64,000 nt of DNA, taken from the NCBI GenBank assembly GCA_026707405.1, contig JAPOWW010000001.1:1-64000 (forward strand), written 5' to 3'. Both the position numbers and the translations under genes were made by a program. This document shows, one piece after another, positions 1 through 64,000 of the stretch; within the stretch, counting starts at the first letter, position 1; each line of letters begins with the position of its first letter. The notes beneath the pieces were generated by a model. That model saw only the letters and a program-made list of their open reading frames with translations. It searched no databases and had not been told where the DNA came from. The stretch is from Chloroflexota bacterium (GTDB taxonomy: Bacteria; Chloroflexota; UBA11872; VXNJ01).

Positions 1-9
1 CGGAGGGGA

Positions 10-59
10 TGGATTCCCGCTCCCCGCTTTCGCGGGGACATGCTTCGCGGGAATGACGG
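10..59. repeat. A-type palindromic repeat with extra nested hairpin
   Basis: TGGATTCCCGCTCCCCGCTTTCGCGGGGACATGCTTCGCGGGAATGACGG. Confidence 0.9.
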
Positions 60-210
60 TTGGCGTGGTCGGTGACGGGGGATGCGTTATCGGGGATGTA
101 GATTCCTCGGCTTCGCTCGGAATGACAGTGAGAGGCGGAATGACGGTGAGGGGCGGGATGACAGTGAGGTGGAGCGGTCTGCCTGTGATATGGGTGCAGA
201 TAGCGTTATT

Positions 211-250
211 CCCCCTCACCCTAACCCTCTCCCTCGTAGGGGAGAGGGGA
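211..250. repeat. B-type repeat
   Basis: CCCCCTCACCCTAACCCTCTCCCTCGTAGGGGAGAGGGGA. Confidence 0.9.
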
Positions 251-308
251 TGGATTGCGGATCAAGTCTCGTATGAGCAAGCAGTGGGCAGCCAGGGGAT
301 GGCTGTTT

Positions 309-1847
309 CTATTGGAGGTCCTGGATGACGGCAGCGGCTGCGTTGTGGCCGGGCATTCCGGAGACGCCTCCGCCGGGATGCGCGCCGGAACCGCACAGGT
401 AGAGACCGGCCACCGGCGTTCGGTATGCGGAGCACTCGCGCAGGGGGCGCAGCGCGAGCATCTGGTCGGGGGTCATGTCGATGTGGTGCATGCTGCCGTC
501 GGTTATGCCCGCCATTGCCTCGATGTCTTGCGGCGTATGGAGGTATGAGCGCTCGATGGTCTGGCCGAAATTAGGAGCGAATCGCTCGATCTGACTGACG
601 ATGCTCGCGGTCGCTTCGTCGCGGAACTCGTCCCAACTCTTGCCGTGGGGGCGGATCGGCACGAACTCGACCCAAACCGAAACGGCGTACTTGCCGTCCG
701 GCGCGGAATCGGTGTCGTAGAGCGACGGGCACACGACTGCGAGCGGGTTTTCGTCCGGCAGGCGGCCCGTTCGGGCGGCGGCCCAGGCATCGTCAAGCAC
801 GTCGGGACCGCTGCCGATGGCAGCCTGAGCGTAGTGGTGCGGCAGGGGGCCTTCGCCGGGGAGAGCGGTCCAATCGGGGAGACTGCCGGCGGCGCAGTGC
901 AGCTTCATATAACCGGCGTCGGCATGCAGCCGCCGGACGCGCGTGATGAAGTCCGGCTCAAGGTTGTCCGATCCGACGAGCTTGAGAAACGTCTTGCGGG
1001 GATCGGCATTGGACAGAACCACGCGGGCTGAAATCTGGCTGCCGTCTTCCAGCTCCACGCCAACGGCCTGATCCTCATGGATGATCGTTCGGGTCACGCC
1101 GGCGTTCGTTCGGAACTCGGCTCCGGCGGCCTCGGCCGATTCTCTGAGCGCCGTAGCGACAGCGCCCATACCGCCCCTCGGATAGCCGACTTTGCCTATA
1201 GCGGCCAGTTGTTTCGACACGGATGCGTGGAACGCCCAGTACAAGAGCGCGCCGGGGGCGTCCGTGCTACCAGAATCATAAGTCGACACCGTCGTGGCCT
1301 TCATCTCGTCCGACTCGAAGAACTCGTTTACGATGCCCCGGGCGGTTCCCGTTACAAGCTTGTTAAACAGGTCTGCCCTGGCGGTGCCCTCGAATGCGCG
1401 TGCAAACTCGCCGAACGTCGGGGGCGGGGTCAGAAGGTAGGGCGCGAGCATCTCTCCGGCGTCCGCCCAGAATTTATTCCACTCAGGGTAGGAGGCCGCG
1501 TCGTGACGGGAGATCCGCCCTATGGAATCGAGGGTCCGGTCGAGGTCTTTCGAGAAAAGAAGGTGCTTCCCGGAACTGAACGGCTGAAATCTCTCCGGGT
1601 CGCGGTTGAATACGTGGAGGCCGTAGTCGTCCAGTCGCATGTCGTGAAGGATCTTTGGATGGAAAAGCACAAAGCTGTGGGCGCAGGTGGAGAAATGAAA
1701 GCCGGGTATCAGCTCGTCGGTCGAGCAAGCGCCGCCGACCTTGGAGTTGCGTTCGAGCCCCAGAACGCGCAACCCGGCCTTGGCCAAGTAAAAGGCGGCA
1801 ACCAGACCGTTGTTGCCGCATCCGATGATGATCGCGTCGTAATCCAA
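309..1847 (-). CDS. FAD-dependent phytoene desaturase/PYROXD2-like oxidoreductase
   Basis: N-terminal dinucleotide-binding motif DAIIIGCGNNGLVAAFYLAKAGLRVLGLERN; C-terminal LYLCGSGAHPGGGVSGMPGHNAA typical of the family. Confidence 0.85.
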   Translation of the reverse strand: MDYDAIIIGCGNNGLVAAFYLAKAGLRVLGLERNSKVGGACSTDELIPGFHFSTCAHSFVLFHPKILHDMRLDDYGLHVFNRDPERFQPFSSGKHLLFSKDLDRTLDSIGRISRHDAASYPEWNKFWADAGEMLAPYLLTPPPTFGEFARAFEGTARADLFNKLVTGTARGIVNEFFESDEMKATTVSTYDSGSTDAPGALLYWAFHASVSKQLAAIGKVGYPRGGMGAVATALRESAEAAGAEFRTNAGVTRTIIHEDQAVGVELEDGSQISARVVLSNADPRKTFLKLVGSDNLEPDFITRVRRLHADAGYMKLHCAAGSLPDWTALPGEGPLPHHYAQAAIGSGPDVLDDAWAAARTGRLPDENPLAVVCPSLYDTDSAPDGKYAVSVWVEFVPIRPHGKSWDEFRDEATASIVSQIERFAPNFGQTIERSYLHTPQDIEAMAGITDGSMHHIDMTPDQMLALRPLRECSAYRTPVAGLYLCGSGAHPGGGVSGMPGHNAAAAVIQDLQ

Positions 1848-1962
1848 GTCTGGTCGATCCGCCTCGCTCTATGCTCCTCCTAAAGATTACAGAGATTTGG
1901 CTGGTCCTGGCGGCGGTACGGGGATGCAGTGCGTGTGCTGCCGATGTGCGTAGTCCGGCGGC

Positions 1963-1994
1963 CTCTGGATGCCGGATCGAGTCCGGCATGACGG
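1963..1994. repeat. A-type variant palindrome
   Basis: CTCTGGATGCCGGATCGAGTCCGGCATGACGG. Confidence 0.8.
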
Positions 1995-2083
1995 AGGATG
2001 GTCGTCGTGAGGTTGTCGTAGCGGTTCCTTTTTGGATCGCCATTGTCGCTGGGCTGGTAGCTTTCAGCCTTGCGATGACCATT

Positions 2084-2121
2084 CACCCTCACCCTACCCC
2101 TCTCCCGTCAAGGGAGAGGGG
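2084..2121. repeat. B-type repeat
   Basis: CACCCTCACCCTACCCCTCTCCCGTCAAGGGAGAGGGG. Confidence 0.9.
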
Positions 2122-2281
2122 ATTCGAGAACGGACTTTCGGGCGGATTGGACGGTGTCCGTCAGCGCTGGGGTTTTGGACGGGCTTGGCCGTATTCGGTG
2201 GGTGGCTGGGTGAAATCGGGAACGGGGTTCATATAGCATGTGCATGAGATTGCGGCTGGTTTATTGGGAGGAGGCGATCTG

Positions 2282-2665
2282 ATGGCGGAAGCAACTGTGG
2301 CGGGGGGTATCGTCAAAGTCCACGGCCCGGACGCGGCGCTGGACCCGTGGCCAATTCCGGCGGAGCAAGTCATTTCGGGCAACCCCGTGGCGAACGGAAG
2401 TGTGCTGTGGCAGTCGGAGTGCAAGCATTTCCTGAACGGTATCTGGGAGTGTTCGCCCGGTTCGTTCACGTGGGACTACTCGTGGAGCGAGACGATTAGT
2501 CTGCTCGAGGGTCACGTGGTGATAACCGACAGCGAGGGCAACACGACCGAAGTGTCGCCGGGCGACCTGATTTTCATTCCCGCCGGAACGAAGTCCACTT
2601 GGGTAGTAACCGAGCACCTTCGCAAGGCGTACCACATCTACTCGGAGACGCCAGTCGAGTTGTAG
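2282..2665 (+). CDS. cupin-domain protein
   Basis: Cupin pattern SETISLLEGHVVITDSEGNTTEVSPGDLIFIPAGTKSTWVV; internal ATG at 2282 preferred over 2240. Confidence 0.75.
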   Translation: MAEATVAGGIVKVHGPDAALDPWPIPAEQVISGNPVANGSVLWQSECKHFLNGIWECSPGSFTWDYSWSETISLLEGHVVITDSEGNTTEVSPGDLIFIPAGTKSTWVVTEHLRKAYHIYSETPVEL

Positions 2666-2797
2666 GCCGAAGTTGGGGTGAGGGGCGAGGCATTCCGAAA
2701 TCGGGCGCGCCCTGACCCTCCAGAAACCGTTGCATGAGTTCGAGTTAACGAGAGTTGTGGAATTGAGCCTATTGCCGCCAAGGCGTGACTTAGGGCT

Positions 2798-2827
2798 TCT
2801 GGATTCCCGCTTTTGCGGGAATGACGG
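2798..2827. repeat. A-type repeat upstream of ADH copy 1
   Basis: TCTGGATTCCCGCTTTTGCGGGAATGACGG. Confidence 0.9.
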
Positions 2828-2856
2828 TTTTTTCAGGGGTTACCGATAGCGGGAGG

Positions 2857-4041
2857 ATGAAGTTGGCATCGCAGTCTGAAGCGCGGTCTTTCCTGGTCCC
2901 GCCGTTTCTGCGCGTGGGCGGTGGGGCGCTGGATTCGCTGGGAGAGGCGCTGGCGGAAGTCGGCGCGCGGCGAGCACTGCTCGTCACGGATGCCGTGATG
3001 GGGAAGTCGGACTGGATCCCGCGGATAGTGGAGCTCTGCGACGCGCAGGGCGTGAGCGTGACGATGATCGACAGCGTCGATTCAGAACCGACATCGATCG
3101 ACGTCGACGACGCATTGGCGGCGGCGCGGGTGAGCGATTGCGACGCGATGATCGGGTTCGGCGGCGGGAGCGCGCTGGATACGGCCAAGTCGGCGGCGCT
3201 GCTGGTGACCAACGGCGGGTCGATTGTCGATTATGAAGGGCGTTTCAAGTTTCCCAAACCTGGAATCCCCGTAATAGCGATCCCGACAACCGCCGGGACG
3301 GGGAGCGAGGTGAGCCGTTACGTCGCGATAACGGACCCGGTACGGGACGTGAAGATGCTGCTGACGAGCGACTACCTGATCGCGACCGCAGCCATCGTGG
3401 ATCCTGCTCCTACGGTGACGATGCCCCCGGGCGTGACCGCGGCGACGGGCATCGACGCGCTGACGCACGCAATCGAGTCGTACGTGGCGAAGACCGCGCA
3501 TCCGATGTCGGACGCGATGGGCATAGCGGCGATAGCCAGTATTTCAAAGAGCCTGGTGCGGGCGTTCAACGAGCCGGACGACCTGGAGGCGAGGGAGACG
3601 ATGTCGGTGGCCGCCATGCAGGCGGGGATCGCATTTTGCAACGCCTCGGTCGCTCTGGTGCACGCGATGGCCCGGCCCTTGGGAGCGCATTTTCACATTC
3701 CGCACGGCGTATCGAACGCGATGCTGCTGGAAACGGTGATGGCGTACAGCATTTCGGGCGCACCGGAGCGGTTTGCGGCCGTGGGACGCGCGATGGGCGG
3801 TCGCGACGGGAACGGCTCGGATGAGCGCGCGGCGTGGGAGTCGGTGAAGCTGGTCGGGAAGATGTGCCGAGACCTGAAGATTCCGTCGCTCGCTGAATGG
3901 GGGGTCGAGAAGGAGACCTTCAATGGGCTGGCTCCAAAGATGGCGCAGGATGCGATAGACAGCGGGAGTCCGGCGAACAACCCGCGCGTGCCGTCGCCGG
4001 ACGAGATCGTGGAGTTGTATCACCGGGCGTATGGGCGGTAG
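2857..4041 (+). CDS. iron-containing alcohol dehydrogenase (copy 1)
   Basis: GGGSALDTAKSAA, PTTAGTGSEVSRYV, GIDALTHAIESYV and HIPHGVSNAMLLE motifs; start chosen by alignment with copy 2. Confidence 0.92.
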   Translation: MKLASQSEARSFLVPPFLRVGGGALDSLGEALAEVGARRALLVTDAVMGKSDWIPRIVELCDAQGVSVTMIDSVDSEPTSIDVDDALAAARVSDCDAMIGFGGGSALDTAKSAALLVTNGGSIVDYEGRFKFPKPGIPVIAIPTTAGTGSEVSRYVAITDPVRDVKMLLTSDYLIATAAIVDPAPTVTMPPGVTAATGIDALTHAIESYVAKTAHPMSDAMGIAAIASISKSLVRAFNEPDDLEARETMSVAAMQAGIAFCNASVALVHAMARPLGAHFHIPHGVSNAMLLETVMAYSISGAPERFAAVGRAMGGRDGNGSDERAAWESVKLVGKMCRDLKIPSLAEWGVEKETFNGLAPKMAQDAIDSGSPANNPRVPSPDEIVELYHRAYGR

Positions 4042-4088
4042 GTGGGCTAGCCTTGGCGCTGAACAGCTAGAGTCTCCGCTCCGGGCCT

Positions 4089-4240
4089 TCTGGATTCCCG
4101 CTCCCCGCTCTCGCGGGAATGACGGGACGGCGTGGATGTTGGCGGCGCATGGGGGAGCTTCCGCGTCAGGGGAGACCCTCACCCTATCCCTCTCCCTCAA
4201 GGGAGAGGGGACTGGATTCCCGCTTTCGCGGGAATGACGG
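4089..4240. repeat. Composite A-spacer-B-A repeat block between ADH copies
   Basis: A 4089-4124; spacer ACGGGACGGCGTGGATGTTGGCGG; B 4175-4210; A 4211-4240. Confidence 0.95.
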
Positions 4241-4339
4241 TAAGGCGCCGGGATGATCGTTCTTCGAAGGTCTGATCGAGGGGGAAGAGGTCTCGTTACC
4301 CCGTGACAGAGATTTACATAGGTCTTGGATAGCGGAGGT

Positions 4340-5524
4340 TTGACATTGGCAACGCAGTCGGAAGCACGGTCGTTTCTGGTCCCGCCGTTTCTGCGCGTGG
4401 GCGGCGGGGCGCTGGATTCGCTGGGAGAGGCGCTGGCGAATGTTGGTGCGCGGCGAGCACTGATCGTCACGGATTCCGTGATGGGAAAGTCGGAGTGGAT
4501 TCCGCGGATAGTGGAGCTTTGCGATGCGCAGGGCGTGAGCGTTACGAAGATCGACAGCATCGATTCGGAACCGACGTCGGTCGACGTTGATGATGCACTA
4601 GAAGCGGCCCTCGCGAGCGACTGTGACGCGGTGATCGGGTTCGGCGGCGGGAGCGCGCTGGATACGGCGAAGTCGGCTGCGCTACTGGTGACCAACGGCG
4701 GCTCGATCGTGGATTACCAAGGGTATTACAGGTTTCCCAAACCTGGGATTCCGGTCGTGGCGATCCCGACGACCGCCGGGACTGGAAGCGAGGTGAGCCG
4801 CTACGTCGCGATCATGGATCCGGTGCGGGACGTGAAAATGCATTTCACGAGCGACTTCCTGATCCCGGCCGCGGCAATCGTGGATCCTGCTCCGACGGTG
4901 ACGATGCCGCCCGGCGTGACAGCGGCGACGGGCATTGACGCGCTGACGCACGCGATCGAGTCTTACGTGGCGAAGACGGCACATCCGATGTCGGACGCGA
5001 TGGGCATATCGGCCATAGCCAGTATTTCGAAGAGCCTCGTGCGGGCGTTCAACGAGCCGGACGACCTGGAGGCGAGGGAGACTATGTCGGTAGCGGCCAC
5101 GCAGGCGGGGGTTGCGTTTTGCAACGCTTCGGTCGCGCTGGTGCACGGCATGGCCCGGCCCCTGGGAGCGCATTTCCATATACCGCACGGCGTGTCGAAC
5201 GCGATGCTGCTGGAAACGGTGATGGCGTACAGCATCTCGGGCGCGACTGAGCGGTATGCGGCCGTGGGACGCGCGATGGGCGGTCGCGACGGGAACGGCT
5301 CGGACGAGCGCGCGGCGTGGGAGTCGGTGAAGCTGGTCGGGAAGATGTGCCGGGACCTGGAGATTCCATCACTCGCGGAATGGGGCGTGGAGGAGGGGAC
5401 CTTCAAGGGGCTGGCACCCAAGATGGCGCAGGATGCGATAGATAGCGGGAGTCCGGCGAACAACCCGTGCGTGCCGTCGCCGGACGAGATCGTGGAGCTG
5501 TATCACCGGGCGTACGGGCGGTAG
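4340..5524 (+). CDS. iron-containing alcohol dehydrogenase (copy 2, TTG start likely)
   Basis: Near-identical along its length to 2857..4041; (M)TLATQSEARSFLVPPFLRVGGGALDSLGEAL. Confidence 0.92.
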   Translation: MTLATQSEARSFLVPPFLRVGGGALDSLGEALANVGARRALIVTDSVMGKSEWIPRIVELCDAQGVSVTKIDSIDSEPTSVDVDDALEAALASDCDAVIGFGGGSALDTAKSAALLVTNGGSIVDYQGYYRFPKPGIPVVAIPTTAGTGSEVSRYVAIMDPVRDVKMHFTSDFLIPAAAIVDPAPTVTMPPGVTAATGIDALTHAIESYVAKTAHPMSDAMGISAIASISKSLVRAFNEPDDLEARETMSVAATQAGVAFCNASVALVHGMARPLGAHFHIPHGVSNAMLLETVMAYSISGATERYAAVGRAMGGRDGNGSDERAAWESVKLVGKMCRDLEIPSLAEWGVEEGTFKGLAPKMAQDAIDSGSPANNPCVPSPDEIVELYHRAYGR

Positions 5525-5574
5525 GCGGCGGGCTGAGGTTATTTTTGAACCAATTGTTGCACTTGGATTGTGAA

Positions 5575-5915
5575 TCCACCTTCCCGCTTTCGCGGGAATG
5601 ACGGGACGGCGTGGATGTTGACGGCGCATGGGGGAGCATCGGCACCAGGGGACACCCTCACCCTATCCCTCTCCCGTCAAGGGAGAGGGGAATGGGATTC
5701 GCCGCTTAGTCTCCGGCCTCTGGATTCCGGGTTTCGCGGGAATGACGGGACGGCGTGGATGTTGACGGCGCTTAAGAGAGCGTCGGCGTCAAGCGACACC
5801 CTCACCCTATCCCTCTCCCGTCAAGGGAGAGGGGACTGGAATTCGCCGCTAGGCCTCCGGCCTCTGGATTCCGGCCCCGTATCGAGTACGGGGCAGGCTT
5901 TTGCCGGTATGACGG
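5575..5915. repeat. Composite A-spacer-B x2 plus terminal A(D) block after ADH copy 2
   Basis: A 5575-5604, B 5653-5690, A 5719-5748, B 5797-5834, A with nested D 5863-5915; same spacer as 4089-4240. Confidence 0.95.
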
Positions 5916-5934
5916 AAGGGGGACGGTTGCGCGT

Positions 5935-7458
5935 TTACGAGTCGGCGAACTGGAAGCCGTATAGCTCGGCGTTGCGGAGGTAGAACTTTAGCTTCACGCC
6001 GCCGGGGATTTCGTTGACTGTTTCGCGGCCCGACCATTTGACGGGGTGACGCACGGCGTCGCCGGTGAACCGCCGGCAGCGGTCGCGGGAGTATTCGGCC
6101 CAAACGTTGTTCCAGCCGTCCATGATCTCGACGTCGATATAGCCGTCCGGGCCGCAGCGTCCGTTGATGAAGAGACGGGCGCCAGTCGAGAACATCGGCT
6201 TGGTCTCGATCCAGCCCTCCCGGACGGTTGCGTCGAGGGAGACGTAGCCGTCGAGCCGCAGCGTCGCCAGACAGAGATGGTGTCCGTTTTCGGAATAGCT
6301 GGCGTCGTGGGCTTCGGGAACTTAGGGGCGCTGATCGTGGGGCATTATCCACCAGTCATGATGGACGTTCATCCCGCCGTAGTAGATCCATAGCTCGTCA
6401 CCGACCACGAGGGGCTGATTCGGCGTTTCGGCCATGAACTGGTCGCAGGATCCTTCGCCGCCGCGCGGCACGAACGGACGGTGTTCCAGAAAACGGTCCC
6501 ATTTGCGGCCGTCCCGGCTGTAGTGCAAATACATGTCCATGGTGTTGTCCACCTGGTGGAGCACGTTGAGGATGCCGAGGTGCATCTCGCCGGCGCGCCA
6601 GGGTACGAAGCCGTAGAAGGCGTCGTCGAGATTGTCGCGCTCGTCAGGGTCCCACAGGAGCTCCGGCTCGGACCAGTTTTCCAGGTCGGGGCTTTCGAGA
6701 CGGTATATGCGCCGCCGCGTCCCCCAGACGCCTTCCGGGCGGCCGGGCCAGACGGGCGCGAACCAGCTGTCCATGTCGGGATGACCGCTTCCGCCGGCGG
6801 CTCCGCCGTAACGTCCCCAAACAACGTATTTGTCGTCGACCTCGTCGTAGGTGAGGATCTCGACATCGCTTTTCCAGCCCGGGATGATCGGATTGTTCTC
6901 GTGAGGCGTCCAGCCGATTCCGTCGCTTGAGTAATCGAGTCGCAGGCCGCCGGGCGCTCCGCCCCTCTTCGACGTGTCGAGGTTCAGGTAGACCATCTTG
7001 AAGCGGCGCGAGGGGTCTTGGGCCAGAGGGTCGAGCATGATTGACGGGCAGCCCTTCATCACGACCGGCGGATTGAAGACGGCGTTGGTGTCGTAGCCGT
7101 CGATGAAGTGCTTGCCGAGGGCGGGTTTTTCCCAATTGAGGCCGTCGGTGGACTGCGCGTAGAAGAGGCGCTCACGGCTGGGCAGACCCTTGGAGAAGTA
7201 CTCGTAGAAGTCCTCGTACCAGCACTTGTACAGGTCGTCGACGGGGTCCTTGATCACGTTGAAGGCGCTGGTGCGGAAGTAGGTAGTGACTTCCCAGGGT
7301 TTGTCGCGCCGGATGATCGGGTTGGCGGGGTGCTTGACGGGAGTGTGTTGACGGCGGGTGACGTTCTTTACGACGGCTATGACGTCGTCGTCGATGAATA
7401 GCTGGCGGGTGTCTCCGACATCCTTGTTCACGGTGTCGCGTGAATATGCAACGTGCAT
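5935..7458 (-). pseudogene. five-bladed beta-propeller (GH32/43-like) family protein interrupted by an in-frame TAA at 6322-6324
   Basis: 6322..7458 and 5935..6195 are in the same frame; together they match the intact 518-aa paralogue at 13451..15007. Confidence 0.8.
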
Positions 7459-7636
7459 GGCGGCCTCCTATGACGGCTCCTGCGCACGACCCGCGCGGGC
7501 CGCGAATATAGCACCCGTCGAGACTCGGGACGGAAGAGTGACGGGGTCGATTGGATTTTACGGTTGTGGTGAGGGGCGGCGGCTAGCGGAGGGAGGGCGG
7601 TTCGCGAACCGCCCCGACGGAGTCCGAATGGGGGGA

Positions 7637-7688
7637 TGGATTCCCGCCCCCGATCGGGTCGAGGGCAGGCTTTTCGCGGGGATGACGG
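7637..7688. repeat. A-type repeat with nested D module
   Basis: TGGATTCCCGCCCCCGATCGGGTCGAGGGCAGGCTTTTCGCGGGGATGACGG. Confidence 0.9.
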
Positions 7689-7821
7689 TTTGGGTGGTGG
7701 GTGGGATGAGGGGATGCGCTGGGCGCCCTTCGACCCTCGACAGGCTCAGGACATGCCGCATACGGATTTGTTGGCGGGAGGCTAGTTTCCTCGGCTTCGC
7801 TCGGAACGACGGTTTGGGGGG

Positions 7822-8739
7822 CTAGCGTCCGGTCAATCCGCTGAGCGCAATTCCCCTGATGAAATACCGTTGCGCGGCGAAGAATAGGACGAGAATCGGG
7901 ACCAGCATTATGACGCCGGACGCCATCAACTGATTCCAGGGCGGGATGGCCGCGAAGTCGGACGCGTCCACCAGGAACGACCGCAGAGCCAGAGCCAGGG
8001 TCCGCCAAGTCTCGCTGTTGAGGAATATGAGCGGAGATATGAACTCGTTCCAGTGCGACTGGACCGAGAATATGGCCACCGTTGCGAGCGCGGGACCCGT
8101 CAGCGGCAGGATGATGTTCCAGTAGATTCGCAGGTAAGAGGCCCCGTCGGCCAAGGCGGCCTCGTCAAGCTCCTTGGGTAATTGCAGCATGAACTGGCGG
8201 ACGAGGAAGATGAAAAACGCGCCTCCACCGAACCAGAACGGGACGATGAGCGGGAGCGGCGTGTCGATCCATTTCATGTATCTGAACAGAACGAACTGAG
8301 GAACGAGCGTGACGATTCCCGGCAGCATCATCGTGGAGAGCATTAGAACGAACAGGGGGCCGCGCCCCGGGAAGTTGATTCTGGCGAATCCGAACGCGAC
8401 CATCGAGCTTGTGATGATAGTGCCTATGGTGGCGAGGACCGTGATGAAAACGCTGTTGAGGAAGAACTGGTGGATGCCGGTGTCGCCCCAAACGTCGATG
8501 TAATTGTTCCAGGCGACGGGGTAGGGGATCAGCTCGGGCGGGAACCGAAACTCCTTGCCCGACTCCTTTAGGGACGTGGAAATCATCCAGAACAGCGGGA
8601 TCGACGAGATAAGGCCGATTATGGTGAGCATCAGGTAGTTCAGCGAAATGAACGAAAACCGGCGCAGGTGATAGTAGCGGCCGCGCCGGCGGACCGAACT
8701 CGCGACCACCCTGGTATCCGCCGTCATCGCGGAGTCCAT
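7822..8739 (-). CDS. ABC transporter permease, MalG/UgpE type (carbohydrate)
   Basis: Six hydrophobic segments; EAA-like loop ELDEAALADGASYLRIYWNIILPLTGPALATV. Confidence 0.9.
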   Translation of the reverse strand: MDSAMTADTRVVASSVRRRGRYYHLRRFSFISLNYLMLTIIGLISSIPLFWMISTSLKESGKEFRFPPELIPYPVAWNNYIDVWGDTGIHQFFLNSVFITVLATIGTIITSSMVAFGFARINFPGRGPLFVLMLSTMMLPGIVTLVPQFVLFRYMKWIDTPLPLIVPFWFGGGAFFIFLVRQFMLQLPKELDEAALADGASYLRIYWNIILPLTGPALATVAIFSVQSHWNEFISPLIFLNSETWRTLALALRSFLVDASDFAAIPPWNQLMASGVIMLVPILVLFFAAQRYFIRGIALSGLTGR

Positions 8740-8742
8740 CAG

Positions 8743-9678
8743 CTAGTTCCCCGCGCCTTCGTAATAGACCCACTTGCGGGCGATAAGGAACTGGAGCAGC
8801 GTGAATATCATGATGATGGCCAGCAGCACCCAGGCCACGGTTGCGGCGTATCCCATCTTGAAGAACTCGAAGGCGTGCTGGTAGAGCCAAAGCACGTAGA
8901 ACAGCGTGGCGTTGACCGGGCCGCCGGCGGTGGCGATGAACGCCACCGTAAATACCTGGAACGACCCGATGATTCCTATTACAAGGTTAAAAAAGATTAC
9001 GGGCGTGATCATGGGCACGGTGACGTGCCAGAAGCGGCGCAGCAATCCCGCGCCATCGATTGCGGCCGCCTCGATCAGCGTCTCGGGGACGCTCTGAAGC
9101 CCGGCCAGGAAAATGACCATCTGCGGTCCGACAGTCCAAAGACTCATGATGATGAACGCGGGCTTGACCCAAACCGGATCACCGAGCCAGTAGACGGCGG
9201 GAATCCCGACCAGGCTCAATAGCCAGTTGAAGAATCCGAAGTCCAGATTGAACATATAGACGAACAGAATCACGGACGCGACGGTCGGGGTCACCGTGGG
9301 CAGGTAGAAGATCGTGCGGAAGGTGTTGATCCCACGGAGCTTCTGATTCAGCACCAGCGCCATTGCGAGCGCGAGCACAATTTGAAGCGGGACCGAGATG
9401 AAGGTGTAGTACGCCGTGTTGCCAAGTGAAATGTAGAACAGCTTGTCATGGACCATTCGGTTGAAGTTGGCGGCGCCGATGAATTTAGGCGGCGTCAGCA
9501 GGTCGAACTGGGTGAACGAGATCACGGCGGAGTAGATCATCGGGTAGGCCGTGAAGATCAGAAACCCCAAGACCCACGGCGAGATAAAGAAATAGCCCCA
9601 GGCGTAACGAGTTGCCCTGGCGCCTCCAAACCACAGACGCCGCCGCGGGCGGGCCTGCTGAACGTTCGCCGCCGTCAT
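8743..9678 (-). CDS. ABC transporter permease, MalF/UgpA type (carbohydrate)
   Basis: EAA-like loop ETLIEAAAIDGAGLLRRFWHVTVPMITPVIFF; adjacent to second permease. Confidence 0.9.
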   Translation of the reverse strand: MTAANVQQARPRRRLWFGGARATRYAWGYFFISPWVLGFLIFTAYPMIYSAVISFTQFDLLTPPKFIGAANFNRMVHDKLFYISLGNTAYYTFISVPLQIVLALAMALVLNQKLRGINTFRTIFYLPTVTPTVASVILFVYMFNLDFGFFNWLLSLVGIPAVYWLGDPVWVKPAFIIMSLWTVGPQMVIFLAGLQSVPETLIEAAAIDGAGLLRRFWHVTVPMITPVIFFNLVIGIIGSFQVFTVAFIATAGGPVNATLFYVLWLYQHAFEFFKMGYAATVAWVLLAIIMIFTLLQFLIARKWVYYEGAGN

Positions 9679-9832
9679 GGCTTACGGATCGAACGCGGCA
9701 TGACCACGCCAAGACCTACCGGGAGCGAGCCTCCGAAAATGCCGCAGCGGATCATCCCTACGTCCAATGTGTGTATGTTCCGAACACCGGCGCCCGGGGC
9801 CGGCAGCCCCGGGCGCCAGAATGCGCTATGCC

Positions 9833-11230
9833 CTACTGGTTCTCCGCGAGTATCGCGTCGATGTCAGGCTTGACGTCGTCCATCGCCTGCTGAGCAGTCT
9901 TGCTCTCCAGAACGATTTCGTCGTAGGCGGCTGTAAAGAGCTTGTTCATCTCGTTGTAGCCCGCGGGCTGAGTGAACTGCCGCTTGAGGCTCGCGAACGC
10001 GGCGACGTAGGCCTCAATGTCTTCCCACGGCTTTAGGGAGTTCTTGAACAGGTCACTGCGCCACAGTGACTTGCGCGTCGGTCCACTAAATCCGAGCGAA
10101 ACGTGGACCTTGACGCCCTCGTTGGCGATGTACCTGGTCAGATTCCAGGCTTCCTCCTCCTGCTCCGTGCCGGAGAAGATTCCATACCCTTCAGGCGCGT
10201 CTCTCGACTGATCGTCGCCGTTGGGCATCTTGTGCATCGGAACGAGACCGGGGTTGATCTGGTCGGTGATTTTGGTGAAGAACTGCCGGTGGGACTGGTA
10301 GATCGCGATTTTGTTGCTGAACAGCATCGCCTGGTTGCCACCCGGGAAGTTGCGGGCGAATTCCCGAGGGGGCGCGATCCCGTCATGCAGCAGATCGGAG
10401 GCGTAATCCCACGCGGCGACCGCCTCGGGGCTGTTGCCGACGAATGCCTTGGGCGAATCATGGTTGTCCCAGACACTGCCGCCGAATCCCCAGGCCCACA
10501 GGTAGATGAGCTTCATTGCGGACGGGATTTCGTTGGTCCCGAAAATCTTGTCCTGGCCTTCACCGGTAACCGACGCCGCGGCCATCTCCCGGTACTTGTC
10601 GATGGTCCACTCGCCAGCCTGGAAGAGCTCCCACGGGTCGCCCATTCCGAGAGGCTCGATTAGGTCACGGTTGTACACGAACATCCACGGGCCGGAGAAC
10701 GTGGGCAAAGAGTAGATCTTGCCGTCGATGGTGTTGGCTTCGATGAGTCCGTCATTGAAGTCGTCGGCGTCAAACTCCTTGTCGAGGTTGATGAACTCGT
10801 TCAACGGCTTCAGCGCGCCCTTGGACGCGAACGTCGCCGTAAGCTGCGGGTGGTTGTACATCACGTCGCCCGGGCTGCCACCGGCGATACTGGTGAGTAT
10901 CTTGACCTGGTAGTCGCCCCAGGGAATCTTGATGTAGTCGATGCTGACGTGCGGGTTGAGAGTCTTGTAGTTGTCGACGATCAGGTCGCGGACCTTGTCG
11001 ATGTCTACCCAGACGTAGTCGAAGAAGACGAGGTTGACCGCGGCCGGCTTCGGCGCTGCGACCTCAACCGTTACGACTTTTTCGACTTCTTTGACGACTT
11101 CCTTAACGACTTCTACCTCTACGACTTCGGGCTCACCGCATCCGGCGATAGCGGCAAGTCCCAACGTTCCCGCGCCGGCGGCGAGGCCGGTACGCAGCAG
11201 CCGTCTTCTGGAAAGTGTTTTTCCTGTCAT
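9833..11230 (-). CDS. extracellular solute-binding lipoprotein (family 1, sugar type)
   Basis: Twin-arginine-like SRRRLLRTGLAAGAGTLGLAAIAGCG lipobox, V/E/K-rich linker, SBP1-like body; upstream of two permeases. Confidence 0.88.
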   Translation of the reverse strand: MTGKTLSRRRLLRTGLAAGAGTLGLAAIAGCGEPEVVEVEVVKEVVKEVEKVVTVEVAAPKPAAVNLVFFDYVWVDIDKVRDLIVDNYKTLNPHVSIDYIKIPWGDYQVKILTSIAGGSPGDVMYNHPQLTATFASKGALKPLNEFINLDKEFDADDFNDGLIEANTIDGKIYSLPTFSGPWMFVYNRDLIEPLGMGDPWELFQAGEWTIDKYREMAAASVTGEGQDKIFGTNEIPSAMKLIYLWAWGFGGSVWDNHDSPKAFVGNSPEAVAAWDYASDLLHDGIAPPREFARNFPGGNQAMLFSNKIAIYQSHRQFFTKITDQINPGLVPMHKMPNGDDQSRDAPEGYGIFSGTEQEEEAWNLTRYIANEGVKVHVSLGFSGPTRKSLWRSDLFKNSLKPWEDIEAYVAAFASLKRQFTQPAGYNEMNKLFTAAYDEIVLESKTAQQAMDDVKPDIDAILAENQ

Positions 11231-11624
11231 GAGTTTTCTCCTAGTGAAACGATTTTCGAGGCGCTATCTGTAGGCCCCAACTTGCGGCTGGTGTTCCGAA
11301 CCGGCCATCAAACAGTGAGAGTCCGGCAAATGCGAAGGAATGACAGCCGCCTTGATCCGATCCGGCTAGAGCTCTCAAACACCCCCTTTGACGATACTTG
11401 CAGCGGGTGTACGACCCAAACGGTCTAAACTCGGCCACCGCCCCGCTTCCTACGAGCTCCTAAGACCGATTAGTTGGAAGTGTAGCGCAAAGGGCATCGC
11501 CTTGTCGGACTACTATGTGCTGAAAATCAAGCTGTTACGTGTCCACGGTAGGTCGATGGGCTAATATCATCGACTTAACATAATGTAAGTCCGGAGATAC
11601 GGCTGCGGGCTAGAGGAGGGGCAA

Positions 11625-12647
11625 GTGCACATTCTCGCGACGGTGCCTATCGACAAGATCGCTCATGATCGGCTGGGCAAGGTCTTTCCAATCGTGACCG
11701 CGGCAAAAGACGACCACGAGATGCTATTGAAACTATCCAAGGATGCGGTAGGCATCATTTCGCGCGGGGTGGCGCGGATCGACGCGGAAATAATGGACAC
11801 GGGGCGGCGAATGCTCTTTGTCACCCGGACCGGCGCGGGATTCGAGAACATCGACATCGAAGCCGCGACGGAGCGAGGGATCCCGGTGGTCCACGCACCG
11901 CTCCTGGCCGATTCGGTCGCCGAGGCGACGTTTGCGATGATCCTGTCGCTTACGAAGAGGCTTTGCTACTGGCACGACTCGCTCGTAACGGGAAACTGGA
12001 ATCGCAGGATCTTCGAGCGAACGTATGAATTGCGCGATAAGACGCTCGGCATTATCGGATTGGGCAGGATTGGGGCGGAGGTTGCGAGACGGGGCCACGG
12101 CTTCAAGATGCGGGTGGTCGCATACGATCCATACGTGCCGGAGTCCAGGGCGGAAGAGCTAAGCGTCTCTTTGCTGCCGCTTGAGCGGTTGCTGGAGGAG
12201 TCGGACGTCATCACCATTCACGCGGTCTCGACGCCGGAGACGGACGCGCTGATAAACAGCGCGAATATCAGAAAGATCAAGCGGGGCGCTTACTTTCTAA
12301 ATTTCGCCCGCGGGGCGCACGTCGAGAACATCGACATCTTGCACGAAGCGCTGGTAGATGGACGGCTTGCCGGAGTGGGGCTCGACGTGTTTCCGGTGGA
12401 ACCTCCGACCAATCTGGACCATCCGCTGTTTTCACATCCGAACTTCGCGGGCTCGCCACACGTGCTCGCGTCGTCGGTGGAGTCGGAGGAGCGATGCTAC
12501 CGGTCGATGTGCCGGGACGTGCTCGCCGTGCTTCGAGGCGAGCGGCCTGAGTGGTGCGTGAATCCCGAGGTCTTCGACTCGCCGAATCTCCGCACCGAAG
12601 GGCGGATCGGCGGCGGCCAGGGCTTGGAGGCCGGAGGCTGCGAATGA
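11625..12647 (+). CDS. D-2-hydroxyacid / phosphoglycerate dehydrogenase family protein
   Basis: Rossmann motif LGIIGLGRIGAEVARRGHGFKMRVVAYDPY; ARGAHVENIDILHEAL; VGLDVFPVEPP. Confidence 0.9.
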   Translation: MHILATVPIDKIAHDRLGKVFPIVTAAKDDHEMLLKLSKDAVGIISRGVARIDAEIMDTGRRMLFVTRTGAGFENIDIEAATERGIPVVHAPLLADSVAEATFAMILSLTKRLCYWHDSLVTGNWNRRIFERTYELRDKTLGIIGLGRIGAEVARRGHGFKMRVVAYDPYVPESRAEELSVSLLPLERLLEESDVITIHAVSTPETDALINSANIRKIKRGAYFLNFARGAHVENIDILHEALVDGRLAGVGLDVFPVEPPTNLDHPLFSHPNFAGSPHVLASSVESEERCYRSMCRDVLAVLRGERPEWCVNPEVFDSPNLRTEGRIGGGQGLEAGGCE

Positions 12648-13414
12648 AGGTCAATCCGCTGACGGAGGTCTGGGAGTCGGGGCGAGCGGCCGTCGGCACC
12701 TACATCATGTACAACCGCGAAATTGCGACCGTGCAGATCGCGGCGGCCGCGGGACTCGACTTCATCGTGTTCGACATGGAGCACCGTCCGTACGACTACG
12801 AGATGATTCACGACATGGCGCAGGTTGCGAGGCTGGCGGGAATCGCCCCGATCGTCGGTCCGGCGGAGATAGCGGAATACCCCATCTCGCACGTGCTGGA
12901 CATGGGCGCGTCCGGGGTGATCGTTCCGCACGTGGAAACGCCCGAGGAGGTAATGCTGGCGGTGGACGCGGCTCGATATCCGCCGCGCGGCCATCGGGGG
13001 CGGGCCGGAACTGCCGGTCACAATCTTTATATCGCTCCGGAATCGACGGTCGACGAGATGCGACACCACGACTCCGAGATCTCGCTGTTTCTCAAGGTGG
13101 AAGCGGAGCACGCAATTCACCGGATCGATGAGCTGCTGGCGCCCGACGGCGTGGACGGCGTGATGATCGGACCGCTCGATCTGTCCATCAACATGGGTAT
13201 CCCGGGACAGACCAGCCACCCGCGCCTGATGAAACTGGTCGACCGGGTGCGTGAGGCGTGTCTCGACCGGGGTCTGCGTTTTGGCGACTACGTAGGGTCA
13301 CCGGACGGCGTGGCGGCGGCGGTCGACGCCGGGGCTAGCTGGGTGATCGTAGGAAGCGAGATGGACGCGCTGAGCGAAGCCTGGAGGCGTGCGGCAGGGT
13401 CGGTCCGGGAATAG
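12644..13414 (+). CDS. HpcH/HpaI aldolase family protein
   Basis: GLDFIVFDMEHRPYDYE, PHVETPEEVMLAVDAARYPPRGHRG, VMIGPLDLSINMGIPG; ATGA overlap with upstream stop. Confidence 0.9.
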   Translation: MKVNPLTEVWESGRAAVGTYIMYNREIATVQIAAAAGLDFIVFDMEHRPYDYEMIHDMAQVARLAGIAPIVGPAEIAEYPISHVLDMGASGVIVPHVETPEEVMLAVDAARYPPRGHRGRAGTAGHNLYIAPESTVDEMRHHDSEISLFLKVEAEHAIHRIDELLAPDGVDGVMIGPLDLSINMGIPGQTSHPRLMKLVDRVREACLDRGLRFGDYVGSPDGVAAAVDAGASWVIVGSEMDALSEAWRRAAGSVRE

Positions 13415-13450
13415 CGGACGGAGCCGACCAACGGCACCCTGGCCGAGTGC

Positions 13451-15007
13451 TCATGAATCGGCGAACTGAAATCCGTAGAGTTCCGCGTCGCGCAAGTAGA
13501 ACTTGAGTTTCACGGCGCCCGGAATCTCGCTCACCGTGTTGCGGCCCGACCACCTGACCTGGTGACGCACGGAATCACCGGTGAACCGCTCGCACCGGTC
13601 GCGAGAGTGTTCCTCCCAAACGTTGTTCCATCCATCCATTATCTCAACTTCGATGTAACCGTTGGGGCCGCAGCGACCGTTGATGATCAGGTGTGAGCCT
13701 GTTGAAAACACCGGCTTAGTCTCGATCCAGCCCTCCCGCACGGTTGCGTCCAAGGACACGTACCCATCAAGTCGCATTGTGGCCAGGCACAAATGATGGC
13801 CATCGCGGGCGAGGTTGGGATCAAGGGCTTCGGCGACGTCAAGCTCCTCGCCCGGGCCGTGTAACCACCACCAGTCGTGATGTACCCGGTGGCCCCCGTA
13901 GTAGAACCACAACTCATCCCCGACGACGAGCGGCTGAGTGGGCGTTTCAGCCATGAACTGGTCGTAGCTGCCAGCGCCGCCCCGCGGAATGAACGGTCGA
14001 TGGTCGAGCATACGCTTCCAATCGATGCCATCGCGGCTGTAAAGCAGGTAATTGTCCATTGTGTTGTCCACGTGGTGAAGCACGTTGAGGATGCCCAGGT
14101 GCAGCTCGCCGGCTCGCCAGGGCACTAGCCCGTAGTACGCATCGTCGAGATTGTCGTCATCGCCAGGATCCAGAACCAGCTCCGGGCGACTCCAATTGAA
14201 CATGTCGGCACTTTCGAGCCTGTAGATCCGCCGCCGAGTGCCCCATATACCGTCTGGCCTGGCCGGCCATATTGGTCCGAACCAGGAATCGAAGTCGGGA
14301 TGTGGACTCATCGCCGGATGCCCGCCATAACGGCCAAAGATCACGTACTTCTCATCGATCGGGTCATAAGTCAGGATTTCGACATCCCCGAGCCAGACCG
14401 GAGATATGGGATTCCCTTCGTAGGGAGTCCAGTCGCTTCCGTTTGGCGAAAATACCAAGCAGAGACCACCACCATCCCTCCTGGGATTGATTTTGGGGCG
14501 GTTTGGACCCAGGAGCCGGTGAAAATAGACCATTTTGTAGCGACGCGCCGGATCGGGATCGCGATCGTCGATCAGTACCGACGCGCTACCGTACATCTCG
14601 TCTTCTGAATGCGGAAAGATGGCATTCGTGTCGTTTCCGTCTATAACCTGTTTTCCCAACGGGGGTTTATCCCACTTAATTCCGTCTTCGGACCGTGCGT
14701 ACAGGTTCCGCTCATGCAGTGTGCGGCCCTGATCTTCGTACCCGAAGAATCCGTACAAGTCCTCGTACCAGCACTGAAATGCGCCGTCGGGCGCCTCCCG
14801 GCGAACGCTGAAGTTGGAGGTTCGAAAAAAGGTCACCGCCTCCCAGGGTTTGTCGCGTACGATGATCGGGTTGGCCGGATGTTTGACCGGGCTGTGCCGA
14901 CGGCGGGTGACGTTCTTGACCACTGCAACGACATCGTCGTCGATGAAGAGCTGCCGGATCGCGCCGACATCCTTGTAGACCTTGTCCTCCGAATAGGCTA
15001 CGTACAT
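13451..15007 (-). CDS. five-bladed beta-propeller (GH32/43-like) family protein, intact paralogue
   Basis: 518-aa ORF; RQLFIDDDVVAVVKNVTRRRHSPVKHPANPII; close paralogue of 5935..7458. Confidence 0.75.
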   Translation of the reverse strand: MYVAYSEDKVYKDVGAIRQLFIDDDVVAVVKNVTRRRHSPVKHPANPIIVRDKPWEAVTFFRTSNFSVRREAPDGAFQCWYEDLYGFFGYEDQGRTLHERNLYARSEDGIKWDKPPLGKQVIDGNDTNAIFPHSEDEMYGSASVLIDDRDPDPARRYKMVYFHRLLGPNRPKINPRRDGGGLCLVFSPNGSDWTPYEGNPISPVWLGDVEILTYDPIDEKYVIFGRYGGHPAMSPHPDFDSWFGPIWPARPDGIWGTRRRIYRLESADMFNWSRPELVLDPGDDDNLDDAYYGLVPWRAGELHLGILNVLHHVDNTMDNYLLYSRDGIDWKRMLDHRPFIPRGGAGSYDQFMAETPTQPLVVGDELWFYYGGHRVHHDWWWLHGPGEELDVAEALDPNLARDGHHLCLATMRLDGYVSLDATVREGWIETKPVFSTGSHLIINGRCGPNGYIEVEIMDGWNNVWEEHSRDRCERFTGDSVRHQVRWSGRNTVSEIPGAVKLKFYLRDAELYGFQFADS

Positions 15008-15257
15008 TCGATCGCTCTTCCCTCTTGATTACCCGGCCATCCGGCGACGCGCATTCAATTGCCGGCGGTTTGCTGATTGCAGTCAGCCGACTGATCCCCA
15101 CGCTTCTTGTCAGGTACGATATCCGTTATTCGACCCGTGGACACCATGCGGCGCGGACCTAAAGCCTGTATTAGAGAGTTTCCCTCAGGCGTTTGGCTTG
15201 ATGGCGGTGAGGGCGCGCCCTCTTGCACGGTGAGCGTTAGGCAGATACGGCGGGATT

Positions 15258-17234
<1,977 letters not shown>

Positions 17235-17349
17235 TAATGACGTCGCGTGGCGCTCGCCCCCTCACAGCCTATAGTCGCGGGTTTGCGGGCTGGGGGTTGA
17301 CTTCTCTCTGGGGAGCTGTGCGGACTGACGGGAGATTGGGCTAGCAGCT

Positions 17350-18432
17350 ATGCGAGTGATCTATTGCTGGGAGGCGGGGAGGCTGGATGTTCGAGACTAT
17401 CGCACGAACCCTTATGGAGCACTGCTGAAGGGCGGGCTTGAATCGCGGGGGCATCGGGTGACCGGCGCGCCGTATTACCAGCTCCGGTTCCGCGACCTGT
17501 TTGCGAACGCCGGGGCCGATGTGCTGCACATGAATCATCTTTACCACTATTACAAACACCCGTGGCGGTTGGTTTCGCTGCTTCGAATGGCGCTTCTGGT
17601 GCTCTGGGTCTTGCTGGCTCGAATACTCGGAATGCGCATCGTCTGGACGCTGCACAACCTGTATCCGCACGAAACGAGATCGCGGGCGATAGACAAGCTG
17701 GCGCGACTGCTGCTTTGCCGGACCGCCGGATCGACGATCGTTCACTGCGAGAAGGCGCGTGCCGAGTTGAAGCGCGAATTCGGTCGGACTCACAACGTTC
17801 ACGTCGTGCCTCACGGGAATTACATCGACGCGTACCCTCCGGCTATCTCCAAGGAGGACGCCAGGGTGGCGCTCGGTCTGCCGCTGGATACCTTTGTGAT
17901 TCTGTATTTCGGCAACGTTCGCGCCTACAAGGGGATCGAGACTCTGATTACGGCGTTTGGCGACGCCGATCTGCCGGGCGCTCACCTGGTGATTGCGGGC
18001 AAGAGCTGGCCGGACTCCGCCGGGGCAGAACTAGAGGTCGCGCGGGAAGCGGGGGCTGAGGGCGGGATAACGACGATATTGAAGCCGCCCGGCGGGACGT
18101 TCGACGGTGACGAGATATGCGAGCTGATGAGCGCCGCCGATTTGGTGGTGCTGCCTTTCCGGCAGGTGCTTTCGTCGGGATCGGTGATGCTGGCGCTTTC
18201 GTATTCCAACCCGGTGGTCTGCCCGCGGCTGGGCTGTCTTACGGAGCTTCTGGAGGATTGCGAAGGAGCGGTCCTCTATGACGCCGGTTCGCACGAGGGA
18301 CTGGTGGAGGCGCTGCGCAAGGGCCGGAGCCTCGATCCGAGTGTCGCGTCCCGGGCGGCGCTCGATCTCGCGCTGGAGGCTAACTGGTCGTCGGTTGCGG
18401 AGAAGATGGAACGGGCTTACGAGGCGGCTTAA
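17350..18432 (+). CDS. glycosyltransferase (GT4-like)
   Basis: VILYFGNVRAYKGIETLITAFG; LMSAADLVVLPFRQVLSSGSVMLALSYSNPVV. Confidence 0.85.
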   Translation: MRVIYCWEAGRLDVRDYRTNPYGALLKGGLESRGHRVTGAPYYQLRFRDLFANAGADVLHMNHLYHYYKHPWRLVSLLRMALLVLWVLLARILGMRIVWTLHNLYPHETRSRAIDKLARLLLCRTAGSTIVHCEKARAELKREFGRTHNVHVVPHGNYIDAYPPAISKEDARVALGLPLDTFVILYFGNVRAYKGIETLITAFGDADLPGAHLVIAGKSWPDSAGAELEVAREAGAEGGITTILKPPGGTFDGDEICELMSAADLVVLPFRQVLSSGSVMLALSYSNPVVCPRLGCLTELLEDCEGAVLYDAGSHEGLVEALRKGRSLDPSVASRAALDLALEANWSSVAEKMERAYEAA

Positions 18433-18587
18433 GGGGGCACGGGCTCTCGGGTAGGGATTGACCCAAATGGCGGGGATGTTTTTTGCGAGTCGGCCCGTCA
18501 ATGACCGAATCACTAACATTAACCATGCTTGCGACGCTCCTTCAGCCTGATTCGCCCGTCGAATCCACAAGGTCCTGATACCTACTC

Positions 18588-19502
18588 ATGTTTGGGACGA
18601 GACGGCGGAAGGTGGTTTTTCTCAGGCACGTCTTGCGCGCCCGCCCGCCGCTGGGCTTTGTGGACGTTGGCTCAGGCGGCCCGCTGAAGTATCCGTGGAC
18701 GATTCTCAGCAGCGATCAGTTCAAGAAGTTCGACTTCGACGCCAATCCCGATACAGAGGACGGCGGCGACGCGTGCATCTCGAATCGCGAGGGCGAGGGC
18801 GTGCTGCACATAGCGCGCGACCCGCGGTCGTCATCGCTGCATCCTCCGTCCGAGGCGTTCATGCAGTGGTTCGGGGACGACTCGATGCGGGTGGTCCGCG
18901 AGGTCCCGGTGCGGCTGGAGACCCTCGACGGTCTGTTCGAGGGACGCGCCGACGAAATCGACCTGATCGACATAAACGCCGAGGGACACGATCTGATGGT
19001 CCTCCAAGGGGCACACGGCATTCTCACTGAGGGCCTCGTAAAGCTGTTGAAGGTGGAGTTCGAGCTGACCGAGGCCTGGGAGGAGCAGGGCTACTTCAGC
19101 GAGATCGACGAGTTCATGCGCGGCCAGGGCTACGTGCTGGCGGACTTGCAAGTCGACTTCAAGCTGCCTGCGAGCGTCAAGAAGCTAGCTATCCGGGGAG
19201 AACCGATCTGGGGCAAGTCGTTCTACGTGCCCGGAGCGGCGCGCTGGGAGGACCGCCGCGAGTCGGTGGAGCGCGCCGCGTTTGTTTCCGACGCGCTCGG
19301 CGGCATCGCGGCCAGCGTGCTGTTCGACATGCCTGGGCGGGCGGTCTTTCTGGCAGAGATGCTGGAGCACCACGAACGGCCGGTAATCATGGAATCGTCG
19401 GGATACGGGATGGACTGGGTGTATCGCAGCGCGGCGCTGGAGTCGGTCGGACGTTCGTTGGGCCGTGTGGCGCGGGACGTGGTGCGCTGGATTGCGAACT
19501 GA
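18588..19502 (+). CDS. FkbM-like methyltransferase
   Basis: FVDVGSGGPLKYPW, VRLETLDGLFEGRADEIDLIDINAEGHDLMVLQGA. Confidence 0.75.
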   Translation: MFGTRRRKVVFLRHVLRARPPLGFVDVGSGGPLKYPWTILSSDQFKKFDFDANPDTEDGGDACISNREGEGVLHIARDPRSSSLHPPSEAFMQWFGDDSMRVVREVPVRLETLDGLFEGRADEIDLIDINAEGHDLMVLQGAHGILTEGLVKLLKVEFELTEAWEEQGYFSEIDEFMRGQGYVLADLQVDFKLPASVKKLAIRGEPIWGKSFYVPGAARWEDRRESVERAAFVSDALGGIAASVLFDMPGRAVFLAEMLEHHERPVIMESSGYGMDWVYRSAALESVGRSLGRVARDVVRWIAN

Positions 19503-19531
19503 TCGACGTCCATCTATGAGTGGTGCGTAGC

Positions 19532-19594
19532 CCCCTCACCCCTTCGGCAAGCTCAGGGCAGGCTCTATCCCTCTCCCACGAAGGGGAGAGGGGA
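19532..19594. repeat. B-type repeat split by C-type module
   Basis: CCCCCTCACCCC-TTCGGCAAGCTCAGGGCAGGCT-CTATCCCTCTCCCACGAAGGGGAGAGGGG. Confidence 0.9.
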
Positions 19595-19719
19595 CGGAGA
19601 GCCGAGGTGGGCTTCTGGAGGGGGAGAGGGGACGGGAGGAATTGGATCTTCTGGCTTAAGTGGCGCCGGTTCAGGTCTATCATAGGAATGTCACCGCGAG
19701 GAGGCTGGAGGCGAGAGTT

Positions 19720-20460
19720 ATGGGGCTTCAAGAAAGACCGCCGGTTGGAATCTGGTTGCAGGGAGACCCGGAGGAAGTCAAGGACTACCTTGAGCTAGGC
19801 ATCCACGGCATCGTGACCAATACGATCATCCTCGACGACCTGGTCGACAAGTACGGCCCCATGCTTGGATTGATCGAGCGCTACCTTGAGCTGCAAGACG
19901 ACGGCCCGGTGGTGGTCGAAATCGACGGGGACACGACGGAGGACATATTCCGGGTATCGAGAGTGTTCGGCCGTCTGTCGCCGCGCATTGTGATGAAGAT
20001 CCCATGCACGACCAAGGGGCTGCGCGCGGTGGCGCGGTTGAAGGCGGTCGGCCAGGACTCGATGGTGACCACGACATTCTCGGCCAGTCAGGCAGTGGCG
20101 GCGTCATGTGCAGGAGCCGAATACATCGCGCCGTTCGTCGGCCCGACCATCGATTCCGGAGCCGACGCGTTCAAGATCGTCGCCGACATCGCGCGCGTCA
20201 TTTCCGAGCGGCCCAACGGCCCGTACCTGCTGGGCGGGATAATTCGCAATGCCATCTCCGCCGACGTTGCGATTCGCGCGGGTTGCGACGGGATAGTAAT
20301 CTTCCCGCACACGTATGAGGAAATGCTGCTGCATCCCGGCACCGCCGAATGGAACGCGACGTTCAGGAACAAATGGGACAGCATGGAGGCGAAGGGCGCG
20401 CTGGTGGGTGTGCTGGACACGGCGGGCGCCGACGGCCACGCCGAAACGGTGGTTGTCTAA
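19720..20460 (+). CDS. transaldolase / fructose-6-phosphate aldolase family protein
   Basis: GIHGIVTNTIIL, IVMKIPCTTKGLRAVARLK, SASQAVAASCAGAEYIAPFVGPTIDSGAD. Confidence 0.85.
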   Translation: MGLQERPPVGIWLQGDPEEVKDYLELGIHGIVTNTIILDDLVDKYGPMLGLIERYLELQDDGPVVVEIDGDTTEDIFRVSRVFGRLSPRIVMKIPCTTKGLRAVARLKAVGQDSMVTTTFSASQAVAASCAGAEYIAPFVGPTIDSGADAFKIVADIARVISERPNGPYLLGGIIRNAISADVAIRAGCDGIVIFPHTYEEMLLHPGTAEWNATFRNKWDSMEAKGALVGVLDTAGADGHAETVVV

Positions 20461-20626
20461 AACGCTCTGACTACGCGCTGTTCGTGAGTGTGTTTTGGGA
20501 GTTGTCTTAGTCTGCCGTCAGACTCGTCGGGCGGATACGGGACCTCTCATTGACAGTCGCGGGGTTGACGCCGCCATCCCCGGCTTCGTCGAGAACCCGC
20601 GTCGTGTGAATTGAAAGGCGTATAAG

Positions 20627-21289
20627 GTGACCGAGATCACAGACAGGTGGTTAACTCCCGGCCCGCATCCGAACGGGATACAGGCTGCCAAGGACGGGCT
20701 CTGGGTAATCGACCAGGCCGACAACCACCTGTACAAGCTGGCCTACGAGGACGGCTCAGTGCTCGCGCGAGTGCCCACGGAGACGGACCGGTCGAGCGGC
20801 GTTACCGAGGGCGGAGGCTACGTCTGGGTTGCCTCCACCTATACGGCCCGCATCTACAAGCTGAACCATGACGGCACGACCGTCGAGCACTACGACACTC
20901 CCGGCGCGGGAGTCGTCGAGTCCGGCGACCCGAACCATACCGTGGTGACGGGCGCTCACGGACTGGAATGGCTCGACGAGCGCAATATGTGGATCGCGGT
21001 GCCGCCGGCGAGACGGGTCTTTCTAGTCGATCCGAACACCATGGTATTGCGACGGTCGATTCCCACTCCGGGCGCCAGGCCGCACGGCATCTTCGTCGTG
21101 AACGGCGATCTATGGTGCGCCGACACGGCGATGCGCCAGATACATAAGCTGGACCCGATTACCGGCACGGTCAGAGCCGGGATTGACGTGCCGGATCCGG
21201 AGATCCACGGCATGACCTTGCACGATGGCAACATCTGGTTCTGCTGTGCGGAGACGCGCCGGGTGTGCACCATTCCGCTGCCTGTATAG
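20627..21289 (+). CDS. SMP-30/YncE-like beta-propeller protein
   Basis: Repeated WVAS.Y.ARIYKLN / WIAVPPARRVFLVDPNTM / WCADTAMRQIHKLDP blades. Confidence 0.7.
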   Translation: MTEITDRWLTPGPHPNGIQAAKDGLWVIDQADNHLYKLAYEDGSVLARVPTETDRSSGVTEGGGYVWVASTYTARIYKLNHDGTTVEHYDTPGAGVVESGDPNHTVVTGAHGLEWLDERNMWIAVPPARRVFLVDPNTMVLRRSIPTPGARPHGIFVVNGDLWCADTAMRQIHKLDPITGTVRAGIDVPDPEIHGMTLHDGNIWFCCAETRRVCTIPLPV

Positions 21290-21384
21290 GCTCACGGAGG
21301 CGGGAGAGTCGGACGACGGGCCGGTGTACGGCCGCCGCGACTGATCGGCGGGCCTGGGAGCCGCGACGCGAATTCAGTGCGCGG

Positions 21385-22404
21385 CTACAAGCTCCATCGG
21401 ACGTCGCGGCCTATGACTCTTCCCAGGATTCTCGGTAGAAGGGCCGAGAGCTTGACGAGCGGAATCAAGACTCGTGGCAGAGTCGGGTGGCCGTGCTCGT
21501 CGCGGCGGCGGCGCTCTTCGATCCACAGGTCTTTCTGGAGCGGATAGGTGGCCGTGACCAGGAATGGCCGGACGAATTTGATCGCGACCCACGTTAACGA
21601 CGGGATCACTGTAAGCATCGTCGACTTGGGACCGCTGTCGAGGATCAGCAGCAGTCCGATGATGACCACGGCAAGCGGGACGGCGGTCGGAGCCGACGAG
21701 ACGATGAACACGCCGAACACCTTGGGGAAGTAACGGCCGCTGAGCCGCCAGGACTCGAGCGCGGCCAGCGTGCCGGGCATGTTTTCGTGTACGGCGAGGA
21801 ACGGGGCCAGCAGCGTGCGGCTGTGTATGTATAGCGCGACCAGGGCGATACCGAGAAACCAGAAGAAGTCGGCTACGGTCTGGCCGGTTGGGTCGAGCGG
21901 AGCGGATTCGCCCTGCCAGTTGAAGAGCAGGATGAGCGCGCCGACGGGGACCCAAAATATGACCGTGGTGTGGGCGTTGGTCCACAAGTAGCGGAGCAAC
22001 CAGGCGAGACCGCTCCGGATGGCCTCGACTACTCCGAGCCGTACTTTCGCGAATCCGGCGGCTACCGTGACCATGATGACGACCGGCGCGACGGAGGAGG
22101 AGACGGCGTTCAGGAAGAACAGGGCGACGGAGCCGCCGGGCGTTTCGCCCACTTCCAGCACGGTCAGGATCGCCGCCAGGGCGGCGGGAACGGAGAAGAT
22201 GGTGAGGAGTTGGACGTAGAGCCAGGGGTTGTCGCCCAGGACGGCAAGGCCCATTCGGAAGTAGTGCCGACCGGCTCGCCAGGCGGTTGTGGCCGCGGGG
22301 TTCGAGCCGCGGGACTTGGTGCGTCGAGGCTGCGGGCCGCCTGCCGACGAGTGGTCTGGATTCCCGCTTTCGCGGGAATGACGGATGGGACGGCGGTCAC
22401 TCAT
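21385..22404 (-). CDS. multi-TM membrane protein of unknown function
   Basis: Several long hydrophobic segments; N-terminus contains repeat-derived RHSRESGNP so the true start may be downstream. Confidence 0.65.
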   Translation of the reverse strand: MSDRRPIRHSRESGNPDHSSAGGPQPRRTKSRGSNPAATTAWRAGRHYFRMGLAVLGDNPWLYVQLLTIFSVPAALAAILTVLEVGETPGGSVALFFLNAVSSSVAPVVIMVTVAAGFAKVRLGVVEAIRSGLAWLLRYLWTNAHTTVIFWVPVGALILLFNWQGESAPLDPTGQTVADFFWFLGIALVALYIHSRTLLAPFLAVHENMPGTLAALESWRLSGRYFPKVFGVFIVSSAPTAVPLAVVIIGLLLILDSGPKSTMLTVIPSLTWVAIKFVRPFLVTATYPLQKDLWIEERRRRDEHGHPTLPRVLIPLVKLSALLPRILGRVIGRDVRWSL

Positions 22405-22466
22405 GGTGCGCCGCTAGACATCGAGTGGTCTGGATTCCCGCTTTCGCGGGAATGACGGATGGGACG
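22348..22466. repeat. 45-bp perfect direct repeat (22348-22392 and 22422-22466), each containing an A-type palindrome
   Basis: Both copies read CGAGTGGTCTGGATTCCCGCTTTCGCGGGAATGACGGATGGGACG. Confidence 0.95.
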
Positions 22467-22503
22467 TGTTGGAGTGGTGTGCGGGGCTTTGGGTTAGAGG
22501 GAG

Positions 22504-22618
22504 ACCCTCACCCCTGCCCTCTCCCTTCAAGGGAGAGGGTGTGGATTCCCGCCCCGTATCGGGGTACAGGGCAGACGCTTCGACAAGCTCAGGGCGGGCA
22601 TTTCGCGGGAATGACGGG
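22504..22618. repeat. B-type repeat abutting A-type repeat with nested D and C modules
   Basis: B 22504-22540; A arms at 22541 and 22603 flank CCCCGTATCGGGGTACAGGGCAG and CTTCGACAAGCTCAGGGCGGGC. Confidence 0.92.
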
Positions 22619-22681
22619 TACAGGGGACGGAGTTCATCGATATCGGACCTTGGGTTGCTCGTGCGTCCCCTGTAGTTGGGT

Positions 22682-23302
22682 CTACTCACGTGTGCCCCGC
22701 AAGCGGTCGGCGGCTGATTCGAATTCCTCGGGGTAGTTCACGTTCATAGACGATCGACCGCCTGGATCGATTACAGCGAATTCCTCCTCGGTCACGATAC
22801 GGAGGTCGATTAACGAGAAGAAAGACCGAACGCGCCTGTCGCCGGCATCCAGAACCTTTCGGATCGCGGCGGCGCAGTCCGTCTTGTAGATCGCGTGGAG
22901 CGTCTCGAAGCGTCCTTCGATCCGTGGAACGATGGCGTCGTGATCGTTCATCAGCGCAGCAAGACCTTCGATTGCCTGAGTATCGACAAACGGCATGTCG
23001 CATGCCACGACGAACACTCGTTCGTTGCTCGAATCCAGAAGCGCCGAGAGTATGCCTGCGAGCGGACCGGCTCCCGGGAATCGGTCGGCGACCCTCCTGG
23101 CGTCCACTCCGGCGCGCGCCGGACCGCCGACGACCAGCGTTTCGTCGCACACCGACTCGAGCGCGCGGTGTACCTGCTGGAGCATGGTCAGTCGCTCGCC
23201 TGAAGGCAAGGTCAGCACGAGCTCGGCCTTGTCCCGACCCATGCGCCTGCTGCGTCCGCCGGCCAGGATTGCGCCGGTAAGACGGTGTGTGGGCCTGTTC
23301 AT
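22682..23302 (-). CDS. mobA: molybdenum cofactor guanylyltransferase
   Basis: TGAILAGGRSRRMGRDKAEL; FVVACDMPFVDTQAIEGL; start at MNRPTHRL. Confidence 0.88.
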   Translation of the reverse strand: MNRPTHRLTGAILAGGRSRRMGRDKAELVLTLPSGERLTMLQQVHRALESVCDETLVVGGPARAGVDARRVADRFPGAGPLAGILSALLDSSNERVFVVACDMPFVDTQAIEGLAALMNDHDAIVPRIEGRFETLHAIYKTDCAAAIRKVLDAGDRRVRSFFSLIDLRIVTEEEFAVIDPGGRSSMNVNYPEEFESAADRLRGTRE

Positions 23303-23550
23303 GAATACTCCGTGGCGATGTTCAGCCGGTGGAGCGACACTTGCAGACGGCGCGGCCACTGCCGATTCTCATCTAGGCGCATCCGGCTCCGTCTCCAGTT
23401 CGAGTCCCTCTTTTAGTGCGTTCGACGATAATACTCATGAACCCGGTCGAGTTCGCGGAATGCGGACGGCGCAAGTGGGGGGTTAGTTAAGATTCGGTGT
23501 GTTTTGCTAATGCGGTCAACCTCTGAACAGAGAACTTCTATCGATCCCGA

Positions 23551-26349
23551 TTGAATGACGAACGATTCATAACGGTCTCGGTTGACGGCTCGGCGGTCAC
23601 CGTCAACGAGGGTGCAACAATTCTCGACGCGGCCCGGGCGGTCGGCGTGGACGTGCCCACGCTTTGCTATCACGCCGAAATCGACGCGTCGGCCAACTGC
23701 CGTCTGTGCACGGTGCAGGTGGATACTCGTACCAACGGCGAGTCTTCTCCGCTAGAAAAAGGCGCGGTCGAGCGCGGGGAGGGCAAACTACTGCCGGGCT
23801 GCCGCGCGCTGGCCGAAGAGGGGCAGCTCATCCACACTGGGACGCCTGACGTTGTAAGAACGCGTCAAGGAGTCCTGAGCCTACTGACGGCGGGCGTGGA
23901 TCTAAGCGACGCACCCGACCTGCGAGCGCTCGCATCCGAATATGAGATCGGCAACGGGCGGCTCATTTCGCGGGACCCGAAGCCGGTCCTGGTGGACAAT
24001 CCGTTCTACGTTCGCGACTACGACAAATGCGTGATGTGCTGGCGCTGCACCGACGTGTGCGGCGACGAAGTGCAGCATACGTTCGCGATCGAGCCTGCCG
24101 GGCGCGGGTTCGAATCGATCATCGGCACGATCAACAACGCCGGGATGAAGGACACGACGTGTGTGTTCTGCGGCAATTGTGTGGGCGTATGTCCCACGGG
24201 CGCGCTGAAACCGAAGATCTTGTGGGACCTCGAACAGAGTAATTCGCCGGTACTCGAGGCTGAGGAACAGGTTATTGAGACCGTGTGCTCGTTCTGCGGC
24301 GTCGGCTGCAACGTGGAGGCTCATGTTCGAGACGACACCATCACGCATGTAACGTCGCCTTCGGACAGCCTGGTGAACCAGGGATGGCTCTGTGTAAAGG
24401 GGCGTTACGGCTTCGACTATGTCGAATCCAAAGACCGCATCACGACCCCGCTGATAAAGCGAAACGGCAGATGGCACGAAGCGACCTGGGACGAGGCGCT
24501 GGATCTGACCTCCGAACGTCTCGTCTACCATCGGGACACACATGGACCCGACTCGCTCGGCGTCTACGCTTCCTCCAAGTGCACGAACGAGGACAACTAC
24601 TATCTACAGAAATTCGTGCGCGCCGTGCTGGCCACCAACAACATCGACAACTGCACCCGCCTTTGCCATTCGTCGTCGGTGGCGGCGCTAGGCATGACAA
24701 TCGGGACGGGCGCGTTTACGAATTCACTCGATGAAATCGCAGAAAACGACGTTATCTACGTGACCGGCTCGAATACCACCGAGACTCACCCGATAACCGC
24801 GCTGAAGATGAAAAAGGCGATAAGGAACGGCGCCAAGCTCATAGTCGCCGATCCCAGGCGCATAGAGCTCACCGAGTTTGCGGACGTGCATCTGCAGTTC
24901 CGGACAGGGACGGACGTGCCGCTGTACAACGCACTGCTTCACTGCATCATTCGGGACGAGACCTATGACCGCGAATATGTTGAAAACAGGGTCAAGGGTT
25001 TCGAGAACATCGCCGAGGTCGTTGCTCATTACACGCCGGAGTACGCGGAGTCGATTACCGGCACGCCGGCCGCGACGATAGAGGAAGCGGCCCGGATAAT
25101 CGGCGAGGCGGGCAAGACGGCGTTCTATTGGGGACTTGGAATCAGCGAGCACACACATGGCACCGAGGCGTGCCTGACGCTGATAAACCTGGCGTTAGCA
25201 ACTGGGAACGTCGGACGGCGCGGTACCGGGCTGAATCCGCTGCGCGGGCAGAACAACGTTCAAGGGACGAGCGACGTGGGCGCGATCCCGATGTATTTCA
25301 GCGATTACAGGTCGGTTGAATCGCCGGAATATATCGAATTGTTTGAACAGGCGTGGGGCGTGTCGCTGCCGCGCAAAGAGGGGTTGACCACGGTTGAAAT
25401 CGCCGACGCAGTCGGCTCAGGCGATATCAAGGCCTTATTCGTGATGGGGGAAAACCCCCTGATGTCGGACCCCGATCTCAACCACGTGCTCAAGGCGTTC
25501 AAGGATATTGACTTCCTCGTCGTCCAAGACATCTTCATGACCGAGACGGCTGAATTCGCGGACGTATTCCTTCCGGCGTCGTCGTGGGCTGAAAAAGAGG
25601 GTACTTACACCAACACCGACCGCCGGGTCCAGCGCGTTCGGAAGCTCCGCGAGCTACCGGGTGAGGCGCGGGAGGACTGGGAAATCATCCACGACCTGGC
25701 GGGCCGGATGGGTTACGACATGGGGTGCTCCAGCCCGGCGGAGATCTTCGACGAGATTGCCCGTCTGACGCCCTCGCACGCGGGACTGAGTTTCGAACGA
25801 TTGGACCGGGAGGGCGGCATTCGCTGGCCGTGTCCGACGCCGGACCATCCCGGCGAGCTATGGCTCTTCGGCGACCGGTTCCCGACCGATGACGGCAAGG
25901 CGACCATGCATCCGGTCGACTTTCGCGAATCCACGGAGATACCAGATGAGGAGTATCCGCTGATTTTCAACACCGGGAGAGTTCTCTATCACTGGCACGG
26001 GGGATCAATAACACGCACGGCGAAAGGCCTGGATGAAATCTATCCCGAGGCGCTGATCGAGATTTCGCCAGAAGATGCCGAGTCGCTAGAAATACAGAAG
26101 AGCGGCAAGGTGATGGTGGAGAGCCGGCGGGGGCGCATCGAGTGCCGGGCGTGGATTACGAAGCGGGTGCCGCCGGGCACGGTATACATGGGATGGCATT
26201 TCTACGAGTCGGCGGCGAATTTCTTGACGATAAACGCGCTGGATCCGATCTCGAAGATACCGGAGTACAAGATCTGTGCGTGCCGGGTCGTGCCGATTCA
26301 CGAAGATTCGGTGGTTTACTCGGATTCGCTGCGAGCGGCCCGCGCTTAG
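23551..26349 (+). CDS. fdhA: formate dehydrogenase alpha subunit (Cys form, N-terminal 2Fe-2S and 4Fe-4S domains)
   Basis: 2Fe-2S domain PTLCYHAEIDASANCRLC; ferredoxin clusters CVMCWRCTDVC / CVFCGNCVGVCPTGAL; CSFCGVGCN; RLCHSSSVAALGMTIGTGAFTNS. Confidence 0.92.
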   Translation: MNDERFITVSVDGSAVTVNEGATILDAARAVGVDVPTLCYHAEIDASANCRLCTVQVDTRTNGESSPLEKGAVERGEGKLLPGCRALAEEGQLIHTGTPDVVRTRQGVLSLLTAGVDLSDAPDLRALASEYEIGNGRLISRDPKPVLVDNPFYVRDYDKCVMCWRCTDVCGDEVQHTFAIEPAGRGFESIIGTINNAGMKDTTCVFCGNCVGVCPTGALKPKILWDLEQSNSPVLEAEEQVIETVCSFCGVGCNVEAHVRDDTITHVTSPSDSLVNQGWLCVKGRYGFDYVESKDRITTPLIKRNGRWHEATWDEALDLTSERLVYHRDTHGPDSLGVYASSKCTNEDNYYLQKFVRAVLATNNIDNCTRLCHSSSVAALGMTIGTGAFTNSLDEIAENDVIYVTGSNTTETHPITALKMKKAIRNGAKLIVADPRRIELTEFADVHLQFRTGTDVPLYNALLHCIIRDETYDREYVENRVKGFENIAEVVAHYTPEYAESITGTPAATIEEAARIIGEAGKTAFYWGLGISEHTHGTEACLTLINLALATGNVGRRGTGLNPLRGQNNVQGTSDVGAIPMYFSDYRSVESPEYIELFEQAWGVSLPRKEGLTTVEIADAVGSGDIKALFVMGENPLMSDPDLNHVLKAFKDIDFLVVQDIFMTETAEFADVFLPASSWAEKEGTYTNTDRRVQRVRKLRELPGEAREDWEIIHDLAGRMGYDMGCSSPAEIFDEIARLTPSHAGLSFERLDREGGIRWPCPTPDHPGELWLFGDRFPTDDGKATMHPVDFRESTEIPDEEYPLIFNTGRVLYHWHGGSITRTAKGLDEIYPEALIEISPEDAESLEIQKSGKVMVESRRGRIECRAWITKRVPPGTVYMGWHFYESAANFLTINALDPISKIPEYKICACRVVPIHEDSVVYSDSLRAARA

Positions 26350-26364
26350 CTGAGCGGGGACTTC

Positions 26365-28221
26365 TCAGTTGCTCGCCACGACTTCGGGAACTACGGCAAG
26401 CTCGGCGAAGTCCTCCATTTCCAGATTGTGCAGGGTCGCTGCCGGAACCTGGCCGAGGCAGTCCCAGTTACGCATGGCGTAATAGGCGTCTAGCAGGGCG
26501 TCCGGGGGGAGCTCGTCGGCTTGGTCACCGGCCGGCTCGCGAAGCCGGGAGGGTAGCGCGTCGTGCTGAGGAGTGAGGCCTTCGCGGACGTTGAAGACGC
26601 GCCGGGCGGCCGCGGTGCGGGGGCCGATTCGACCAATCTTCCTGTAAGCGCCGCCATCGCCGTGGACCATCTTGACGATCTCGGCGCACTCCGACTCAAG
26701 GTCGTCGAATGCGGCTCGGAAGAACTTGCAAACACCGAGCGCGTCGAGCAGTGCCTGCCGGTCTTCCCGCGCGAGCGTCTGTTCGACTGCCGACTCGACC
26801 GTCTCAGGCTCTTGCTCGTCCCAGGGGGCCGGTTCCGTATCCATGCCAAGTCCGGCGCGGTTGTGACAGGCTCCTCTCGCTGATATGGCGAGACCCAGGC
26901 CGAGGTTCTGGTGCCGGCGCGGGTCGTAGCCGGGCATTTCTAGGCCCTTGACTTGCATAGACCACCCTTCGGAGCCTTCTCCAACCGCTTGCGCCGCCTT
27001 GAGACTGCCTTCGGCGAGGAGTGCTCCGACGCCCTGTCTTCTGGCGATCAGCTTGATGCATTCGAGCAGCGCCGAGGCGTCGCCGAACTCGAGAACCGGA
27101 TCGGTTTTCGGGTCGAGCTTTAGGACGCCACGCTGCGCTGATTCCATTGCCCAAGCGATTGTGGCGCCCGTGCTTACGGTATCCATTCCGTAGTCGTCGC
27201 AGAGCGCGGCGGCCTCGGCGATCACGTTCAGGTCGTCGATGTTGCACAGCGGACCGAGAGCGTAAACGGTCTGGTATTCGAGGCGGACCGCGCGCCCGTT
27301 TCGCTGTACATGGGGACGCTCGAACCGGTGCTCGCATTGGACGGGACATCCAACGCAGCCGTGGCGGAGCTTGTCGGAACGTTGCAGCAGGTCGTCGCCA
27401 AGCTCCTGGTAGTCCTCTCCAGCGTCGGTGGACTGGAAATTGGCCTGGGGCAAGGCGCCCTTACCGATCAGGTTGGCGAGGCTTCTAACGCTTCCGGACC
27501 ATCCGTACACCGCGACCTCAGGGCGCTTGAACCGATCGGCGAGGTCGCGGATATAGGAGACCAGGCCTTCTCGGTCGTCTGCGACCGTCCTACCGGATCC
27601 GCGGAGGGCGACGGCCTTCAAGTTCTTAGATCCAAGTACGGCTCCAAGTCCGGTACGCCCGGCTACGCGGCCCGTTTGATCGGACACGCTTGCATACCTG
27701 ACGAGGTTCTCGCCGGCCGGCCCGATCGACATGAACGAGAATCCGCGGTCGGGAATCTCGCGGCGCAGGCGTTCGATGGATTCGGAGATGTTCAGCCCCC
27801 AGACGGGGCCGGCGTCGCGCAGCTCAATCCGTTCGTCGTCAATCAGGAGCCAGGTCGGTTTGAGGGACTTGCCGGAGACCACGACAGCGGAGAATCCGGC
27901 TCGACGAAGCGCCTCGCCGGAGGGTCCCGAAAGCGTGCTCTCGCCGATCAGTCCCGTCTGCGGCGACTTGGCGGCGAGCGAGAGCCGGTCGGAGCCCGGG
28001 ACGGGCGCTCCCGTCAGCGCGCCCGGCGCCATTACCAGCAGGTTGTCGGAGGAGTACGGGTCGATGCCAGGCGTGAGTCTTTTGGTCAGGATGGCGGCGC
28101 ACAGAGCGGTACCGCCGAGAAAGCGGTCTATATCGCAGCGGGGCAGAGGTTCCGTTCGAATCGATCCGCTAGACAGGTCGACCGAAAGCAGCCTGTCTTG
28201 CCGGTCGCTTGAATCTCCCAA
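26365..28221 (-). CDS. aldehyde:ferredoxin oxidoreductase family protein
   Basis: GRTGLGAVLGSKNLKAVALRG; CVGCPVQCEHRF; LCDDYGMDTVSTGATIAWAMES. Confidence 0.92.
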   Translation of the reverse strand: MGDSSDRQDRLLSVDLSSGSIRTEPLPRCDIDRFLGGTALCAAILTKRLTPGIDPYSSDNLLVMAPGALTGAPVPGSDRLSLAAKSPQTGLIGESTLSGPSGEALRRAGFSAVVVSGKSLKPTWLLIDDERIELRDAGPVWGLNISESIERLRREIPDRGFSFMSIGPAGENLVRYASVSDQTGRVAGRTGLGAVLGSKNLKAVALRGSGRTVADDREGLVSYIRDLADRFKRPEVAVYGWSGSVRSLANLIGKGALPQANFQSTDAGEDYQELGDDLLQRSDKLRHGCVGCPVQCEHRFERPHVQRNGRAVRLEYQTVYALGPLCNIDDLNVIAEAAALCDDYGMDTVSTGATIAWAMESAQRGVLKLDPKTDPVLEFGDASALLECIKLIARRQGVGALLAEGSLKAAQAVGEGSEGWSMQVKGLEMPGYDPRRHQNLGLGLAISARGACHNRAGLGMDTEPAPWDEQEPETVESAVEQTLAREDRQALLDALGVCKFFRAAFDDLESECAEIVKMVHGDGGAYRKIGRIGPRTAAARRVFNVREGLTPQHDALPSRLREPAGDQADELPPDALLDAYYAMRNWDCLGQVPAATLHNLEMEDFAELAVVPEVVASN

Positions 28222-28346
28222 ATTGTGACTTCGCTTGGCTCTCGATCGTGGCGCGCTTCGACGTCGATTTTAAATGGGGCCACGGGGTCGAGGCGAGACG
28301 GTAGTGGGGTGGTATAGGCAGTTTGCATGATCGGATTCCCTCGGCT

Positions 28347-28354
28347 TATGGAAA
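28347..28354. repeat. target-site duplication, left copy TATGGAAA
   Basis: Abuts left TIR; identical 8-mer abuts right TIR at 30282-30289. Confidence 0.9.
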
Positions 28355-28413
28355 GGGACTTATATACAATAATGCCCAACAAATCGAGGTTTTAAGCAGG
28401 GAGGTGTAGTGAC

Positions 28414-29376
28414 ATGGCTAAGCGAGCGCCGGGGCAGCACCGCAGAAAGGGGATCCCGCTCACGGAGCTGTTTCGCATGTTCCCAGACGACCAGACCGCT
28501 GAAAAGTGGCTGGCCGAACAACGCTGGGGCGGCGAGCCCCACTGCCCGCACTGTGGCTCTACCAGGGTCCAGTCCGGGGCCAAGCACAACACCATGCCCT
28601 ACCGCTGCCGCGCCTGCCGCAAACGCTTCAGCGTCCGCACCGGCACCATCATGGAAGCCTCGAACCTCGGCTACCAGACATGGGTGCTCGCGCTCTACCT
28701 GCTCACGACCTCTCTCAAAGGCGTGTCCTCGATGAAACTCCACAGGGACCTCGGCATCACTCAGAAATCGGCTTGGTTCCTCGCCCACCGCATCCGTGCG
28801 GCCTGGAATACCCGCGACGGCCTGTTCGCCGGCCCGGTGGAGGTGGATGAGACGTTCGTGGGTGGCAAGGAGCACAACAAGCACCTGAGCAAACGCCAGA
28901 ATGTCGGGGGCGGGGTTGGCGGCAAGGCGCCGGTGGTAGGGGCTAAGGACCGCAAGACCGGCAAAATCTCGGCCAGGGTCATAGAGGCCACCGATGGCAA
29001 AACGCTCCGTGGCTTCGTGCGGCAGCACGTGGCCCCCGGCGCAAAGCTGTACACGGATGAGCATGGCGGCTACCACGGCATCCCGAACCGCGAAACGGTC
29101 CGCCACGGCGCTTACGAGTACGTCCGGGGCGAAGTCCACACGAACGGGATCGAGTCGCACTGGTCGATCTTCAAGCGGGGGTTGGTGGGCACGTACCACA
29201 AGGTCTCGGTCAAACACCTCGACCGCTACGTGGACGAGTTCTCAGGTCGGCACAACCAGCGGCCGCTGGACACGATCGAGCAGATGGCGGCGATAGCGCG
29301 GGGCGGGACGGGCAAGCGGCTCACCTATGAGGAGCTGATCGGCCCGCCCGAGACGCGGCTGAGCAAGGGAATCTAG
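28414..29376 (+). CDS. IS1595-family (ISXO2-like) transposase
   Basis: Zn-ribbon CPHCGSTRVQ..YRCRACRKRFSVRTGTIM; DDE-type EVDETFVGGKE / YTDEHGGYHGI; NGIESHWSIFKRGLVGTYHKVS. Confidence 0.95.
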   Translation: MAKRAPGQHRRKGIPLTELFRMFPDDQTAEKWLAEQRWGGEPHCPHCGSTRVQSGAKHNTMPYRCRACRKRFSVRTGTIMEASNLGYQTWVLALYLLTTSLKGVSSMKLHRDLGITQKSAWFLAHRIRAAWNTRDGLFAGPVEVDETFVGGKEHNKHLSKRQNVGGGVGGKAPVVGAKDRKTGKISARVIEATDGKTLRGFVRQHVAPGAKLYTDEHGGYHGIPNRETVRHGAYEYVRGEVHTNGIESHWSIFKRGLVGTYHKVSVKHLDRYVDEFSGRHNQRPLDTIEQMAAIARGGTGKRLTYEELIGPPETRLSKGI

Positions 29377-29381
29377 CAGTC

Positions 29382-29558
29382 TCAAGCCGGTCGTCCCTCT
29401 GTTCCTCTAACCCTGCGGGCGATCTCACGCTGGAGCTGGCGTATGGCCGGATTTTCCGAGTAACCCAGTTCCCGCTCCCGTCTGGTCAACGGGACCGTGC
29501 CTGCCGGCCTGCGCTTGTGCGCCTTCACGTGGACGGTCTTACGCCTGTTGTCGGCCAT
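29382..29558 (-). CDS. 58-aa basic small protein (IS passenger)
   Basis: ORF start at MADNRRKTVHVKAHKRRPAGTVPLTRRERELGYSENPAIRQL; inside IS boundaries. Confidence 0.45.
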   Translation of the reverse strand: MADNRRKTVHVKAHKRRPAGTVPLTRRERELGYSENPAIRQLQREIARRVRGTEGRPA

Positions 29559-29660
29559 GTCTGGCCTCCTTGCCGCACAGCGCGGCTTGAGGCCTAAAGA
29601 CGGGGGGGATAAACTCAAGGAGCTTTCTTTGGTCCCCTCTGTCTTTAGGACCAAAAATCT

Positions 29661-29683
29661 CGGAGGCGCTCGTAACGCCTCCG
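29661..29683. other. 8-bp-stem hairpin CGGAGGCG-CTCGTAA-CGCCTCCG
   Basis: Direct reading; just upstream of a terminator-like hairpin inside the IS. Confidence 0.6.
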
Positions 29684-29693
29684 GGGGCAGTTT

Positions 29694-29723
29694 ACCACCG
29701 GCTCAGGCCGGTGGTTTTGCTTT
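29694..29723 (+). terminator. Rho-independent terminator-like hairpin
   Basis: ACCACCGGC-TCAG-GCCGGTGGT followed by TTTGCTTTCT. Confidence 0.65.
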
Positions 29724-29867
29724 CTCCCTCCTACCTGCTACCGTTCCTCGCGTGTGGACAGTTTGTGCAAGTTGCGCTTGCCGTGAGGTGTGGCGTCCCG
29801 TCCCCTCGCGGCTTGCATGACGACTGTCCACACAGCGGTCACACCCACACTCGGCGAGGGGGCACCT

Positions 29868-30065
29868 ATGTTCAGTTGGGCATTCGGTCCAGGGGAAGCG
29901 GTTCTGTTGGTAGTGTTGTACTGGGCGTCACTTGCCCTTCTGGTGGGCTGGGTCGCCGCCGAGAAGGGACGACCGTACTTCAGGTGGCTCGTTCTAGGAT
30001 TGGTATTCGGCGTCTTTGCGCTGATCGCGCTGGCGGCTGTGCCGAGCCGAACGGATGACGAATGA
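29868..30065 (+). CDS. 65-aa two-TM small membrane protein (IS passenger)
   Basis: MFSWAFGPGEAVLLVVLYWASLALLVGWVAAEKGRPYFRWLVLGLVFGVFALIALAAVPSRTDDE; inside IS. Confidence 0.55.
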   Translation: MFSWAFGPGEAVLLVVLYWASLALLVGWVAAEKGRPYFRWLVLGLVFGVFALIALAAVPSRTDDE

Positions 30066-30116
30066 GGCAAGGTATAATGAGGCAGGAAATGGGGCATCCC
30101 CGAAGGAGAGGTTGGG

Positions 30117-30242
30117 ATGGCTGATACTACGACGAAATCTTCACCGACCGCTGCCGAGAAGGATCTGCGGATACCCGCCACTCCTGAGGAACTAGCAAAG
30201 GCCGTGCTGCGCGGTGGAGCACCGAAACGCCCGGCAAAATAA
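30117..30242 (+). CDS. 41-aa small protein (IS passenger), too short for the ORF track
   Basis: AAGGAGAGG upstream of ATG; MADTTTKSSPTAAEKDLRIPATPEELAKAVLRGGAPKRPAK. Confidence 0.5.
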   Translation: MADTTTKSSPTAAEKDLRIPATPEELAKAVLRGGAPKRPAK

Positions 30243-30383
30243 CGCCCGCCCAGCGGTTGGGCACCATTCTATATAATCCCCTATGGAAAGATCGGAGGGG
30301 GCAGGCCGGACTTCCGGTCTCTTGATGGCGACTGGGTAGGTGCAAGTAGCCGTGACGAAGGCAGGGTGGATGTATGGAGGAAA

Positions 30384-30420
30384 CACCCTCACCCTATCCC
30401 TCTCCCTCAAGGGAGAGGGG
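30384..30420. repeat. B-type repeat
   Basis: CACCCTCACCCTATCCCTCTCCCTCAAGGGAGAGGGG. Confidence 0.9.
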
Positions 30421-30504
30421 ACGGATGGCATAGACCGGGTACATGGGTAACGTTTCGGTAGGCTGACCGCGAACGCAAGGCTATGACGGGGATACGGCTT
30501 GGGG

Positions 30505-31278
30505 CTAGGTGGTCGGGTAAGGCGGCGTGTGCATGTCCCAGACCCTGCCGCTGGCGCCAATCGGCAGGCTGGTGACCATGAAGCTAACCGCCGCCGCGAT
30601 TTCCTCTGGCGTGGAGTATCGAGGGTTGGGTTGTTGTCCGGCCGGGGGCGATCCGGGCCCCATGCCGGTATCGGTTATCGGGCCGGGACAGATTGTAAAT
30701 ACGCGGATGTTGAAATCACGCACGGATTCGGCGAGCTGCTGGTTGAAGGCGATCAGGCCCGCTTTCGACGCGACGTAAGCACCGGCGGTGGGCGCCTGGT
30801 AGCCGCGCAGTCCCGCGGTTGACGACACGCCCACGATCGCTCCCCGGCGGCGCTCGATCATCGACGGGACCAGGCCTCGGACGAACAGAAAAGCCCCTCG
30901 CAGGTTTATAGCGATCACCTCGTCCCAGTCCCGGATGGGCGTTTTCCACACCGGTGAGCCGCGAATAACTCCGTGATTGTTTACGAGGATGTCGACCGCG
31001 CCGAACCGCGCTGTGGCTTGGGACGCGGCGGACTCCACCTGGGATTCGTCGGCAGCGTCGCAGCGCAGCGCGAGCGCGGACACGCCCGTGTCCGTTTCGA
31101 CGATCCGAGCGGTCTCCTGGATTTCGGACCCGGTCCGGGCCACGACCACGAGATTCGCGCCTTCGCGAGCGAGAGCCATGCAGATCGCCCGTCCGAGACC
31201 TCGACCGCCGCCGGTTACCAGGGCAGTCTGACCGGCCAGCTTGGGAAGATTGGGGTCGTGTGGTTCAGCGCTTTGCAA
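30505..31278 (-). CDS. SDR family oxidoreductase
   Basis: ALVTGGGRGLGRAICMALA; NNHG; AYVASKAGLIAFNQQLA. Confidence 0.92.
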   Translation of the reverse strand: MQSAEPHDPNLPKLAGQTALVTGGGRGLGRAICMALAREGANLVVVARTGSEIQETARIVETDTGVSALALRCDAADESQVESAASQATARFGAVDILVNNHGVIRGSPVWKTPIRDWDEVIAINLRGAFLFVRGLVPSMIERRRGAIVGVSSTAGLRGYQAPTAGAYVASKAGLIAFNQQLAESVRDFNIRVFTICPGPITDTGMGPGSPPAGQQPNPRYSTPEEIAAAVSFMVTSLPIGASGRVWDMHTPPYPTT

Positions 31279-31336
31279 TCACGTCCGCCCGGTACTTTGG
31301 ATGCCGAGAACTGGAAAGTCCGCCCGCCAGGCCGGG

Positions 31337-32116
31337 CTACTCGTCAAATGCCAAGACAGGATAATCCTCGTCGGAGAAGGGTGTTCCCTCAAGCTCCTTC
31401 GAGTCCCGATCCGCGCGCTGAAATCGATGCACGGTTTCGGCCGGCATGAGACGGGTTATGTAGGCGCGGCGGGGCATGTCGGTGTTGTTGGGGCCGGCGT
31501 AGTGCATCGAGAGCGAATGATGGAACACCGCCTCGCCGGGCCGCAATTCGATGGCGACAGCAGTGGACAGGTCGATCCCTCGTTTCGCGGCGGCCCCGCC
31601 TTCGTAGTCGTAGCCCATGACCTCGCCCCAATGATGGCTGCCGGGGATGTATTGCATACATCCGTTCGCCACCGTCGTGGGGTCCAGGGCTGTCCACGCC
31701 GTTATGTCGGGAAGCGAGGTCGGGTGGTCGGGGTAGTCCTGGTGCCACTCGGTGGTGCGCGAGCCGCCGGGCGGCTTGAACAAGACCATGTCGGACAGCA
31801 GCCGGATCTTCTCGACGCCTAGCAGCGCGGCGGCTATTCGGGCCCGCCTTTCCATGGTGGCGAACCGCCTGACTATGGGGCTGACTTTCCAGAGTCCGCT
31901 GATCTGAACGAACTTCTCTTCGCCTACGGCGGTGTCACTGGCGCCGCCGAGGTCCTGTCGCATCAACGCGGACTGCTCGCCGGCGATGAAGCGTTGGACT
32001 TCGTCGCGAAGCTCGTCAAGCTCTTCCGGCGTCAGGATCGGACCGTAGTTGAGATAGCCGTTTTCGCGGAAGAAGGCGATCTGGTCGTCGGTAACGTCGA
32101 ACTGTTCAGTTGCCAT
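31337..32116 (-). CDS. phytanoyl-CoA dioxygenase (PhyH) family protein
   Basis: Fe-binding TEWHQDYPDHPTS; MQYIPGSHHWGEV; FHHSLSMHYAGPN. Confidence 0.88.
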   Translation of the reverse strand: MATEQFDVTDDQIAFFRENGYLNYGPILTPEELDELRDEVQRFIAGEQSALMRQDLGGASDTAVGEEKFVQISGLWKVSPIVRRFATMERRARIAAALLGVEKIRLLSDMVLFKPPGGSRTTEWHQDYPDHPTSLPDITAWTALDPTTVANGCMQYIPGSHHWGEVMGYDYEGGAAAKRGIDLSTAVAIELRPGEAVFHHSLSMHYAGPNNTDMPRRAYITRLMPAETVHRFQRADRDSKELEGTPFSDEDYPVLAFDE

Positions 32117-32339
32117 TTTCGGTCACGTCAAAGCTGTTTTGAACTCGCACAGGGATCGATTGGTAAGGATGTCTTTCGGGCCGCGTTTCGCGCAACCGGA
32201 TGGACTGTCTCGGTAGGCAGATCCGAGAAGCATAGGTGTCTAAGAGGCCGTTCAAGGGGCGTTTCCAGTCTTGAGGCGGCGCGGGCGAAAAGGCCGCGCC
32301 GCCCCGAAATCTCAATCCCGTGCGGGTCCGAGGATCGAC

Positions 32340-33902
32340 TTAAGCGGGAACGTCTTCGAGGAATTCGATCGACTCTTCGAAGATGCGGTCGATGGCCTCC
32401 TCGGGTGTCAGCTCGCCGAGGTTGACTCCCTGTCCCGCGGCGGCGGTGGAGGAGTTGAACCCGGCCGATCTGACGTAAGGGTACGGTCCCGCAGTCTCCG
32501 GCCCTCTGAGGACTTCGAAGAAGTTGCCGTACTGGACGCTGATTCCCTTATGGACCTGCCACTGCGGAGATCGGAAGAGTCCCAGATGGGACGAAGGCAT
32601 TCCGGTGAGGTCGATTCTGGCTATTGCTCCCTCTTCGGACGCGTACCAGCTTGCGAACTCGAATCCGGCTTCGGGGCTGGGTCCCTTCACGGGAACGACC
32701 ATCATGTTGTTCCAGAACGTGCCTTGCAGGTCCTTCCAGTTCGGCCCTCGCGGCACGTGCACCATCTCGAACGGGAACCTGCCGCCGACCTGCTTGGTGA
32801 ATTCCTGGATGTCGGCAACGCTCATGTAGACGCTGGAGTTCAGGCCGTTGAAGAAGTCCGGCCTGTCGGTCCTGTCCGGAGTTATCGGCTTGGAGACGTT
32901 GTGGACGTGCAGCATGTCGTACTCGAACTGGAAGGCGGGCGGTCCAAGCTCGCGGAACTTGGGGTTTAGCGCCCTACCCTCTTCGATGTAGATGCTGTCG
33001 AGACCGTCGGCGTAGCAGTATCCGCAGAGCTGCTGGTGACGGATGTTGTTGGCCACCCAGCCGGACCGCGTGATCTTATCGCCGTCGCGCAGCGTCAGCT
33101 TGAGGGCGTTCTCGACGGCGTCTTCGCGAGTCCAGGAGTTCAGCGCGACCGGGTCGGGGTCGATTCCGGCTTCCTCGAGATGGTGCACGTTGTGAGTTCT
33201 GCAGTCGAGGTCGGCTTCACCGGGAAGACCGTAGATATTGCCCTTGAACTGATTGAAGATCGAGGCGATTGCTACGTAGTTCTCCATGCTGCGCTCGGGA
33301 TAAGGCTTGAGCCAATCGTTTAGCTCAGTGAGTGCGCCCTTGTCGTACAGGTCGCGGGCATGGAAAACGGACGAGTGCAGGGCGTCAGGAGCCGCACCGC
33401 CGGCCAGGCTGGCTATCGTCTTGGTCAGCAGCTCGCCGAACGGCAGAAACGCAACGTCCACCTTGATATGCGGATTGCGTTTTGTGAACTCGCCTCGCAG
33501 CCACTCGTCAAAGGGACCGAAGCCCAGGCGAAGCTGAGGAGCCAGCCACGTCCAGTAGATGATCTCGACGTTTTCCGGCTTGGGAGCCATCGCCTCGACG
33601 GTGACGATCTTCTCGACGACTTTCTCGACGACTTTCTCTTTTTCGACGATCTGGGTTACAACCCGCTCGACCTCTTGGGTTACGACCTTTTCGACCTCGA
33701 CCGCCACTTGCTCCTTGACGATCTTGGTTACGACCTTCTCGACGGGGACTTGCTGAGTAACTACCTTCACGACCTCTTGCGTGACAATCTGAGTCTCGCC
33801 ACAGCCGGCGAACGCCGCGGCAGCGACAACGCTGCCGCCCAATCCGCCTACAAGCAGCTTTCGTCTTGATGGTTTCATCGAGAGCTCCCTCCCCAAGGAC
33901 AC
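32340..33902 (-). CDS. extracellular solute-binding lipoprotein (family 1)
   Basis: Lipobox AAAFAGCG; long VTQEVVKVVTQQVPVEKVV linker; SBP1-like body. Confidence 0.85.
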   Translation of the reverse strand: MSLGRELSMKPSRRKLLVGGLGGSVVAAAAFAGCGETQIVTQEVVKVVTQQVPVEKVVTKIVKEQVAVEVEKVVTQEVERVVTQIVEKEKVVEKVVEKIVTVEAMAPKPENVEIIYWTWLAPQLRLGFGPFDEWLRGEFTKRNPHIKVDVAFLPFGELLTKTIASLAGGAAPDALHSSVFHARDLYDKGALTELNDWLKPYPERSMENYVAIASIFNQFKGNIYGLPGEADLDCRTHNVHHLEEAGIDPDPVALNSWTREDAVENALKLTLRDGDKITRSGWVANNIRHQQLCGYCYADGLDSIYIEEGRALNPKFRELGPPAFQFEYDMLHVHNVSKPITPDRTDRPDFFNGLNSSVYMSVADIQEFTKQVGGRFPFEMVHVPRGPNWKDLQGTFWNNMMVVPVKGPSPEAGFEFASWYASEEGAIARIDLTGMPSSHLGLFRSPQWQVHKGISVQYGNFFEVLRGPETAGPYPYVRSAGFNSSTAAAGQGVNLGELTPEEAIDRIFEESIEFLEDVPA

Positions 33903-34082
33903 ACCTGACTGGTGTCTGTCAAGCGTAGACTGACTCGGGATTTTACACGTCGTCGGCGGGGTGTCTAGGCGTTAGCCTGGCAGGCGGCTTGCGAGCGAGC
34001 TCAGCAGGGCATGAATTAGGGGTTGAACGGACCGTTGGCTGGTAGTGCCTGACCCGCGTGTTCGGCAGCCGTGCCCACTTGT

Positions 34083-34625
34083 CTAGTCGGTAGGTGTGAC
34101 GGGCCAGTCCTTAAGGATTGCTTGCAACGCCGCACGCGACGGTTTGGCGAGCCAGTCCGGGCCGTTCTCACTGACCCAATTCAGCCTAGCAATCGCCCGT
34201 TGTTCACGGAATTGACCCAATTGCCACACGACGACATCCGTCAGGCCGGGACCTGGGAGCATCCGATACCGGTATTCATCGACTTCGGAAGTCCTCGACG
34301 TGGACTCTTCGAGCAAATCGAGAAGGTGGTCGCGGACTTCGTCGGAGTCGGGGGAGGGTTTCCATATCACTCGCTCGTACGCGAGCGTGCCGGGAATGAC
34401 CTCAGCGACCAGGACGGGCCCGATCGGAACTGGATCGCGCTCGGGGCGGTGTGCTGGATGGTTGGCGCAGTAGGTGTAGGCGGGGTCGGAGATGGGCAAG
34501 TCCCGTATCGTGCAATAGGGTTCTTCGGGATGGTTCAGACGTTCCCAGTCCGGGTGACCGGGCTTGCCCCGGTTCTTGCGGTTGAACCAGCAGGTGAGGC
34601 AATTGTCGGTTCCTCCGTTTGGCAT
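34083..34625 (-). CDS. conserved Cys-containing protein of unknown function
   Basis: NCLTCWFN..YCTIRDLPISDPAYTYCANHPAHRPERDPVPIGPV; 180-aa ORF. Confidence 0.6.
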   Translation of the reverse strand: MPNGGTDNCLTCWFNRKNRGKPGHPDWERLNHPEEPYCTIRDLPISDPAYTYCANHPAHRPERDPVPIGPVLVAEVIPGTLAYERVIWKPSPDSDEVRDHLLDLLEESTSRTSEVDEYRYRMLPGPGLTDVVVWQLGQFREQRAIARLNWVSENGPDWLAKPSRAALQAILKDWPVTPTD

Positions 34626-34685
34626 TTCGGCCAGCTCCTATCCGGCAATTGCCTCCTCAGCTATGGTCCGGCTTGCCAGGGACCG

Positions 34686-35660
34686 CTAGCGCTTTCGGTC
34701 TGAAGTGTCCTCGAAGATTGTGGAGGCCCAGGCGGCGGCGGTTTCAGCCTGATGCTCCATCAGCCAGAGCTTGAGCGGCACATCCTCATCGATGGGTTCG
34801 TAGCGGCGGTAGTCGCTGGTCGCCGCGCCTAGAAGTTGCCTGCGGATCGGGGAGGCGTTTTCGAGCATTTCGGGCGTGACGGTCATTGGGTCCCGGTTCC
34901 GAAGCCACCGGTAGGAGTAGCCGTAGACCATGGTCTTGCGGATGTCCTTCGAATAGTTCGGCGTCGCGGCGTGCCATAGTCGCCGATCGAAGTAGAGCGC
35001 CGCGCCGGGACGGGCCAGGATCTCAATAGCTCCGTCCGGCTGCCCCATACCATCCCGGGGCGACTCGACGTGTCGCTTCAAGTGGCTTCCGGGAATCACG
35101 CCGAGATTTCCCTTTCCCGGTTCCGACACGTCGGTGAGGTGGTAGAAGACCTTGAGCGACAAGCGGGGCGGCACTTCCAGCTCGAGAGTGTCTCGCGTGA
35201 TGCCGGGCGAGTCCTGGTGCCATACGAACGTCCGGCCGCGCGGACGCTCGGCTTCGGTTACCGGAGGAGTGACCTGGAAGTGGGTGTGATAGAGGAACAG
35301 ATTCCAGCCCAGAATGCCCCAGACTTTCGGGAAGACTCTAGGGTTGTCGATCAGCTCGATGAACGCGGGGTCGAGGGTGAGGAAATCGGATATCTGCAAC
35401 CGGCCGGGTATGTCCAGGCTGTCCTCTTTGCCGGTGGCGCGCTGGGCGTAGATGCGGTCGATTGCGCGTGTATAGGTCTCGATTTGCTCCGCTGTCAGGG
35501 CGTCTTCGACGAGTATGTAGCCGTCGCGGTCGAACTGCTCGCGCTCTTCAAGCGTTAGAGAGTGGGCCAAGCAACGAGGATCCAATACGTATTCCCTGTT
35601 TGACCGAGGCCGGGTTTTCACAACCTCGGAGCCGGCGGGCAACGCAAGCACAACTATCAT
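34686..35660 (-). CDS. phytanoyl-CoA dioxygenase (PhyH) family protein
   Basis: FDRDGYILVEDALTAEQI; FVWHQDSPG; LGVIPGSHLKRH; LWHAATPN. Confidence 0.88.
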   Translation of the reverse strand: MIVVLALPAGSEVVKTRPRSNREYVLDPRCLAHSLTLEEREQFDRDGYILVEDALTAEQIETYTRAIDRIYAQRATGKEDSLDIPGRLQISDFLTLDPAFIELIDNPRVFPKVWGILGWNLFLYHTHFQVTPPVTEAERPRGRTFVWHQDSPGITRDTLELEVPPRLSLKVFYHLTDVSEPGKGNLGVIPGSHLKRHVESPRDGMGQPDGAIEILARPGAALYFDRRLWHAATPNYSKDIRKTMVYGYSYRWLRNRDPMTVTPEMLENASPIRRQLLGAATSDYRRYEPIDEDVPLKLWLMEHQAETAAAWASTIFEDTSDRKR

Positions 35661-35661
35661 T

Positions 35662-35757
35662 ATATGGATATGGCGGATATGGCGGATATGGCGGATATGG
35701 CGGATATGGCGGATATGGCGGATATGGCGGATATGGCGGATATGGCGGATATGGCGG
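35662..35757. repeat. 9-bp minisatellite: ten perfect ATATGGCGG units (35668-35757) plus a 6-bp partial
   Basis: Directly read; lies between divergent genes. Confidence 0.98.
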
Positions 35758-35812
35758 CTTGCGCCCGGTTACGTTGGCGATGCACCAGTCGGTGCGGCGG
35801 GATAGGGAGCTT

Positions 35813-36580
35813 ATGGAATACATTTCGCTAGGCGCAACGGTGGAGCAGATCCCGAAGATCGGGTTTGGGACGTGGCAGTATCGCGGCGGCGCGGGAGTGC
35901 TGAAACGGGCCGCCGAGCTGGGGGCGGGCTTCGTCGATACGGCCGAGGCGTACGGGACCGAACCGATAGTCGGCCGCGAGATCGCGGCGTTCCGAGACGA
36001 GATGTTCGTGGCGACCAAAGTCTCCGCCAGCAACCTGCGCTTCGACGATGTAATCGAACATGCGGAAGCGAGCCTGCGACGCCTTCAGGTCTCAGTAATC
36101 GATCTCTATCAAGTCCACTGGCCGAATCCCGACATACCGATAGCCGAGACGATGAGGGCGATGGAGACGCTGGTGGCTGAGGGCAAGGTCCGGTTCATCG
36201 GCGTGAGCAACTTCTCGCCCAGTCAGATGAAAGAGGCGCAGGATTCGCTGAAGGACAACCCGCTCGCCGCGAATCAGGTCCGTTACAGCCTGTTCGCGCG
36301 GGAAATTGAGGACGGCGTGCTGCCGTATTGTCAGGAAAACGACATAACGGTGATCGCCTATACGCCGATAGCGCGAGGCGATTTCGATTCGCCGGGCGGG
36401 GCGCTGCGCGAGGTGGCGGCGGAGGTCGGCGCGACGCCCGCTCAGGTCATGTTGAGCTGGGTCATTTCGCATGAAGGGGTAATGGCGATCCCCAAGACGG
36501 ACTCGGTCGAACGGGTCGACGAGGCGGTGGCATCAGTCGACATCAAGCTGAGCGCCGACCTCAAGGAGCGTTTGGTTTGA
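35813..36580 (+). CDS. aldo/keto reductase
   Basis: IGFGTWQYRGG, GFVDTAEAYGTEPIVG, YQVHWPNPDIPIAETMRAMETLVAEGKVRFIGVSNFS; start after satellite. Confidence 0.9.
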   Translation: MEYISLGATVEQIPKIGFGTWQYRGGAGVLKRAAELGAGFVDTAEAYGTEPIVGREIAAFRDEMFVATKVSASNLRFDDVIEHAEASLRRLQVSVIDLYQVHWPNPDIPIAETMRAMETLVAEGKVRFIGVSNFSPSQMKEAQDSLKDNPLAANQVRYSLFAREIEDGVLPYCQENDITVIAYTPIARGDFDSPGGALREVAAEVGATPAQVMLSWVISHEGVMAIPKTDSVERVDEAVASVDIKLSADLKERLV

Positions 36581-36660
36581 GCGCGGCGCGTGGCAGGGGC
36601 GTCTCCAATCTTGGATAGACTCTTAGCGTCAGGACACATATCCGAAGGGACCCGGGCCGT

Positions 36661-37515
36661 ATGAAGCTCCTCATGTTCACCAAGCACTTGCAGGACCTGC
36701 CGCTGGAGAAGATGGCCGACGTGGTCCGCGACCTTGGATTCGACGGGCTCGACGTAACGACGCGAACGGGCGGAACTATCGCGCCCGAGAACGTGACCGA
36801 GGAGCTTCCACGGGTGATCGACGTATGCGCGGCGCGCGGGCTGGAAATCGGAATGCTCACGACGGAGATCACGAGCGCGGACCACGATCACGGCGAGGCT
36901 ATCTTTCAGGCCGCGTCGGATGCGGGAATCAAGTTTCTGAAACTGGGTTATTTCCACTGTGGGGATTTCGGCGGATTGTCCGGGCGACTCGATGAGATAC
37001 GCGGGCGGTTGGAAGGACTGGCGCCGATGTCGCGCCGCTATGGGGTGACGGCCTGCGTTCACACCCACTCGGGCGACACGTTTCCGCCGAGCGGATCGCT
37101 GCTCTATCTTCTGTTGCAGGGCTTGGATCCCGACGAGATCGGGGCTTACGTCGATCCCGGCCACATGACGATCGAGGGGGGAGTCTCGGCGTGGAGAATG
37201 GGGCTGGACCTTCTGGCGCCGCAGATCAGGCTGGCGGCGGTCAAGGACTTCGGCTGGATTACCGAGGACGATCCCGGTCTCGGGAAGCCGGCGTGGCTGA
37301 GCAAGCTCGTGCCGCTGAACGAGGGGGTCGTGCGCTGGCCGGAGGTCTTCTGGTGCCTTCGCCAAATCGGCTACGACGGATATCTGTCGGTGCACAGCGA
37401 GTACCAGGGATCGCACAGCTTTCGCGACATGACCACCGAAGAAGTGATCGACCAGACCCGTCTCGACATGGAGTATTTGACAGAGGTAATCGCCGATTCC
37501 GCCGGGATAGCGTGA
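36661..37515 (+). CDS. sugar phosphate isomerase/epimerase (xylose isomerase-like TIM barrel)
   Basis: LGFDGLDVTTR; CVHTHSGDT; GAYVDPGHMTIEGG; DGYLSVHSEYQG. Confidence 0.85.
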   Translation: MKLLMFTKHLQDLPLEKMADVVRDLGFDGLDVTTRTGGTIAPENVTEELPRVIDVCAARGLEIGMLTTEITSADHDHGEAIFQAASDAGIKFLKLGYFHCGDFGGLSGRLDEIRGRLEGLAPMSRRYGVTACVHTHSGDTFPPSGSLLYLLLQGLDPDEIGAYVDPGHMTIEGGVSAWRMGLDLLAPQIRLAAVKDFGWITEDDPGLGKPAWLSKLVPLNEGVVRWPEVFWCLRQIGYDGYLSVHSEYQGSHSFRDMTTEEVIDQTRLDMEYLTEVIADSAGIA

Positions 37516-37639
37516 GTCTGGTGGAGTTATGAGGTAGTTGGTGCAGAGTTGTACGGCGGTCAGCCGACTAACGATGTAAGCCGGGCGGTACCGCCGTGTA
37601 TCGACCGGACAGAGGGAGTGAGACAGGGGAGGCAGGGGC

Positions 37640-39037
37640 ATGTCAGGACGGCTTAGAGCAGGCACCGCCAAGATCGACATCACGGCCCCGTTTACGGTGC
37701 CGTACCTGGGCTACGTTCCCCGACAGGCGTATTTCGAAGGCGTTCACGACCCGCTGTATGCACGGGCGCTGTATCTCGAACGAGACGGTCATGCGGCGGC
37801 CGTCGTTTCGCTCGACCTGATCGGGGTGTCGAAGAATCTGCCCGGCGGCGACCTCCGACTTAGGGTGCTGGAGCGAGTGGGCGGGCGATTGAACCTGACC
37901 GCCGACGCGCTGCTGTTTTGCGCGTCGCACTCTCACTCGACGCCGGAGCTTGCGGGGCTTACTTCGCTGCACCATCTTGACGAAGCCCGCGCCTGGTTGA
38001 ACGATCTAGCCGCCGACCTGGCGGACTGCCTCGTCGATGCGGCGAACGCCGCTCAGCCGACCGAGGTCAGGCTTGGCCGGGGCGCGATCGAGACTATCTC
38101 CGCCAACCGACGCGTTCTCGACAAGAACGGGGTGCTTTACAAGCCGCCGGACCGGATTCCACCCGAAGACATGGCCCGACCGGCGCCGATAGATCCAGAG
38201 GTCAACGTGGTCCGCTTCGACTTTGCGGACGGCAGCCACTCAGCGCTAATGAACTTCACGTGTCATCCGACGACGGTGCAGGTGAATCCGCTGGTCTCCG
38301 CCGACTACCCGGGCGTGGCGGCGGCGACGGTAGAAGAGGATTCCGAAGGGTGTCGGGAGTGCCTGTTCATCCAGGGGACCTGTGGAGATATCAACCCGAT
38401 TGGCGGCAGCGCCATTCCCGATTTCGAGGCGGTGGAGAGCAACGGGACCGCGCTCGGGCGCGAGACTGTTCGAGTACTCGATGAACTGGCGCGCCTAGAG
38501 CCATCGCCGGAGGCGCCGCTGAGAGTGTCCGTCCGTGACGTTGAGTTTCCCAGAAGGGACCTACCCGGCCCGTCGCCGCTAAGCGAGCAGGCTCAGGACG
38601 CGGTAGGACGAGCGCGCGATCTCGTTGACGGCTTAACCGAAGCTGAAAGTAAGGAACGAGCTGATGAGCTCTCACAAGCGGCGAGGCAGACCCTGGTCTC
38701 GGCGCGGGTGATGATCGAACAGCTGGCGGAGGTCGCCAAGGGACATGACCCGATCAGGTCAACACAGCATGTGATCCGGCTTGGCGATCTGGCGATAGTC
38801 GGAATGCCGGGAGAGCCCTTCTCCAGGCTGGGCTTGGCGGTCAAGACGGAGTCGCCGGCAGGACTGACGATCTGCGCGGCATATACCAACGACTATGTCG
38901 GCTACCTGTCGGATAGGGAATCTTTCGCGGAAGGGGGCTACGAGGTGTCGTTGGGTCCCTGGTGTCCGGTGGGACCGAGGGGCGGCGCGGTGGTGGTGCA
39001 GGGCGCTCTCGAGCAACTCGCCGAACTCTGGGTCTGA
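37640..39037 (+). CDS. neutral/alkaline ceramidase-like protein
   Basis: RAGTAKIDITAPF; GVHDPLYARALYLERDG; FCASHSHSTPEL; CTCGDINP-like GTCGDINPIGG. Confidence 0.78.
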   Translation: MSGRLRAGTAKIDITAPFTVPYLGYVPRQAYFEGVHDPLYARALYLERDGHAAAVVSLDLIGVSKNLPGGDLRLRVLERVGGRLNLTADALLFCASHSHSTPELAGLTSLHHLDEARAWLNDLAADLADCLVDAANAAQPTEVRLGRGAIETISANRRVLDKNGVLYKPPDRIPPEDMARPAPIDPEVNVVRFDFADGSHSALMNFTCHPTTVQVNPLVSADYPGVAAATVEEDSEGCRECLFIQGTCGDINPIGGSAIPDFEAVESNGTALGRETVRVLDELARLEPSPEAPLRVSVRDVEFPRRDLPGPSPLSEQAQDAVGRARDLVDGLTEAESKERADELSQAARQTLVSARVMIEQLAEVAKGHDPIRSTQHVIRLGDLAIVGMPGEPFSRLGLAVKTESPAGLTICAAYTNDYVGYLSDRESFAEGGYEVSLGPWCPVGPRGGAVVVQGALEQLAELWV

Positions 39038-39039
39038 GC

Positions 39040-40725
39040 CTAGTTCTCCCTGGCGGGCGGGTCTCCCGACGCCGTCTCCGCGCGCGGTATTTCCAGAACC
39101 TCCACCAAGGTAAGGGACTTGGAGTCGATCACCTGCACGGTGATGACGTTGCTAGGCCAGTTGAGGGTAGACCCGAAAATGAACGGTCCAGATTTATCGA
39201 CCAATATCGAGTCCAGGTGCGTATGAAGTGGAATGACTCCTTCGATCTGCCCCGTTTCCAGGCTCGAAACAACCAGCTCGCGCGACCGGAAGGCGGAAGT
39301 TATGAGTTTGCCGTCGTTCGTGACGGCGAAGATGGCCGGCACGTCGGGAGTTTGCAGGATCTCCGAGACCTCTCCGGAGGCGATTTCCAGCTTGTAAACC
39401 CATTTGTTGACGCCGGAGAGAATTAGATTCTCGTTGTCGGTCGGATCAACTAGCACGTTAATGATCGTTGCGGGAATGCGCTCTGCAATCGTCGCCTGCT
39501 CTCCGGTTGCCAAGTCGAGCATGTCGACGGAGCGTCCAGACCAGTTGACGAGATATAGATAAGGGGCCGTAGGCGACAGCACCGGTGGCAGGAAGTAACG
39601 AGCAATTCGCTCGCGCAATACGATCTCACCGGAGTCGGGGTCGACGATGTAGAGATGGGAACCGGGAGCCGACAGCTGGTTGGAAGCCCTCGAGTCAACA
39701 ACATCGCCGATGGTCGATCTGCCGAGATAGTTATGCCATATCCCTACCCACATACCTTGTCGAAGGGACACCATCCAATTTCCAACGGCCCCTAATGCCC
39801 ACAGCGAGTCCAGGTCGCCCGACCTGGCGCTAATCGACTCGGCATTCTGATCTACCGCCAGGAAGAAGCCTTGATAGAGGTTCCAGGTTGACACGGAGGC
39901 GGGGGCGAAGCGGCCGTCGGGGATGGTGATGGTCTCGCGGATGGGGAGACCTGAAGCGCGGTCGAGTCCGACGATGGTGGTCTCGCCGGTGTAGCTGAGA
40001 CCGTAGGCGTAGAAGATGAGCCGCTTGCCTGGAGACTTCCGGAGGGCGATCTCGAATGCGGCCTGGCCGGCGTCGGGGACCTCGATGGAGGCTCTGGCGA
40101 TCTGATGGTCGACCTTGCGGATAGTGATGCGTTTCTTGCCTGGGCGGATACCGGCGAAGGAGACGTTGCCGGCATCGTCGGCGGAGTCGATGGCGACCTC
40201 TTGTCCGAAGGCGTCGTCGATGCGTACGACGGCGTTGGGGGAAGGCGAGCCGGAATCGGCGTCGACGATGGTGATAGAGATTTCATTGGGATAAGGATCG
40301 AGGATGAAGGGGACGGAGATGGAGGGAGAGGTGGGCTGGTTGGGCTTGTGGGAGACGGCCTGGATATGGACGGACTGAGTGCCCTGAGGGATGACGGAGC
40401 CAGGGATGGAGGTATCGAATTCGAAGGAACCACGGCGGGAAGTGATGATTTCGGCGAGACGGAGGGGTTTGGAGTTGACTGAAGGACGTTGGAGCTGGAT
40501 GGCGACGTTTGAGCGTGGAGGCCAGTCAGAACCCGAGATAGTTAGGGGAGAGCCTGGGAGGCCGTGGGATGGAGAGACGAGGAGTTGGGCGTTGCCTGCG
40601 CCGGAGGCTACGGTAGCGCCGCCGATAGAAGAGCCGTAAGCGCCAAGGGCGACGACTGCCACAACGGGTAGGAGGACGACGACAGCGAGGGCAGCGGCGA
40701 TGCCGAGAGCGAGCCTGGCCCTCAT
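39040..40725 (-). CDS. exported protein with Ig/carboxypeptidase-regulatory-like N-terminal part and YVTN/PQQ-like beta-propeller C-terminal part
   Basis: N-terminal TM segment LALGIAAALAVVVLLPVVAVVALGAYG; ISGSDWPPRSNVAIQL; VRIDDAFGQEVAIDSADDAGNVSFAGIRPG; blade-like VDMLDLATGEQATIAERIPATIINVLVDP. Confidence 0.65.
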   Translation of the reverse strand: MRARLALGIAAALAVVVLLPVVAVVALGAYGSSIGGATVASGAGNAQLLVSPSHGLPGSPLTISGSDWPPRSNVAIQLQRPSVNSKPLRLAEIITSRRGSFEFDTSIPGSVIPQGTQSVHIQAVSHKPNQPTSPSISVPFILDPYPNEISITIVDADSGSPSPNAVVRIDDAFGQEVAIDSADDAGNVSFAGIRPGKKRITIRKVDHQIARASIEVPDAGQAAFEIALRKSPGKRLIFYAYGLSYTGETTIVGLDRASGLPIRETITIPDGRFAPASVSTWNLYQGFFLAVDQNAESISARSGDLDSLWALGAVGNWMVSLRQGMWVGIWHNYLGRSTIGDVVDSRASNQLSAPGSHLYIVDPDSGEIVLRERIARYFLPPVLSPTAPYLYLVNWSGRSVDMLDLATGEQATIAERIPATIINVLVDPTDNENLILSGVNKWVYKLEIASGEVSEILQTPDVPAIFAVTNDGKLITSAFRSRELVVSSLETGQIEGVIPLHTHLDSILVDKSGPFIFGSTLNWPSNVITVQVIDSKSLTLVEVLEIPRAETASGDPPAREN

Positions 40726-40801
40726 GGTAGAGGTGCCTCCGCGGCGCTTATGACACCAGCTTTCGGGACGTTGCAAGCTGGCCGCGCCTGTCCTCTCGTG
40801 T

Positions 40802-41998
40802 TCATGGCTTGACCATCAGCGGCATGTGGACTTCGTTGGGTCGGGCGAGCCGCAGGAAGAAGTGGCCTAGCCCCGACGCCCCGAGCATGAAATCGGGGCT
40901 GAATTGGCCCGGCTCATCCGAGCGCCAGCGGCGGTTCGGAGGATCGCCCTCGCCGTATTCGGCGGCGAGGACGCCGAACTGCCGGGCTTTGGTGGTCCAT
41001 TGGCCGTCGCCGGTTACCCGGGCAAGCTCGATGAAAAGCTCGCCGTTGCCGGCGAGTCCGTGACACTGACTGGGATTGCGCCGTATGTCTCCCGCCGAGT
41101 AGGTCGACTCGCCGCAGCGAAGCGCCCATTCCCGGCAGGAATCGTCGTCGGTGATTTCGTGCGTTCGGCTGAATAAGAGACCTATACCGGGCGCGCCGTG
41201 GCACCATTGAAATTTGGGCGATTCGACATCTTCCAGGTGCGTCGGCCAGCCAACTCCGTGCTCGGTATCGACGGCGTTGGACTGGAGCCACCTGGCCGCG
41301 CCGAGCGCGCCGTCACGGAAGCGTGCGTCGTTAGTAAAGCGATATAGCTCGGCGAGGAAGTAGCCGATGCTCGGGGCTCCGTGGGGCATGCCCATCTGGT
41401 ACGTAGCGGTTTTGCCTAGCTTTATGAGCCACTTAAGCTGGTCGCCGTGGGCTTCGGCCTTATCGAGAAGATACGTGCCGGCGCGGACGGCCTCGTCGAG
41501 GCAGTGTGGCCGCGCGGTCTCCTGAAAGCAGCGGAGGAGAAATACCCCGGCTCCGGCAGCTCCCCACATAAGCTCAAGTCCGCCGTAGGTCGTTTGGGAT
41601 AGAGCGTCAGCGCGCGCGAGCGCACGCACGACGAGATCGCCGTCGCCCACGGCTTGACCGGCGTGCAGCATGGCGAGTCCGTGACCGGAAAATCCTGAAT
41701 AGAAACCCTTGTACGGTCCGATGCCGCCGTGGTTGGCTTGCATCGTCTCGTCTATCCAACGAGCGCCGTCCCGCGCCAGATCGAGGTAGGTCTGGTCGCC
41801 GGTAATGCGGCCGAGATCGGCGAGGAAAAGAACGATCCCGGCTACGCCTGAAAAGACTTCGGGGCTGTACTCAGGCTTCCCGAAGTAGTTGAGTGTGGAC
41901 CAGCGGATGCCGGCGTCGGTGCGCTCAGCCTTCGACGACACATAATCTCCGACGCTTATCGCGAGATCGAGAAAGTTTTCCGAACCGGTCATCGGCAT
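40802..41998 (-). CDS. LanC-like (lanthionine synthetase C-like) protein, stand-alone
   Basis: WCHGAPGIGLLF and CHGLAGNGELFIEL Zn-ligand motifs; about seven G-x-G repeat motifs (FSGVAGI, FSGFSGHG, WGAAGAG, PHGAPSIG, CHGAPGIG, CHGLAGNG, LGASGLG). Confidence 0.85.
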   Translation of the reverse strand: MPMTGSENFLDLAISVGDYVSSKAERTDAGIRWSTLNYFGKPEYSPEVFSGVAGIVLFLADLGRITGDQTYLDLARDGARWIDETMQANHGGIGPYKGFYSGFSGHGLAMLHAGQAVGDGDLVVRALARADALSQTTYGGLELMWGAAGAGVFLLRCFQETARPHCLDEAVRAGTYLLDKAEAHGDQLKWLIKLGKTATYQMGMPHGAPSIGYFLAELYRFTNDARFRDGALGAARWLQSNAVDTEHGVGWPTHLEDVESPKFQWCHGAPGIGLLFSRTHEITDDDSCREWALRCGESTYSAGDIRRNPSQCHGLAGNGELFIELARVTGDGQWTTKARQFGVLAAEYGEGDPPNRRWRSDEPGQFSPDFMLGASGLGHFFLRLARPNEVHMPLMVKP

Positions 41999-42192
41999 AT
42001 GCGCCCTTTGGGACCGTTGCCTAGCTTGGTGCGTATTCTAGAGAACTGTGAGTGGGAGCCGCCCGGATGGTCTTTGGGCGTTGCAACCGCGTGTGTTCGC
42101 GGGTAGCGGCATTGCCGGGCGCGGACAGTTGCTTTGGCGAGCGTACGTCTGCAAAGGGCGGCTTGCGGCGTTGTGTGACCATAAACTCAGTA

Positions 42193-42894
42193 ATGGGAAA
42201 CGAATGCCGGAGCGATGCAAACGACTCTGTGGTGATTGATGAAAGACAGGTTGACAGCTTGGGTCTTGCGGAGAGGATCGGGACGCTACCTCGCAGGCGG
42301 AAGCGCCGGGAGGTGCTGCTTGCGATTGCCGTCGGTGCGGGGGCTCTGGGGCTTGCGTATTGCCGGGGGGCCGAGCCCTCGACCGAGAGTCAAGGGGACG
42401 AGCGGAAGACGGACCTACTCGGGATTCCGAAGGGGGAGACCCGACCGGCGCCGGACTTTGCGATGACCGTGTACCAGGGGGAAGGGGAGCTTGGGGGGAC
42501 CGAATTGCAAGTCAGCACGGTTCTGGCTCAAGGCAAGCCCGTGATACTTAATTTCTGGGCAGGACTGTGTCCGCCGTGCAGGGCCGAGATGCCGGACTTC
42601 GAGGCGGTTTACGCGGCGAGCAAGTCGAAGGTCACGCTGCTTGGCATCGACGTGGGGCCGTTCGTGGGCCTGGGGACCTTCGAGCAGGGGAAGTCGCTCG
42701 CGGCCGAATTAGGGGTCACGTATCCGCTCGCCACGCCGAAGGACGCGGGCGTTCTGGCGGACTACAAGGTGCTCGGAATGCCCACCACCGTATTCGTCAC
42801 GGCGGACGGGATCATTCACCGCGTGTGGGCCGGTCTTCTCAGCGAAGAGATCATGCTGGAATTGGTCGACGAGCTAGTAGAGGCTTCATCGTAA
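42193..42894 (+). CDS. TlpA-like thioredoxin-fold lipoprotein
   Basis: VILNFWAGLCPPCRAEMPDFEAVY; GMPTTVFVTADG; lipobox-like LGLAYC. Confidence 0.85.
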   Translation: MGNECRSDANDSVVIDERQVDSLGLAERIGTLPRRRKRREVLLAIAVGAGALGLAYCRGAEPSTESQGDERKTDLLGIPKGETRPAPDFAMTVYQGEGELGGTELQVSTVLAQGKPVILNFWAGLCPPCRAEMPDFEAVYAASKSKVTLLGIDVGPFVGLGTFEQGKSLAAELGVTYPLATPKDAGVLADYKVLGMPTTVFVTADGIIHRVWAGLLSEEIMLELVDELVEASS

Positions 42895-42962
42895 GACAAA
42901 CGGAATCAAGCTCTCCAGATACCTCCGCGCCGTCTCGCGCATCGGCAACACAGGGACGTGCC

Positions 42963-43778
42963 GTGCGGACGCCCTCGGGGGGAATCTTATTCGCCTACGG
43001 CGTCCCGGCGGCCATTGTGATCGTGCTTCTGGGAGGGCTCATCATCGTTCAGTCAGGCACGGAGGCGAACGTGGCGTCGGCGGCGGCGGCGCTTCCCATC
43101 GGATTCGCGATGGCGGCGGGCATCGTGGCGAGCGTCAACCCGTGCGGGTTCTTCATGCTGCCGACTTACATTGCGTATCAGCTTGGAACGGAAGAGGCTG
43201 GATTCGATCGACTGAGCGCCGGGCGTCGCACTTTGCGCGCTCTGGCAGTCGGCGGGACGGCGACAGCCGGATTCGCGGTCGTGTTTCTCGCGGTTGGGCT
43301 GGTGGTCGCGGCGGGAGCGGGCTGGGTAGGCCGCGTGTTCCCGTTCGCCGGACTGGGCGTGGGCGTTCTGATGCTGTTGTTCGGGATATATCTGCTGGTG
43401 AGCCACCGGTACGTTGGCATTCTGGCGGCGAGCCGAGTGACGGTCACGCCAAGACGGAACATCCGAAACGCGTTCGTGTTTGGTGTGGGCTATGCGATCA
43501 GCTCGCTGGCGTGCACGCTGCCGATATTTCTGGCGGTCGTCGGAACGGCGCTCAGCGCCGGCGGGTTCCTGGCGTCGTTCGGACAGTTCGCCTCGTACGC
43601 GCTGGGAATGGGGATAGTGATAGTCGCGGTGACCGTGGGATCAGCCGTGTTCCGGGACGCCGTCTCGAAATGGCTCAGAGGCGCGTTGCCTCACGTGCAC
43701 AGAATGGGCGCGTTCTTCCTGATCGGCGCGGGGAGCTATCTGGTGTATTACTGGGTGGTTTTTGCGGGGGTGTTTTAG
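42963..43778 (+). CDS. CcdA/DsbD-like cytochrome c biogenesis membrane protein
   Basis: GIVASVNPCGFFMLPTYIAYQLG; YAISSLACTLPIFLAVVG; multiple TMs; in-frame GTG start. Confidence 0.8.
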   Translation: MRTPSGGILFAYGVPAAIVIVLLGGLIIVQSGTEANVASAAAALPIGFAMAAGIVASVNPCGFFMLPTYIAYQLGTEEAGFDRLSAGRRTLRALAVGGTATAGFAVVFLAVGLVVAAGAGWVGRVFPFAGLGVGVLMLLFGIYLLVSHRYVGILAASRVTVTPRRNIRNAFVFGVGYAISSLACTLPIFLAVVGTALSAGGFLASFGQFASYALGMGIVIVAVTVGSAVFRDAVSKWLRGALPHVHRMGAFFLIGAGSYLVYYWVVFAGVF

Positions 43779-43808
43779 CGAGGAGTTCCCGGCAACAACG
43801 CCGCTGCT

Positions 43809-46800
43809 CTAGACAAGACCGTCCGAGCACACGATTCGTATTACTTGTGGCTCCTGTGCTTGAGGCTGGTCCGAGTCGTCGGGCGGGTTAAGACGGTACC
43901 GCTCGCGCAGCGCGTCGAGCCGGGTCCGCAGCGCTCGGCCCTCGAGCTGCAGGTTTTTTATTTCTCCCAAGGCGTTCTCGACTTGCTGAGTCAGGTCGCC
44001 GAGGAATATTCGTCGCAGGTCTTCGATGCGTCGCCGCTCCGAGGCATCTTGCCCGGCCTCGTTCATGGCCATCCTGAGGTGCTTGGAGATATACCGGCGC
44101 GCCTGCGTGTCGCGCGGCCGTCTGGCCCTACCCAGCCGCCTACCGAAATCCGATCTGAACGCCTCGAACGCCGCCATTACCCGTTCGTTGGTATCGCTAG
44201 GCAACTCTTGGGCAGGCGTATCGCGTTCGCATTCAGCCGCCGCCACAAACTGGGAAGGACTGATAGCCCGAGGCTGTAGGTCACCGGCCACGGCGTAGCA
44301 TCCCTTGACCTCTCCAACGCTGAGCAGCACAAGCGTCTCTCCAGCCCTGGGCGGATCGAACGGAGAGACGGCCAACGAGTCTTCTCCCGGCGACACGAGC
44401 GGCATCTGGCTGTCTTCGATCTCCAAAGCGCCTTGCAGATGTAGGACACCGACTGGCTTCTGCGGTTCCCCAGCTAACGTCAATGCCGACCGTATCCCAT
44501 CCGGCAGGTTCGTGATCGTCTTCCACAGGTCCGGATCGTCGTCCTGGATGCGCTGAAGCAGCGCAACAGCACGCTGATGGGCCGCGATCTCGTCAAGGCC
44601 ATCGTCGATGTCGGGCAGTTGCTTGCCTTCATAGATGCTGTACATAGCCTTGACATTCAGCCGCTCGGCATCCGAGAGCAGCTTGCTGTCCAACCCAATC
44701 AGGTCGTGAAACAACTGGATTCGCCTATTGAGGCGCTGCGTCAGGGAAAGCTCTTTATCGACCTCCCGGTCGGGCCACATGTTATTGAGGTTTATCGCGT
44801 CGTATTCAGTGCCGATGCGGTCGACGCGCCCGAACCGCTGAATCAGACGGACGGGGTTCCAGTGCAAGTCGTAGTTCAGTACGCGGGCGCAGTCTTGCAA
44901 GTTCTGCCCTTCCGAGACGATATCAGTTGCGAGCAATACTCTGATTTCCGGGCCGGGCAACCTTTCGCCATCACCCAGGTTCCAGGTCGGCGAGAATCGC
45001 TTCACAATGGACTCCGCGTCGTTTCGGGTATTGCCGGTGAGCCGGGCGATTTCGCGGTTGCGGCCGCCAGGGTTCAACTCGCGGTACAGATACTCGATGG
45101 TCGTTTCGGCCTCCGAGAAGATCAGCACTTTGCCCGACTTGACCTCCGGGAGATCGAGAAACTCCCACAACGTTTGGAGCTTGTCGTCGTCTTCGGGGCC
45201 TATATCGACAACACGCTCCATCACTTCCTGCAGCAAGGCGTGGTCGGCGTCCAGATTTTCAATCCAGTCCGCTGTATTGAAGTCATCGGTTGTATGGACC
45301 AGCTTGCTATTCCGGTCACCGCCCATTTGCCTGCGACGTTCTTCCTGACCGAGTACTTCCAACAGATCGTCGGCGTCGAACGACTGACCGGAAAGTAGCC
45401 GAGTAGCGGTGGCGCCGATGGGCACGTAGCCCGCTTCCAGCGCCTGCTTGAAGTTGCGGTTGCTGTTCATGAGCGAGCTCAGCGTGGAGCGAAACGCCTC
45501 TATGCTTGATTCCAGCCGCTTAAGAAGAAGCACTCCCATCAGCCTGGCTATACGGTCGCGGGCCCTGAACAGATCGCGGTATTCCGGTTTGTGCTTTTCT
45601 TCCTCTTTTATGTATTCGGTGACTCTGTATCTAGCCCCAGCGTGTTGCGCCAGCAGGGCCTCGATCTCCTCAAGCGAGCCAGCCTTCGCATACACCTTGT
45701 CGAGTTGGTACGGCACGTTATCCAGCAACGGTTCCGGGAACCGCACGGCTTTACCATCTATGGCCGCAGTATCGCCGTATAGCTCCGTTATGTCCTTGCG
45801 GCGGCGGCGGATGAACACCGATGAGAGAACCTCTTCAATCTCGGCCTTTGGCACGGATGGCGGCTGGGGCTTGTTCATTGGGGGCGCGCCGATCCGACCG
45901 CCAAGAAGCCATGCGACGAATTCCCTTACGTAGTTCTCATGGTCGGCGCGGTACTCCAGCCATCGCCGAGCGTTCTGGAAGTATTGCTCAAGGCTGACGG
46001 GTTCTATATTCAGACCGTGCGCCGTGTCGTCCAGGAACAGCGTGATCTGCCGGTATATGTCCATCGGTCCCAGGTTCTGGGGCGTGGCGCTGAGCAGGAC
46101 TACTTTATGGTCGCCTGCCTCAAGGTACTCACGTAGGCCTTTCGAGCGTTTGTTGCGGTTGCGGAAGTTGTGCGCCTCGTCTACCAGGACCGGCCCCCGG
46201 TTGGGGAAGTCCTGCTGAAGAATGATCCCTTGCCCCGGTGGCGCGGCGTCCACGTACCGGCCCAGCTCTTCGTCGAACTCGGGGTCTTCAACAGCGCTGA
46301 TCAGGCTGTGCGATACGACTTCGGCCCCGAGTCCAAATCTCTCGTTGAAGTGCTGCCACATGGGCTTGAGTCCGGCGGGGCAGAGGATTAGCGGCGGGCC
46401 GTCGTTTGGATAGCTCACGCGGAGATGACGAAGCAACTCCGCGCCGATGAAAGTCTTGCCGAGGCCAACAACGTCGCCGACATAGCAGCCGCCGTAGGCT
46501 TCGATCATCGCCAGCCCTCGGCTTACGGCGTCTTGCTGGAAGTTAGCCAACGCGTCCAGCGGCGTCAGCGGCAGATCGCCTCCGACCAGACCGGTGTGAT
46601 AAAGCTCGTAGAGCGCCTTGAGGTAGACGTGATAAGGCGGCGTTTGAGCCAGCGCCCAGGAGCGGTCCAACTCGCGCTCCAGCGCCGGGCCGATGTCCTC
46701 GGAATCTTTCCACAGGTCCTCGAACCAGTCGCGCAGCGCTCGCATCTCGGCGTCGCCGGTGACTCGCACGTTCAGCTCGGTGTTGCCGGTGAACCCGGCG

Positions 46801-47348
46801 AGCGTGAAGTTGGACGATCCGACGACCGCCGCGCCCGGCTCGGCATGATCGGCGTACCAGCACAGATAGGCCTTGGCGTGGAGGGGACTTCGCAGATAAG
46901 CACGAACCTCGACCTGGCCGGTCGCGACCATGTCTCGCAGCGTTGACACGGCGTCTTCCGATCCGCCGGTCTGCGGGAGCACCGACACGCCCTGGGCGAT
47001 GCGGTCGACGGCCCGCTGCGCGATTTCGGCCCGCTGCCGCCGCCTGACCAGCGAGTCGGCGTCGAGCCGCGCCCTTAACGCATCGGCCTGCTGGAGTCCT
47101 TGCGCGACCTCTTCGAGGACCTTGCCGTCGGTGCGTCCGACCAGTATGCGTACCTTGTCCAGCCGGGACAGGTCCTGGGCCACAGCCTCGAAACCGCTGA
47201 CGAAGAAGTAACCGACGGCGATGTCGGCTCGCGCGGAACTGGACAGCATCTCCCTGAGCCGCTCCAGGAGAGGGGGATCGGTGGACGCGTGGAGGATGTT
47301 CACGAGCGGATCACGTTGGTAGTTCGAATCCAATCGGATTCTGACCAA
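43809..47348 (-). CDS. PLD-like nuclease / SNF2-type helicase fusion (GTG start at 47303 also possible)
   Basis: HAKAYLCWYADHAEPGAAVVGSSNFT HKD-type; GDVVGLGKTFIGAELL; VLVDEAHNFRNR; LLSATPQN; LLATDIVSEGQNLQDCARVLNYDLHWNPVRLIQRFGRVDRIG. Confidence 0.9.
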   Translation of the reverse strand: MVRIRLDSNYQRDPLVNILHASTDPPLLERLREMLSSSARADIAVGYFFVSGFEAVAQDLSRLDKVRILVGRTDGKVLEEVAQGLQQADALRARLDADSLVRRRQRAEIAQRAVDRIAQGVSVLPQTGGSEDAVSTLRDMVATGQVEVRAYLRSPLHAKAYLCWYADHAEPGAAVVGSSNFTLAGFTGNTELNVRVTGDAEMRALRDWFEDLWKDSEDIGPALERELDRSWALAQTPPYHVYLKALYELYHTGLVGGDLPLTPLDALANFQQDAVSRGLAMIEAYGGCYVGDVVGLGKTFIGAELLRHLRVSYPNDGPPLILCPAGLKPMWQHFNERFGLGAEVVSHSLISAVEDPEFDEELGRYVDAAPPGQGIILQQDFPNRGPVLVDEAHNFRNRNKRSKGLREYLEAGDHKVVLLSATPQNLGPMDIYRQITLFLDDTAHGLNIEPVSLEQYFQNARRWLEYRADHENYVREFVAWLLGGRIGAPPMNKPQPPSVPKAEIEEVLSSVFIRRRRKDITELYGDTAAIDGKAVRFPEPLLDNVPYQLDKVYAKAGSLEEIEALLAQHAGARYRVTEYIKEEEKHKPEYRDLFRARDRIARLMGVLLLKRLESSIEAFRSTLSSLMNSNRNFKQALEAGYVPIGATATRLLSGQSFDADDLLEVLGQEERRRQMGGDRNSKLVHTTDDFNTADWIENLDADHALLQEVMERVVDIGPEDDDKLQTLWEFLDLPEVKSGKVLIFSEAETTIEYLYRELNPGGRNREIARLTGNTRNDAESIVKRFSPTWNLGDGERLPGPEIRVLLATDIVSEGQNLQDCARVLNYDLHWNPVRLIQRFGRVDRIGTEYDAINLNNMWPDREVDKELSLTQRLNRRIQLFHDLIGLDSKLLSDAERLNVKAMYSIYEGKQLPDIDDGLDEIAAHQRAVALLQRIQDDDPDLWKTITNLPDGIRSALTLAGEPQKPVGVLHLQGALEIEDSQMPLVSPGEDSLAVSPFDPPRAGETLVLLSVGEVKGCYAVAGDLQPRAISPSQFVAAAECERDTPAQELPSDTNERVMAAFEAFRSDFGRRLGRARRPRDTQARRYISKHLRMAMNEAGQDASERRRIEDLRRIFLGDLTQQVENALGEIKNLQLEGRALRTRLDALRERYRLNPPDDSDQPQAQEPQVIRIVCSDGLV

Positions 47349-47994
47349 TCAGATCCACGGCATTCTTGATGCTGTAAGCGATTATGATGCCCGTGTTGGA
47401 TTTGTACGCTAACGCTGTTCTTTCATCCTTCAAGTACACGGATTCGAATTCCCATTGGTAACCGGAAATCACTCCCGCCACCGATAGCTCGGGTGGGCTG
47501 CTTCCCTGCGGGGTGAAGACTATGGGGCCGCCGGAAAACCCCGGATTGTTGTGGCCATCCAAGAGGAGCGGCTGATTAGCCGAGTTGTAGGCTGAAAAGG
47601 TTGCCTTCTTCACTAGAGGTAGGGGAAAGTCCCGGTTTAGGTTGGCGACCTCATTCGCCAGTCCGTAAGGAAAGCCGAGAAAGAAGACGTCTTGTCCTAA
47701 CGTGAGGCCAGCTGTACTCGGCGACAGGGGGTGCGTCGGAGAAAGTTGAGTTCCGCTGGCCAATACTGAGATATCGACGGCACCTTCGCAATGTCCCACC
47801 AAATCTACTTCGAGTGCCTTCCATGTGTCGTCGTGTTTGACCTCCAATACTGCTTGATCAACTACCGACTTGACCAGATGCTTCGCAGTGACGATGTACT
47901 GCCGATTGGTTACATCGATTGTGAAACAGGTTCCTTGAGAACCGCTGAAACGAAGCTGAAAGGTTCGCTGGAGAATATTGGATGTCGGCAGCAT
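47311..47994 (-). CDS. trypsin-like serine protease
   Basis: Triad context YIVTAKHLV (H39), GAVDISVL (D74), NPGFSGGPIV (S154). Confidence 0.8.
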   Translation of the reverse strand: MLPTSNILQRTFQLRFSGSQGTCFTIDVTNRQYIVTAKHLVKSVVDQAVLEVKHDDTWKALEVDLVGHCEGAVDISVLASGTQLSPTHPLSPSTAGLTLGQDVFFLGFPYGLANEVANLNRDFPLPLVKKATFSAYNSANQPLLLDGHNNPGFSGGPIVFTPQGSSPPELSVAGVISGYQWEFESVYLKDERTALAYKSNTGIIIAYSIKNAVDLIGQNPIGFELPT

Positions 47995-48005
47995 GGAGCG
48001 CTCTC

Positions 48006-51000
48006 CTAACGATTACTGATCGTCCTCGGGGCCTTTGGCTGGGGAGTTGTCAGGCTGCGGCGTTGGAACCAGTCGTTGATGAGGGCGATGTCGGCGGGGG
48101 AGAGGTCGTAGAGGTGGTTGACGATTTCGTTTAGCTGGTCGGTGTCGACGGGTTCTCCGGCGATGCCGGCGGAGGCGATGGAGTCGAGGCGGCGCTGGAG
48201 CACTGGGTCGGGCGTCACGATGGGTAGGCGGGTCATATATTGACGCTTCGGCCTCAAGAATCCCCCGCGCAGGGAACTGGTTATCTGGCACAGCAGGAAT
48301 TCGCTTAGGTGGGAGTTCAGTAGTGCCATGAGCCACCGAGAATCCGTTGGTATTGTGAAGCAGGTCATGTCCAAGTAATTTGCTTTCGTGTCGAAGGCGA
48401 ACCTGACTTCGCGGGCTATGTCGGGCCAGACTATCTTTGGACGGGCGAACTCTTCGTATATCCCTTCCTGCGGCTGCTGCAGCTCGTACCACGGGTGCAG
48501 GTGGGAGGTTGCACGTCTTTCAAGATTGAGGCGATAGATCTCCAAGTGTTCGCGGACCCTGGGGTAGCGGTCGATGTCCACGCCGCGGTTCGTGAAGATG
48601 ATGTAGAGTCCGGCCCATTCCGCGCTCCACCGCTTGATGTTCTTGCCCCTTAGATAGGGCTTGATGATTTCGGCGCTGCGCGGGTCGGCGTCGACAAGCT
48701 CATCGCGCTTGTAGCGGTCGATGACGAAGGCTCGATTCAGCCCAGTCTTGACACCCATATACAACGATCCGTCGACGAACTCGCCGAGCGGAGTTCCCTG
48801 ATTCATAAGGCGCTCGAAGAGGCGTATCAATGCCGGGTCTTCCAAGGCCCAGCCGTTCTGTCTAAGAAACGCCTGGGGATAGTCAGCATGACCGTGGCGG
48901 TCCAGAAGAGCGGGAAGGCCGTCCATAGCCTTGTTCACCGTGTCTGGCGTTACAGATAGTCCCCGTTCATTCAGCGCTATACGGACAGGCGTTGTGAGAT
49001 CGGCGACCCGCAACTCATGGCGGTGTTCCGCCTGCCCATTACGACCGATGAGGACCGCCGGGTACGACGTTGCCGTGAATACCGGCAGGTCGCCAAAGTC
49101 CATCACTTGTTCAATTGTTAGAGAGTCCCGGAGGAGTGCTCGGAGCTTCTTGCCATAGTCGGCCCGCATGTACTTGTTGCTGGTGATGAACGCCAGCCAG
49201 CCGCCAGGACGCATCAGCTCGATAGCCCTGGCGAAGAAGTAGACGAGAATGTCCGCCTTTCCTTGATATACGGACGGGAACCGCGTAGCGAGATCGGGCT
49301 TCAGTTCGCCAAATTGCTCGTGGCGCACGTAGGGCGGGTTGGCGATTACGACGTCGAAGCCGCCACGCGCAGCGAAAACCTCGGCAAAGGCGATGCGCCA
49401 GTCGACTGAGCCCTGGGGCGCGCCCACGCCGCCGAGCGCGTCTCGCAGATCTTGCTCGGTGTTTTTGATGCGTTCCCTGAGGCTGATCTTGGTGGGGCCC
49501 GGTTTCTTGCGCATGTATTCGGCCTTGAGTGCGCCGAGGCTGGATGCCGCGATCTGGTAGTCGAATAGTTCGGTTTGCCGGAGGGGGGAAGTTGGATCGG
49601 GATTGGGAGCGGCGGTAGTGCTGGGGTCCGGGCCGAGGAGGCTGTCGCCGCGGAGGACCTTGAAGTCGAGGTTTGGGAGCGGCTCGGGGACCGCGCCCTC
49701 GTAGTCAACGATGAGCGAGAGCCACATCCGCAGCATGGCGATGTTGATGGCGAACTCGTCATTGTCGACACCGTAGAGGTTATGACCGATGCTGTGCAGC
49801 TTCAGGTCGTAAATGTAGCGAGGATTCTGTCTTAACTCCGGGGTATCCAGCGAGGTCCTCAGGTCAACCATTTCCTGCATCATGCCGAGCAGGTAAGCGC
49901 CGGAGCCGCAAGCCGGATCAACGACTCTGATCTCGGCTAAAGCCTCACGGACTCCATGTGCTTGATCGGAGATTCCTTCAATTTTGTGGTCATCCACGAA
50001 CTCTTGAATTGCCTCCGGCGATGCACCTAGCCCTTGTCCTTCGAGGTAGCCCTTGAGCGCCTCGCGGCACATGAAGGACACGACCGGGCGGGGAGTGTAA
50101 TACGAGCCGCTTTGGTGGCGGCCGGTGACCAGCTCCTCGAAGACCTTGCCGAGCATCTCGGGGTCGACGGCGACCTCGATGTCGAACGGGGTGGACTCCA
50201 TGACTGTGAAGTTGAACTTTTCGAACAGGTCGGTCAGGACCGGGCGAATGGCGTCGTCGGGGACGATTACTCCGTCTTGTTCGTCCAGATGGGTCTTTTC
50301 AAACAGGCCACCGTTGAGGAAGGGGACTTGGCCGAAGACCGACTCCATGTAACGGCCTTTGAAGTTCGAGTTCATGTCGCTCGACCGGGGATTGTTGAGT
50401 CCGAAGAAGAAGAGGTGACACAGCCGGTCCCGGTAGAAGTTGTGGTCACCCCTCCCCTCTCCCGTCAAGGGAGAGGGGATGTCGGTGCGATAGTCGGTCC
50501 ATAGCGCCTTGAGGTAGTCGTTGTCGCCGTTGAAGGTCAGCCAGCCCTTGCGAGAGAGGAAGTAGACGAACATCAGGCGGTTGAAGAGCGTCTGGACGAA
50601 GAGCCGTTTTTTCTCGTCCTCGCTGGGGCCGAAGCCGGAGACAAGTGCCTCTGCCGCCTCGAAAACGCGCTTGTAGTCCTGGAAGAACTTCCTGGTGACG
50701 GGTTCGACGTCGAAAGCCTCTTGCAGGGCCTCGCGGATGCGACCGCTGCGTTCGTAGCTCCAGTAGACGTTGGAGAACTGCTGGACGGCGGTGCGGCGGG
50801 GTAGGTCGCGCTCGACGACCATGCGGCGCAGAGTGAGCTGCGTTCCGCCGAAGTCAGGATGGATGAAGTGGAGCTGCGAGCGGGAAGTGTTAGTGAAGAC
50901 GAGCAGCATGTCCTCGCCGAGCGAAGCTTCGATCTCTTTGGCCGCGGCGACCGCCTCCGCCTTGCGGACGCGAGTCGTCTCCGGGATGTCCACCACAACG

Positions 51001-64000: not shown

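Follow-up and report, generated by a model that had tools for sequence, protein, structure and literature searches.

In-Frame BoxC/TM Elements Colonise Proteins in a Chloroflexota Lineage

A restriction-modification methylase gene of the type IIG-like class, located at 48006–51227 (minus strand) of the window (the whole stretch of 64,000 nucleotides that was analysed), carries within its reading frame a copy of a short dispersed repeat. This locus raises the questions of what kind of element the repeat is, whether it was inserted into the gene, and how a protein could accommodate it. The host ORF is open throughout its 1073 codons, and its product matched the Pfam families Eco57I (1.2e-36) and TaqI_C (1.9e-17) and the PADLOC model REase_MTase_IIG (5e-107). 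The catalytic motifs are kept (DPACGSGA, which is motif I, and NPPY), and the type IIG-like assignment follows from the N6-adenine methylase core (DPACGSG, NPPY) together with a specificity domain, while the N-terminal part gave no nuclease match in Pfam. The solved folds nearest to the model of the protein were CamA, BrxX/PglX, M.BseCI, MmeI and BpuSI.

The in-gene element occupies 50446–50477 on the minus strand, where the codons CCC TCT CCC TTG ACG GGA GAG GGG AGG GGT GAC encode PSPLTGEGRG(D). Its minus strand reads CCCTCTCCC-TTGAC-GGGAGAGGG-GAG-GGGTGA, and the order of the blocks is reversed on the plus strand. The core at 50455–50477 has 0 mismatches to the pattern CCCTCTCCC-N5-GGGAGAGGG; on the minus strand it consists of stem strand 1 (CCCTCTCCC, 50469–50477), the 5-nucleotide loop TTGAC (50464–50468) and stem strand 2 (GGGAGAGGG, which follows the TM consensus, 50455–50463). 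The block corresponding to a third, triplex-forming strand lies at 50443–50451 (minus strand); it retains GGGTGA, and its last 3 nucleotides (CCA) differ from the consensus GGGNGAGGG, so that 6 of the 9 third-strand bases are kept and this copy is a decayed TM member. The original prediction had placed the repeat at 50447–50480 and counted about 11 added residues; the flanking peptides that it gave were correct, and the element itself is better described as 50446–50477, with the peptide IPSPLTGEGRGD(H) of about 12 residues.

The remaining copies in the window, all on the minus strand, are an intergenic copy upstream of the methylase gene with a full third strand (51366–51400) and those at 2086–2120, 5655–5689, 5799–5833, 22505–22539 and 60697–60731. 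Seven copies of the core pattern were thus found in the window compared to 0.03 expected from shuffles, and the 3.13-Mb genome holds 39 exact core copies and 0 matches to a reversed-pattern control. With the ORF intact, these counts bear out the earlier claim that a dispersed repeat lies in frame within the methylase gene. An assembly artefact or a pseudogene could give a similar picture, as the assembly is a draft and repeats can be misassembled. However, this explanation is the least probable of those considered and can almost be dismissed: the methylase frame and catalytic motifs are preserved, and similar in-frame inserts, including orthologues filled at the same site, were found in independent assemblies.

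When 45 copies from the genome were aligned, the repeat was resolved as a directional unit of about 40 nucleotides in which, on one strand, CACCCTCACCCYAACC precedes the hairpin. The opposite strand of the unit reads CCCTCTCCC-N5-GGGAGAGGG-N3-GGGTGAGGG, in agreement with the TM consensus CCCTCNCCC-N3-6-GGGNGAGGG-N3-GGGNGAGGG, known earlier as BoxC or PIT (Holder et al. 2015, PMC4666352). The hairpin portion, CCCTCNCCC-N3-6-GGGNGAGGG, is present at 50455–50477, and the N3 spacer followed by the third strand GGGNGAGGG is present in 153 strict copies of the family. The label of a plain palindrome given in the original prediction is therefore replaced by membership of the BoxC/PIT/TM triplex family. 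Only for the E. coli motif has intrastrand triplex folding been demonstrated, by in vitro CD and NMR measurements (PMC4666352). The likeness between the E. coli motif and the Chloroflexota repeat lies in their common consensus; in E. coli MG1655 the motif is reported to be always intergenic (PMC4666352), whereas Chloroflexota copies also occur in frame in proteins, mostly in one frame. Intergenic location belongs to the MG1655 report and lies outside the consensus definition, and the in-gene copy of the window departs from it. Nearly all E. coli genomes contain BoxC/TM repeats, as do many other bacteria. A 42-nucleotide consensus query matched 5386 of 5426 E. coli genomes, with 97.6% identity for the best among the matches listed, as well as many plasmids. 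The repeat had no match in Rfam, and a literature search for exact phrases of the peptide or the element returned none in relevant papers, the single hit being, to judge from its title, on RNA interactions.

In its size, its hairpin and its mostly intergenic location the repeat resembles a REP of the GTAG/CGTC type mobilised by a RAYT, and intragenic REPs of this kind have been described as 20–40 nucleotide hairpin repeats within ORFs, often in DNA-processing proteins and with a suggested position in flexible linkers (Di Nocera et al. 2013, PMC3733652). In contrast to these REPs, the TM element has a third triplex strand, and none of the 45 aligned copies carries a GTAG or CGTC tag at the base of the stem. 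Y1_Tnp/RAYT genes numbered 0 in G000 and were absent from every TM-bearing genome among the 24 of the order; the only Y1 transposases in these 24 were in G022 and G018, both of which have 0 exact TM copies. A RAYT-mobilised origin was rejected as very unlikely, complete TM-rich genomes also lacking such a transposase.

To the question of whether the peptide is an insertion, the homologues of the methylase and a structural model give concordant answers. In tblastn and MAFFT alignments of sequences from class-wide, phylum-wide and GTDB searches, 31 homologues (34–66% identity) show a gap over IPSPLTGEG, and the PSPL-GEG peptide occurred in none of the aligned homologues. The linker concerned is about 5–13 residues long in the homologues and 16 in the window methylase; because its length varies naturally, the net gain is given as 9 residues over the commonest length. 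The search found no empty-site relative of the window gene above 70% identity. In an AlphaFold2 model built from a 22-sequence alignment (mean pLDDT 78, pTM 0.75), residues 249–263 form a coil between the helices at 238–248 and 264–277, and pLDDT falls below 50 exactly at residues 253–259. Thus the gap in repeat-free homologues and the loop position, which had been proposed as checks of the insertion, were both found.

The natural variation in linker length, including a linker of 13 residues in the homologue L047, would also suit an ancestral long loop that came to resemble the repeat by chance and never received an insertion. Chance does not account for a perfect 18-nucleotide stem, the commonest loop of the family (GTCAA) and the retained part of the third strand, and the same peptide that is missing from the homologues appears in unrelated proteins. 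We consider this origin highly improbable. Insertion is favoured instead: very probably, a TM copy was inserted in frame in a variable linker of the methylase and is tolerated as a flexible peptide, and it is mainly the PSPxxGEGxGEG frame of such copies that survives.

Colonisation of proteins by BoxC/TM elements extends, in this Chloroflexota lineage, beyond the window methylase. A survey of 275 TM copies from 8 related genomes, mostly drafts, in which a codon model required both sides of a copy to look coding, identified in-frame internal copies in at least 11 gene families, the window methylase included. The PSPxxGEGxGEG frame is used in all nine of the following: the window methylase, a PMT/DUF2298 membrane protein, a DrmMI-like methylase, GH127, Wzy_C (an O-antigen ligase), an SNF2 helicase of the HKD+Snf2 defence type, type ISP, HsdM and GNAT. 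As had been anticipated, SPLTGEGxGEG-like peptides are present in other proteins of the same genome and its relatives. By simple count, restriction or defence proteins make up 5 of these nine families. Outside this frame are PfkB and an S78 prohead-protease-like gene (a weak Pfam match), in both of which the in-gene copies are antisense, and perhaps L158, which has no Pfam match. The DrmMI-like genes additionally carry TM copies in a second frame, and inserts from several genomes occupy three sites in this family, some of them together with REP-like peptides such as SVIPAEAGIQS.

The PMT/DUF2298 gene is filled in both members of its genus (92% identity) and empty in 18 homologues. Among GH127 orthologues, which were fetched by protein, a perfect element is present in G001, G003, G004 and G005, and the site is empty in two congeners, G002 and G006, as well as in more distant homologues. 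Filled and empty sites within one genus indicate that this insertion was recent in that lineage, which strengthens the earlier interpretation of an in-frame insertion into a tolerated loop. The empty sites also agree with the earlier claim that the family is mobile, with mobility read from these sites and no mobilising enzyme found. Since an in-gene copy whose orthologues have an empty site dates the insertion and reveals the surviving orientation and frame, the mobility of the element becomes testable.

In-frame insertion into protein genes that are unrelated to one another, at sites that are empty in homologues, is the behaviour of Rickettsia palindromic elements (RPEs), which are likewise dispersed palindromic repeats tolerated in frame. 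The parallel that had been drawn with RPEs holds for behaviour and does not extend to identity: the comparison was made with literature descriptions, RPEs belong to another phylum, and the Chloroflexota element is of the triplex family. Our data provide a further case of repeats colonising proteins, here in free-living Chloroflexota as opposed to obligate intracellular bacteria. Because in-frame palindromic repeats were already known (RPEs, and intragenic REPs, PMC3733652), what is new is the family of the element, the bias in frame and the restriction or defence proteins that it targets.

In terms of frame, PSPxxGEGxGEG represents only 139 of the 1084 open element frames in the 275 copies (0.128), as some spacers, TTA for example, introduce a stop codon there, yet 9 of the 12 families use it (p = 1.4e-6). 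Between co-directional genes, the intergenic copies showed no orientation bias (35 sense, 43 antisense), and orientation alone, counted by gene family, gave weak evidence (9:3 compared to 35:43, p = 0.07). This count replaced a first test on single copies (p = 0.004) after candidates had been rejected. Each family was counted once, and the p values are indicative because the gene-calling rule was set by the analyst and refined after a first pass. A strong frame bias without an intergenic orientation bias is read as the outcome of selection acting on the encoded peptide, and not of insertion in a preferred orientation.

These results suggest the following sequence of events. The repeat is a dispersed, non-autonomous BoxC/PIT/TM intrastrand-triplex element that inserts between genes without orientation preference. 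One copy entered the variable helix-helix linker of the methylase with the frame kept, as the gapped homologues and the model show. It may be tolerated because the linker is at the surface and because the element, read in this direction and frame, encodes a stop-free, acidic and flexible peptide rich in Gly, Ser, Pro and Glu. Selection may then weed out copies that disrupt the reading frame or encode a less suitable peptide, which would leave mainly the PSPxxGEGxGEG frame in dispensable linkers, often those of restriction or defence proteins.

The GH127 copies bear on whether more than peptide tolerance is at work, that is, whether in-gene copies are kept for their triplex DNA structure or homogenised by gene conversion. 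The four species agree at all 27 positions of the stem and third strand, while the loops and spacer differ at 1–4 of 8 positions and the flanking 4-fold sites of the orthologues are only 72–83% identical. Against this, the stem identity was partly ascertained by the search pattern, few changes at 4-fold sites are expected, and independent insertion at one site could have occurred. Moreover, one stem pair is broken in the PMT copy of G021, a copy identified through a protein search, and the third strand of the window copy is decayed. Maintenance by DNA structure or conversion is accordingly a minor possibility, and peptide tolerance remains the preferred reading. A broader proposal, in which TM/BoxC is active mobile DNA with one frame serving as a protein-compatible linker, the triplex sequence is kept in genes, and restriction or defence proteins are preferred landing or retention sites, is rather doubtful. 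If true, a DNA-structure element would repeatedly remodel anti-phage proteins.

Several low-threshold in-gene candidates were rejected as upstream reading-frame extensions, namely L197 (ileS), L226 (sulfatase), L191 (racemase-like), L179 (creatininase-like) and L053 (dprA), the names having been read by eye from translations. L057:276 was a chance match lacking the third strand, and an extra copy found only in G021 was not clean as an insertion.

Other repeats were observed in some of the same genes. In the DrmMI-like homologues L121 and L123, several kinds of dispersed repeat, including those encoding SVIPAEAGIQS and PVRGEPVEP, are in frame at the same linkers, and the residues added by this pile-up can exceed 100. 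The PfkB-family kinase (L198:1731-3200, minus strand; L256; L277) contains, in frame, clustered antisense TM-like repeats together with a REP-like peptide. In the prohead-protease-like gene (L055:1489-2154, plus strand; L167), an antisense TM copy is in frame near the C terminus and is kept in two species.

The surroundings of the window methylase were also noted. The methylase, a trypsin-like peptidase (47311–47994) and a PLD/HKD+SNF2 helicase (43809–47348) are consecutive on the minus strand, and this row (43809–51227) looks like a defence operon. A HepT-like ribonuclease gene is found at 51839–52219 on the plus strand, and judged by eye, it probably has a nucleotidyltransferase partner located just upstream.
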